43,744 bases of DNA from a virus: IMG/VR virus record IMGVR_UViG_3300005253_000041, positions 1 through 43,744 of that record. One strand, written 5' to 3'. Shown one piece after another: positions 1 to 43,744 of the stretch. The notes beneath the pieces were generated by a model that was given only the letters and a program-made list of their open reading frames with translations, did not search any database and was not told the origin of the DNA. The position numbers and the translations under genes are program-made. Numbering within the stretch: the first letter of the stretch is position 1; each line of letters starts with the position of its first letter.

Positions 1-121
1 GCTGTTAGCTTGCCTTGTAAGGTTGTAGCACCAAAGTTATCTACTGTAAACCTTGAAGCAGAACCATCAAAGAGACCATATCTTGTTTGTTTACCATTAT
101 AGATGTCAACATCCCTAAACC
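1..121. repeat. Terminal direct repeat, left copy
   Basis: These 121 bases are identical to 43624-43744. The tail-fibre frame continues across the join, so the repeat is best read as the overlap of a circular assembly. An odd length near 121 is typical of a k-mer overlap, so it is probably not a physical terminal repeat of the virion DNA. Confidence 0.95.
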
Positions 122-1754
122 TTGTAGTTCCGCCAAGATAGCCATTAAAATTTAGGGCTACAGTGCCTGCGTTCCCATTAGTTGCGTGCTCCTCTAGCTG
201 GTCGCTAGTTAGCGTCAGGCGAGCTGTTTTAAGCGTCCCTACACCAGTTATGTCATTAGTCCCCATAACTATGTTACCAGCCATTGTGCCACCAGCAAGC
301 GGAAGTGCAGCTATGTCAGCAAGGATGGTAGCTGGTGCCTTCCACTCTGGGTCATTAGCACCCATAGCCAGTATTGTATTATCAGCACCTTTGGCTAACC
401 TTGTGTTTACTGTGGCGTTCCTGAACATTATATCGCCACGAGTAGTGAGAGGTGATATAAGGGCTAAGGTCTCAGCCAGTGTTTTCTTGACATAAGCATC
501 ATTACCAGAGGCAACTAGAAAGTCATTGGCAGCATCGGCTAGGGAGTGTAAAATGTACTGGGTGTGGTCATCATCTCCTAGCCCACCAAGAGAGCCGTGG
601 TCTGTAGCAAAGTTAGAGGTAAATACAGTAGTCCACGGGTAGGTAATAGTCATTGTGGTCTGACCTTGCTGTAAGATTATCTTGGCTACCAAGGCACAGT
701 AATTGGTTACTATATTGGGAAGAGAAGAGGGAACACCAGCTTCCTCAGCTTCGTTAACTTTGTAATCTCCCTGCCCATAGACTATGTGGAAATGTAGCCC
801 GTCTATCTCCATAAATACCCAGCTAACCCCATACCTGTTTGCTGTGAAATTAGCCAGCCCCGTAGCCACATCGTTATACTGGGAGTTACTTATCTGGGTA
901 GCACCGTGTACTTCCACCCAAGCAGCAGGCCCTAAGTCTCCGTCATAGTAATGGTATGTCCAGAAATCAATAGTGTAGTTTTCAGTACCGAGAGGAAAGA
1001 TATCAGCATCAAGGGTTAATTCCGTCGAGTCTACAAAGGCTATTATAGTTCCATAAGTGTCATCAGTGGTGTTGTGAACTGACTTACCCACATCATTCAC
1101 ACTAAAGTCACCGCCAGCATCGTGTAGTTTATTGACCTCATTAAAGTCAGCCGTACCAGACCTTGATGTGTCGAACGGGAGAGAGGTATGTCTGTTTAAT
1201 CCCTCATACATAACCCCTGCTGATATTAATAGATTGCGTGTTCCAGTTTCTGTGGTAGTTAAGCCTTCAACTTGATGAACAAGGTCTTCTTCTTGGTGGT
1301 GCATATCAACCGTAGCACCTAAGTCAAGTTCAAAGTTAGTAGGTTTATGAAAATGAGTCTCAGTCCCATCCCTGAATGCTGTGCCTATGTGGATGTGGTC
1401 TAACTTAAAGCCGTGAGTTAGGATGCTAGTAGAAACTACTAATTGGGGAGTACCGCCATTATAATCTAGGTAGATGTAATTTGTGGTTAAGTCAGTCAGA
1501 GCAGCCGTATTCCCCCCTGCGTAGGCAAAGACTCTCCCTACAGCAGATTCGGAATCAGTTACTGAAATCCAAGCAGTAAGAGAGGCTATGGCAACAGTAC
1601 CATCTCCGTTATCGGTAATAGCTCCCCCAGCCAGAAGTGTCCTATCTCCAAACCACTTCATGTAGTCCTGAACGGTAATATCAGAGGTTAGCTGAAGTCC
1701 GCCATCTGGGTTGACCTTAGGGTATTCAGTTCCAGGTAGTAGTCTCCTACTCAT
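1..1754 (-). CDS. Tail fibre, N-terminal part (runs off window start, continues at 43623)
   Basis: This is the first 584 codons of a 942-residue fibre. It starts at the ATG at 1754 and reads without a stop to base 1. It continues in frame at 43623 because base 1 equals 43624, and it ends at 42549. A fibre motif of the form DHGSLGGLGDDDHTQY and a later LPLAGGTMAGN motif are typical of phage tail fibres and mark stalk segments. The rest is rich in Gly, Thr and Asp and looks beta-structured. It is the first fibre-type protein after the hub and propeller genes, so it probably contacts the host surface. The receptor is unknown. Confidence 0.88.
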   Translation of the reverse strand, partial: MSRRLLPGTEYPKVNPDGGLQLTSDITVQDYMKWFGDRTLLAGGAITDNGDGTVAIASLTAWISVTDSESAVGRVFAYAGGNTAALTDLTTNYIYLDYNGGTPQLVVSTSILTHGFKLDHIHIGTAFRDGTETHFHKPTNFELDLGATVDMHHQEEDLVHQVEGLTTTETGTRNLLISAGVMYEGLNRHTSLPFDTSRSGTADFNEVNKLHDAGGDFSVNDVGKSVHNTTDDTYGTIIAFVDSTELTLDADIFPLGTENYTIDFWTYHYYDGDLGPAAWVEVHGATQISNSQYNDVATGLANFTANRYGVSWVFMEIDGLHFHIVYGQGDYKVNEAEEAGVPSSLPNIVTNYCALVAKIILQQGQTTMTITYPWTTVFTSNFATDHGSLGGLGDDDHTQYILHSLADAANDFLVASGNDAYVKKTLAETLALISPLTTRGDIMFRNATVNTRLAKGADNTILAMGANDPEWKAPATILADIAALPLAGGTMAGNIVMGTNDITGVGTLKTARLTLTSDQLEEHATNGNAGTVALNFNGYLGGTTRFRDVDIYNGKQTRYGLFDGSASRFTVDNFGATTLQGKLT

Positions 1755-1761
1755 ATCTCTC

Positions 1762-2145
1762 CTAAGCTAAAAATCCAAATATATCTATAGTAGCAGTACA
1801 AGCTGCTGTAGTACCAGTAATAACCTTAATTCCAAAGACGCTAGCAGCGGCAGAGTCAGTATACTTAGTAACATCAGCTCCAGCTATCACCATGTAGTCA
1901 GTACCAAATGTAGTCATACTAGATAGGTCTATTGTCTGCCTCCAAGTATCAGCATCAGCACCAGTACCGAGGTCATAATCAGTACCTCCAGACATACTGG
2001 CTGATGGTTCTCTCACTACTACATGAGTTACATATAGTGTCTTGCCTGTAGGAACAGTATATAGATTAGTCTTACCTGCTGTCTTCATATCAACACCTGA
2101 TACTGTTATCAGTCTAGCTATTGCGTTCTCAATAAGTTCTGCCAT
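1762..2145 (-). CDS. Small tail-associated beta protein
   Basis: 127 residues, rich in Thr, Ala and Val, with predicted beta alternation and no signal peptide. The middle (KTLYVTHVVVREPSAS) and the end look like a compact beta sandwich. It lies 8 bp upstream of the fibre start and just after another small tail gene, so a part in the distal tail or fibre attachment is likely. I do not recognise a family. Confidence 0.7.
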   Translation of the reverse strand: MAELIENAIARLITVSGVDMKTAGKTNLYTVPTGKTLYVTHVVVREPSASMSGGTDYDLGTGADADTWRQTIDLSSMTTFGTDYMVIAGADVTKYTDSAAASVFGIKVITGTTAACTATIDIFGFLA

Positions 2146-2153
2146 ACTGCCTC

Positions 2154-2366
2154 CTATAGTTTGTAAACTGTGTCTCCGCTATAACTGATTACTACACCGT
2201 CATAGACTACTATTGCATCAGCTATAGTAGACATCATACCACCTACTGTTGAACCTGATACCTGAGTCACTAGTAGCTCTCTCTTTTCAAAGTCCATGCC
2301 AGTTGGATTAGTATGCACAGGCTCATCAAAAGGTCTAGTTGTAGTATGTCTAGGTCTAATTGTCAT
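2154..2366 (-). CDS. Small hypothetical tail protein
   Basis: 70 residues. The start overlaps the end of the propeller gene by 4 bases, which suggests coupled translation. The N-terminus is Thr/Arg-rich and the rest alternates hydrophobic residues. It sits in the tail-fibre block; no family is recognised. Confidence 0.65.
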   Translation of the reverse strand: MTIRPRHTTTRPFDEPVHTNPTGMDFEKRELLVTQVSGSTVGGMMSTIADAIVVYDGVVISYSGDTVYKL

Positions 2367-3904
2367 GCTCTCATCAGCTCCACAAGCTCTCGCTCTAACA
2401 GTATCCTCTCACCTGGAGGCAGATTACCTGCTAGCTGTCTTCTAACCTCAGTTACTCTAGCTCTTCTTCTCTGAACTTCTATTATATTCTGTAGTTCAGG
2501 AGGCAACTTACTAACTTGAGGAGCATCAAATCCAGCAGGTATATCTGAAATAGTTGGTATTATATCTGGCTGTTTTACTGCCTTATCTATCTGCTCCTTA
2601 ACAGTACCATCAGGAGTCTTAGCAGTATCCAACTCGCTACGCACTGCTGTTTTTGCTATATCTATATCAAAACCTAAAGCACCGAGTCCTGCCTGCATTA
2701 CAAATAGTCCAGGTCGGAAGATATGGCGGATAGAAGATGGCCTAGCTACGGCATCAGAAGGAAATATAAACTCGTTCCAAACGGTTCCAGATGCTATAAC
2801 AAAGGTCTTAAGGAAACCATCACTCTGAGGACCACTATAGGCAATAGCATATACCCTAAGAGAACCAGGTCTATTTATTACAACTGGGTCGTTGCAATCC
2901 GCATTATCAAATTCTGCACTAGCAAGAACTGCACTGATAGTCCCATCTGGTGAAACCTGAAAAGTCTTCAACCAGCCATCAAAATCAACACCCTGATAAG
3001 CGACAGCAAAGAGATTTGCTGCCCTCTTAATAAGAGAAGGTACTCTACTTACCGTATCGTAGGTTAAGGTGCCCAAGACACTGTTGCCTATAGTACCAAC
3101 ACCATCAATATCTACTGTATATATCTTTCCTGTACTGCTTGTAGCAATGCAACAGGCAATTACAAAAATGCTTCCTGAGAGGTGAGCAATGCTAGTTCTC
3201 AGTCCGTTTGCTCCACCAGCCTCAAATATAAGTGAGTCAATAACAGTATCACCTATAGCTCCAGCATTAGTAATGCTCACTGTTGCTACTATTCCCCTCC
3301 GTGTTGGTAAAGTGGCTATACCCTGATAGGCTATGGCATAGATGTTTCCTGATACTAGAATTATCCGAGGCATAGCCCCCTCAGTTGTATCAAACTCCAG
3401 GCTTTCTATCTCTGGACTAGCATCTATAGTCCCATCCGCATTGATATTAAGGGTCTTCAGCCAGCCATCTCTGTTTGCATCATGGTAAGCAATAACGAAC
3501 ACAGTCCCAGAAATATGTATAATAAAAGGATAATGACCTTCCCCAGCCTCAAACTCATGGCTATCAACTACTGTATCCCCTATATTACCAGAGCTATCTA
3601 TATCTACTGTGCATACCCAACCATCACTATCTACCCCATCGTAAGCGATAGCATAAATATTCCCAGAAACCTTTACTATAGTAGGTGTAGCTGCTCTTGA
3701 GGCATCAAACTCTAGAGTATCAACTACTGTATCTCCTATCTCACCATCTGAGTCTATAGTAACAGTACATAGCCATCCACCGCCAGGTCCTGTATAGGCT
3801 ATAGCGAACACATCTCCTGAGATATGTATAATCCAAGGAAAGTTGCCAGTAGCAGCATCAAACTCTAAGGTATCGGTTACACTCCCTGTAGCACCTACAG
3901 TCAT
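2363..3904 (-). CDS. Seven-repeat beta-propeller tail protein
   Basis: 513 residues. Residues 1 to about 370 hold seven tandem repeats of about 50-55 residues, each with a LEFDA-like opening, an SGxxYAIAY core and a GWLxTVxIDxxGxIGDTV end. This is the pattern of a seven-bladed propeller. The last ~100 residues are non-repetitive and end in a charged helix (VQRRRARVTEVRRQL), suitable for attachment to other tail parts. The start overlaps the hub gene's end by 4 bases. Position between hub and fibre fits a receptor-binding or baseplate role. The ligand is unknown. Confidence 0.8.
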   Translation of the reverse strand: MTVGATGSVTDTLEFDAATGNFPWIIHISGDVFAIAYTGPGGGWLCTVTIDSDGEIGDTVVDTLEFDASRAATPTIVKVSGNIYAIAYDGVDSDGWVCTVDIDSSGNIGDTVVDSHEFEAGEGHYPFIIHISGTVFVIAYHDANRDGWLKTLNINADGTIDASPEIESLEFDTTEGAMPRIILVSGNIYAIAYQGIATLPTRRGIVATVSITNAGAIGDTVIDSLIFEAGGANGLRTSIAHLSGSIFVIACCIATSSTGKIYTVDIDGVGTIGNSVLGTLTYDTVSRVPSLIKRAANLFAVAYQGVDFDGWLKTFQVSPDGTISAVLASAEFDNADCNDPVVINRPGSLRVYAIAYSGPQSDGFLKTFVIASGTVWNEFIFPSDAVARPSSIRHIFRPGLFVMQAGLGALGFDIDIAKTAVRSELDTAKTPDGTVKEQIDKAVKQPDIIPTISDIPAGFDAPQVSKLPPELQNIIEVQRRRARVTEVRRQLAGNLPPGERILLERELVELMRA

Positions 3905-4977
3905 GAGAAGCCTCTCCTATCTCTAATCTCTATCCTATCATACATCTCTAGCCTAGCCTCATGAGGAGCATACATCCTGCCAGCCATAGCCTCAAACTTA
4001 GCTCTAGCTAGCATAGAAGCTGCTCTACTATTCACATTAGTCTGAGTTGTTAAAGAGCCTGCCAGTATAATCTTATATATATCATCATAAGCGTCTATCT
4101 CAGCTTGGTCTACTCCGTTAGGACTAGCACTGACTAGATAGTTAGACCACAGTCTATCAGAGCCTGCATTGCCATAGACTAGGAAGTGGTTAGGTATCAG
4201 TGTGTTTTCCCTCTCCAGATACTCATGGAAGTAAGGAACTTGGTCTGAGTAGAAAGTTAAATCTACAGCATCACTACTCTGAGGATACTTAATCTCAAAC
4301 TCTAAATCATCTAGAGCCTTCAGGTAGCTAGCAGTCATATAGAGTAACCTATACAGCAAAGGAGCAGCATACTCAAAAGGCTGAGCATTGATGTCAAACT
4401 GAGGCTGAAGAGTATCTATAATACCATCATCTTCAACTAGAGCGTTTAGAGCCATAGCTACTCCTGACCCTTTACACTCAGCAATAATTAAGCCAAGGAT
4501 AGTAAAGATGGTATCAGTAGTATAGCCCTTAGTATATAGAGGTGGATTGCCTAGTCTAATAAGTGTTTCTCTTAGCTTAGCCCACATACCTTCTAGTTCT
4601 AGCACTTCCCAGAGCTTACCTCCTGCTGAGATAGTCTGCTGATGCTTTACCCAGAGTCTAGGAGGTGCTGGCTCATTAGTGCCATCTCCGAGATACTCAT
4701 TACCAGCACCAGTAGTATAGCCATAGCCAATCTCTATCCAATAGCCTTTGACTGATGGTATATCACGTTCTACATTTCTCAGGATAATAGTAGCGAAGTC
4801 ATCATAAGACTCTTCAGTATGGTCTATCAGCAAGATGCGATTACTATAAGCAGAGCTGTCAGTACTAAGGTCAACAGTAGTCCCTCCACTCTTGCTAGTA
4901 AATAGAAGCTTACAGTATGGAGTATTGGTTGCTGCTTGCTGTGCGGCTAGATAAGTTGCCGATAATGACCTTGCCAT
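3901..4977 (-). CDS. Tail hub / baseplate protein
   Basis: 358 residues. The N-terminal half reads as beta-rich tail-hub sequence (residues 45-140). The C-terminal third includes FLVYGNAGSDRLWSNYLV and an Ala-rich helix followed by LEMYDRIEIRDRRG, similar in style to the late-control-D/gp27 class that closes the tail tube. It is the largest protein before the propeller and fibre. The start overlaps the upstream stop by one base. The assignment rests on sequence style and position, not a unique motif. Confidence 0.6.
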   Translation of the reverse strand: MARSLSATYLAAQQAATNTPYCKLLFTSKSGGTTVDLSTDSSAYSNRILLIDHTEESYDDFATIILRNVERDIPSVKGYWIEIGYGYTTGAGNEYLGDGTNEPAPPRLWVKHQQTISAGGKLWEVLELEGMWAKLRETLIRLGNPPLYTKGYTTDTIFTILGLIIAECKGSGVAMALNALVEDDGIIDTLQPQFDINAQPFEYAAPLLYRLLYMTASYLKALDDLEFEIKYPQSSDAVDLTFYSDQVPYFHEYLERENTLIPNHFLVYGNAGSDRLWSNYLVSASPNGVDQAEIDAYDDIYKIILAGSLTTQTNVNSRAASMLARAKFEAMAGRMYAPHEARLEMYDRIEIRDRRGFS

Positions 4978-5501
4978 TATTCACCTGCTACAATCTCAAT
5001 CTCATTGATAGCATTTAAGTCAGTGCTTACCTTGATGAAAGGATAGGAGTTCTGAAGTCCTTTGTGTCTGTTATCTCTACCAGACTGATGAGGAACTGAG
5101 AGCTCATCAATCTGTCTCCAGTTCTCACTGTCATAACTGCCATAGACTATGAAATCACCAGAGGCTGGCGATGGGCTTCTTACCCATATATCCTTTAGAG
5201 AGTAGCCACCAGTGTCCTCAACAGATAGAATCACAGATAGCGGACCTGCGGCCTCAGCCTTTTCTCGGCAAGTCCAGATAACAGTACCATCTTGAACTAT
5301 ACTTCCTACTATATTAGTCCATACTGGTTCTACTGGAGGCACATCAGGAGGTATGCCCAAGTCAGAGGTTCCAGCCTGAGTGCACTCGTAGCATAGACCG
5401 TTGCCCTCTGTTGGGATGCAGAAACTTCCAATGACATAGACAGTAGATGGTTGCCAAGCAGCATAGTTAAATACAGATTTTCCATAAGCTCTGACTGACA
5501 T
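4977..5501 (-). CDS. Tail protein with carbohydrate-binding-like domains
   Basis: 174 residues. Residues 12-80 have the pattern W-x4-Y-x2-G, a Cys-containing centre, then P-x-W-T and DGTVIWTC, as in small chitin-binding-like modules of phage tail proteins. The second half (LKDIWVRSPSPASGDFIVYG, then SENWRQIDELS) resembles a discoidin (F5/8-type) fold. A role in surface glycan contact is likely but inferred. It lies directly upstream of the hub gene. Confidence 0.6.
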   Translation of the reverse strand: MSVRAYGKSVFNYAAWQPSTVYVIGSFCIPTEGNGLCYECTQAGTSDLGIPPDVPPVEPVWTNIVGSIVQDGTVIWTCREKAEAAGPLSVILSVEDTGGYSLKDIWVRSPSPASGDFIVYGSYDSENWRQIDELSVPHQSGRDNRHKGLQNSYPFIKVSTDLNAINEIEIVAGE

Positions 5502-5511
5502 ATCTCATCTC

Positions 5512-5910
5512 CTATCTATTGAATCCCCTGACATAGAATGTGCGGTCTGCTGACTGGTTTTGACTAACATGAACCCTCACATACTCAGCTCCACCAATGC
5601 GGAAGACAGTAACTATACCTCCAGCACCAGATGAAGTAGCGTGAGCAAAGTGACCAGTTGCATTACCATCCATAGTTACCATAGCTACTGGCACTTCACC
5701 GTTTGCTGGAGTAACAGTATCTACCCCATCAGTCTTCTGGATGTAAGGTGTAACGATACCACTAGTTGACAGTGTAGGAACTATAACTGTTATGAACTCA
5801 AAGCTACCCTTAAGGTCCACCAGCTTAGAGTATCTATCAACATCATCACCAGTAAACTCAGTAGACCTATCAATATCTACAAGGGCTTCGTGCCACTTAG
5901 TTGTTATCAT
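5512..5910 (-). CDS. Hypothetical beta-rich structural protein
   Basis: 132 residues, no Cys, rich in Val, Thr and Gly, ending in RTFYVRGFNR. Predicted mostly beta. It lies between small head genes and tail genes, where completion or tail-terminator proteins usually sit. No family could be named. Confidence 0.65.
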   Translation of the reverse strand: MITTKWHEALVDIDRSTEFTGDDVDRYSKLVDLKGSFEFITVIVPTLSTSGIVTPYIQKTDGVDTVTPANGEVPVAMVTMDGNATGHFAHATSSGAGGIVTVFRIGGAEYVRVHVSQNQSADRTFYVRGFNR

Positions 5911-5913
5911 GTC

Positions 5914-6096
5914 TTACCTCCCAAGGTCTAGCTCTTTACCTGTAGCCTCTCTAGCCATACCGAAGGCTTTGCCAGCACAGGCTTTCTGGTCAGCACCAGG
6001 CTGAGACATACAGGTTTCTATCTCAGCACTAACTGCTTCATTTATTTGCTGGTCAGTACTGTTATTATTAAGTGCGTCCATTTTAGGATTAGGCAT
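5914..6096 (-). CDS. Small alpha-helical phage protein
   Basis: 60 residues with two Cys in TCMSQPGADQKACAGKAFG, followed by a basic helix. The pattern (short disordered N-terminus, then a helix with spaced Cys) recurs in phage head/tail regions, but its function is unknown. Four bases separate it from the next gene. Confidence 0.6.
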   Translation of the reverse strand: MPNPKMDALNNNSTDQQINEAVSAEIETCMSQPGADQKACAGKAFGMAREATGKELDLGR

Positions 6097-6107
6097 TACA
6101 ATACTCC

Positions 6108-6428
6108 TTATGGTCTGTTTCTATTATAGTACACACCACCACCTCTGCCCAGAAAAACCCCATTGTCTCTCTGTGGGTCAATGTCACCTTGTCTTGCAGC
6201 TGGGTCATTATAGGCAGGAGTGTACTTGGATACCTGCTTCCTGGATACAACGTTACCTTTGCTGTCTGCCACCGTGAATACTTCGCTTTCTGTATTAGTA
6301 AAGGTAGACATTATCCTATCAGCATCTTTGCTACAGTTTGGGCAGACGGAAGGTAGAGCATACTCTGACATAGGTCTAACCTTCTCAAACTGCCTACCAC
6401 AACTGCACTCGTACTCATAGATTGGCAT
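6108..6428 (-). CDS. FmdB-type zinc-ribbon protein
   Basis: 106 residues. The N-terminal 45 residues match the FmdB/CxxC-CxxC regulatory zinc ribbon: MPIYEYECSCGRQFEK, then CPNC at 29-32. The tail is Gly/Arg-rich and unstructured, ending YYNRNRP. FmdB-like ribbons are common in phage structural operons, but their role is not established. The start is preceded by AAAAGG and the hairpin at 6441-6472. Confidence 0.85.
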   Translation of the reverse strand: MPIYEYECSCGRQFEKVRPMSEYALPSVCPNCSKDADRIMSTFTNTESEVFTVADSKGNVVSRKQVSKYTPAYNDPAARQGDIDPQRDNGVFLGRGGGVYYNRNRP

Positions 6429-6440
6429 TTCATTCCTTTT

Positions 6441-6472
6441 GAGAGGAGCAGGATATTACTCCCACTCCTCTC
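6441..6472. other. Intercistronic hairpin
   Basis: GAGAGGAG (6441-6448) and CTCCTCTC (6465-6472) form a perfect 8-bp inverted repeat with a 16-nt loop. It lies between the head block and the tail block of the leftward operon. There is no T-run on the leftward side, so it is more likely an RNA-processing or stability element than a terminator. Confidence 0.6.
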
Positions 6473-6478
6473 ATTAGA

Positions 6479-6574
6479 CTATTCTTTTTTCGTTTCCTTA
6501 GCCTTCTCGGTATCTACCTTATCTTGGAAGGCATACCAGTTTTCAGGACTCTTTGTTTCCTTTTTAGTTGTCAT
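6479..6574 (-). CDS. 31-residue charged peptide
   Basis: A short frame starting at the ATG at 6574, preceded by AAGGAG. It encodes a Lys/Glu-rich peptide containing SPENWYAFQDK. It fills the gap between the decoration-protein candidate and the hairpin, and codon use matches the neighbours. Function unknown. The small size keeps confidence moderate. Confidence 0.5.
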   Translation of the reverse strand: MTTKKETKSPENWYAFQDKVDTEKAKETKKE

Positions 6575-6584
6575 TCATTTCTCC

Positions 6585-7502
6585 TTAGTTAAACATTTTC
6601 AGGAAGATTGCAGGTGAGACAGTAATATTAGTAGGACTTCCCTCAGCTCCACCAATGTTAGTTGAGGCGTACTGCTCACCAATACGTTGTACGTTAGTAC
6701 TTTCAATACTCGCAACAGGAGTAGTGTCTGTCGTACCCGCAGACGTTTCGAAAGTTCCCCCAACAGCGTAGCCAACATGCTCGTAGGCAGCAGCACCTTG
6801 ATACGCTGCGTTGATGGGTATGAAGTTGCAAGGTCCGCCTGTCTGCACCCAACAGTACCTACTTGCATAGGATTGCTGGAGATAGACACCCAGTGCCATT
6901 CCATAAGGACCTGAGAAAGGTGAGCGAACTATAGCAAAGGGATGCTCAGTGATTACCACATCGTCGGCAGTGGTAAGAGCTATGACTAGTTCCCCGTCGA
7001 TGGTAAAGGTACTGTAGCCACTACCGTCATTCACAGTGTTCTTGATTATCTGATACATACTGGAACGACCAGCGGTCTGTCTACCACCTACGCCCATCTT
7101 GATACCGATGAAGCCGCCTGCGTAGGCATTTACGGCTACAGTGGTCATGTTTATGATAAGAGTATTAGCACCAGCTGCACCACTGATTACCTTGTTAGTC
7201 TCAATCTGCATTTCGGATGCAGACTCAGCTATATACCCAGCATTGATTGAGCCATCACCTGTGCCCTTCTGCCCAAAGTATGTAGGGTCAGTCTTAGTGT
7301 AGATAAATGTCCTCAAGCCATGCCGAAAGATAGTACCTGTGGGATACTTTTGTGCTGTACTACTTTTGTATAGGTCTACACCTGGCAGAAGCAAGTTTCC
7401 GCTCCACACACCGTCCTGCCCTTCCTCCCAAGGTGGCAAATAGATAGTGCCACCATTGTTTACTCTAAGGTCATGGTTTACTCCTGTATAACCGTCTACC
7501 AT
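6585..7502 (-). CDS. Capsid decoration / head protein candidate
   Basis: 305 residues, Gly/Thr/Ala-rich and beta-structured, encoded directly downstream of the major capsid gene. Pieces such as GTIFRHGLRTFIYTKTD and the aromatic SRYCWVQTGG segment fit a trimeric or knob-like head protein. AGGAG precedes the ATG at 7502. A minor coat or head-fibre role is inferred from position. The family is not certain. Confidence 0.65.
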   Translation of the reverse strand: MVDGYTGVNHDLRVNNGGTIYLPPWEEGQDGVWSGNLLLPGVDLYKSSTAQKYPTGTIFRHGLRTFIYTKTDPTYFGQKGTGDGSINAGYIAESASEMQIETNKVISGAAGANTLIINMTTVAVNAYAGGFIGIKMGVGGRQTAGRSSMYQIIKNTVNDGSGYSTFTIDGELVIALTTADDVVITEHPFAIVRSPFSGPYGMALGVYLQQSYASRYCWVQTGGPCNFIPINAAYQGAAAYEHVGYAVGGTFETSAGTTDTTPVASIESTNVQRIGEQYASTNIGGAEGSPTNITVSPAIFLKMFN

Positions 7503-7553
7503 TTTACTTTTCTCCTTTTATATTTTTGCTGTTTAAGGCACAGCGTTCAAAGC

Positions 7554-8636
7554 CTATATAGTGATTGCTGCATCCTGAATATCAAAGATTCTTCCTAGAC
7601 ACAGGCTTGAGCCTAGCAGCAGAGCGCTCCTATTAACCAGCCTTATACCGCCAGCATCATAGTCTTCTAATTCAGGAAAGCGGACGAGCTTATACAGGTC
7701 TCCCAGACCCTCAGTTCCACCAAAGGCATAGGTTAGACCTGGCTCCTGGTTCAGCACATTACCGTGCTTGATACCGAAGATAGAGTATACTCTGTCTCCA
7801 CTTGAGTAGAGTGCTCTTGCAGCACCATCAGAGCCAGTACCAGTGTCATCGTCCTCGGCTACTAGGTAGTCAGTCCTGATGATAGGAATACCATCCCAGA
7901 ACAGCACTCGCTTACCTAACTCATTGAAGCCCATTGTTAGGAAGGTTAGGTTAGTGGTATTAGCGGCAGCCTGTAGGATACCCCGCTCTTGGTAGGTAGC
8001 ATCCATTCTGCGAATGACCTCGTAAGGTGCCCAGAGCTCATCTACACCATAGAGCATAGAGTCAATCATTACTCTTAGGTAGTGTAGACTTAGCCCTGCA
8101 TCCCCGTTATCTATGTTCTTAGGGTCATTACCGAGATTAGATGAGTCGTAAGCAGTCCCATGCTCATAGGCTAAGGCATGAACTCCATCAAACTGCTTTG
8201 AGCTAGTGTAGGTGTTGTCAGCGTAGATAATCCTAGCACCTAACTTCCTCTTAAGCCCCTTCTCAGACTCTAACAGTACTCTTGCTTCATAGTTATTGTA
8301 GGTCCCGTAGATGCCTGGCAGGTAGTGGTCTAGCTTCCTCTGAATATAGCATCTACGAAGGGTCGATTCCTTCTCTTCATAGTCTACATCCTCTGTCCAG
8401 GACAGCTGTTCACCTATGTCTATATCTGCCACTGCGGCTTCAATGCTGGCTACTGCGGATGGTAGCTCTCTTAGCCACTCTATCTTAAGTCCACTGTGAG
8501 CAGCCTGACCTACAGTTAACCTGTCTAGTGGATTGTTTCTTTTAATATCTTCTTCAAAGACTCCTGGAATCTTCATTGACTGCGTTAGCTTCTGAGCAGC
8601 AGCCAGATTAATCCAGTTTCCACCTGAATCAGCCAC
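7554..8636 (-). CDS. Major capsid protein
   Basis: 360 residues, starting at a GTG at 8636 behind an AAAGGAG site. It follows the scaffold gene by 26 bp, the usual scaffold-coat order. Features fit an HK97-fold coat protein: an N-terminal helical arm, a long acidic-basic spine helix (ARVLLESEKGLKRKLGARII), and a late segment FGGTEGLGDLYKLVRFPELE. It assembles into the procapsid around the scaffold. Exact fold assignment is by context and style. Confidence 0.85.
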   Translation of the reverse strand: MADSGGNWINLAAAQKLTQSMKIPGVFEEDIKRNNPLDRLTVGQAAHSGLKIEWLRELPSAVASIEAAVADIDIGEQLSWTEDVDYEEKESTLRRCYIQRKLDHYLPGIYGTYNNYEARVLLESEKGLKRKLGARIIYADNTYTSSKQFDGVHALAYEHGTAYDSSNLGNDPKNIDNGDAGLSLHYLRVMIDSMLYGVDELWAPYEVIRRMDATYQERGILQAAANTTNLTFLTMGFNELGKRVLFWDGIPIIRTDYLVAEDDDTGTGSDGAARALYSSGDRVYSIFGIKHGNVLNQEPGLTYAFGGTEGLGDLYKLVRFPELEDYDAGGIRLVNRSALLLGSSLCLGRIFDIQDAAITI

Positions 8637-8662
8637 TTGTTTTCTCCTTTAACTTAGATTCT

Positions 8663-9304
8663 TTACTGCATATCAGCGTTGCGGACACCTCGTACTGAAG
8701 TAGCGGCTATTACTGCGGTTGCTCTTTCTATAGCAGTCTGAGGAGCAGCTTCACCAGTTCCACCACCAGTAGCGTAATTACCTACACCGCCTTTTGCAGT
8801 TGCTAAGGCTTTAATAGCCTCCTCAAAAGAATCAAGAGCCTTCATATCCTTTTCTACGATAGTATCAAGAGCTACTCCATACTGGAGTAGCATATTAGCT
8901 CTCCTCAACTCCAGTGCTCTGCCAGCATCAGCTGTTAGAGACACTATACTGCTCTTAGCAGTCTCTAGCTCTGTCTTGATTCTCGCAGCTTCTTCGTCAG
9001 GAACTGCACCCGACTCACGGGCTTGCTCGTTCTCCTGTATCTTAGCGTTTAGAATAGCAATCTGTTTCTGGCTTTCAGAGTTCTCAAGTTTAGCAGTGTC
9101 TATAGCTGTTTCATGAGTTGTCTGTGCTGTCTTCAGTTGTCCTTCTAAACTGTTCTTAGCAGCGATAAGGTCAGACTCCAGAACAACCTTCTTGCCATCA
9201 AGGAAGGTAGCCCCGTCCTTAACTTCCACCCTGGGAAGAGTAGGAGTAGTCTTATCCCCTTCACCGCCAGAACCACCAGGTTTTACATCTGGTTCTGTTT
9301 CCAT
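8663..9304 (-). CDS. Scaffolding protein
   Basis: 213 residues. A Gly/Pro-rich N-terminus is followed by a long coiled coil (about 45-130, Lys/Glu/Ala-rich) and a Gly-rich linker with a basic end. This is the typical build of phage scaffolds, which guide coat assembly and leave before DNA packaging. GGGAGGT sits 8 bases before the ATG at 9304. A dedicated promoter lies just upstream, fitting the high dose needed for scaffold and coat. Confidence 0.85.
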   Translation of the reverse strand: METEPDVKPGGSGGEGDKTTPTLPRVEVKDGATFLDGKKVVLESDLIAAKNSLEGQLKTAQTTHETAIDTAKLENSESQKQIAILNAKIQENEQARESGAVPDEEAARIKTELETAKSSIVSLTADAGRALELRRANMLLQYGVALDTIVEKDMKALDSFEEAIKALATAKGGVGNYATGGGTGEAAPQTAIERATAVIAATSVRGVRNADMQ

Positions 9305-9325
9305 AACTTAGTACCTCCCATTATC

Positions 9326-9354
9326 AGTATAACACATTACTCTGGGTATGTCAA
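9326..9354 (-). promoter_or_regulatory. Promoter for scaffold and capsid genes
   Basis: On the minus strand: TTGACA, a 17-bp spacer ending in TGT, then TATACT. The start point would be near 9319, about 15 bases before the scaffold ATG. The string TATCCTTGACATACCCA around the -35 box is shared with the late promoter at 20135-20163. Confidence 0.8.
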
Positions 9355-9378
9355 GGATAATCTGAAATCATATACTTT

Positions 9379-12300
9379 TTATTTTATCATCGCCTTTACA
9401 AGGTATTTCTTCTCTAACTCCTTATGAATCTCAGCAGCTTGTGTAGTCATTATCTTATCAGTAGTTCCAAAGAATGTAAGCCATGCGTCAGTCTCAGGGT
9501 CTAGTATGCGGAAGCGCTGTCTAGCTTCTCTGACTCTTCTCTGGAAGCCTGATATGAGCTTTTCTCCATCAGGACCTGTTACCTCCCGTATCTGGTCTCG
9601 TTCTGCTCCTCTAGCTACCTCATATCTACGGATAGTTTGTATCTCCTCAGGCTGATACTCCCTGAGTACTATACTTCTAATATTCCTATAAGGTCTAGCA
9701 TATTCTCTACTAAACTGCCAGTAGAGCTTCTCCATTGGAGTCCAGTCAGATTGTATCCGCTGTAGTAGACGTTCTCGGTGAGGAACATCTAGAGACTCTA
9801 GTAGTATATCTATATAGGCGTAGTAGGTATCAAAGTCTCTCTCCATACGCTGAGACTCCCAGTTGAACTTAAACTCAGGACGGAGTTCATAGTAGTAGTA
9901 TAGTAGTTCTTGGTCTGGAGTTTGAGTAGGAGTAGTAATACCTCTTTCCTCTAGCATCTTGGCGCGTTCTTCAAAAGTCTTAGGAACATCCTTGTAAGCA
10001 GGAGACTCTCCAAGGATACGTATTGCTTCTGATAGACTCCCTTGCATATCAGAGCGGAAGCTAGTCCACTGGTCAGGACCTATTGTCCCTTCTACCCACT
10101 GACGATTCATCTCCTCCATGCTAGGACGGATTAGCTCTCCATCCTCATATAGTCCTGTTCTCCTAGATACATCGTAGACTCGTTCTATTTCTTCGTAGTA
10201 GTCTCTAATCTTAACATCTAGCTGCTGCCAGCTGGAAGGATAGAGAGGAGTAGTAACACCTTGCCAGCGGCGGTAACTCTCCCACTCATAGAGGAGTTTC
10301 TGCTGTAGGATATCTAGGCTATAGTAGTCGCTGAACCTTTTACCTGTCACTGGATACTGGCGGTCAATCTGGTCTTGGACTGATACAGGAACCCCAGTAG
10401 CTTCTTCAATAGCTAGTCTAAACTCTCTACGCATCTCAGTGAACTCTGGAGGGCGGATGCGGAAGAGTCCAGTCTGTTGCATTAGGATACCTTTAACACC
10501 ATCTACCTTATTAGTAGCATCTAGCCAGAGCTTCTCTTCCTCTGGAGTTAGTACTTCTTTATTTTGCTTCTTTCTCCATATCTCATCAGCATCATAGCCC
10601 TCAGCTCCGAGAGTAAGCATGGTCATGTAGTCTCTGAATCGGTCAGGATAGATGTGTTCTAGTACTGCTCCTATATGCTGAGGAGATAGAGCTCTTAGTG
10701 TTGATAGAGTAGTCTTCATCCAGTTAGGAGCTAGTTGCCCTAGTTCAGGTTTACCAGTAACAGCACCAAAGAGGACAATGGGAGCCATAACATGAACTCC
10801 CGGGAAGAAGCCTGCTCTACCTATATAGTCTATAAACTCCATACCAGGCATAGCATCATAGTACTCAGGAAAGTCTCGGAGGTAGAAGGAGCGTAGCCCA
10901 CCCATCCAGACAGAGCCTCTAAGGATATTTATCTGGAGGTCAGTACCTGGAATAGGTAGATAGCCTTGGTCGGTATTTTCTACATATTTAGCAAGTCCTG
11001 TCATAGTGCCAGGAGTTCTCATGTAGGTTCTAGGTATCCAGCGCCAACGGAAGAGCTCATAGTTCCAAAATGGGAAGATAGCTCGCATAGATTCGTCTAT
11101 GATGTTAGCATCGTCATAGGTAGGGTAGGATAGAGCATGTAAGTCACGAGCTTTAGTCATAGCAGATTCTTTAGTAGCAAACCATTCAGGAGTACCAGCT
11201 GCTTCCTTATACATTGGCAGTTTCTCTACATCATCTGCCACTGAGTTGATATACTGACGATACTTAACTACATCAGACTCGGGTATCTTATTAGCAGCAT
11301 GTAGTCTAGTTACCTCCTGCCTTATCTCCTCTAGTTGCATTACTGTCGGAGAATCAGGAGTTAGGATAGTAGACTCTACTCCTAAGTTATGCCAGAGCTG
11401 GTCATAGACATCTCCGATAGCCTCATCAGTAAAGCCTATGTCAGTAGCAGTTTTACCTAACTTAGTAGCATAAGCATCTGCCTGTTCTAGAGTATGTAGG
11501 ATGAAGTCCTCCTTAGGACGGACAGTTATGTGATGCTGAACTCTGGTAAGTCCTCTATATAAGTCATCACCAGTAGCACCGAATAGATAGGCTAGATGGT
11601 TAGGAGTTAGTTCAGTAACTACATCTGGCACAAACTCAGGAGTGAAGACTGGCTTATCTACTGACTGTAGGAAGCTACGGCTAGCTCGCAGTCTAAGACC
11701 TTTGAACTTCCTAGCATTAGTATCATACCCATCCCAGATGATAGCTTTCTGACTTCTCTGCTGTTGCCAGAACCTTTCATTTCTAGCTTTCTTAGGAGTA
11801 CGAGGTATGACTGCTTCTATCTCAGCTATCTTATTGCGAGTTGCTAGGATGTTCTCTAGTTCTAATCTGGAGACAGAGTCAATGTCAGTAAGACGAGCAA
11901 TCTGGACATCTGTCAATCCAGCAGTACTAGCATTATCTGTCAGCTGGCTCATTATCCTCGTCAAGTCTGCTTCAGCTGTCTCCATAAACTCTGCCAGTAG
12001 CTTAGCTGAGCCTACTTCAAAGTCATCCATCTCACCAGGAGATAGCTTAGCCTTCCTGAGCTCTGTCAGCTTCCTATAGTCATGTATCCTCTCTCCTGTA
12101 CCTTCTACCATACTAGTTATATTCTGCATATCACCTAAGAACTCATCTAGATTCCTAGGAGGGCTAGCTAGGAAGGCATCAGCTTCCTTAGTTAGAGCTT
12201 CAATCTGATTCTTTAGACTAATCAGCGAGAGGTCTCTCTCCTCTGCTACCCTAGCAGCCATAAAGCCATCTATATCCTTGAAGATACTACCGTCAAGTAT

Positions 12301-15069
12301 AGCATCCTGTGTAGTAGTCTTGGTAGTCATCCTCACATCAGTCATCTTGTCAGCAGTCTTCCAGAAATCCTTACTAATCTGTCTCCGTTCAAACTCAAGG
12401 ACATCTATATCAGCAAGCGCCCTAATACCTTCAGGTCCTACAGTACCTTCCTGAATTAGAACTCTTTCTATGTCTCTAGCATCACTAGGATGAATAGCAG
12501 CTATGTTGTCAATCTGAGCACTCTTACCCTTAACAGCATTAACTATACTTCCCATCCCTTTAGGGTCTACTTCAGCAAGAGCTTTCATATAGTTAACTTG
12601 GAAGTCATAGGCTACCTGCATACTATTAAAGTGAGACCACATATCATAGCCGTCTTGGAAACTGCCCATCATGTACTCTCTGCCAGCTATGTTAATCTTA
12701 GCTCCTACTTTCTTACCGCCAAGAAAAGGAATCTTCTCAGGTATGGTAACATTACGAGTTACAAAAGGCACTTTCCCGCCTTGGAATACAGCTACCTTGC
12801 CAGTTGCTGGGTCTATCATAGCTTGAGCTAAGTGGCGCTCACCTCTCTCAAACAGTACTAGTTCATAAGGTGCATTTGTTAGTCCTTTGAATAGACGGTT
12901 AGTTTCTGCTACTCCACTATAGGATTTAGGATATAGTAGTTCAGCTCCACCTAAGAAGCTCCTCTGCATATTCTCAAGGAAGTTGTAAGGACCGAAGTTA
13001 GCAAAAAGCAGATTCCACCTAGCCATAGGCATTACAACTCTGCGTTCTAGAGCTACAAGTTGAGAGGAGTATAGTATCCTATCTGCTACTCTACTATGCC
13101 AAGAAGCTGCCCTGCCAGCCTGATTCATAAACTTAGTTAAGGGACTTTGCAAGTTGCTATAGCGGATATTCTCTAGCCTGTTAAACATACCCATAAGGAC
13201 ATCAGTAGCTGAATCTCCTTTGAGAGCAGCCTTAGCAGTCCCAGCTGTCTTCTGCCTAAAGGCTATTAGCTTAGCAGAGAGCTTTTCTACCATATCCTCA
13301 GTAGCTTCCTGCCCGAGCTGACTTATCATATTACCTGCTGTTATTCTCTCACCTTGCCCAGAGAACATATTGAGTACTTCATTATTAAGACGAGCTAAGC
13401 TGTTAGTATCAAAGGTTACATCCTCAACTATACCTTTAACTAAATTCCTACTAGCTGCCTCATTTATATAGTCAAACTCTAGCATAGGAGCTCCTGCTCT
13501 TACTGCCGCATCCCAGCCTTCCATAGGACGTGCTAGAGCTTGGTCAATAGCATTTGTGCCAGCATCAATAGCATCCTTAGCTGTAAGTCCTTTCATATTA
13601 CGGACTTCAGGATATGTCCTTTGTAGTACTGAGCTGAACTTCATATAGCTATCTCTGGCGAAGTTCCTAGCCATAGTAGTATAAGTCTTAGGGATACCCC
13701 ACTCAACTAATCCTCTAACTCCAAGTGCTCTAGCCCCTTTCTCAGTTAGCCAGTAGAAACCTTTAACAGGAGCTAAGACTCCCTTCACAGCACCTTTGAA
13801 TATAGCATCTGCTCCTGATACATAGCCTTGCTCAGCAGCTGCCACCCAGGGACCTATACGAGTTCCTATTCTCCTTAGTCCTACCTTAGTAAGTCCCCAT
13901 CCTATACTCTTAGCGGCTGAGGTAGCAAAGCCTAGTCCTATATAACTTACTGGGTCAAAGAATACTTCAGCTCCTAGCTTATACCACCAAGGAGCATCCC
14001 ACTCATTGAAGGCAGTGGCATAAGACTCCCAGTTACTCAGCCCCATAGAGCGGAAGTAGTCATACTGCCCTTCTAGTCTAGCAGCAGCAGTATATTCAGG
14101 TGTATTGAATAGTTTATGAACCCCTATAATAGCTGCAGAGGCTAGAGGTCTAGGTAGCATATTAAAGTACTTATCCAGCCCGTATACAGTTGCCATCATA
14201 GGTTGGGTTAGTAGTAGCTTACCAAATTCAAATGGAGTTAGCTCAGGAGCTTCTGCCAGTACAATTCCTTCTCGGATAAGATTTAGTCTGGTAGTCTCCA
14301 AACGCCAGTTAGTAGCTCTAGCATTGAGCCAATCCTTAGCAGACTTCATCTCCTCATCTTCTAAGTCCATCTGACTGAGCATACTCCTGACCTGCTCTTC
14401 AGTCATCCCCTGAGGTAGTTCAGCTACACCGAAGGCAAAGGACTTGGCTATCTCATCTACAGTGAGATTAGCAACTGCTCTTAGCTCTAGCTTAGGAGCA
14501 GTCAGTATCTCATCTAATATCTTGGTCTGAGCTTCTATGGCGTCTCCATCAAAGCCCTCAGGTAGCACATTGGATAAGTGCTTTAGACGGTCAAAGGCAG
14601 CTGTTAGCCAAATCATGTCCTCATCTCTCACATTATCCAGAGGAACATACTTTAGCACATCCTCAGCAGTCTGAACTTTGTAGTCAGGAATTGATAGGTA
14701 GTTTGGTAGAGTAACCATTACTTCCTGTCGCCAGATGGTAGACTTTAGGTTTTGGATGGCTAAGTCATACTCCTGCTGAGCCTCCAGAATCGCTTGTTCA
14801 AGATTCTTTTCACTTATAATTCCCCCAACAGTAGGAGCCACAAAGCCCTCAGGAGGCCTAAAGCCAAATAGTTCGCTTAGTGGATGTTTAATACGAAGTT
14901 GCTCTACCTGTTTCTTCTTGCGCTCAGCCTCCGCAAGCCTCTTCTGAGCTCTGAACTGTCCTACTCCTAGCTGCTGAAGCTCCTTACCAAAGCCTGGAAA
15001 GAATTCAGGTATCTCTACTGGAGGAACTACCCTAGGCTTATCAGGTTCTTTTACTATTGGTTCTACCAT
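9379..15069 (-). CDS. Giant virion protein, probable internal/ejection protein
   Basis: 1,896 residues, about 13% of the genome. Residues 1-100 are charged and helical. Residues 280-480 contain hydrophobic stretches (FAFGVAELPQG, DPVSYIGLGFATSAAKSIG) able to meet membranes. The middle (about 950-1,150) is coiled coil. The last third has the patch RAIFPFWNYELFRWRWIP and many Tyr/Trp/Arg-rich helices. No polymerase, protease or lysozyme motif was found. Size, mixed amphipathic helices and position between portal and scaffold fit proteins packed inside podovirus heads and ejected with DNA. That role is inferred. Confidence 0.8.
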   Translation of the reverse strand: MVEPIVKEPDKPRVVPPVEIPEFFPGFGKELQQLGVGQFRAQKRLAEAERKKKQVEQLRIKHPLSELFGFRPPEGFVAPTVGGIISEKNLEQAILEAQQEYDLAIQNLKSTIWRQEVMVTLPNYLSIPDYKVQTAEDVLKYVPLDNVRDEDMIWLTAAFDRLKHLSNVLPEGFDGDAIEAQTKILDEILTAPKLELRAVANLTVDEIAKSFAFGVAELPQGMTEEQVRSMLSQMDLEDEEMKSAKDWLNARATNWRLETTRLNLIREGIVLAEAPELTPFEFGKLLLTQPMMATVYGLDKYFNMLPRPLASAAIIGVHKLFNTPEYTAAARLEGQYDYFRSMGLSNWESYATAFNEWDAPWWYKLGAEVFFDPVSYIGLGFATSAAKSIGWGLTKVGLRRIGTRIGPWVAAAEQGYVSGADAIFKGAVKGVLAPVKGFYWLTEKGARALGVRGLVEWGIPKTYTTMARNFARDSYMKFSSVLQRTYPEVRNMKGLTAKDAIDAGTNAIDQALARPMEGWDAAVRAGAPMLEFDYINEAASRNLVKGIVEDVTFDTNSLARLNNEVLNMFSGQGERITAGNMISQLGQEATEDMVEKLSAKLIAFRQKTAGTAKAALKGDSATDVLMGMFNRLENIRYSNLQSPLTKFMNQAGRAASWHSRVADRILYSSQLVALERRVVMPMARWNLLFANFGPYNFLENMQRSFLGGAELLYPKSYSGVAETNRLFKGLTNAPYELVLFERGERHLAQAMIDPATGKVAVFQGGKVPFVTRNVTIPEKIPFLGGKKVGAKINIAGREYMMGSFQDGYDMWSHFNSMQVAYDFQVNYMKALAEVDPKGMGSIVNAVKGKSAQIDNIAAIHPSDARDIERVLIQEGTVGPEGIRALADIDVLEFERRQISKDFWKTADKMTDVRMTTKTTTQDAILDGSIFKDIDGFMAARVAEERDLSLISLKNQIEALTKEADAFLASPPRNLDEFLGDMQNITSMVEGTGERIHDYRKLTELRKAKLSPGEMDDFEVGSAKLLAEFMETAEADLTRIMSQLTDNASTAGLTDVQIARLTDIDSVSRLELENILATRNKIAEIEAVIPRTPKKARNERFWQQQRSQKAIIWDGYDTNARKFKGLRLRASRSFLQSVDKPVFTPEFVPDVVTELTPNHLAYLFGATGDDLYRGLTRVQHHITVRPKEDFILHTLEQADAYATKLGKTATDIGFTDEAIGDVYDQLWHNLGVESTILTPDSPTVMQLEEIRQEVTRLHAANKIPESDVVKYRQYINSVADDVEKLPMYKEAAGTPEWFATKESAMTKARDLHALSYPTYDDANIIDESMRAIFPFWNYELFRWRWIPRTYMRTPGTMTGLAKYVENTDQGYLPIPGTDLQINILRGSVWMGGLRSFYLRDFPEYYDAMPGMEFIDYIGRAGFFPGVHVMAPIVLFGAVTGKPELGQLAPNWMKTTLSTLRALSPQHIGAVLEHIYPDRFRDYMTMLTLGAEGYDADEIWRKKQNKEVLTPEEEKLWLDATNKVDGVKGILMQQTGLFRIRPPEFTEMRREFRLAIEEATGVPVSVQDQIDRQYPVTGKRFSDYYSLDILQQKLLYEWESYRRWQGVTTPLYPSSWQQLDVKIRDYYEEIERVYDVSRRTGLYEDGELIRPSMEEMNRQWVEGTIGPDQWTSFRSDMQGSLSEAIRILGESPAYKDVPKTFEERAKMLEERGITTPTQTPDQELLYYYYELRPEFKFNWESQRMERDFDTYYAYIDILLESLDVPHRERLLQRIQSDWTPMEKLYWQFSREYARPYRNIRSIVLREYQPEEIQTIRRYEVARGAERDQIREVTGPDGEKLISGFQRRVREARQRFRILDPETDAWLTFFGTTDKIMTTQAAEIHKELEKKYLVKAMIK

Positions 15070-15084
15070 TATCTAACTCCTTAA

Positions 15085-15396
15085 TTAGAACCTATTCCAA
15101 GTTAATCTTACAAGCAGCACGTGAATACCATAAATAAACTTACTCTTATAAAAACTAAATTGAGGACTGTAATTATAAAGCTGTACTCCAAGCCTTCCAG
15201 TCCTGATAAGTAGTAGTCTAGTCTTGGATAGCGGATGCTTACTAACCACAACAGTCTTAAGTAACCTACGCATTCTGTGCTTCAGTTTATTATCATGAGC
15301 TAGAGAAAAGTTGAATAGTCCTATATGAGTACTACTTTCTATTAGCTTACATCCGTCTACATCTTCAAGAGTTATAGTATCTATTGACTGAGCCAT
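15085..15396 (-). CDS. Hypothetical basic protein
   Basis: 103 residues, Lys/Arg/Leu-rich (LKHRMRRLLKTVVVSKH), ending LTWNRF. Its start shares one base with the portal stop, suggesting coupling. Codon use is more AT-rich than the neighbours. No family is recognised. A head-completion role is possible from position only. Confidence 0.5.
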   Translation of the reverse strand: MAQSIDTITLEDVDGCKLIESSTHIGLFNFSLAHDNKLKHRMRRLLKTVVVSKHPLSKTRLLLIRTGRLGVQLYNYSPQFSFYKSKFIYGIHVLLVRLTWNRF

Positions 15397-17165
15397 TATC
15401 CTACTACCTCCCTAGTTCTACCTTCTCTAACTGGTAGTGGAGTACGCTCTGGGATAGCCCCAGTTGGTCTACCTCCAGGCTGTGCTGGCGGAGGCTGTTG
15501 CTGCTGAGGTATTAGCAGCTGAAGTGTAGCATCTGCTACAGTATCATAAAGGCTGGCAGTCTCCCTATCTCCTATCTTAGCTAGGTAAGCAGCCTGCTGG
15601 CGGTAGTATCTGACAAGAGCAATCATAGCGTTGCTTTCATGTAGTTCAGCCTTATCAGTCAGTACCCTAGCTCTCTCTAGCGCTTTGTCCTCTATGTCAG
15701 GGAAGAGCTTTTCAGATACATAAGTATAGCTGAGCCTAAAGTCAGGGTCAAGCATTCTGGCTGTAGTAGCTCTCTGCACTAGGTCGCCAGGTATTTCTAC
15801 AGCATAGTCAGCAGATACATAGGCATTGTCAGGTAGGGTAGTAGGATATGAGAAGCCATAAGGCTTAACCCCTCTTTCCTTAATATCTGCCAGTATATCA
15901 TTGTCCTCGTCCTCATACTTATTTATAAATGCCTGATGAAAGGGTCTCATTACTTGGTTAGCAGAGGCGGCTATCTGACTCATAACATAGGCTGTTATCT
16001 GTCCTTGAACATTACCATACATAGACCAGCTAACCCCACCTCTCTGCATCATAGCTTCAAGGTCAAGCTGAGTACTTCTCAGTTCTAGTGGTATAGGAGG
16101 AGTGCCTAGATACTCCACAGAATCTTCAGGACCTCCACGAAATATAGCTCCCCTACGGAAGACATCCTCAGGTTTTACTATAGCCTTACCAGTTCTACTC
16201 CGTTCAAATATCCTAGGCTGGGCAGTATCTCTTAGAAGCTGTAGGCTGAAAGTCCACCACTTATTCCAAGTACGATAGACATTCTCATTGGTAGCTATGA
16301 TACTTTGTCCTAGCTCAGCCTTCCAGCGGTCAAGAATATTATCCTGAGTTTGTAACTTTAGCGTCTTAGTAGACTCAGTTACAAGAGTTCCTTCTGATAA
16401 ACTGCCCATATCAGGAAGTCCGCCAACTGGAGCTACATAGATAGGCATTCTCTTGAATCGTGTCCGCTCAAACTTCACCAGTACTGTATCTACAACTACA
16501 GCATTCCAGATAGCCTTACTGAAAGGAAACTCGTCTGCTATCTCTACCCACCAGTAGTCGTATATCTTAACTGCTCCACCAACAGACACTCGCCACTGAC
16601 GGAAGTTATTTGTCAGCATCCATCCATTCTTCTTACACATATTGACTGCTTGGGAAGAGCCACAGTTATAGATATGAGCTACTTCGGATAGTCCTAGCAT
16701 AGCATCCCACATAGGATAGACATCTATAGGATTCCAAGGCTCATTATAGCATCTAGTACCATCATCAGTTACCATAGCAAAGTCGGCATACCAGCCAGTT
16801 GCTAGCATAAAGGATAGTGATGTTCTCTGTAAGGACTGACGAGGGTTATTCCGCCTAAATGTAGTTTGCACATCCTTCCACATAGTTTTGAAGAACCTAC
16901 TAACAGTTCCTACAGCGGCTACTACTTCTGGGTCTATAGAGTCGTAGTCCTTTATCCTATGAGGTATGTCAGCATCTAGGAGATGGAGGACTAAGTTAAA
17001 TAGAGCCCTAGGGTCATTACCTACAAAGGACTCCATCTTTTCAGTCTTGAGCTCATCTACCATCTCAATCATTCTATACCAACGACGCATAGCATCGTCT
17101 CTTGGAGCCCAGAAGGTCTTTAAGTCAGCGCATCTAGTAGTTATAGCAGAAGCATTTCTATCCAT
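15396..17165 (-). CDS. Portal (head-tail connector) protein
   Basis: 589 residues, starting at the ATG at 17165 behind AAGGAG. It is the large gene after terminase. Its make-up is that of portals: a helical N-terminal wing, a central segment (EPWNPIDVYPMWDAMLG), a long helical crown region (about 480-540) and a disordered C-terminus with a QQQQPPP run. It would form the ring through which DNA is packaged and leaves. Identification rests on gene order, length and these segments. Confidence 0.8.
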   Translation of the reverse strand: MDRNASAITTRCADLKTFWAPRDDAMRRWYRMIEMVDELKTEKMESFVGNDPRALFNLVLHLLDADIPHRIKDYDSIDPEVVAAVGTVSRFFKTMWKDVQTTFRRNNPRQSLQRTSLSFMLATGWYADFAMVTDDGTRCYNEPWNPIDVYPMWDAMLGLSEVAHIYNCGSSQAVNMCKKNGWMLTNNFRQWRVSVGGAVKIYDYWWVEIADEFPFSKAIWNAVVVDTVLVKFERTRFKRMPIYVAPVGGLPDMGSLSEGTLVTESTKTLKLQTQDNILDRWKAELGQSIIATNENVYRTWNKWWTFSLQLLRDTAQPRIFERSRTGKAIVKPEDVFRRGAIFRGGPEDSVEYLGTPPIPLELRSTQLDLEAMMQRGGVSWSMYGNVQGQITAYVMSQIAASANQVMRPFHQAFINKYEDEDNDILADIKERGVKPYGFSYPTTLPDNAYVSADYAVEIPGDLVQRATTARMLDPDFRLSYTYVSEKLFPDIEDKALERARVLTDKAELHESNAMIALVRYYRQQAAYLAKIGDRETASLYDTVADATLQLLIPQQQQPPPAQPGGRPTGAIPERTPLPVREGRTREVVG

Positions 17166-17402
17166 TTAAGTCTCCTTCAAAGCTCTCTGAACTGTTCGGA
17201 TATGGACTCCAAGTTGATTAGCAATGCTACTAGCAGAGTTACTAGTAGCCATCTGCCTTATCAGCTCCCGTCTCTTCTTAGCATTTCTGTTTACATTTCT
17301 CTCAGCAACATAGATACAATCAGGTAAAGGACATGTTAAGCAATCATTATGCTCGCTACAGCCAGTATCAGCAGCCATCCTATCTAACTCGTCTAAGGTC
17401 AT
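17166..17402 (-). CDS. Zinc-binding HTH protein
   Basis: 78 residues from the ATG at 17402, which overlaps the terminase stop as TAATG. A Cys cluster at residues 15-29 (CSEHNDCLTCPLPDC) probably binds zinc. Residues 57-78 form a helix-turn-helix (SASSIANQLGVHIRTVQRAL). It could regulate late transcription or bind DNA during packaging. An upstream start at 17483 is open but lies wholly inside the terminase gene, so the coupled start was chosen. Confidence 0.65.
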   Translation of the reverse strand: MTLDELDRMAADTGCSEHNDCLTCPLPDCIYVAERNVNRNAKKRRELIRQMATSNSASSIANQLGVHIRTVQRALKET

Positions 17403-19093
17403 TACTTTCCCCATGAGTCTCCCCATCCGCCTTCTGTAGCACTTCCTACATATCCTCGGGCAATAGGCATAGCATAACGACATACTATTGCTATTGCTCC
17501 AGCGTCGTGATGGTCATCAGCACCTACTACCAGTATGCCACTTTTTACATTAGCATTTCTTCTAATGTTCTTACACTGAGACCAGAAGCGTATATCCTGA
17601 CAGTCTATGTCCTCTAGATGTCTGCTAACCTCAGTTATCATATAAGGTTTAGTAGACACATTAGACTGCCAGCCAATAGCCTTTATCGTCTTCCCTGTCC
17701 TTACATCCTCACGCCAATAGAGGTCAGAGTATCCTCTTAGATGAGATACTATGTCTAGGTTATCCTCTGGACAGATAACACCAGTATTGTAGTAGTGTCC
17801 TACCTCCATCATCAGTAACGCCATCTCCCACTCATCATAGAATCCTGCTAGTGTAGCACAGTGTTGCATTACTGGAGGAGTCTCCACTCCTTCATCAGTC
17901 CTATAGCCTTCAACAAAGTTCCACACATGACCTACAGATTCTGAAATCTTACCTTTGCCTGGGTCAATGCTAATAACATATCCTTTGCCTTCTTCTACAT
18001 CACGCCAGATATCTAAGGTAGCAGTTGTAATAGTCTTAGTATTACTATCAACTGCAGTAATGTTCTTTTGTATAGGTGCTGGGATACAACTACGAATCTT
18101 ATCAGATATAATATCAGAACTGTATGCTTGGTCTCCTGCTGTCATAAAGCAAGTTTCATCATCCTCAGGAAACTCCTGTGAGAATATAAACTGAGTCTCT
18201 CCAGACCTGCGAAGAGATTCTACTTCAGCTACCTTATACCTTTTCCAGCGAAGTTTAGCCATAGCCACAAACTCATCATAGCCATAAGAATCTACTAATA
18301 GTCTCAGTAACTTAACTTCGTCAGATTGGATATTAGGTAGTGGGTCTATGTTGTCGCCTGGAAGGCAGAATATATCTTCAGCATACATAACATACTCAGG
18401 ATGTAAGAACCAAGGATAGAAGTGATGCTTGTATACTGAGCCACCTATTGCCTCTCCTTCCTTAGCTGCCCTATACATCTCACAGTGAGGATTGTCCTCG
18501 CCATTTGCTGTCGAGCCAATCCTTATTTTAGTTCTAGGAGATAGTGGCACTCTCTGTATTGCTGATGCCATTATGAGTTCGTGAGTACCTAGTTGCCAAA
18601 AGGCATACTCATCTAGTAGGAGGTTATGTATAACTTCACCTCTACCAATGGTATAGCTTCTACTACTGAAGATATACATAGTGGAGTAGAAGTTAGTAGC
18701 CTTATTCTCCCAACTGAGCTCAGTAGCAGACTTATGTTCTAGCTTAGCGATTGTAGGAATCATCCTTTGTAGACTCTGGTGGTAGCGCTTAGCCTTCAGT
18801 ATCTGCCTCTGAGCAGAGAACTCGTCATAGCTGACAATAACTGATACAGTGCCATCAATAGTAATATTGTCCAGGAAGAAGTCTGCTACTATGATAGAAG
18901 TAAATCCTATCTGGGCAGGCTTGACATAGATATCCCGTAAGCCTGAATTAGTAATAATATCATCTTGAATAGGATTAGGCGTCAGAGGAACCCTCTGCCT
19001 GTCCTTATCGTCTATCTCTAGGAGCGTGCTAAGGGTAAGTCTCCTATCAGAGAATAGAGTCCTCATTGCTTCATCTTGTATCTGAGTCGTCAT
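17402..19093 (-). CDS. terL: Terminase large subunit
   Basis: 563 residues. The packaging motor has an ATPase N-half and nuclease C-half. A Walker A-like KPAQIGFTS lies at 58-66, in the QIGF variant that lacks the usual GKS/T lysine. Walker B LLLDE is at 158-162. The nuclease half has VISIDP (Asp377) and the ADDHHDAGAIAIV motif with Asp526/527/530. It pumps DNA through the portal and cuts it. It follows the XhlA-like gene by one base. Confidence 0.92.
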   Translation of the reverse strand: MTTQIQDEAMRTLFSDRRLTLSTLLEIDDKDRQRVPLTPNPIQDDIITNSGLRDIYVKPAQIGFTSIIVADFFLDNITIDGTVSVIVSYDEFSAQRQILKAKRYHQSLQRMIPTIAKLEHKSATELSWENKATNFYSTMYIFSSRSYTIGRGEVIHNLLLDEYAFWQLGTHELIMASAIQRVPLSPRTKIRIGSTANGEDNPHCEMYRAAKEGEAIGGSVYKHHFYPWFLHPEYVMYAEDIFCLPGDNIDPLPNIQSDEVKLLRLLVDSYGYDEFVAMAKLRWKRYKVAEVESLRRSGETQFIFSQEFPEDDETCFMTAGDQAYSSDIISDKIRSCIPAPIQKNITAVDSNTKTITTATLDIWRDVEEGKGYVISIDPGKGKISESVGHVWNFVEGYRTDEGVETPPVMQHCATLAGFYDEWEMALLMMEVGHYYNTGVICPEDNLDIVSHLRGYSDLYWREDVRTGKTIKAIGWQSNVSTKPYMITEVSRHLEDIDCQDIRFWSQCKNIRRNANVKSGILVVGADDHHDAGAIAIVCRYAMPIARGYVGSATEGGWGDSWGK

Positions 19094-19094
19094 T

Positions 19095-19376
19095 CTACCA
19101 CCAGCCTAACATCTTACCAATAGTAGTCACTAACAAAGCAAGTAGTGTAACTACTCCAGCACTACTACCAGCTACCTGCTTTTTAGATAATCTAACACTA
19201 ACTCCACCTTCTAGTGTGCTAAGCCTATTATGATTACGGTCTATGTTTAGAGCATTCTTAACAACCTTCTCATTCAGCTTGGATAGATGCTCCTCCTGTT
19301 TCTCTGTAAGCCTAAGATTCTGCTCTGTTCTCTCATCAAGTCTAACTAGTAGAGCATCTCTCTCTGAAGAATTCAT
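19095..19376 (-). CDS. XhlA-like holin / membrane protein
   Basis: 93 residues. Residues 1-60 are a charged coiled coil (ERTEQNLRLTEKQEEHLSKL), and residues 70-90 are one hydrophobic segment ending GKMLGWW. This is the layout of XhlA-type holin-associated proteins, which act in the cytoplasmic membrane during lysis. The ATG directly follows the stop of the preceding peptide. A terminase-linked role cannot be excluded. Confidence 0.6.
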   Translation of the reverse strand: MNSSERDALLVRLDERTEQNLRLTEKQEEHLSKLNEKVVKNALNIDRNHNRLSTLEGGVSVRLSKKQVAGSSAGVVTLLALLVTTIGKMLGWW

Positions 19377-19553
19377 TCATCTGCTCCTTAATATTCTTGA
19401 CGCAGTAGAGGCAGGCCTGGAATAGATAAGTCTACTTCTAGTAACCCTGCCCACAGACCTTGGTTCTCTTGTTCCTATGCGACTCATCTGAGCTCGGCGT
19501 ATATTCCTTCTTGCTGCGTGGGATGTTTTAGCGGTCGTAGGACGCTTAGCCAT
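19377..19553 (-). CDS. 58-residue Arg-rich peptide
   Basis: A short frame from the ATG at 19553, overlapping the small-terminase stop by 8 bases and ending directly before the XhlA-like ATG. It has 15 Arg and 2 Lys against one acidic residue, with pairs such as AARRNIRRAQ. It could bind DNA or RNA near the packaging motor. Tight packing between two accepted genes supports it. No family known. Confidence 0.6.
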   Translation of the reverse strand: MAKRPTTAKTSHAARRNIRRAQMSRIGTREPRSVGRVTRSRLIYSRPASTASRILRSR

Positions 19554-20118
19554 CAGTACCTTTCCTTAGTGTCATAGTTCTAGTTTGGCTTACTTGGATT
19601 ACTTCCTGATTCTTACTGACCCACTCTGCAAAGTTAAATCCGTCTGAGCCTCCAGATGCTACAGATTTCAGTAAACCTAGTTGCTGAGGAGTATAGGCAC
19701 TTCTAAGCTTGAGTAGATAGGATTGGTCAAACATAGTCATCTCAGCTGCTACCAACTCACCTGTGTCTTCGTCAGGTATCATGTCCATGCCTAAGGACCT
19801 TTGTAGTATCCTATAGTCTTTCTCTAGCACCATTCTGAAGTTGCGGTAGAAGTCTATCTCGGCATACTCCTGACTAAGCTCTTTCCGAAGTTCAGGAACT
19901 CTACTTTCCCAATGTAGGAACTCCTCATCCTCCCGCTGAAGTGTTAACCAAGCATAAGGAAGACCTAAGACGAATAGTGCTTCCTCATCTGAGAATCCGC
20001 AACATACCCAGCTAAGATACTTACATCTATTATCACTACGGGAGTATGGGATAAGAGTAGCTGCAGTAGATACTTCCTTAGGCTGGGTACTTTGAGATAA
20101 TAGTTTAGGTTCTGCCAT
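19546..20118 (-). CDS. Terminase small subunit candidate
   Basis: 190 residues from the ATG at 20118, with GGAGG five bases upstream. An earlier in-frame start is excluded because it lies in the promoter. Residues 35-60 (WVCCGFSDEEALFVLGLPYAW) look like a helix-turn-helix, followed by helices and an acidic loop. First gene of the late operon and upstream of terL, the usual place for the DNA-recognising small subunit. No diagnostic motif beyond this. Confidence 0.6.
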   Translation of the reverse strand: MAEPKLLSQSTQPKEVSTAATLIPYSRSDNRCKYLSWVCCGFSDEEALFVLGLPYAWLTLQREDEEFLHWESRVPELRKELSQEYAEIDFYRNFRMVLEKDYRILQRSLGMDMIPDEDTGELVAAEMTMFDQSYLLKLRSAYTPQQLGLLKSVASGGSDGFNFAEWVSKNQEVIQVSQTRTMTLRKGTDG

Positions 20119-20134
20119 TAGAGCCTCCAGTATC

Positions 20135-20163
20135 ATTGTAACATACAGTAGTGGGTATGTCAA
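20135..20163 (-). promoter_or_regulatory. Main late (leftward) promoter
   Basis: On the minus strand: TTGACA, a 17-bp spacer ending TGT, then TACAAT. The predicted start is about 20128, so the leader is very short and begins at the GGAGG of the first gene. The sequence around the -35 box matches that of the promoter at 9326-9354. Confidence 0.85.
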
Positions 20164-20211
20164 GGATATTCCGTGTAGAGGGTTATTGTTTTACATAGTG
20201 TAATAGTAAGG

Positions 20212-20240
20212 TTGACATTAGGGATACTATGTGGTATAAT
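20212..20240 (+). promoter_or_regulatory. Main early (rightward) promoter
   Basis: TTGACA (20212-20217), a 17-bp spacer ending TGG, and TATAAT (20235-20240): a full consensus promoter with extended -10. It is back to back with the late promoter. The 48 bp between the two -35 boxes is AT-rich, and a regulator there could control both directions. Confidence 0.9.
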
Positions 20241-20249
20241 AAGGTTATA

Positions 20250-20432
20250 ATGATGTATGAAGAAACAAATATAGAGAAAAGGGAAAGTATTATTATAGCT
20301 CTTGATGAGGCAGTGAAAGCAGGAGCAAGTAAAGTTAGGACTAATTTTTTATTAGAGCAACTCCATAATGTAAAGAGAGAGCTATTCTTTGATAATCTCT
20401 TAGCTGGAGATAACTTAACAGATGAGCAGTAA
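20250..20432 (+). CDS. Small early protein, possibly leaderless
   Basis: 60 residues from ATG ATG at 20250/20253. An in-frame ATG at 20229 overlaps the -10 box and cannot be used by this promoter. The predicted transcript starts only about three bases before the chosen ATG, so the gene would be leaderless or nearly so. The protein is helical and charged (DEAVKAGASKVRTNFLLEQL). First gene of the early operon; function unknown. Confidence 0.65.
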   Translation: MMYEETNIEKRESIIIALDEAVKAGASKVRTNFLLEQLHNVKRELFFDNLLAGDNLTDEQ

Positions 20433-20649
20433 TTCTATAGGTAGTTGGGGTTACTTCCGGCAAGGCTCAGACCAGATGCTAGAGATAATGGAGTTAGGTG
20501 AGAAGCTAAACTTAGCTATCTCTTGCCCTATACACTATCCTGCCTATGGTAAGAATATATTTGAGTGTATGTGTAGTAGAGCATTTCCTGCTTTTGTAGT
20601 AAGAGGTAATAGTCCAGAGAAGCTAAAGGAGATACACAGGGAGGTATGA
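20422..20649 (+). CDS. Hypothetical early protein
   Basis: 75 residues, overlapping the preceding gene by 11 bases. It has three Cys (SCPIHYPAYGKNIFECMCSR) that might bind a metal. No family recognised. The next gene starts within its last codons. Confidence 0.6.
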   Translation: MSSNSIGSWGYFRQGSDQMLEIMELGEKLNLAISCPIHYPAYGKNIFECMCSRAFPAFVVRGNSPEKLKEIHREV

Positions 20650-21038
20650 TGGACAATAGCGAAACTTATATCAAGATGTGTGAGAAGGCGGTGGAGATAC
20701 AAGCTGATAGACCATTCCCAAGTACTCAAGTGGTAGATGAGAAGCTGGTGGATGATTGGGAGATGACTTATTTTGATGAAGGTTATCTCATTGATAATAG
20801 AGGTAACTGGTGGGCAGATACTCATCCTGATACTACCTGGCTACCACGCCAAGACCAGTTGCAGGAGATGATGAAATGTAAGTATCCAGTGCTGAAGGAG
20901 CTGCTATACAGATTTAGTCTATGGGCTTTGTTCTATACTAGAAAGTACACCTCAATGGAACAAATCTGGTTCGCCTTTATTATGATTTCATCTCATAATA
21001 AAGTTTGGAATGGATGTGATTGGATAAGTAGTAACTGA
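20646..21038 (+). CDS. Hypothetical early protein
   Basis: 130 residues from ATG ATG at 20646/20649, with GGGAGG just upstream. The centre is Trp/Asp-rich (NRGNWWADTHPDTTWLPRQD), followed by a hydrophobic helix. It overlaps both neighbours by one to four bases. Such short aromatic early proteins often bind host targets, but no function can be assigned. Confidence 0.65.
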   Translation: MMDNSETYIKMCEKAVEIQADRPFPSTQVVDEKLVDDWEMTYFDEGYLIDNRGNWWADTHPDTTWLPRQDQLQEMMKCKYPVLKELLYRFSLWALFYTRKYTSMEQIWFAFIMISSHNKVWNGCDWISSN

Positions 21039-21496
21039 TGAATATTTACCTTAGCATCTGCCGTAAGACTGTTCCTAAGTGCACCTACTGTGGAGAGACT
21101 ATAGAGTTAGGCGAACTGGTGGTCTGCGGTAGAGCGTGGCAGAAATATAAAGAGGAGGAAGGTGAGAGAAGAAGATGGATGAACAACTTTCGATGGCACG
21201 GGAGGAGGAAGAGAGACTCCCAGTGTTGCTGGTTGGAAAGTCAGGCAGAGAGAATAAGGCAGGAGCCAGTAGTAGAGACAAGGGGAAGGAAAGCCATGCT
21301 CCTATCGGAGTCAGACAGAGAGGCAAGGTTGAAGATATTAAGAGCAAGGGCAAGGGCAGTAGCAAGGCTGAAGGAGATAATGGAGGACCCTCTAGACCCA
21401 GAAAACACAAACGAGATGATAAAGGTAGGAAGTCAGATAGAATACTTAAAGGAGAAGATAGCCAAGGTAGGCGGAGTGCCTCCGAGTTGGCTATAG
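21038..21496 (+). CDS. Zinc-finger-like early protein with basic helix
   Basis: 152 residues. A treble-clef-like start (CTYCGETIELGELVVCGRAW) and a further CC pair at 63-64 suggest zinc binding. Residues 90-115 form a strongly basic helix (LKILRARARAVARLKEIM), and the end is charged. Nucleic-acid binding is plausible. The other open frame over 21175-21496 gives low-complexity sequence and was rejected. Confidence 0.7.
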   Translation: MNIYLSICRKTVPKCTYCGETIELGELVVCGRAWQKYKEEEGERRRWMNNFRWHGRRKRDSQCCWLESQAERIRQEPVVETRGRKAMLLSESDREARLKILRARARAVARLKEIMEDPLDPENTNEMIKVGSQIEYLKEKIAKVGGVPPSWL

Positions 21497-21855
21497 TTCA
21501 TCCTGGCAGTTTCTGTATTGATGATGTTATTACTGGGAATAATCCTCACTATTGGGAAGGAGTAGAGACTATACACGGAGGAACTCTATTTAGATGCGGT
21601 AGGTGTCATAAGCATCTATGGTTACCTAATGGAGAGGAAGAGATTTATCAGTTGGGCAGTTTAGTAAATAAGGTTGGAATTACTAACGGTTACTGCCAGT
21701 ATCTAGACCTTACTAAGAGACGGCCTGCAAAGATAATGATGGCTAAGCTACAGTTGATAGAAAGGGAGAGTGTAGAGGTAGAGGATAGGATGGAGTTTGC
21801 TAGGAAGATTGATAGGATACTATATAAGAAGGATTATGATAAGAAGGAGGTATAG
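21487..21855 (+). CDS. Zinc-ribbon-like early protein
   Basis: 122 residues if started at the TTG at 21487, behind a GGCGGAG site. The first convincing sequence is here, not further upstream. It contains CGRCHKHLW (about 36-44), a probable zinc knuckle, and a charged helical C-terminus with KKDYDKKEV. Overlaps the preceding gene by 10 bases. Start uncertain. Confidence 0.6.
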   Translation: MAIVHPGSFCIDDVITGNNPHYWEGVETIHGGTLFRCGRCHKHLWLPNGEEEIYQLGSLVNKVGITNGYCQYLDLTKRRPAKIMMAKLQLIERESVEVEDRMEFARKIDRILYKKDYDKKEV

Positions 21856-22056
21856 ATGAAAGTCTACTCCAAGCAGAACGCTAATAGATTAGCCACTCGT
21901 ATTGTTATTACTGAACATGAACTGCAAGAATTGACAGCTGGTAAGGTAGTTTACTGCCAAGACTACAGCTCAGGCTCACTATCGTTAGTAGTACTAAATC
22001 TAAAAATGCCTAGTGGCTCGAGCAATTTTACCAAAGGAGGGAGTATAAGTGGATAA
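21856..22056 (+). CDS. Hypothetical early protein
   Basis: 66 residues starting directly after the upstream stop, with GGAGGT inside the previous gene's end. Mixed alpha/beta (RIVITEHELQELTAGKVVYC). No known family. It overlaps the next gene by 8 bases. Confidence 0.6.
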   Translation: MKVYSKQNANRLATRIVITEHELQELTAGKVVYCQDYSSGSLSLVVLNLKMPSGSSNFTKGGSISG

Positions 22057-22423
22057 GGACTTTAGTAGACAGTTCACCAAGTGTCCTCAATGTGGCTCTG
22101 AGGAGAGATTCTTAGAGCAATTAGGACAAGAGTTAAAGGAAAGAGGACTAGCTAGACCTGAGTGGAGTTTTCATATGGATGTTAGGGAAGGATTAGTGAT
22201 AGACCAGACTAAGGAAGCTGCTATTCCTATCGGGTCAGAGGTGCCTAGCTATGGATTTAAGACAGATATCTGTATGGACTGCGGTTGTATGTATGCTGTG
22301 GATATTACTAGAGGAGATATTAAGAAGCCGCCACCTCCAACTCAAATAATAGCACCGCAAAATAGAGCACAGAGGAGAAGGGATAGTAGAGAAGGCGGAC
22401 AGCCACCATTTAGTCTATCATAA
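22049..22423 (+). CDS. Two-knuckle zinc-ribbon protein
   Basis: 124 residues from a GTG at 22049, eight bases behind GGAGG. CPQC at 12-15 and CMDCGC at about 75-80 make a split zinc ribbon. The tail is Pro-rich then basic (NRAQRRRDSREGG). Probably a nucleic-acid or protein adaptor; no function known. Confidence 0.7.
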   Translation: MDKDFSRQFTKCPQCGSEERFLEQLGQELKERGLARPEWSFHMDVREGLVIDQTKEAAIPIGSEVPSYGFKTDICMDCGCMYAVDITRGDIKKPPPPTQIIAPQNRAQRRRDSREGGQPPFSLS

Positions 22424-22434
22424 GGAGATATAAT

Positions 22435-22584
22435 ATGGTAAAGATGAAAGCTTCTATATGTCCTGAGTGTAGGAAGTCAATACAAAGGCATGATGCTAAT
22501 AGAATCAATGTTAAAGTTGCAGACGGTAGTAATGGCAAAGGAGTCTATAAGGAATATCATCTTAACTGCTATCAGAGTAAGTAA
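22435..22584 (+). CDS. 49-residue zinc-ribbon protein
   Basis: A short gene behind AAGGAG. CPEC at 9-12 and HLNC near the C-terminus form a four-ligand zinc site, and the middle is basic. It closes the first early gene cluster before the non-coding region. Confidence 0.65.
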   Translation: MVKMKASICPECRKSIQRHDANRINVKVADGSNGKGVYKEYHLNCYQSK

Positions 22585-22780
22585 GTAGCAACTTTCAAAT
22601 ATGAGAATTCTCCTTCTAGGAGTAGAGATAACATATACATAGCAAAGAAAGGCACCCGTCCCCTCTGGACTATTGGCACCTGGCTGGGTATGTTCTGGAC
22701 AGCTGGCACGCCTACCATTATCAGTTACTTGCAGATGGGATGCAACTGCAGGTGGGATGGTAGTGCCAGTAGTTCAATGA

Positions 22781-22816
22781 GTTCAGTACCTACTGAGTGT
22801 TCAGTACTTACTCAAT
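22781..22816 (+). repeat. 18-bp tandem direct repeat
   Basis: GTTCAGTACCTACTGAGT (22781-22798) is directly followed by GTTCAGTACTTACTCAAT (22799-22816), with 14 of 18 positions identical. Such iterons can bind an initiator or repressor. It ends 8 bp before the LexA-type box. Confidence 0.7.
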
Positions 22817-22824
22817 AGATAGTA

Positions 22825-22836
22825 GAACATATGTTC
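22825..22836. promoter_or_regulatory. LexA/DinR-type SOS box candidate
   Basis: GAACATATGTTC is a perfect palindrome matching GAAC-N4-GTTC, the operator bound by LexA in Bacillus and many related or actinobacterial hosts. No LexA-like gene is in the phage, so the host repressor would have to act. The nearest recognised promoter is about 155 bp downstream, so direct control is unproven. Confidence 0.5.
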
Positions 22837-22840
22837 GTAC

Positions 22841-22868
22841 GGCAAGCGGCAACCATCTACCGCCTGCC
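22841..22868. other. Hairpin
   Basis: GGCAAGCGG and CCGCCTGCC form nine-base arms with one mismatch and a 10-nt loop. First of three consecutive dyads after the LexA-type box. Confidence 0.55.
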
Positions 22869-22871
22869 AGT

Positions 22872-22890
22872 TGTGATGGAGAACATCACA
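22872..22890. other. Hairpin
   Basis: TGTGATG and CATCACA are perfect 7-bp arms around the loop GAGAA. Confidence 0.6.
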
Positions 22891-22897
22891 GTACACC

Positions 22898-22925
22898 ATT
22901 ATAGATATGCTAGCATATCTATAAT
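22898..22925. repeat. Perfect 28-bp palindrome
   Basis: The 28 bases equal their own reverse complement, centred on GCTAGC. Flanking ACCATTAT (22895) and ATAATGGT (22931) add an alternative outer stem. A site of this symmetry suits a dimeric protein or a cruciform. No known operator was recognised. Confidence 0.75.
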
Positions 22926-22990
22926 CATCGATAATGGTAGTATGTGTGAGTATGCACTAGCCCAATGCCTCCCAGTCCCTGTCAGTGAGG

Positions 22991-23019
22991 TTGACATAGT
23001 ATTGATAGTATGTTATTAT
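22991..23019 (+). promoter_or_regulatory. Rightward promoter
   Basis: TTGACA, a 17-bp spacer ending TGT, then TATTAT. It would serve the gene at 23130 through a leader of about 100 nt. Confidence 0.75.
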
Positions 23020-23129
23020 GAATACAATGATGGTGAGATACCAGCTAGGACTGGTAAATAACAACTCACCACAACTGGAGGTGTTTGTATAGTGGCAACG
23101 ATACAACTCTCTGAATAAAGGGAGATAAT

Positions 23130-23675
23130 ATGGCAGATGAGATAGAACAGGGAGCTGTAGACCAGCAGGAACCAGTACAGCCAACTGAAGCTGAACTCAA
23201 GGCAGAACTGGACAAGGCATATCAATCAGGCGACTTCAAAGCAATAGCAGTTGTCGCCAGAAAGATAGACCAGGCTGTCAGGACTGCTGAGAAAGCCGAA
23301 CTGGAAGTCAAGCGAGCCTCCTTAGATGGCATCAAGAATAAGGTAGCTAAGGCATACGAGAAAGCTATCAAACCACTATACGACTCAGGTGAGCTAAGTT
23401 CAGAACTCATAGATGGTATCTGGATAAGTCACGACTTTGGAGATGTAGCTCCAACAGTAAGGCTGACGAAGACAGCACCCAAAGGCACTCGCAGTTCAGG
23501 CGGCGGAGGTGGAGGTAAGAAGTTTGACATCTCAACTACTGATATGCTCGCAAAGCACGGGGAAGAGGAGTGTAAGGACGGACTGAACTTTAGTCAGGCT
23601 TGGGAGTCAAGCACAGATAAGAACTGGAGATACGGCATAAGGCACAAGCTACTAAAGTTGGAAGGCATCATATAA
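23130..23675 (+). CDS. Coiled-coil protein with Gly linker, possible DNA-binding
   Basis: 181 residues behind GGGAGATAAT. An acidic N-terminus is followed by an Ala/Lys-rich coiled coil (about 20-90), a beta stretch (WISHDFGDVAPTVRL), a Gly6 linker and a C-terminal helical domain ending NWRYGIRHKLLKLEG. This coiled-coil/linker/small-domain build resembles nucleoid-associated proteins in shape only. It is a single-gene unit with its own promoter and terminator, which suggests high or separate expression. Confidence 0.7.
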   Translation: MADEIEQGAVDQQEPVQPTEAELKAELDKAYQSGDFKAIAVVARKIDQAVRTAEKAELEVKRASLDGIKNKVAKAYEKAIKPLYDSGELSSELIDGIWISHDFGDVAPTVRLTKTAPKGTRSSGGGGGGKKFDISTTDMLAKHGEEECKDGLNFSQAWESSTDKNWRYGIRHKLLKLEGII

Positions 23676-23692
23676 GTAACTGAAGCCTGGAA

Positions 23693-23732
23693 GTAAAGGG
23701 AGTAGTTAGTTGCCAGCTGCTCCCTTTCTTTT
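23693..23732 (+). terminator. Rho-independent terminator
   Basis: AAAGGGAG (23695-23702) pairs with CTCCCTTT (23720-23727), and CTTTT follows. It lies 18 bp after the preceding stop codon. Confidence 0.8.
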
Positions 23733-23829
23733 ACTCAAAGTTAGTAAGTTAGTAAGTAGCCTTGTTGCACCAAGCAACAGAACAGTTGATGGCACAATAT
23801 AGGTCAGGCTATCGGACGCAACAGGAAGG

Positions 23830-23858
23830 TTGACATAAGGTCGGAAGTATGGTATAAT
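23830..23858 (+). promoter_or_regulatory. Rightward promoter
   Basis: TTGACA, a 17-bp spacer ending TGG, then TATAAT. It shares GGTTGACAT and the extended -10 with the main early promoter. It drives the cluster starting at 23900. The preceding intergenic stretch also holds a small hairpin (TGTTGC/GCAACA at 23763-23779). Confidence 0.88.
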
Positions 23859-23899
23859 AGAATATACAATGAAATAGGAGTAGAAAGGAGGTGATACAG

Positions 23900-24100
23900 A
23901 TGAGACGGGTACTAACAGGAATACTGGAAGTCTATTGCCTAGAAGACAATGACGGCAAGGCTTGTGTGGATGCTAAAGACCTACAAGGACATATACTCTA
24001 TATCCAAGGTAATCCAGTAGTGCTAATTCTGGAAGGCACTGAAGAGCCTGAACTAGGCTTACTAATAAAGACAGCACTACCTATAGTCAAGGAGCTCTAA
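23900..24100 (+). CDS. Hypothetical early protein
   Basis: 66 residues from the ATG at 23900, well placed behind AGGAGGT. A GTG nine bases upstream overlaps that site and was not used. Predicted beta-rich (GHILYIQGNPVVLILEG). No family known; first gene of this cluster. Confidence 0.65.
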   Translation: MRRVLTGILEVYCLEDNDGKACVDAKDLQGHILYIQGNPVVLILEGTEEPELGLLIKTALPIVKEL

Positions 24101-24104
24101 TGAG

Positions 24105-24467
24105 ATGAAAGCTCTTATATGCGGAGATAGGAACTGGACTGATAAGGAGACTATCCGTCAGTATCTATCTGAACTGAAGGCAGCAGGATATACTGAGATA
24201 ATTGAAGGTGGAGCAAGAGGTGCTGATACCATAGCAAAGGAAGAAGCATTGAAGCTCCACCTTTCTACTAACCACTTCCCTGCTCAGTGGGATAAGTACG
24301 GCAGGTCAGCAGGTTATATCCGCAACCGAGTGATGCTAGACCAGAAGCCTGATATAGTAGTAGGCTTTCATAAAGATATAGCTAATAGTAAAGGCACAGC
24401 TGACTGCCTGAAGGAAGCAAAGCGTAGAGGTATAATCACAGTGCTAATTGAGTATAAGACTAACTAA
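24105..24467 (+). CDS. SLOG-superfamily protein (DUF2493/YAcAr)
   Basis: 120 residues. The N-terminus MKALICGDRNW, the EGGARGAD loop (34-41), the W-x2-YGRSAGYIRN stretch (62-74) and the VVGFH strand match the DUF2493 (YAcAr) branch of the SLOG Rossmann superfamily. Members bind nucleotides or nucleotide-derived signals. In phages the exact ligand is unknown. It starts 4 bp after the upstream stop. Confidence 0.88.
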   Translation: MKALICGDRNWTDKETIRQYLSELKAAGYTEIIEGGARGADTIAKEEALKLHLSTNHFPAQWDKYGRSAGYIRNRVMLDQKPDIVVGFHKDIANSKGTADCLKEAKRRGIITVLIEYKTN

Positions 24468-24484
24468 CAAGGAGGTGATTAAGA

Positions 24485-24751
24485 ATGAGTATCATCCATA
24501 CCTATCTAACTACCAATGAACTCCGTCAGTACCGCTTGTCTGAACGAGACCACTCATACTTCAAGCAGAAGCTAGATGAGAATGACTGGTTTAACAGGCT
24601 AATGAGTAGACCAGTTAACAGGATACTACTAGACGAACTGCGATGTCTGCTGGATAGACAGCATATACCTAGACGGGAGATAGAGCACAGGAACGGAAGG
24701 TTGTTTGTTAAGGTAGTAACACCTGAGTATATGGAGGTACTATGGGAATAG
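24485..24751 (+). CDS. Hypothetical early protein
   Basis: 88 residues behind AAGGAGGTGATT. A helical, charged protein (RDHSYFKQKLDENDWFNRL) with a beta end (RLFVKVVTPEYMEVLWE). Overlaps the next start by 10 bases. Function unknown. Confidence 0.65.
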   Translation: MSIIHTYLTTNELRQYRLSERDHSYFKQKLDENDWFNRLMSRPVNRILLDELRCLLDRQHIPRREIEHRNGRLFVKVVTPEYMEVLWE

Positions 24752-24891
24752 ATATAATAGACATAGAGGAAGGTGTAATGATGATAGGGAGGATAGATGA
24801 GATAACTGACCTACTTGAGAAGGCTATAGCAGCTGGCTATGGTGAGCTGCCTATGCACTTATGTATGAAGCTATATCTGAGTAGAAACTAA
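24742..24891 (+). CDS. 49-residue hypothetical peptide
   Basis: ATG at 24742 behind GGAGGT, overlapping the upstream gene. Acidic N-terminus, then a helix (IDEITDLLEKAIAAGYG). Later in-frame Met codons exist. The tight overlap and next ribosome site support it. Confidence 0.5.
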   Translation: MGIDIIDIEEGVMMIGRIDEITDLLEKAIAAGYGELPMHLCMKLYLSRN

Positions 24892-24902
24892 GGAGACAGA
24901 GA

Positions 24903-25112
24903 ATGGTATATAAAGTAAGAGATAGAGAAGTCAAGATATGTGACGCAACTGGCAACAGAGTAGTAATGGAGTACATAGGTAACGAATATGCTTCTAAGAA
25001 TGGACACCCTGGCTGGTTATGCTTACACGAAGAAGATGAAGATGATATGGCAGAAGGAAGTGGTGATGAAGAGGCAGTTGAGCAATTTCTACTAGACCAA
25101 GAGAGTAGATAG
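24903..25112 (+). CDS. Hypothetical acidic early protein
   Basis: 69 residues behind AAGGAGACAG. A beta-like first half (VKICDATGNRVVMEYIG) is followed by a strongly acidic end (HEEDEDDMAEGSGDEEAVEQ). The acidic tail could mimic DNA, but this is speculation. The next gene begins at the following base. Confidence 0.6.
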   Translation: MVYKVRDREVKICDATGNRVVMEYIGNEYASKNGHPGWLCLHEEDEDDMAEGSGDEEAVEQFLLDQESR

Positions 25113-25301
25113 ATGAGTTATACTAGCCACTACTGCCATAGCTGTAGCCATTGGAACTGGACAGGCATAACCAAGTTCTCAGGTGAGTGCCTGCTATGCT
25201 CTGTTGAATGTGCTACTGCTATAGGTAATAGCGAGCGTCCACCCTATTTCTTATCTATGGAGGAAACATATGAGCAAGTCGACGAGAGCACAGAGGCGTA
25301 G
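25113..25301 (+). CDS. Zinc-binding early protein
   Basis: 62 residues. CHSC at 8-11 and CLLC-x3-C at 27-34 make a probable zinc ribbon. It abuts the upstream stop and overlaps the next gene by 32 bases. Confidence 0.6.
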   Translation: MSYTSHYCHSCSHWNWTGITKFSGECLLCSVECATAIGNSERPPYFLSMEETYEQVDESTEA

Positions 25302-25503
25302 GTCTAAGAGGTCTAACCTATCTAAGAGTAAGCGAGATGAGATGGCTAGTCAGCACTTCAATGAAAGAAAAGCAAGACTATCATCTACACCTGCACCTAC
25401 TGATAATGACAGACTAGGAGAGCCTGCACCAGGTGCTATAGAGAAGATAATGGAAGCAGTGAAGCCTGTATCATCAGCAAGGAGAGCATTTCAAGATGTA
25501 TAA
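25270..25503 (+). CDS. Basic early protein
   Basis: 77 residues behind GGAGG at about 25259. Residues 5-25 are very basic (TRAQRRRSKRSNLSKSKRD), and the rest is Pro/Ala-rich, ending RRAFQDV. Probably nucleic-acid binding and disordered. Its TRAQRRRSKR segment resembles the basic tail of the zinc protein at 22049. Confidence 0.6.
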   Translation: MSKSTRAQRRRSKRSNLSKSKRDEMASQHFNERKARLSSTPAPTDNDRLGEPAPGAIEKIMEAVKPVSSARRAFQDV

Positions 25504-25512
25504 GGAGGAGCA

Positions 25513-25731
25513 ATGGTAAAGACACAAGTACACTCTATAGAAATGGTAACAGCCTCAATCAAGATTGGATTTCCTAAAGCCGACATCCAAGGATACCGAG
25601 ACCACTCGGAAGATGGCTTAAAGGACTTCTCTGATAAGGAGATAGCCAACATCCTACTAGAAGACATAGTTGGAAGATACTTCAACGAGGAGTACTTTGA
25701 CTTGGAAGGACTATATCAGGCACAAAGCTAA
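25513..25731 (+). CDS. Hypothetical early protein
   Basis: 72 residues behind AAGGAGGAGC. Acidic and helical (LKDFSDKEIANILLEDIVG). No family known. Confidence 0.6.
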   Translation: MVKTQVHSIEMVTASIKIGFPKADIQGYRDHSEDGLKDFSDKEIANILLEDIVGRYFNEEYFDLEGLYQAQS

Positions 25732-25744
25732 AGGAGGACAAAGG

Positions 25745-25939
25745 ATGACTACTAACAGACTACATATCACTAGCAGCTGGCGTCTACCTCCTACTGACAA
25801 GCAGACCCGTGCTATCACTCAGCTCTGTATAGAGCAAGGTATCAAGGAACCACTAGAGAACAGACCTAGTAACAGATGGGAGGCGAGGAAGGTAATGCAC
25901 GACCTAAGAGCAATGAGGAAACCAAAGAAAGGAGGTTAA
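25745..25939 (+). CDS. Hypothetical basic early protein
   Basis: 64 residues from the ATG at 25745, preceded by AAAGGAGG. Residues 10-35 (SSWRLPPTDKQTRAITQLC) and a basic tail MRKPKKGG suggest a small DNA-binding or adaptor protein. Upstream open sequence in this frame overlaps the previous gene and was excluded. Confidence 0.55.
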   Translation: MTTNRLHITSSWRLPPTDKQTRAITQLCIEQGIKEPLENRPSNRWEARKVMHDLRAMRKPKKGG

Positions 25940-25944
25940 ACAGA

Positions 25945-26139
25945 ATGGCTGAAGAGTATATCAAGGTAACAGAAGATGGCTACTTAGAGTTAAGGAAGAA
26001 ACTTACTGACCAGGGTGCTAGCTCTACTGGTAAGTCTACCATAATGCTATCCAGTGGTGGTTGGCAGACTCTTACTGAGGATTTGTCTATAAATCTAGTA
26101 GTAGTCAAGCGTAAGCAGACACAACAGAAAGGTTGGTAA
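25945..26139 (+). CDS. Hypothetical early protein
   Basis: 64 residues from the ATG at 25945, behind AAAGGAGG. It has a beta-hairpin-like SSGGWQTLTEDLSINLVVVKR. No family known. The upstream extension is covered by the previous gene. Confidence 0.55.
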   Translation: MAEEYIKVTEDGYLELRKKLTDQGASSTGKSTIMLSSGGWQTLTEDLSINLVVVKRKQTQQKGW

Positions 26140-26145
26140 CTGTTA

Positions 26146-26589
26146 GTGGCAACTGACGACTTCCATATTCCTCTACCAGCAGGTAAGATACTACCTGACC
26201 TTAGAGGAAGTGGACAAGCTAACACTGAGGACACTCCAGACTGGCTAATGATACTATGTCCTAACTGCAACTCTGATAATGTAGTAAGCATAAGCCCAGT
26301 CTTCAATCCTAATGAGTGCTATGACTCAGTGCTTAACAAACCTACTAAAGGACTATGGTTCTGTATCAGTTGCCAAGATAGTTGGAGATATGGATTTGAC
26401 CCAGATAGAATAGACGAATGGATAGAGCGTAACTTAGCAGATATAAGGAGAAGGAATGAGCAATCTCAGTTGGCAGAAGACCCACATCAAGGAACTCCTA
26501 TGGACTATGATACAGAAGCACCAGTCCAACTGCTTCCTATGCCAAAAGCCTTTCATTCTCAAAGAGATATTCCCTATCCGCAAGACTGA
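26146..26589 (+). CDS. Zinc-ribbon early protein
   Basis: 147 residues from a GTG at 26146. CPNCNSDNVV (about 38-47) and CISC at about 74-77 form a split ribbon. A helical acidic segment and a Pro-rich tail follow. Its last 134 bases also encode the start of the HNH gene in another frame. Confidence 0.6.
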   Translation: MATDDFHIPLPAGKILPDLRGSGQANTEDTPDWLMILCPNCNSDNVVSISPVFNPNECYDSVLNKPTKGLWFCISCQDSWRYGFDPDRIDEWIERNLADIRRRNEQSQLAEDPHQGTPMDYDTEAPVQLLPMPKAFHSQRDIPYPQD

Positions 26590-26716
26590 CCTTATAACAG
26601 AACATCATATAGACGGAGACCATACTAATATGAGACCAGAGAACAGGACACTAACTCATAGGACCTGCCACAAATCCTACCATTTAGGTCAAAGGCGTAG
26701 GCTAGGGCTTGTATGA
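26456..26716 (+). CDS. HNH endonuclease
   Basis: 86 residues. A classic HNH core: CFLC at 26-29, HHIDGDHTNMRPENR at 50-64, and HRTCH at 68-72, giving the two zinc knuckles, catalytic His and Asn. Only about 25 residues precede the core, so it is a minimal nuclease. AAGGAG precedes the ATG. It could nick DNA for packaging, replication or host-DNA attack. It is far from the terminase genes, so a homing or early role is also possible. Confidence 0.85.
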   Translation: MSNLSWQKTHIKELLWTMIQKHQSNCFLCQKPFILKEIFPIRKTDLITEHHIDGDHTNMRPENRTLTHRTCHKSYHLGQRRRLGLV

Positions 26717-26774
26717 CCTCTCATCACTTTGTAGAAGTAGAAAAATCAATCTCGTAGATAGAGGTAAATGGATA

Positions 26775-26803
26775 TTGACAACTCTGATACTATATGATAT
26801 AAT
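26775..26803 (+). promoter_or_regulatory. Rightward promoter
   Basis: TTGACA, a 17-bp spacer ending TGA, then TATAAT. The start would be about 11 bases before the next ATG, just ahead of AAGGAGAT. Confidence 0.88.
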
Positions 26804-26820
26804 GTTTATACTAAGGAGAT

Positions 26821-27126
26821 ATGATGAGTAAACCAACAGACGAACAGGTAAAGGAGTTTTGGGAGAAGTGCGGGTTTAAGCGAGACTCAATAATTGAGCA
26901 TTGGGATTATCCTGACGGCTCACCCTATAGCCAGCTACCTCCCACAGACCTCAACAACCTATTCAAGTATGCTGTGCCGAAGGTGTATGAGTATCTATGT
27001 CGGAAGGGAGACTACTACAAGATGAGGCGTATCTATAAATCTATTGAGTACCAGGACAAGCTAGGAGAGTACAACCCTGCCCTAGCTCTATTCTGGGCAT
27101 TGTGGGAGGTAATGAAGAATGGATAA
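26821..27126 (+). CDS. Hypothetical phage protein
   Basis: 101 residues from ATG ATG at 26821/26824. FWEKCGFKRDS, LPPTDLNNLFKYAVPKV and LALFWALWEVM are of a type seen in many phage hypothetical proteins of unknown role. It starts the cluster driven by the promoter at 26775 and overlaps the next gene by 8 bases. Confidence 0.7.
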   Translation: MMSKPTDEQVKEFWEKCGFKRDSIIEHWDYPDGSPYSQLPPTDLNNLFKYAVPKVYEYLCRKGDYYKMRRIYKSIEYQDKLGEYNPALALFWALWEVMKNG

Positions 27127-27418
27127 ACCCTTAGAATTAAAACGGCTGAGTGAAATAGACATAGGTATAATAAAGTCGCAGCATGTTAAGGAAGCAGGTA
27201 TTGACAGACCTGATATTAGGGATTATGTATTTGCAGTAGCCCGCAAAGCTGAGGATGAGATAGCAGGAGAGGTGATAAGCAACTTACATATTTTAATAGG
27301 GAATGTCAGATTGAAAGATGGGTTCAAAGAAGGTGTTAGGTTGGCAGAGCAACTACACGATTTACTAACTGAACTCAAGAAACTAGCCCTACCCATTCAA
27401 CAAGAGGAGGATGAGTAG
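27119..27418 (+). CDS. Hypothetical helical protein
   Basis: 99 residues, all helical by composition (EDEIAGEVISNLHILIG, GVRLAEQLHDLLTELKKL). No family known. Directly followed by the next ATG. Confidence 0.65.
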   Translation: MDKPLELKRLSEIDIGIIKSQHVKEAGIDRPDIRDYVFAVARKAEDEIAGEVISNLHILIGNVRLKDGFKEGVRLAEQLHDLLTELKKLALPIQQEEDE

Positions 27419-27565
27419 ATGGAAGTAGGTGATAGAAAGGAACTGTGTAAGTGCCCAGCTTGCCCCATTGGGAAGATATATCTGATTAAATTGAAGGGCG
27501 ATTTTAAGTTTAACTTCGAGTGTGATAATTCTAAGTGCCAGACTAGGGGGCAAAGTAATGGCTGA
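27419..27565 (+). CDS. 48-residue zinc-ribbon protein
   Basis: CKCPAC at 10-15 and CDNSKC at 35-40 make a compact ribbon. ATG at 27419 follows GAGGATGAG. Overlaps the next start by 8 bases. Confidence 0.6.
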   Translation: MEVGDRKELCKCPACPIGKIYLIKLKGDFKFNFECDNSKCQTRGQSNG

Positions 27566-28028
27566 ACAGGCTGAAGGACGAGAATATTGGGCTGGAGAAA
27601 GCGAAAAGGCTATCGCTGACAATGAGGCTAAAATAGAGGCACAACACCAAAGGGAACAGGATGAAAGGTTGCTGACACCAGAGGAAAAAGAAAACAAACT
27701 TGTTGAGATGCTGTGTGCGAGAAATGGCTGGGACTTCCCTAGCGGAAATGCTGACTGCGAGGACTATGATACGGCTGTTAGAGATGTGAAGTGGTTTATT
27801 AAAAACTATTCCCAACTCGCCAAGATTGGGGTATGCCCTGAGTTAAGGGAAATTTTAGCTTTGAAACGCAGGGCGGATGGTATCTTTGAAATCTATGCCG
27901 ATGGTAAGTTGGTTGAGGAATATGAGATTGATGAGTATACGCAGGGTGCTGTGCTTCCGATTAAAATGTGGAGGCATTTTAACTCAATCATTGAGAAGCG
28001 AATAAAGGAGTTGGATAATGGAAACTGA
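27558..28028 (+). CDS. Hypothetical early protein
   Basis: 156 residues from the ATG at 27558 behind AGGGGGC. The N-terminal 55 residues are a charged helix. The middle contains CARNGWDFPSGNADCEDYD and the end KMWRHFNSIIEKRIKEL. Codons GAA/AAA are more common here than in the neighbours, hinting at a different history for 27119-28927. Function unknown. Confidence 0.65.
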   Translation: MAEQAEGREYWAGESEKAIADNEAKIEAQHQREQDERLLTPEEKENKLVEMLCARNGWDFPSGNADCEDYDTAVRDVKWFIKNYSQLAKIGVCPELREILALKRRADGIFEIYADGKLVEEYEIDEYTQGAVLPIKMWRHFNSIIEKRIKELDNGN

Positions 28029-28860
28029 TTGCCTATCAGGCGGAAGAGGTCATTGTAATAATGAGTGTCCCTTTTGGAAAAACAATAAGTGCTCTCCACC
28101 CGAAGCTCAAGGCACAGGGAGGGAAACTAACAAGGAATTAGTAGCGTTTTCTACTATGAATGAGTGGCTTGATGCTCATAGCATTGACCGAGCTTATAAA
28201 AAAGATATGAAGGAAACCTACCTAAAAGAAAAAGAGGAAGATAAGCAAAAGATAGAAACATCTGAAGAAAACGAAAGAGCTTTTAAGAATAGAATAGCTA
28301 ATCCACCAGAGGAGATTTATCAAGACATAGACACTTCGGCTAGGCTGGAAAGACCTAGCGTTCTATTCCATAAGGTAATTCATCAGCCTGAGCAGGACAT
28401 AGTAGCCTCTATCAAAGCCAATGGAATATTACCTCAGCTTGCCTCAGCATATAAAGACTTAGTGCCAGAGACTATCAGTGCCAAGCCTGTTATATGGTTA
28501 GCCAGTAAACTCCACTCTTACACAGATGCTCCAGTCTTTTTAATTGAAACTAGCGCTTTAGATATGAGTAAATTACATCCTATGGAGAATAACAGCCTTG
28601 ATTGGTGGGTATATGAAGGCTCAATTCCAGCTACGAACATAGTGTTACTATCTGGAAACCCTAAAATCGGGAAGCAAATATGGAAAGAGCAACTATCTAT
28701 TACTGATGGTATCAACCAAATCATAGCATTGAAGGGGGCTAAGCCCCTCTTTAATGAGGAAGCAATCAGGGAGAATGAGAGGGAGAAGATATTTATTAAA
28801 CTTGAAAGTGAGTTCGGCTTTGAACTATTGAGTGTAATCCCCCTCCGAGAATTACAATGA
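28018..28860 (+). CDS. Zinc motif plus possible ADP-ribosyltransferase-fold protein
   Basis: 280 residues in the plain frame. Four Cys at 5, 13, 17 and 25 suggest a zinc knuckle. Residues 50-100 are a charged helix. Residues 114-215 follow the order of ADP-ribosyltransferase-fold proteins: VLFHKV with His118, SIKANGILP, VIWLAS, VFLIET, then VYEGSIPATNI with Tyr199-Glu200. If active it would modify a host protein or nucleic acid with ADP-ribose; this is inference. The last part may be extended by a +1 shift at CCCCC (28839-28843) into a 28-codon frame ending at 28927. Confidence 0.6.
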   Translation: METDCLSGGRGHCNNECPFWKNNKCSPPEAQGTGRETNKELVAFSTMNEWLDAHSIDRAYKKDMKETYLKEKEEDKQKIETSEENERAFKNRIANPPEEIYQDIDTSARLERPSVLFHKVIHQPEQDIVASIKANGILPQLASAYKDLVPETISAKPVIWLASKLHSYTDAPVFLIETSALDMSKLHPMENNSLDWWVYEGSIPATNIVLLSGNPKIGKQIWKEQLSITDGINQIIALKGAKPLFNEEAIRENEREKIFIKLESEFGFELLSVIPLRELQ

Positions 28861-28943
28861 TACACTTAAGGCACTTGACCAAAAAAGAGAGAAATGGTCT
28901 GAGTTTAGGCAAGCCCTAAAGGAGTAGATTCAGGAGAGGAGGA

Positions 28944-29225
28944 ATGATGAGAATTAAGGTATGGGGAGGTGGATTAAGAGAAGCAGATGCTATATTAGGG
29001 AATACACTAAATATTAAGGGCTGGCAATTAACTTGGTGGGGTTTCAGTCAATGGTATAAGTGGAGATGGCACAAATCACATATAGACTTGGGATGCCTGA
29101 GTGTTTACGGGTTTAGACATAATCATTGGTTTTGGCGGTTTGTCGCCCTTACTATAAAACCATTACGATGGAATTATAATCGTAGATTCCCAATACCCAG
29201 CCAAGGAGAAAGGAGTAAAATCTAA
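28944..29225 (+). CDS. Trp-rich hypothetical protein
   Basis: 93 residues behind GGAGAGGAGG. Very rich in Trp and aromatic residues (WQLTWWGFSQWYKWRWHKS), with a basic end. It may associate with membranes or fold as a small beta protein. No family known. Shares its last base with the next start. Confidence 0.6.
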   Translation: MMRIKVWGGGLREADAILGNTLNIKGWQLTWWGFSQWYKWRWHKSHIDLGCLSVYGFRHNHWFWRFVALTIKPLRWNYNRRFPIPSQGERSKI

Positions 29226-29404
29226 TGGCTAGTATACATAAGGATGAACTCCTCTTAGCAGCTAAAGACCTTAAGCAGTCCAACTCTCTAGACTTCTGTT
29301 CTGGTTTTGATATGGGAGTTGACTGGGCAGTAAGGTATATGAAGGAGATACTGGATACAGAATGCAAGACATATCAACCAGAAAAATCAGAGAGAACATA
29401 CTAA
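29225..29404 (+). CDS. 59-residue hypothetical protein
   Basis: ATG at 29225 overlaps the upstream stop as TAATG. Helical, mixed charge (LLLAAKDLKQSN, DWAVRYMKEILDTE). Overlaps the next gene by 43 bases. Confidence 0.55.
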   Translation: MASIHKDELLLAAKDLKQSNSLDFCSGFDMGVDWAVRYMKEILDTECKTYQPEKSERTY

Positions 29405-29664
29405 GAGAGCACGGTCTTATACCTCAGCGTCAGAAGAGAGAGAAGCTATCCACTCCTCCTTATGATGAGTCGGAAGTAGACTTTCCCAAGACTGACCTGA
29501 TGAAGTATATTGAGACAAAGTATAATGTTCTCCTTAAGCTGGACATCTATCGTGGCAGTATCAATGATGTATGTAGTCGCTATAAGTGGGAAGTTGATAG
29601 AGCTACTATATCTAGATGGAGGAAGCATATCCGTAGGTATCTAATCAGGTTTAAGGAGAAGTAA
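29362..29664 (+). CDS. HTH DNA-binding protein
   Basis: 100 residues. Residues about 64-95 form a helix-turn-helix (GSINDVCSRYKWEVDRATIS then RWRKHIRRYL) with a strongly basic second half. A candidate early regulator or origin-binding protein, placed two genes before the helicase. The next ATG overlaps its stop. Confidence 0.7.
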   Translation: MQDISTRKIRENILREHGLIPQRQKREKLSTPPYDESEVDFPKTDLMKYIETKYNVLLKLDIYRGSINDVCSRYKWEVDRATISRWRKHIRRYLIRFKEK

Positions 29665-29864
29665 TGAGTACTGACAAGGATAACTGGATTATAAATAAGT
29701 CGGAAGAGATAGCACTCAAGCTGACAGGCTGGGAGTTCAGTATGTTAGGTTCTCATATGCAGATGATGTGCTTTATAAGGGCGGAAGAGGAGTATGCTGA
29801 ATACTACGCAGACCAGCTTGACCATACATACGAGCAAGTCAAGGAAGAGAGAATGTTTAGTTAA
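29664..29864 (+). CDS. Hypothetical protein upstream of helicase
   Basis: 66 residues, acidic at the end (AEEEYAEYYADQLDHTYEQ), coupled to both neighbours by one-base overlaps. It may be a helicase partner, inferred from coupling only. Confidence 0.6.
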   Translation: MSTDKDNWIINKSEEIALKLTGWEFSMLGSHMQMMCFIRAEEEYAEYYADQLDHTYEQVKEERMFS

Positions 29865-30832
29865 TGTCAGACATTCATGACCGAGATAGGCAGCTATTCA
29901 CAACATCTGACCTACTAGACTGGACTCCTCCTAAGCATTACCGTATCATCTCTAGTGGTATCCTAAATGTTAAGAACCGTATGTTACTATTTGGAGATGA
30001 GGGTAGCTGGAAGTCTATCCTAGCAGTCCATACTGCCTATTGTATAGCCAGAGGTAGTAAGTGGCTAGGCTTTAACACTTATCCGTCTAATGTCTTAAGG
30101 TTACAGATTGAACTTCCTATGTATATGGACAGGGAGAGGCTAGAGAAGTATTGTATCAGTAGTAAGCAGATATATCTAGCTAGAGATAGCCGTAATAGCA
30201 TAACAGCTGACCAACTAGATAGGCTGGACTTCAAGGCTACAGAATGGGCTTACCCTGAGAACGCCATCAACCGCACTGAGCAGTTCATCCATATAGACGA
30301 GTCATCTGGCTGGGAGTCATTAAGGCGGAATATTATCAACTGCATAGAGGTTCTACCACAACTTCCTTTAGTAGTAATCCTTGACCCTCTATATAAGATG
30401 TTTAATAGAGACTTATCTAAGGAGTTGGATGTTAAGCCTATGTTAGATAAGATAGACCTACTTATGGAGGATGCGTCTAAACTTATTCCTGGTATATCCT
30501 TTATTATAATCCATCATACTCGCAAAGCTCAAACAGATGAGAAAGGCAGACCTATAAATATGCTTAGTCAAGACGCTACTGGCTCTAGAGCTCTGCTCCG
30601 CTGGGTAGATACTATACTCCGCATAGACCCTGACCCTACTGATACTACTATGACTAGAGTGAGAGCTACATTCACTAAGCATCGTAATGCTGAGGAGCCT
30701 TTACCTACTCTCATACTCCGTTGGAATAGAGATACTTTACATCCTCAGATACTCAGCCGCATAATGCCTAAGTACGAGGATGAAGAAGAGTTAGAGTTAA
30801 GAGGAGAGCTAGATATAGCACAGCTAGAATAA
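29864..30832 (+). CDS. RepA-like replicative helicase (RecA-fold ATPase)
   Basis: 322 residues. Walker A GDEGSWKS at 44-51, Walker B LVVILDP (Asp174), and FIIIHHTRKA (213-222) with the sensor histidines fit the RepA/AAA_25 hexameric helicases that unwind DNA ahead of the polymerase. RALLRWVDTILRI (about 250) is the usual next strand. The acidic C-terminus could bind partners. It is likely the main replicative helicase, since no DnaB-type gene is seen. Confidence 0.85.
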   Translation: MSDIHDRDRQLFTTSDLLDWTPPKHYRIISSGILNVKNRMLLFGDEGSWKSILAVHTAYCIARGSKWLGFNTYPSNVLRLQIELPMYMDRERLEKYCISSKQIYLARDSRNSITADQLDRLDFKATEWAYPENAINRTEQFIHIDESSGWESLRRNIINCIEVLPQLPLVVILDPLYKMFNRDLSKELDVKPMLDKIDLLMEDASKLIPGISFIIIHHTRKAQTDEKGRPINMLSQDATGSRALLRWVDTILRIDPDPTDTTMTRVRATFTKHRNAEEPLPTLILRWNRDTLHPQILSRIMPKYEDEEELELRGELDIAQLE

Positions 30833-30843
30833 GGAGGAGAAAG

Positions 30844-31071
30844 ATGAACAATAGTATTGGTAGTCTAAAGAGCTTTGCCGAGGCAGACAAGGTCTATGAA
30901 GTTATGCTCAGAAAGACTAAGGACGGAATTCAGGTTGTTAAGGTATGTATTAAGAATAGACAAGCTTCTATAGAGGAGGAGCCAGAAATAATATACGAAG
31001 TATTAAACTCATCATCCATATACTATACTATACCAGCAAGACACGCTCAGAAGAAAGTAAATGGTAAATAA
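30844..31071 (+). CDS. Hypothetical early protein
   Basis: 75 residues behind AAGGAGGAG. Beta-rich centre (DGIQVVKVCIKNRQAS). Follows the helicase by 11 bp. No family known. Confidence 0.6.
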   Translation: MNNSIGSLKSFAEADKVYEVMLRKTKDGIQVVKVCIKNRQASIEEEPEIIYEVLNSSSIYYTIPARHAQKKVNGK

Positions 31072-31142
31072 AATAACACCACATAGTATATTGTATATTA
31101 TATATGTTTTCACAATGGTAGATACTCATAGTAGGAGAATCT

Positions 31143-31541
31143 ATGCAAGTAGGATATAAGCCAAAGAGAAGTAGAATAGTCCGTATCCCTAGAAACCATC
31201 CTTATTATGAGACTAGTAATAAAGGTAACATATCAGAGACAAGACTAGCCTACGCTACATATCAAGGATACAATCTAACAAGTGAAGATTTCATAGTCTG
31301 TAAGGATGGAGACCCTTACAATACTGAGATTAGTAATCTAATAAAGACTACTCGTGAGAATGGTAATATGATAACTAGGAAAGCTAGATTCTTAAGGATA
31401 ATAAGCAAGCTCCTATGGGAGATAGATATAATAGATGGTAGACTGACATCTGCTGGTATAAATCCTAATACATTAGAAGCAGATAGTGATAGGTCTCATC
31501 TGGTAGATGCTCATAGAAGGATAGTAGATACTACTAGATGA
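31143..31541 (+). CDS. Degenerate HNH-like domain protein
   Basis: 132 residues. Residues 34-66 (RLAYATYQGYNL, then FIVCKDGDPYNTEISNL) follow the spacing of phage HNH domains of the form RLVYEAF...VHHIDGNKLNNRIENL, but the catalytic His pair is replaced by Cys-Lys. It is probably not a nuclease and may keep DNA-binding ability. A helical C-terminus follows. Confidence 0.6.
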   Translation: MQVGYKPKRSRIVRIPRNHPYYETSNKGNISETRLAYATYQGYNLTSEDFIVCKDGDPYNTEISNLIKTTRENGNMITRKARFLRIISKLLWEIDIIDGRLTSAGINPNTLEADSDRSHLVDAHRRIVDTTR

Positions 31542-31617
31542 ATGAATACAATTATATATTATATTATACTAAGTGATGTTATTTTATTATCCATAGTGAA
31601 TACCAGAATACTACCCA

Positions 31618-31646
31618 TTGACAACTTAAACCTAGTATGGTATAAT
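31618..31646 (+). promoter_or_regulatory. Rightward promoter of the recombination/replication block
   Basis: TTGACA, a 17-bp spacer ending TGG, then TATAAT. The GTATGGTATAATA string matches the promoter at 23830. It lies in a very AT-rich gap (31542-31667) and would drive genes from 31668 onward. Confidence 0.88.
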
Positions 31647-31667
31647 ATTATATAAATGAAGTAGGAG

Positions 31668-31769
31668 GTGCAGAAGGTTGAGATAGTAATAATTGTAGGT
31701 ATACTTATCCTGTTCGTGACTATACCATTAGTAATGCTCAAAGTAATAAGTTATAGAAGGAGGAACTAA
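31668..31769 (+). CDS. 33-residue single-helix membrane peptide
   Basis: From a GTG at 31668, with a hydrophobic run of about 20 residues (IVIIVGILILFVTIPLVML) followed by SYRRRN. It ends at the base before the next ATG and contains that gene's GGAGG. The start codon overlaps its own ribosome site, so the start is doubtful. Confidence 0.4.
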   Translation: MQKVEIVIIVGILILFVTIPLVMLKVISYRRRN

Positions 31770-32558
31770 ATGACATCAGAAAAGGCAATATCCACTAGAG
31801 GTCTTATTGAGTCAGACTTAGGTCCTTTGCGGAGGTTTACTGGAATACTTGACAGTATGCCTCAGGAGACAAAGACCTACAAGAAAGACCCTACCGACGA
31901 GACAGAGGTAGGAAGGGATTCTACTCGTGTCAGCTTCAATATGAAGGATATAGATGTAAAGGAAGCTGTAGAGCCATACCACTTTCCTATCTATACTGTT
32001 AATATAGGACAGTCCAATAGGAAGAAGTCCCGCTGGGGAGTTATGTCAGAGGGAGTTAAGAGTGATAGGTCGGTAGGCTTTAATAATATCGCCGACCAGC
32101 AGTATACTCCAGAGCAGTTAGACCCTAGTAATGCTAACTATGTAAAGCCTTCTGACAGGATGGATATGAAGGACTGTATAGGAAAGAGGATAGGCTGGGT
32201 TCTATGCGATAATGAGGATGGAAGACCTGGCAAGGAAGAACTGTTTGACGGCAGAGCAAATGAAGGAAAGGGAGGAGATGTTCCTACTGCAGCCTGGACA
32301 GTATATGAGATAGAGGGAGTAGGAGTGTCGGGCGGAGGAGGCGGAAGTAATGCACTAGACCTAGCTATAGGTATGCTAAATGGTAGTACTCTAGCAGAGT
32401 TCAATCCCAAGGCTCTAGACAATCCTGCTATTAGAGCTGATGTAAAGTTGCTACAGTCTATCAGTATGCCGCCATCAGCACCTACCAGCTTTGCTAATAC
32501 TATGGTGAGTACAGGCAAGTTCACTGTAGATGGAGAAGGAACATATCATAAAGTATAG
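31770..32558 (+). CDS. Hypothetical protein, possible single-strand DNA-binding role
   Basis: 262 residues behind GGAGG. Residues 50-180 (TRVSFNMKDIDVKEAVEPYH, then IGWVLCDNEDG and TAAWTVYEIEG) are beta-rich with the feel of an OB fold. A Gly5 linker and helical domain follow. First large gene of the nuclease/ATPase block, where SSB-like proteins often sit. No certain family. Confidence 0.5.
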   Translation: MTSEKAISTRGLIESDLGPLRRFTGILDSMPQETKTYKKDPTDETEVGRDSTRVSFNMKDIDVKEAVEPYHFPIYTVNIGQSNRKKSRWGVMSEGVKSDRSVGFNNIADQQYTPEQLDPSNANYVKPSDRMDMKDCIGKRIGWVLCDNEDGRPGKEELFDGRANEGKGGDVPTAAWTVYEIEGVGVSGGGGGSNALDLAIGMLNGSTLAEFNPKALDNPAIRADVKLLQSISMPPSAPTSFANTMVSTGKFTVDGEGTYHKV

Positions 32559-32572
32559 TATATAGCCAGTTC

Positions 32573-32652
32573 AGGGAGTCTGTCATCTAGCACAAAGCCA
32601 AGGGTGAGGTCGTCAAACCATAAAATACGGCTACCTAGCTGACAGGCTCCCT
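32573..32652 (+). other. Structured leader RNA upstream of the Cas4-like gene
   Basis: AGGGAGTCTGTCA (32573-32585) pairs with TGACAGGCTCCCT (32640-32652), with one G-U pair. An inner CTAG/CTAG pairing (32587/32635) and AGCC/GGCT follow. The AGGAG site of the next gene begins 7 bases after the stem. It may be a translational switch or attenuator. No known riboswitch family was assigned. Confidence 0.6.
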
Positions 32653-32670
32653 CTGGATAGGAGATGTAGC

Positions 32671-33375
32671 ATTAAGAGAGTTGATAATCCTGAATTAAAG
32701 AGAAAGATAATAAATCATCTAGCTGACCTTTACAAGATAAGGGAGGTTAGGGAGCCTAATCATCTAAGCAGTTACATTACTTGCATAACTAAGTCCTTTC
32801 TAGACCAGAAGCAGACAGCAGAGCCTACTGACCAAGAAGTATTGCTATTTGCTTTAGGCTATGGACTACAGGATGTGCTTACTCCACCAGATGCTAGCGC
32901 TCCAGTTATAGAGAAGAATGGTATCATCTACCGTCCAGATATGATTCTGTCTGATAGGCTGAATGAAGTTAAGACTACAAGGAAGTCAGCTAAGTACCAT
33001 TACCTAGATGATGCTCTACCTGTTACTTGGGTAGACTATATGCTAGGCGGATGCTATATGATGGATAGAACAGAGTATGACCTCATTATATTGTATATCT
33101 CAGGCAACTTCGCCCCGCCTTTTCCTCAGATATACGCCGAGACTGAACAGTTTAGCCAAGAGGAGATACGGGAGAACTGGACTAAGATTCTACATAGGAA
33201 GGCTATACTAGATGAAGCGCTAATACTTAACATTCCTCCAGAGCCGTTTCAGAATTGCTACGATTGGGAATGTAAGTACTGTAGGTATCAGCTAGTATGC
33301 CAGACACTGACCAGAGACTTGAATGTTAAGATGACAGTAGAACAAGCAGAGGAGGATAAGGAACTATGGAGCTAG
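32671..33375 (+). CDS. Cas4-like PD-(D/E)XK nuclease
   Basis: 234 residues when started at the ATT at 32671, 7 bases behind AGGAG. The first ATG/GTG/TTG in frame is a TTG at 32842, which would cut off HLSSYITCITKSFLDQ, the N-terminal Cys segment of Cas4-type iron-sulfur nucleases. The nuclease core is YRPDMIL and NEVKTT (Asp and Glu-x-Lys). The C-terminal cluster is C-x4-C-x2-C-x5-C (CYDWECKYCRYQLVC). It would resect DNA ends for recombination. It overlaps the next gene by 10 bases. Confidence 0.85.
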   Translation: MKRVDNPELKRKIINHLADLYKIREVREPNHLSSYITCITKSFLDQKQTAEPTDQEVLLFALGYGLQDVLTPPDASAPVIEKNGIIYRPDMILSDRLNEVKTTRKSAKYHYLDDALPVTWVDYMLGGCYMMDRTEYDLIILYISGNFAPPFPQIYAETEQFSQEEIRENWTKILHRKAILDEALILNIPPEPFQNCYDWECKYCRYQLVCQTLTRDLNVKMTVEQAEEDKELWS

Positions 33376-34262
33376 ACCCTATTATAGCAGCCCTTTGTGG
33401 AGAGGAATTTACATGTAAGACTACAATGGGTTTGTCCTTTCCTAAGCCGCTATCTCACCTTGATATAGATGTAGGAGGGTTCAAGAGAGCAGCTTGGCGT
33501 ATAGACGCAACTAATATAGAGACCCACAGTTTCCCTAAGCCTCTAACAGATGCGGATATAGCTAAGATGAAGGGAATCGTCACTACCACTATATCTACCA
33601 GAGCTGTAACTGCCATACCTAAAAAAGTAGAAGGCATGAAGGAACTGTGGCAGAAGATTATAGACCAATTTGTTAGTGACTGCGTAGCAGAGGAGCTGAG
33701 GTCAATAGTAGTAGACTCAGCAACATTGCTCTATAAGATAGGTTGCGATGCTTACCTACAGGAGCTTCAGGAGAAGCAACTTATCAAATGGAAGTCAGCT
33801 AACCCTAATACTCAGTTCAATGAGAATGACTTTAGAGAAAAGCTACAACCTTTAGAGTACGGTGTAGTATATGATAGACTCCAAAGGATATATCACACTT
33901 CTAGGTCGTATAGAAAGAACCTAATCTTAATTCACTACCCTACTGATGAGTATGGTACTTTACCTGATGGAAAAGGCGGTATGGTAGAAGGTAAGACTGG
34001 CAGGACTGTTATGGATGGGTATAAGGATACAGGAAAGTTTTCGGACCTTGTTGCTTGGTTATCTATCAAGAGCCAGATGGTTCCTTCAGACCCTAAGAAC
34101 CCACAGTCTCCAAAGAGAGATGAAAAGTATCCAGTAGCCAAGATAACTAAGTGCGGTATAGAAGGCACAGGATTAGCAGCCTTAGGGCTAGAGATACCTG
34201 CTACTTATGAAGGTCTAGTTAACCAGGTTAATATGCTAAAAGGAATAGCCAATGTCTCCTAG
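33366..34262 (+). CDS. Sak4-like RecA-fold ATPase
   Basis: 298 residues. Walker A is GEEFTCKT (12-19), followed by HLDID at 31-35. Walker B is SIVVDSA (Asp117). NLILIHYPTDEYG gives a later core strand. The size and context beside a Cas4-like nuclease match the Sak4/AAA_24 family of phage recombinases, which promote strand pairing. The Cys before the Lys in the P-loop is unusual. Confidence 0.8.
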   Translation: MELDPIIAALCGEEFTCKTTMGLSFPKPLSHLDIDVGGFKRAAWRIDATNIETHSFPKPLTDADIAKMKGIVTTTISTRAVTAIPKKVEGMKELWQKIIDQFVSDCVAEELRSIVVDSATLLYKIGCDAYLQELQEKQLIKWKSANPNTQFNENDFREKLQPLEYGVVYDRLQRIYHTSRSYRKNLILIHYPTDEYGTLPDGKGGMVEGKTGRTVMDGYKDTGKFSDLVAWLSIKSQMVPSDPKNPQSPKRDEKYPVAKITKCGIEGTGLAALGLEIPATYEGLVNQVNMLKGIANVS

Positions 34263-34719
34263 ATTATATACTGACGCTAACCCTAAGACCATAGCATATG
34301 TATTAGATGGCGGAGGTAGCGGCTATCAGTCTCTGCCTGACGGACATACTAATATGGAGGCAGAGTATCTAGCTGTCATCTACGGACTTAATGAGTACTT
34401 CCTTAGTTGGAATAGAGAGCTAGATGCTAGGCAGGCTAATATGGATAGAGAGAGTCTAGCAGAAGCAAGTCAGACTGGAAGAGATGCTTTCTACAATGTA
34501 GGCTCTCCGTCAGATAGTACTCCTAGACCACTACCACCAGCAGTATTAGTATGCTGTGATAATGAAGTAGTAGTGAAGCAGCTTAGTAGACAGTATCATA
34601 TAGGTAATGATAAGCTAAGGAAGCTAGCACAGAGAGTTTGGCAGATGACACAGAATGTGGAGGTGAAGTACCAGTGGATACCGAGAAAAGAGAATCTAGC
34701 AGGGAAAATGCTAAAATAA
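34252..34719 (+). CDS. RNase H-like protein
   Basis: 155 residues. The fold follows RNase HI: YTDA (Asp8), NMEAEYLAVIYGL (Glu38), VCCDNE (Asp103) and QWIPRKENLAGKM. The last catalytic acidic residue, usually Asp in an NxxAD motif, is Gly151 here. A 40-residue Ser/Pro-rich insert lies at 55-95. It would remove RNA primers or R-loops if active. It overlaps the ATPase gene by 11 bases. Confidence 0.75.
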   Translation: MSPRLYTDANPKTIAYVLDGGGSGYQSLPDGHTNMEAEYLAVIYGLNEYFLSWNRELDARQANMDRESLAEASQTGRDAFYNVGSPSDSTPRPLPPAVLVCCDNEVVVKQLSRQYHIGNDKLRKLAQRVWQMTQNVEVKYQWIPRKENLAGKMLK

Positions 34720-34729
34720 AGGAGGAGAA

Positions 34730-35449
34730 ATGATAGTAGACGATAAACATAAACAAATGCTAATGGAGGTTAGAGATATTAACTATATCCTACCTGCCTA
34801 TGTCAAGAGCTACCTATTTGTAGCTAAGAATGAGATGCCTGGAAAGATTATATTTCCTATGTTTCCATCAGTAACTGTAAATGGCACAGTCATACCAATA
34901 GAGTATGTGCCTCCACTAGAACAGATAGCTGTAGAGATAGGTAAGGATGGCGCTGATGTAGCTGAGGTTACAGTAGCACAGGAGGCAGCACTAGATGAGA
35001 AGGATGATAGAATTCAGAATCTAGAGAAGCAGCTAGCTGACCTTACATCAACCGAACGGGGAGGGGAGGATGGGTTGGGCTCAACTGAAGAACATCCTGA
35101 AGCCTTACAGGAAGAATCATCTGAACCTACTCTTGCTCCTGAGGACTTGCTCAGACAAGAGCAGGAGTCAGAGGCAGAAGTATCTCCCGCTAGACAAGCA
35201 TTTAGCGAGCCTATAGTAGAACCATCAGCTCCTGTTCCTCATGACCGAGTACCTAAGCAACCGCCAGGAGGAGACTTAGGACCTGGCTCACCCTTGTCTG
35301 ATATGGGACAGAGAGATAGTAGAGATTCAATCAGGACTAAGCAGGACCTAGCAGAAACTGGAGGTTCTGAAGGAGACGAGGAAAAGGAGAAGGAGTATGA
35401 GAAGACAATAACAAGAGATGATAAAGGCAATCCAGTAGTGGAGGACTAA
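34730..35449 (+). CDS. Acidic hypothetical protein
   Basis: 239 residues. The first 90 look folded. The rest is disordered, Glu/Pro/Ser-rich (EEHPEALQEESSEPTLAPED). It lies inside the recombination block and may be a scaffold or DNA mimic. No family known. Confidence 0.6.
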   Translation: MIVDDKHKQMLMEVRDINYILPAYVKSYLFVAKNEMPGKIIFPMFPSVTVNGTVIPIEYVPPLEQIAVEIGKDGADVAEVTVAQEAALDEKDDRIQNLEKQLADLTSTERGGEDGLGSTEEHPEALQEESSEPTLAPEDLLRQEQESEAEVSPARQAFSEPIVEPSAPVPHDRVPKQPPGGDLGPGSPLSDMGQRDSRDSIRTKQDLAETGGSEGDEEKEKEYEKTITRDDKGNPVVED

Positions 35450-35461
35450 AGGAGGTATAGC

Positions 35462-36256
35462 ATTCTACTTGTTGACCGCAACGAACCTGATAACATAGTA
35501 AAACTACTACAGCAGTCATGCCCAGTAACAGTGGCTGACCTTAACATAGCTAATATGTCTGACTTCTTCTTCGGCAATTATGAAGGCAAGAGACTACAAT
35601 TCAGCCGTAAGCAGGCTGGAGAGCTAGTAGGTGGTATAGATGAAGCAGAGAAGCAGTTAGCAGATTACTACCATAATGCTGATGAGAATTATCAGATAGT
35701 AGAAGGCATTATCAGTCCTGATAGACTGAAGATTAAAGGAGCAGCAGTACCAGTAGACGGACATCAGCCTATATCAGCTAGTACGAGAGACTTAGGCACT
35801 AAGCTGTTCTGTTATAAGATAGAGCCTGGAGGCTTTATAGAGAGAGGACATAGCTTCTCAGCAGTGAATGATTCTCTAATAGCAGCCTGGATTCATAGGT
35901 TGGCTAAAGTAGGAATACCTACATACTATACTATCAACTGGGTAGGAACTGCTAGGCTACTATCAGCTATATATAGGAACGAGCAGAAGCCACCAGAAGA
36001 GCATAGCACACTACAGAGGATAGTCAGACCTAGAATCTACATCAAGGAGCATGACCCTTTTGTTAAGTCTTTACTATTCCTCTCTAATGCTTATCAGCTA
36101 GGAGTAGGAGAAGTCAAAGCTAAAGCATTAGCGGATAAGTTTGTTAATATACTAGACCTTGCTACTGCCGACATAGCAGAGCTAGTAGAAGTAGAAGGTA
36201 TAGGAAAAAGCATGGCTACCAAGATACTCAAATCTCTTGGAAGGAGTATAGATTGA
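35462..36256 (+). CDS. ERCC4/XPF-type nuclease with helix-hairpin-helix domain
   Basis: 264 residues from the ATT at 35462, 5 bases behind GGAGGT. The first standard start in frame (GTG, 35531) would remove LLVDRNEPDNIVKLL, the first strand and active-site Asp5/Glu8 of the ERCC4 domain. The usual ERK-x3-D motif reads SRK-x3-E here (residues 48-54). Residues 190-260 form tandem helix-hairpin-helix motifs (VEVEGIGKSMATKIL). Likely role: cutting branched DNA during recombination. Confidence 0.85.
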   Translation: MLLVDRNEPDNIVKLLQQSCPVTVADLNIANMSDFFFGNYEGKRLQFSRKQAGELVGGIDEAEKQLADYYHNADENYQIVEGIISPDRLKIKGAAVPVDGHQPISASTRDLGTKLFCYKIEPGGFIERGHSFSAVNDSLIAAWIHRLAKVGIPTYYTINWVGTARLLSAIYRNEQKPPEEHSTLQRIVRPRIYIKEHDPFVKSLLFLSNAYQLGVGEVKAKALADKFVNILDLATADIAELVEVEGIGKSMATKILKSLGRSID

Positions 36257-36432
36257 AGGAATATCCTGACCAACCAGAAGAGCTTCTAGCACCAGATAGT
36301 AGAAGGGCACTAATTGAAGATGTACTAAAGGATAACTTGCCTGAGTGTGAGATTAACTTCTGGTTTATCCACTCAGTCTACTTTGCCAATATGATAGATG
36401 AGATAGCAAGGAAGGTAGCTGGTGATAATTAA
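36253..36432 (+). CDS. 59-residue hypothetical protein
   Basis: Starts at a TTG overlapping the ERCC4 stop (ATTGA), with GGAG about 8 bases ahead. Helical and acidic, with an aromatic segment INFWFIHSVYFANMIDE. It overlaps the methyltransferase start by 11 bases. No family. Confidence 0.55.
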   Translation: MKEYPDQPEELLAPDSRRALIEDVLKDNLPECEINFWFIHSVYFANMIDEIARKVAGDN

Positions 36433-37225
36433 GCAATTTGCTCCTGACTATGACCTTAATGATTCTGGCTGGATTAAGTTCCCCGCAGACTCCGATTATA
36501 GGAAAAGAATGTTTCCTCCTGAGGTAAATAGTCATCCTGCTAAAGCAAATGTCTACTTAGTGCAGGCCATCATAGAGTATGTATCTGAACCTGACCAGAT
36601 ACTGATAGACATAATGGCAGGAACAGGTACCTTAATGGTAGGAGCATTAGTAGGACGCTCTATTATCTGTATAGAGATAAGTGAGAAGTTCCACAAGATA
36701 CAGGTAGCAGCACTAGAACATCTAGAAGGAATAGCACCAGGTATTAGTAATATGATTAGTCTAGTCAATATGCCCTGCCAGAACTACTTACCCATTCCTG
36801 ACCTGGCAGACCATATCATATTCAGTCCACAGTATGCTGGAATACTGAAGAAGAATGTAGTCAACGACCAGTGGAATATAGATACTGGCTATGACTTTGT
36901 AGAGTATAGTAAGAGTCCACTAAACCTTGGTACTATGTCAGAGTTCCTCTGGGTTCAGGAAATGGAAGGAGTGTATAAGAAATGTTATGAGACTATAAAG
37001 CCAGGCGGTACTATGACCTTGATAGTCAAAGACCATATAGACGCTGGAAAGAGGATAGACTTAGTAGGCAAGGCAATAGCATCTAGTCTAAGAGTAGGAT
37101 TTACTCATAACCCTACTGAGCACTTTAAGTGGGCAGCACCAGGTATGCCTTATACTGCCGCTAGGAGAGCTAGAGGAGAGATGACAGTAGATGATGAGAG
37201 TATTGTGGTTCTTAGAAAGACTTAA
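36422..37225 (+). CDS. DNA methyltransferase, SPPY-like (N4-cytosine/N6-adenine) class
   Basis: 267 residues from a GTG at 36422. FPPEVNSHPAKANVYLVQAI (31-50) and DIMAGTGT (63-70) are motifs X and I. FSPQYAG (134-140) is motif IV with Gln in place of the second Pro of SPPY. The CIEIS strand and GGTMTLIVKD are later motifs. It would methylate phage DNA at a short site, probably for protection. The specificity is unknown. No matching restriction enzyme is seen. Confidence 0.85.
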   Translation: MIIKQFAPDYDLNDSGWIKFPADSDYRKRMFPPEVNSHPAKANVYLVQAIIEYVSEPDQILIDIMAGTGTLMVGALVGRSIICIEISEKFHKIQVAALEHLEGIAPGISNMISLVNMPCQNYLPIPDLADHIIFSPQYAGILKKNVVNDQWNIDTGYDFVEYSKSPLNLGTMSEFLWVQEMEGVYKKCYETIKPGGTMTLIVKDHIDAGKRIDLVGKAIASSLRVGFTHNPTEHFKWAAPGMPYTAARRARGEMTVDDESIVVLRKT

Positions 37226-37364
37226 AGGAAGAACTAAGTGTAGGCTAGGATACCATGACGCTTATGCTCAGGTTCTATGGAACAGAGATGCTTCTAACTA
37301 TAGTGGCATCAGGATTAGATGCTTTAGGTGTGATAAAATACTAAAGGAGGTAGTGCATAAATGA
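37203..37364 (+). CDS. 53-residue zinc-binding peptide
   Basis: From a TTG at 37203 overlapping the methyltransferase end. CRLGYH and CFRCDK supply a Cys/His zinc site. Basic N-terminus (LERLKGRTKCR). Start codon uncertain. Confidence 0.5.
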   Translation: MWFLERLKGRTKCRLGYHDAYAQVLWNRDASNYSGIRIRCFRCDKILKEVVHK

Positions 37365-37501
37365 TTAACTGGTGTCCTAAATGCAAAGCTTATGTTAGTA
37401 CTGTTCTACACAAAGATAAAGACTCTCTGAAAGCCAAGCATCACCTTTGGGTATGCTCAGGTTGTTCTATGATACTGATAGACAAAATAGTTAAGAAGTA
37501 A
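37361..37501 (+). CDS. 46-residue zinc-ribbon protein
   Basis: CPKC at 5-8 and CSGC at 32-35, a standard ribbon, behind AAAGGAGG. Follows with a 4-base overlap of the preceding peptide. Confidence 0.65.
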   Translation: MINWCPKCKAYVSTVLHKDKDSLKAKHHLWVCSGCSMILIDKIVKK

Positions 37502-37515
37502 AAGGAGGTAACATA

Positions 37516-37908
37516 ATGAGACCAGACTGGGACGCATACTTCATCCAGATAGCAAAGGACATATCCACCAGAGCAACTTGCCCAAGAGCTTCAGTAGGAG
37601 CAGTTATAGTCAGGAAACACCGCATCATATCAACTGGCTATAACGGAGCAGGAGAAGGACTTCCTCACTGCATAGATGTAGGATGTCATATAGTCAATGA
37701 GCACTGCGAAAGAGCTACTCATGCTGAGGTCAATGCTGTGGCACAGGCTGCTAGATTCGGACTTTCAGTAAATGGAACTGTACTATACATATGGAGTCCT
37801 TATAGACCTGAAAACTGCCACAACTGTATTCAGATTATGAAAGCAGCAGGAATAACCAAGGTGATAGAGATGAACGGAAAAGTAATAAGACTAGATGAGG
37901 TAAACTAA
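37516..37908 (+). CDS. dCMP deaminase
   Basis: 130 residues. THAEVNAV (His69, Glu71) and CHNC (Cys101, Cys104) are the zinc and catalytic motifs of the cytidine/deoxycytidylate deaminase family, and TGYNG (40-44) is typical of dCMP deaminase. It converts dCMP to dUMP for dTTP synthesis, fitting its place before the DNA polymerase. Start behind AAAGGAGG. Confidence 0.9.
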   Translation: MRPDWDAYFIQIAKDISTRATCPRASVGAVIVRKHRIISTGYNGAGEGLPHCIDVGCHIVNEHCERATHAEVNAVAQAARFGLSVNGTVLYIWSPYRPENCHNCIQIMKAAGITKVIEMNGKVIRLDEVN

Positions 37909-37911
37909 ACT

Positions 37912-39570
37912 TTGCCAGTTTACTATTATGGAGAAGGAGTAGCAAAGGAGCGATTCCAGCATTTCCTAGACAACCCTCCTGCTGTCATAGCTCTAGATGC
38001 TGAAACTCCTACCACAACTGAGAGGCTTCCTCTAGGCTTTGCTATAGCATTTAGTCCTAAGGAAGCCTTCTACTTCCAAACCTACCCAGAACCACCGCCC
38101 GAGCTAGACCTCCTCAAGCCTCTCCTCTTTAATCCTAATGTCTGTAAGATAGCTCACTATGCCTTGTTTGACTTAGCAGTACTACCACTTATCCCTCAGC
38201 TGGTAGGATTTGATAGAAGTAACATCTGGGATACTAATACAGCGGCTAGACTACTAGGTAGAGAGGCTACAGCATTAACTATCCTAGCTGCTGAAATAGA
38301 TAAAACTGCTGAGGATGCTAAGTCCTTTATGAAGAGACACCATGTTACTAATATGATGGATGCTCCTCCTATGGAAGTAGCCAATAAGTGTCAGAATGAT
38401 GCTAAGGTAGCATTTGCCTTATACCTAGAATACTACAGCCAGATACAAGAGCAGTATGCTAGTTACTTCAGAGTAGAAATGGATGTTATACCTATACTAA
38501 TAGACCTAAGTATGAGAGGACTATCCATAGACCAGCCAGCTAGAGCAAAGTTAGAAGCTCAGCTAGAGGATGAGGTAGAGTTCTACCGCAAGCAGCTAGA
38601 GTCTTTTGGTATTGAGAAGCCTGGTAGCACGCAACAGGTAGGATATATATTAGGCAGAAGAGGCAACTTCCTTCCAATGACTAGAAGTAAGAAGCAGCTG
38701 TCTACTAGGGTAGGAGACTTAGAGTTCCTTGACGACCCTATGGCAGCCTCAGTATTAGGATGGAGGAAGAAGTCTAAGCTACTCAGCACCTACATAGCTC
38801 CTATAGCAGGAGATGATAGATTCTGGACAGAATACTACCTAGATACTGTAGTAGGCAGACTCAACAGTAGAAACAGAAACATTCAAAACATTCCGCCTGA
38901 GTGCCGCTACATATTCCTGCCTGACAATAGAGTATTCACTACAGGTGACTATGGTAAGGAGCATATGTATATCCTTGCTCATAAGAGTCAGGATAGAGAC
39001 CTACTTAATATCCTCTACGACCCTGACCCTAAGAAAGCTGACATTCACCAGCACACTGCTGAGATGATGAGGATAGCTAGACCGCTAGCAAAGACACTAA
39101 ACTTTGCAGTTGCTTATGGTGCTACCGCTAGGACAATATCTGAGCAAGCTAAGATAAAAGACGTCCGTAGATGTGGGGAGCTTTTGGACAGGTGGTTCAA
39201 AGCGTATCCAGGTGTGGCAGACTGGGTTATATCGGTTCAGCGGTCAGGTGTTAAGGAAGGGTGGGCTGAGCCTACACTATTCGGTAGAAGGATAAGGATA
39301 CCTGAGGAGTTCAATCGTTGGGGTAGTCTGAATACAGATGCTATGAAGAGGAAGGCAGTTAATTATCCTATCCTAGGTAGTGATGGTGAAGTTATGAAGC
39401 GTGCTATTATACTATGTAATAGGAAAGGATTAGGTCCTCCAGTAATGGCTGCATCAGTACATGATAGCCTAACCTTTGACGGAGATGTAGAGCTGCCAGT
39501 AGAGGAGCTAGAGAACATACCAGGCTTTACTATACCTTTCGAGGTCAAACAGACCTTACGCTGGGAATAA
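37912..39570 (+). CDS. polA: DNA polymerase, family A, with 3'-5' exonuclease domain
   Basis: 552 residues from a TTG at 37912. The exonuclease domain has DAE (Asp29, Glu31), HYALFD (Asp87) and NDAK (Asp163). The polymerase domain has NRNIQNIP, motif A DYGKEHMY (346-353), motif B R390-x3-K394-x3-F398-x3-Y402-G, and motif C VHDS (516-519). Motif A lacks the usual DYSQIELR: the steric-gate Glu position is His351 and the following Arg is Tyr353. Length is typical for phage enzymes without a 5' nuclease. Replicates the phage genome. Confidence 0.93.
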   Translation: MPVYYYGEGVAKERFQHFLDNPPAVIALDAETPTTTERLPLGFAIAFSPKEAFYFQTYPEPPPELDLLKPLLFNPNVCKIAHYALFDLAVLPLIPQLVGFDRSNIWDTNTAARLLGREATALTILAAEIDKTAEDAKSFMKRHHVTNMMDAPPMEVANKCQNDAKVAFALYLEYYSQIQEQYASYFRVEMDVIPILIDLSMRGLSIDQPARAKLEAQLEDEVEFYRKQLESFGIEKPGSTQQVGYILGRRGNFLPMTRSKKQLSTRVGDLEFLDDPMAASVLGWRKKSKLLSTYIAPIAGDDRFWTEYYLDTVVGRLNSRNRNIQNIPPECRYIFLPDNRVFTTGDYGKEHMYILAHKSQDRDLLNILYDPDPKKADIHQHTAEMMRIARPLAKTLNFAVAYGATARTISEQAKIKDVRRCGELLDRWFKAYPGVADWVISVQRSGVKEGWAEPTLFGRRIRIPEEFNRWGSLNTDAMKRKAVNYPILGSDGEVMKRAIILCNRKGLGPPVMAASVHDSLTFDGDVELPVEELENIPGFTIPFEVKQTLRWE

Positions 39571-39587
39571 CAAGAAAGGAGGATAGT

Positions 39588-39761
39588 ATGAGAATCGTAG
39601 CTGATGAAACAAGTAAGATAAAGATTATTATGGATGCAGGCGAAGAGTTAACCATAGTGAATGAGGACTCGATGCCAATCCAAGCTTGGGGACAGAGTAT
39701 AGAAGGTAAAATGGAGCATAAGCTAATCAAGGTTGAAGAACTTAGAGTAGCAGAACTATAA
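39588..39761 (+). CDS. 57-residue hypothetical protein
   Basis: Behind AAAGGAGG, 17 bp after the polymerase. Beta-rich, acidic (EELTIVNEDSMPIQAWG). No family. Confidence 0.6.
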   Translation: MRIVADETSKIKIIMDAGEELTIVNEDSMPIQAWGQSIEGKMEHKLIKVEELRVAEL

Positions 39762-39818
39762 CAAACAGGACGGGGAGGGGAGGTGATGGGTGGAACAGCT
39801 ACAACTTAGGATGTTCTT

Positions 39819-40208
39819 ATGAAGTATCTTATAGCAATAGTAATAATAGTTAGTCTATGTCTACTACCGCTAGTCCCAACTACTTATACTACATCCTACA
39901 CTACTAAGATACCTGAGAACTACACCATCACTGAGTCTTACACTGAGTATGTTCCTAGACAAGGTGAGCGGGCAGTCTACCACGAAGACCCTGCTCGTAC
40001 TCAGTGGAGGAATAGTATTAAGACTAGTATAGAAGATGCTATACCACCTGTTACTAGACCGAGCTACTACACTATAGAATACTTTACCTACAACAAGGCA
40101 GTTAGCATGAGTAGACAAGTTACTAAGATACGGCTAGTAGATAAGGTAGTAGAAGTAGAATTGGTAGAGTATATATCAATAGTGGGCTGGCTACTTGGCG
40201 GCAACTAA
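39819..40208 (+). CDS. Membrane-anchored or secreted Thr/Tyr-rich protein
   Basis: 129 residues. Residues 1-20 (MKYLIAIVIIVSLCLLPLVP) are a signal peptide or anchor with no clear lipobox. Residues 21-110 are Thr/Tyr/Arg-rich, likely outside the membrane. A weak AGGA precedes the ATG. Last gene of the early unit. Possible roles include exclusion or lysis; none is proven. Confidence 0.65.
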   Translation: MKYLIAIVIIVSLCLLPLVPTTYTTSYTTKIPENYTITESYTEYVPRQGERAVYHEDPARTQWRNSIKTSIEDAIPPVTRPSYYTIEYFTYNKAVSMSRQVTKIRLVDKVVEVELVEYISIVGWLLGGN

Positions 40209-40224
40209 CCCTCATAGCCAGCCC
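40184..40224. terminator. Candidate bidirectional terminator
   Basis: GGGCTGGCTA (40184-40193) and TAGCCAGCCC (40215-40224) are a perfect 10-bp inverted repeat, with the stop codon of the upstream gene in the loop. It sits where the two operons converge. No T-run follows on either side, so it may need Rho or only block read-through. Confidence 0.45.
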
Positions 40225-40272
40225 AAACTAAGGAGGTGCTCACCACAGATAGCTCTGAGATGAGTCCCATCC

Positions 40273-40467
40273 TTACACGATATGCAGTACATTTATCAGT
40301 ATATAAGCCAGAACAATACCTAGTACTATAGCACTAAATATTCTATCAAATAGATACCATAGAACATTGCCAGCTACTTTACCTACTACCTTCATCTTCC
40401 TCTCCCTTACAAAATAGTTTCTATCCGAGTTTGGTTCTATACTATCATAGAATGGAGGCTTAGCCAC
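40273..40467 (-). CDS. Single-helix membrane protein, holin candidate
   Basis: 64 residues. The N-terminal 40 are basic, and residues 42-62 (IFSAIVLGIVLAYILINVL) form one membrane helix. Last gene of the late operon, coupled to the adaptor-like gene. A lysis role fits size and place but is inferred. Confidence 0.6.
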   Translation of the reverse strand: MAKPPFYDSIEPNSDRNYFVRERKMKVVGKVAGNVLWYLFDRIFSAIVLGIVLAYILINVLHIV

Positions 40468-42164
40468 TATTGGTATCTATTGTAGTCTGGCATCTGCCTG
40501 ACTGAACCAGCAGTAAAGTCTCCAATGTACTGTTTCCTATCTCTCCAGATAGAATACACCTCATTCCTACGCTCATTAGCCTCAAGCCTAAACCTATCAC
40601 TCATAGCTAAGGCAGTACTAGCAGCATTAGCATACTGAGCTGCCTCCTGCATATAGCCATTTATCTTACCTAGCCTACCTTCAACCTCCCTAGCAAAGAC
40701 ACTAGATATATTGACATAACCTGCTCCCTGCTCTATGTATGTTCTAAGATTCGCTATCCTTACATTAGCCTCTGCAACTAGTCCACTGAAGAGCTGAACA
40801 GATGTTCTGGCATACTCAGCATAAGCTAGTGAAACAGATGTTCCTTCACCACCAGTAGCAGGAACATTCAGAGTAGCATCTCCATCGTCTAGATACTTCT
40901 TAGCTGAAGGGGCAGTATCACCTGTTAGGTAAGTAGCAGCTAGGTCAAGAGCAGTCTCAATAGCAGTTCTCAGTTCAGCTATATCATCAGTTATATCCTG
41001 TAGTATACCAGCAGCATCAGCACTGCTATTATTATCTAGATACTTCTGAACTCTACTCAGAGCAGTCTCTAGTGCTGTATACTCCCCATTAGCTGCCGTC
41101 AGGTCTGTCCTAACACTAGCCATATCTGTCAGTGCCTGATGCTCATGCTTCAGAGCATATATGTATAAGGCATAGGCACCAGCTGCTAGCAGTACTGTGT
41201 CTTCCAAGAATCCTGGAGCAGAGCTGGGAGAATACTCTCCAGGCGGTTGGTGTCTAGCATCATAGTATATCCTATACTGTCTATCCTCAGCCCACTGGAC
41301 TTGGTCACCTGACTCGCCACTACCAGTAGCGACATAGTAGTTAGCAAAAGTATCGCCAGTTATGAATGTCTGAGGAATATCGCCTACAGGATACTCTACC
41401 CTCTGGACTCTAATAAGACCTGGCATGTTGCTTATGTCAATTCCAATCTGACTTTTAGTATAAGCGAATGTGCTAGTCTCTCCAGCTACTATATCTCCTC
41501 CGCTAATAGCCTTTACCCTACCAGTAGCATAGTCTATATAGAAGTCAGTATTGCGAACTATGTCATTACTATCAGTATCGGTAGCAGTTTCACTAGCCCA
41601 CTTGATAGGACTGTTAGCTAGATACACCCAGACAGTAGTATAAGCAGCATAGCCAATATCTAGTACATCATCAGCTCCATTACCTGCTATCTGGTCTATC
41701 TCTACCTGATACACATCTTTGAAGTACTTCAGTCCAGACCATACTTTATCTCCACCCTTAGTAAAGTGAAATACTTCCTGTAGTGCCTGGTTGTCCTTAT
41801 CTACACCATCTACTACTAAGGTTAGACCAGTTATGCTATCATTAGCATCAGTTATAGTTATCTGTAAAGGTCTTGGCACATCAGGCTGACCATCTATGGT
41901 AGCAGTGTCTCCAGCTGAAGATGATGTAAGAGCTTCATCAGCTACTATCGCATCAGCACTAGTATCAGCTGGAAAGACTACTGACTCACCAGTTACAGCA
42001 AACTGCAGGCTGTCCTCATATATCTTCTCATCTGGCAAGAAGCGGCTAAGGTCTGAGTATGCTCTATCAATACAGCGGTTAAGTTCAGCATCAGACCATA
42101 AGGCACCTGAGTCCTTCAAGTCAAGCCTAAGGTCACCTCGCATCTGAAGTTTTGTCTTGCTCAT
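40467..42164 (-). CDS. Adaptor-like structural protein
   Basis: 565 residues. The first 45 residues (TKLQMRGDLRLDLKDSGALW then SDAELNRCIDRAYSDLSRFL) match the start of phage head-to-tail adaptor proteins. A beta-rich insert (50-310) and a long coiled-coil C-terminus (about 330-550) follow. It is much longer than simple adaptors and may also form part of the tail stump. Overlaps the next upstream gene by 32 bases. Confidence 0.65.
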   Translation of the reverse strand: MSKTKLQMRGDLRLDLKDSGALWSDAELNRCIDRAYSDLSRFLPDEKIYEDSLQFAVTGESVVFPADTSADAIVADEALTSSSAGDTATIDGQPDVPRPLQITITDANDSITGLTLVVDGVDKDNQALQEVFHFTKGGDKVWSGLKYFKDVYQVEIDQIAGNGADDVLDIGYAAYTTVWVYLANSPIKWASETATDTDSNDIVRNTDFYIDYATGRVKAISGGDIVAGETSTFAYTKSQIGIDISNMPGLIRVQRVEYPVGDIPQTFITGDTFANYYVATGSGESGDQVQWAEDRQYRIYYDARHQPPGEYSPSSAPGFLEDTVLLAAGAYALYIYALKHEHQALTDMASVRTDLTAANGEYTALETALSRVQKYLDNNSSADAAGILQDITDDIAELRTAIETALDLAATYLTGDTAPSAKKYLDDGDATLNVPATGGEGTSVSLAYAEYARTSVQLFSGLVAEANVRIANLRTYIEQGAGYVNISSVFAREVEGRLGKINGYMQEAAQYANAASTALAMSDRFRLEANERRNEVYSIWRDRKQYIGDFTAGSVRQMPDYNRYQ

Positions 42165-42357
42165 TTACTACCTCCTTATTGCTGTTCAGGCTCTTTAGCA
42201 AGTCCAATGCTCCCTGATTCTTTAGAGCCTCATTGATTAGGAGCTGTTGCCTTTGTTGGAGTTGGTTTATCCCTCTCTGTATCTCGGATAACTCCTCCCC
42301 AATCTTCTGAGCCTCAGTCTTTAGTTTTGCTTCCTGTTCCTTTATATCAATTTCCAT
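42133..42357 (-). CDS. Coiled-coil small protein
   Basis: 74 residues, almost wholly a charged coiled coil (EEQ/KLKTE repeats, GINQLQQRQQLLINEAL). Behind AAAGGAGG. Follows the fibre block. Probably a small tail or chaperone-like protein. Confidence 0.6.
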   Translation of the reverse strand: MEIDIKEQEAKLKTEAQKIGEELSEIQRGINQLQQRQQLLINEALKNQGALDLLKSLNSNKEVVNEQDKTSDAR

Positions 42358-42375
42358 AGTTCCTCCTTTATGTTA

Positions 42376-42552
42376 TTACCCCCCTGCTTGTCTTAGTTCT
42401 ACTTTTAGGTTGTCAAACTCAGGAGCTAAATCTCTTGGTATTAGCTCCTCTAAAGCTGCCCTAGTTACCTTTAGAGTAGTCAATTCCTTATCAGTAACAG
42501 TATCACTATCAATTGTAACTATTCCCTTGGGTGTGTGAAACTGAATTATCAT
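42376..42552 (-). CDS. 58-residue protein following the fibre gene
   Basis: ATG at 42552 behind GGAGGACAGC, overlapping the fibre stop by 4 bases. An upstream in-frame ATG at 42564 has no such site. IVTIDSDTVTDKEL and RAALEELIPRDLAPE suggest a small alpha/beta fold. It could be a fibre-assembly helper, judged from position. Confidence 0.6.
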   Translation of the reverse strand: MIIQFHTPKGIVTIDSDTVTDKELTTLKVTRAALEELIPRDLAPEFDNLKVELRQAGG

Positions 42553-43744
42553 GCTGTCCTCCAAAATGCTATTGAGTGAAGATTTATATAGTAGCTACTG
42601 GAACTCCCATTCTTACCATCCACTATTATCTTTATATCCTTGAATCCAGATGTAGCCACAGAGATAGAGGTCTGCGAGAATACCACAGCTTCTATAGTAG
42701 AACCACTATACCAATCAAAACTAGCTACCTCCGCAGCATCAATATAGATGTCTCCTATGCCATACACATTTTGGGTTCTTCCTAAAATCCGTAGAGTGTA
42801 TGTCCCTGCTGCTAGATAAACCTTATAAGTGACATTATCCCCATCAGCTTGAGTGGGGTTCCAAAACCTAGTGTTTAAGGCAAAGACTGAATCTATAGAA
42901 ATAACCCAAGTGCCCTGTCCAATACTATTATAGTTCCATGGCAGTAGCGTAAGATGCCCCTCAACAGCCTCTCCACCAGCCTCATCAGCCTCAGCAGGAA
43001 CTCCTGCCACACCCTTCCATATCTTGCCTGTTGTGAGTGTCGGCATCTCAGCGATAAGATGCCTTGTTCCCTTTATTAGTGGGTCTCCAGCAGCACCGGG
43101 AGCGGCAAACTTGGCTCTAGCCGACCCATCCCTGATTACCAACTTACTAGCTGTTGCTACTGAAGTAGCACCTGCTTCGGCAGCAGCTAGGGCTTCTGTA
43201 TCAAGAACATGTTGGTCATCGGCTAGTAATCCTGATAAGGCAGCAACACTAATCTCATCTCCACCTATGTCCTGATGAGATGCCTTATGAGCCTGTGGAG
43301 CATTAGAACCAGTAACATCTGCCCCATCAGCTACATTAAGGTCTCCTAGTATCTCAGTCTTGTCTCTTCCCTCTAATCCATTAGCTGTAAATCTAGCATA
43401 GTCAGTAGCAACAGGGGTAACTTGGTCTACCGTAAGAATAGCATTATCAGTTATCGCCTGAGCATGACCCGTAATAGCAGCAGCACCCATCCCAAAGGTA
43501 GGCATAACAAGGGCAGCACCAGTATTCGTTACCGTCCCATCCAGTACAGGTGCGGTTATGGTTACACCATCTATAGTCCCACCATTTATGTCAAAGGCAC
43601 TGCCCTCTATCTCAATAGCACCAGCTGTTAGCTTGCCTTGTAAGGTTGTAGCACCAAAGTTATCTACTGTAAACCTTGAAGCAGAACCATCAAAGAGACC
43701 ATATCTTGTTTGTTTACCATTATAGATGTCAACATCCCTAAACC
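42549..43744 (-). CDS. Tail fibre, C-terminal part (continuation of 1-1754)
   Basis: Continues from base 1 (= 43624) and ends with TGA at 42549. The stretch HKASHQDIGGDEISVAALSG is a second fibre-type linker motif. The last ~150 residues, after PWNYNSIGQGTWVIS, form a beta domain (YKVYLAAGTYTLRILGR, then GFKDIKIIVDGKNG) of the kind that ends receptor-binding proteins. Bases 43624-43744 repeat the window start. Confidence 0.88.
   Translation of the reverse strand, partial: FRDVDIYNGKQTRYGLFDGSASRFTVDNFGATTLQGKLTAGAIEIEGSAFDINGGTIDGVTITAPVLDGTVTNTGAALVMPTFGMGAAAITGHAQAITDNAILTVDQVTPVATDYARFTANGLEGRDKTEILGDLNVADGADVTGSNAPQAHKASHQDIGGDEISVAALSGLLADDQHVLDTEALAAAEAGATSVATASKLVIRDGSARAKFAAPGAAGDPLIKGTRHLIAEMPTLTTGKIWKGVAGVPAEADEAGGEAVEGHLTLLPWNYNSIGQGTWVISIDSVFALNTRFWNPTQADGDNVTYKVYLAAGTYTLRILGRTQNVYGIGDIYIDAAEVASFDWYSGSTIEAVVFSQTSISVATSGFKDIKIIVDGKNGSSSSYYINLHSIAFWRTA
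43624..43744. repeat. Terminal direct repeat, right copy
   Basis: Identical to bases 1-121. Supports a circular map of about 43,623 bp, as described for the left copy. Confidence 0.95.

Follow-up and report, generated by a model that had tools for sequence, protein, structure and literature searches.

The window, by which we mean the whole stretch of DNA analysed, is the 43,744-base IMG/VR virus record IMGVR_UViG_3300005253_000041. Its left half encodes, on the minus strand, a terminase matching annotated phage terminases and presumably the other structural genes, while the plus strand of the right half carries small early genes along with replication genes (family A DNA polymerase, dCMP deaminase, AAA ATPase and DNA methylase). 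Between positions 22585 and 23129 lies the longest non-coding stretch in the window. It begins directly after the stop codon of a 49-aa ORF (22435-22584) and runs up to the ATG, at 23130, of a conserved gene encoding 181 amino acids, so bounded, the gene-free region described in the earlier note holds at its coordinates. A 76-aa ORF (22831-23061) runs across the promoter and matched nothing in Pfam. The region serves a conserved early phage gene as control region and 5' leader. Its features and those of the gene are listed below (no strand is given for repeats and palindromes).

22587-22671, plus strand: conserved 85-bp block, defined by an nhmmer profile, directly after the upstream gene
22781-22816: two imperfect 18-bp tandem repeats, GTTCAGTACCTACTGAGT/GTTCAGTACTTACTCAAT
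22824-22837: LexA-box-like palindrome, putative operator, AGAACATATGTTCG, with GAAC-N4-GTTC at 22825-22836
22898-22925: perfect 28-bp palindrome, putative operator, ATTATAGATATGCTAGCATATCTATAAT
22991-23019, plus strand: extended -10 sigma-70-type promoter, TTGACA-17-TATTAT, with TG before the -10
23026-23129, plus strand: 5' leader of the 181-aa gene, predicted to be structured; the start site is approximate
23031-23071, plus strand: first leader hairpin (predicted fold), GGTGAG...CTCACC with an inner CCAG...CTGG hairpin
23077-23081, plus strand: GGAGG able to pair with the anti-Shine-Dalgarno strand and so extend the kissing hairpin, in suboptimal folds of the window, L006, L007 and L010
23085-23106, plus strand: putative kissing hairpin, stem TTGTAT/ATACAA, loop AGTGGCAACG
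23107-23124, plus strand: Shine-Dalgarno-hiding hairpin (predicted fold), CTCTCT/AGGGAG, covering GGGAG
23130-23675, plus strand: early gene of 181 aa, conserved in relatives
23695-23727, plus strand: intrinsic terminator of the 181-aa gene, loop AGTTGCC, in which GTTGCCA (23709-23715) complements the leader loop

Further upstream, two plus-strand ORFs (21038-21496 and 21175-21855) overlap in different frames. The conserved part of the second (SASELAI...) starts exactly where the first ends (GGVPPSWL-stop), and GGAGTGCC is kept in relatives; a programmed frameshift or a TTG/CTG start is proposed here from the sequence.

No relatives of the region or of the 181-aa protein turned up in the phage, plasmid and GTDB genome collections, which yielded no cultivated relative or host genome. 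The comparison sample consisted of about 35 distinct related loci of uncultivated phages from IMG/VR, referred to by numbers with the prefix L. An Rfam scan of the window and ten relatives gave no match above the gathering threshold except one tRNA in L100, a related phage contig in which the tRNA gene (8263-8336) lies upstream of the same control region. The 181-aa protein gave a confident helical model (pLDDT 83) with long N-terminal helices, a beta hairpin, a Gly linker and a C-terminal helical domain; it has no convincing fold match in the PDB and belongs to no Pfam or PHROG family.

Across the relatives the region consists of three blocks: the 85-bp block, a variable block with many LexA-like palindromes, and the promoter with the structured leader of the 181-aa gene. 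The 85-bp block gives one nhmmer match per genome, at the same position, in all relatives holding the region. L006, which was outside the training set of the profile, was matched as well (E 1.1e-14). The block contains the motifs TGAGAATTCTC...AGTAGAGA...GCAAAG..GGCACCCGT and showed no consensus fold when tested as RNA.

The repeats and dyads of the region, which the earlier note had pointed out, fared unequally. The 28-bp palindrome, part of the variable block, is real: it is the sole perfect palindrome of at least 18 bp in the contig and exceeds everything found in 300 dinucleotide shuffles of the region, the longest of which reached 24. The reported richness in inverted repeats and hairpins was likewise confirmed, with 12 inverted 7-mer repeats against a mean of 1.99 in shuffles, none of 300 reaching the observed number. 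The tandem 18-bp repeats are present (15 of 18 positions identical), but direct repeats taken together do not stand out clearly from chance, the observed level being reached by 30 of 300 shuffles. Neither a counterpart of the 28-bp palindrome nor the tandem repeat was seen in the variable block of relatives; several of these have short repeats of their own, and many also have extra promoters and small ORFs there. Small ORFs unrelated to each other, in L042 (about 6795-6930) and L051 (about 3540-3740 on the minus strand), lie between one pair of complementary flanks, GTGGACTGCTGG ... CCAGCAGTCCAC, within a larger GAATAGCG...CGCTATTC stem, an arrangement that, judged by its sequence, looks like an exchangeable cassette. 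The predicted promoter is convincing, having near-consensus hexamers, and the relatives aligned first carry a promoter scoring 10-12 of 12 at the same place.

A hairpin similar to the first leader hairpin, though different in sequence, is found in L006, L007 and L010. In the window and in L006, L007, L010 and L078, here called class A, a hairpin before the start codon hides the Shine-Dalgarno sequence, and one of its columns covaries as C-G, A-U or G-C, albeit among only four distinct sequences. A pattern scan for the class-A leader led to already known loci only. In the window, L006, L007 and L010, the Shine-Dalgarno-hiding hairpin and the extended kissing hairpin differ by 0.4-3.3 kcal/mol, and a translation switch operating through these competing folds is plausible on the folding models. 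With the Shine-Dalgarno site mostly open in the other relatives, such a switch cannot account for every member. When the complete transcript of the window is folded globally, some of the leader loop pairs with coding sequence, a point against the loop pairing described next.

The loop of the kissing hairpin has the consensus AG[U/C]GGYAAC (window 23091-23099), and the terminator loop, about 600 bases away, has the complementary consensus GUURCC (window 23709-23714). The leader half complementary to the terminator loop is TGGCAAC (23093-23099). Both loops are conserved, whereas terminator stems vary widely between phages, and both are still kept at L040, whose protein is only 17% identical to the first sequence of the alignment. 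When the loci were scanned for terminators, all 14 carriers of the GUURCC loop proved to be the terminator of the 181-aa gene, and the loop occurred in none of 15 other predicted terminators (one of the 15 being the reverse complement of the same site). In L017, L018 and L020, leader motif and terminator motif are absent together.

Covariation was assessed on 31 loci having both elements, which gave 28 distinct rows of related, not independent, sequences; the leader sites of L063, L067, L069, L080, L107 and L108 were placed by eye. In the six-pair core, 100% of the cells of the 28 rows are standard pairs, compared with 97.4% after shuffling (0 of 500 shuffles as high), and the covariation score exceeds that of all 500 shuffles. 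Sliding the partner by one to three columns lowers pairing to 10-51%. For seven pairs, 99.0% are paired (0 of 500 shuffles), a figure that includes an L067 hairpin revised at the leader site after the motif-blind test described below; the seventh pair is broken in L006 and L010.

At one pair, the window (GGCAAC:GUUGCC) and L078 (GGUAAC:GUUACC), its nearest relative, have different bases in both partners, C-G versus U-A. L063 and L108 have GACAAC:GUUGUC, with A-U replacing G-C at the next pair, L067 has AGGCAAC:GUUGCCU, and L080 and L069 have G-U pairs at the ends of the loop pairing. On the protein tree the leader Y has changed about 10 times and the terminator R about 7 times, and the combination C:A was never seen; an independent-pairs test on the tree had too few pairs for significance. 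The free-duplex energy of the loop pairs is about -7 to -15 kcal/mol.

In the motif-blind test, the structurally defined terminator loop was compared with 120 nt of leader. The summed matches came to 246.5, compared with 193.5 +- 5.0 for shuffled leaders. In most phages the test chose the same leader site. The very distant L110 gave an unrelated but perfect 8-nt match.

Sequence and covariation place complementary segments in both UTRs, 5' and 3', of a single transcript. These results strongly suggest that the leader loop and the terminator loop pair with each other, and we infer that the contact would form in cis, joining the ends of the same message, and not between two mRNA copies. On the same sequence evidence, the terminator at 23695-23727 is to be counted as part of the putative device, and the finding extends past 22585-23129, some 600 bases downstream. 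Among the possibilities raised in the earlier note, a regulatory RNA locus was right in kind: there is a promoter and, after it, a structured leader with a loop covarying with that of the transcript's own terminator.

Taken together, the sequence comparisons make it reasonably probable that the region is a control region with a structured leader and that a kissing loop between the 5' and 3' ends of one phage mRNA regulates the early gene. The promoter at 22991-23019, whose timing is probably set by the LexA-like site and the 28-bp palindrome upstream, would make an mRNA whose leader folds into hairpins. UGGCAAC in the leader (23093-23099) would then kiss GUUGCCA in the terminator loop (23709-23715) through about six to seven base pairs, and this would join the two ends of one message and control the gene between them. 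In class A, the kiss may stabilise the extended leader hairpin, in which GGAG is paired with the anti-Shine-Dalgarno strand, so that the extended hairpin wins over the Shine-Dalgarno-hiding one and the ribosome site is freed. Finished transcripts might in this way be better translated or better protected.

That the pairing acts on translation or stability is what we lean towards, by a modest degree. A near-consensus promoter follows the terminator, at 23830 in the window and also in relatives. With a strong promoter in that position, the genes beyond do not depend on read-through, which makes an effect on the single message, through translation or stability, the more likely one.

The same arrangement of hairpin and terminator could also serve transcription. 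According to this explanation, the leader hairpin and a boxA-like element form a signal of nut or rrn type, Nus factors keep the leader close to the exit of RNA polymerase, and its loop catches that of the terminator on emergence, altering termination at the end of the gene (antitermination or leader-trailer tethering). Most relatives indeed have a boxA-like element (GCACTTTAACA and similar) at fixed spacing after the hairpin. It agrees in 10 of 11 positions with the gammaproteobacterial consensus GYTCTTTAANA (PMC5725501). For rRNA operons it has been proposed (PMC10250234) that the boxA/antitermination complex retains the leader up to the emergence of the trailer, and the phage loci resemble these operons in hairpin-boxA order and leader-trailer pairing. 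In several phages, moreover, the complementarity extends into the 3' arm of the terminator. Against this, the terminator is strong in all relatives and is followed by the near-consensus promoter just mentioned, no N-like protein was identified, and the leader of the window has no boxA. For the window, boxA-mediated antitermination was not adopted because the element is missing from its leader. We consider a role of this kind unlikely, while leaving it the largest share among the alternatives. A scan with the boxA pattern matched mostly unrelated coding sequence.

Control may also be exerted on the DNA, by an SOS-dependent switch between lysis and lysogeny in which host LexA would occupy sites of the GAACATATGTTC type and so keep the region's early promoters repressed. 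Such a switch is compatible with the kissing-loop device and both may coexist. Across the relatives, LexA-like sites occur at 1.30 per kb in the 800 nt preceding the 181-aa gene and at 0.04 per kb elsewhere, making them about 37-fold denser in the region. Clusters of GAACATATGTTC-type palindromes lie within 800 nt upstream of the gene in L013, L016 and L077, for example, and in several relatives sites abut the -35 of an upstream promoter; from their sequence, these clusters are putative sites for LexA or a phage repressor. The LexA consensus of B. subtilis is CGAAC(n)4GTTCG, and there is a precedent in phage GIL01, which uses host LexA for lysis-lysogeny control (PMC4551915). However, in the window a single site is present, with some 160 bp separating it from the -35 farther downstream, and no integrase or repressor was found among the window proteins scanned. 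An SOS switch appears rather doubtful.

A further explanation would have the two loops recognised separately, the leader for instance as a GNRA-like protein-binding hairpin, their complementarity being coincidental. GGYAAC may be viewed as a G-C-closed GYAA tetraloop, the conservation of AGUGGUAACA is greater than a six-pair kiss requires, and six matching bases in a pair of short loops are no great rarity by chance. Yet the leader GACAAC of L063 and L108 is no longer GNRA and has changed together with its terminator, and Y and R change many times with no forbidden combination, so that we regard coincidence as improbable.

Least probable is the replication origin or partition site proposed in the earlier note: the region is indeed the longest non-coding stretch in the window, has a palindrome and dyads, a conserved single-copy 85-bp block and, in several relatives, short repeats of their own in its variable part, but the GC-skew check suggested there placed the sign change at about 20.0 kb, tracking the coding-strand switch and outside 22.6-23.1 kb, there is no AT-rich segment (43.1% GC, the same as the genome), and neither palindrome nor tandem repeat was seen in relatives. 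One part, the 85-bp block at 22587-22671, could be an origin or another DNA site.

Returning to the kissing loop, the loci compared may represent, in our tentative view, a class of cis-acting RNAs in a clade of tailed phages, in which leader hairpin and own terminator hairpin would kiss to form a closed-loop mRNA and production of the early protein would require a correctly terminated transcript. Many members would combine the kiss with a boxA-like element, echoing by analogy the leader-trailer layout of rRNA operons. We put the chance that they form such a class, previously undescribed, at slightly below even. If real, it would be a simple means of tying translation or stability to proper termination, and it would turn terminator loops, usually deemed spacers, into regulatory elements to look for in other genomes. 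Pairing between the ends of an mRNA is well known in eukaryotic viruses; to our knowledge there are few bacterial examples. In the open-access literature we found no kissing loop between leader and terminator, and no end-to-end pairing that has an intrinsic terminator loop as partner or is held by covariation in a phage family.

The nearest documented bacterial case, by analogy, is the icaR mRNA of Staphylococcus aureus, in which a long 3' UTR pairs with the Shine-Dalgarno region and represses translation; the study describing it also mentions hok and closed-loop viral RNAs (PMC3868564). In both icaR and the phage mRNA, the 3' end would pair with the message's own 5' leader near the ribosome site. 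The phage partners are, unlike those of icaR, two kissing hairpin loops, the 3' one being that of the terminator, and their contact, which covariation maintains across phages, would instead tend to make the ribosome site accessible. The hok mRNA of a type I toxin-antitoxin system folds back from 5' to 3' end and needs 3' processing and an antisense RNA. The phage message would share with it the timing of translation through end-to-end pairing, but neither a toxin nor an antisense RNA was seen at the phage locus.

Closed-loop RNAs of plant and animal viruses, such as barley yellow dwarf virus (cited in PMC3868564), bring the message ends together by pairing of 5' and 3' loops, as do, by our proposal, the phage loops; they are translation elements of eukaryotic RNA viruses, whereas here the pairing would involve a DNA phage mRNA and an intrinsic terminator. 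Most relatives share with the rRNA operon leader (PMC10250234) a hairpin, an element like boxA and complementarity between part of the leader and the trailer. They differ from it in a loop-loop contact instead of a long helix and in a protein-coding message, and the window also in having no boxA.
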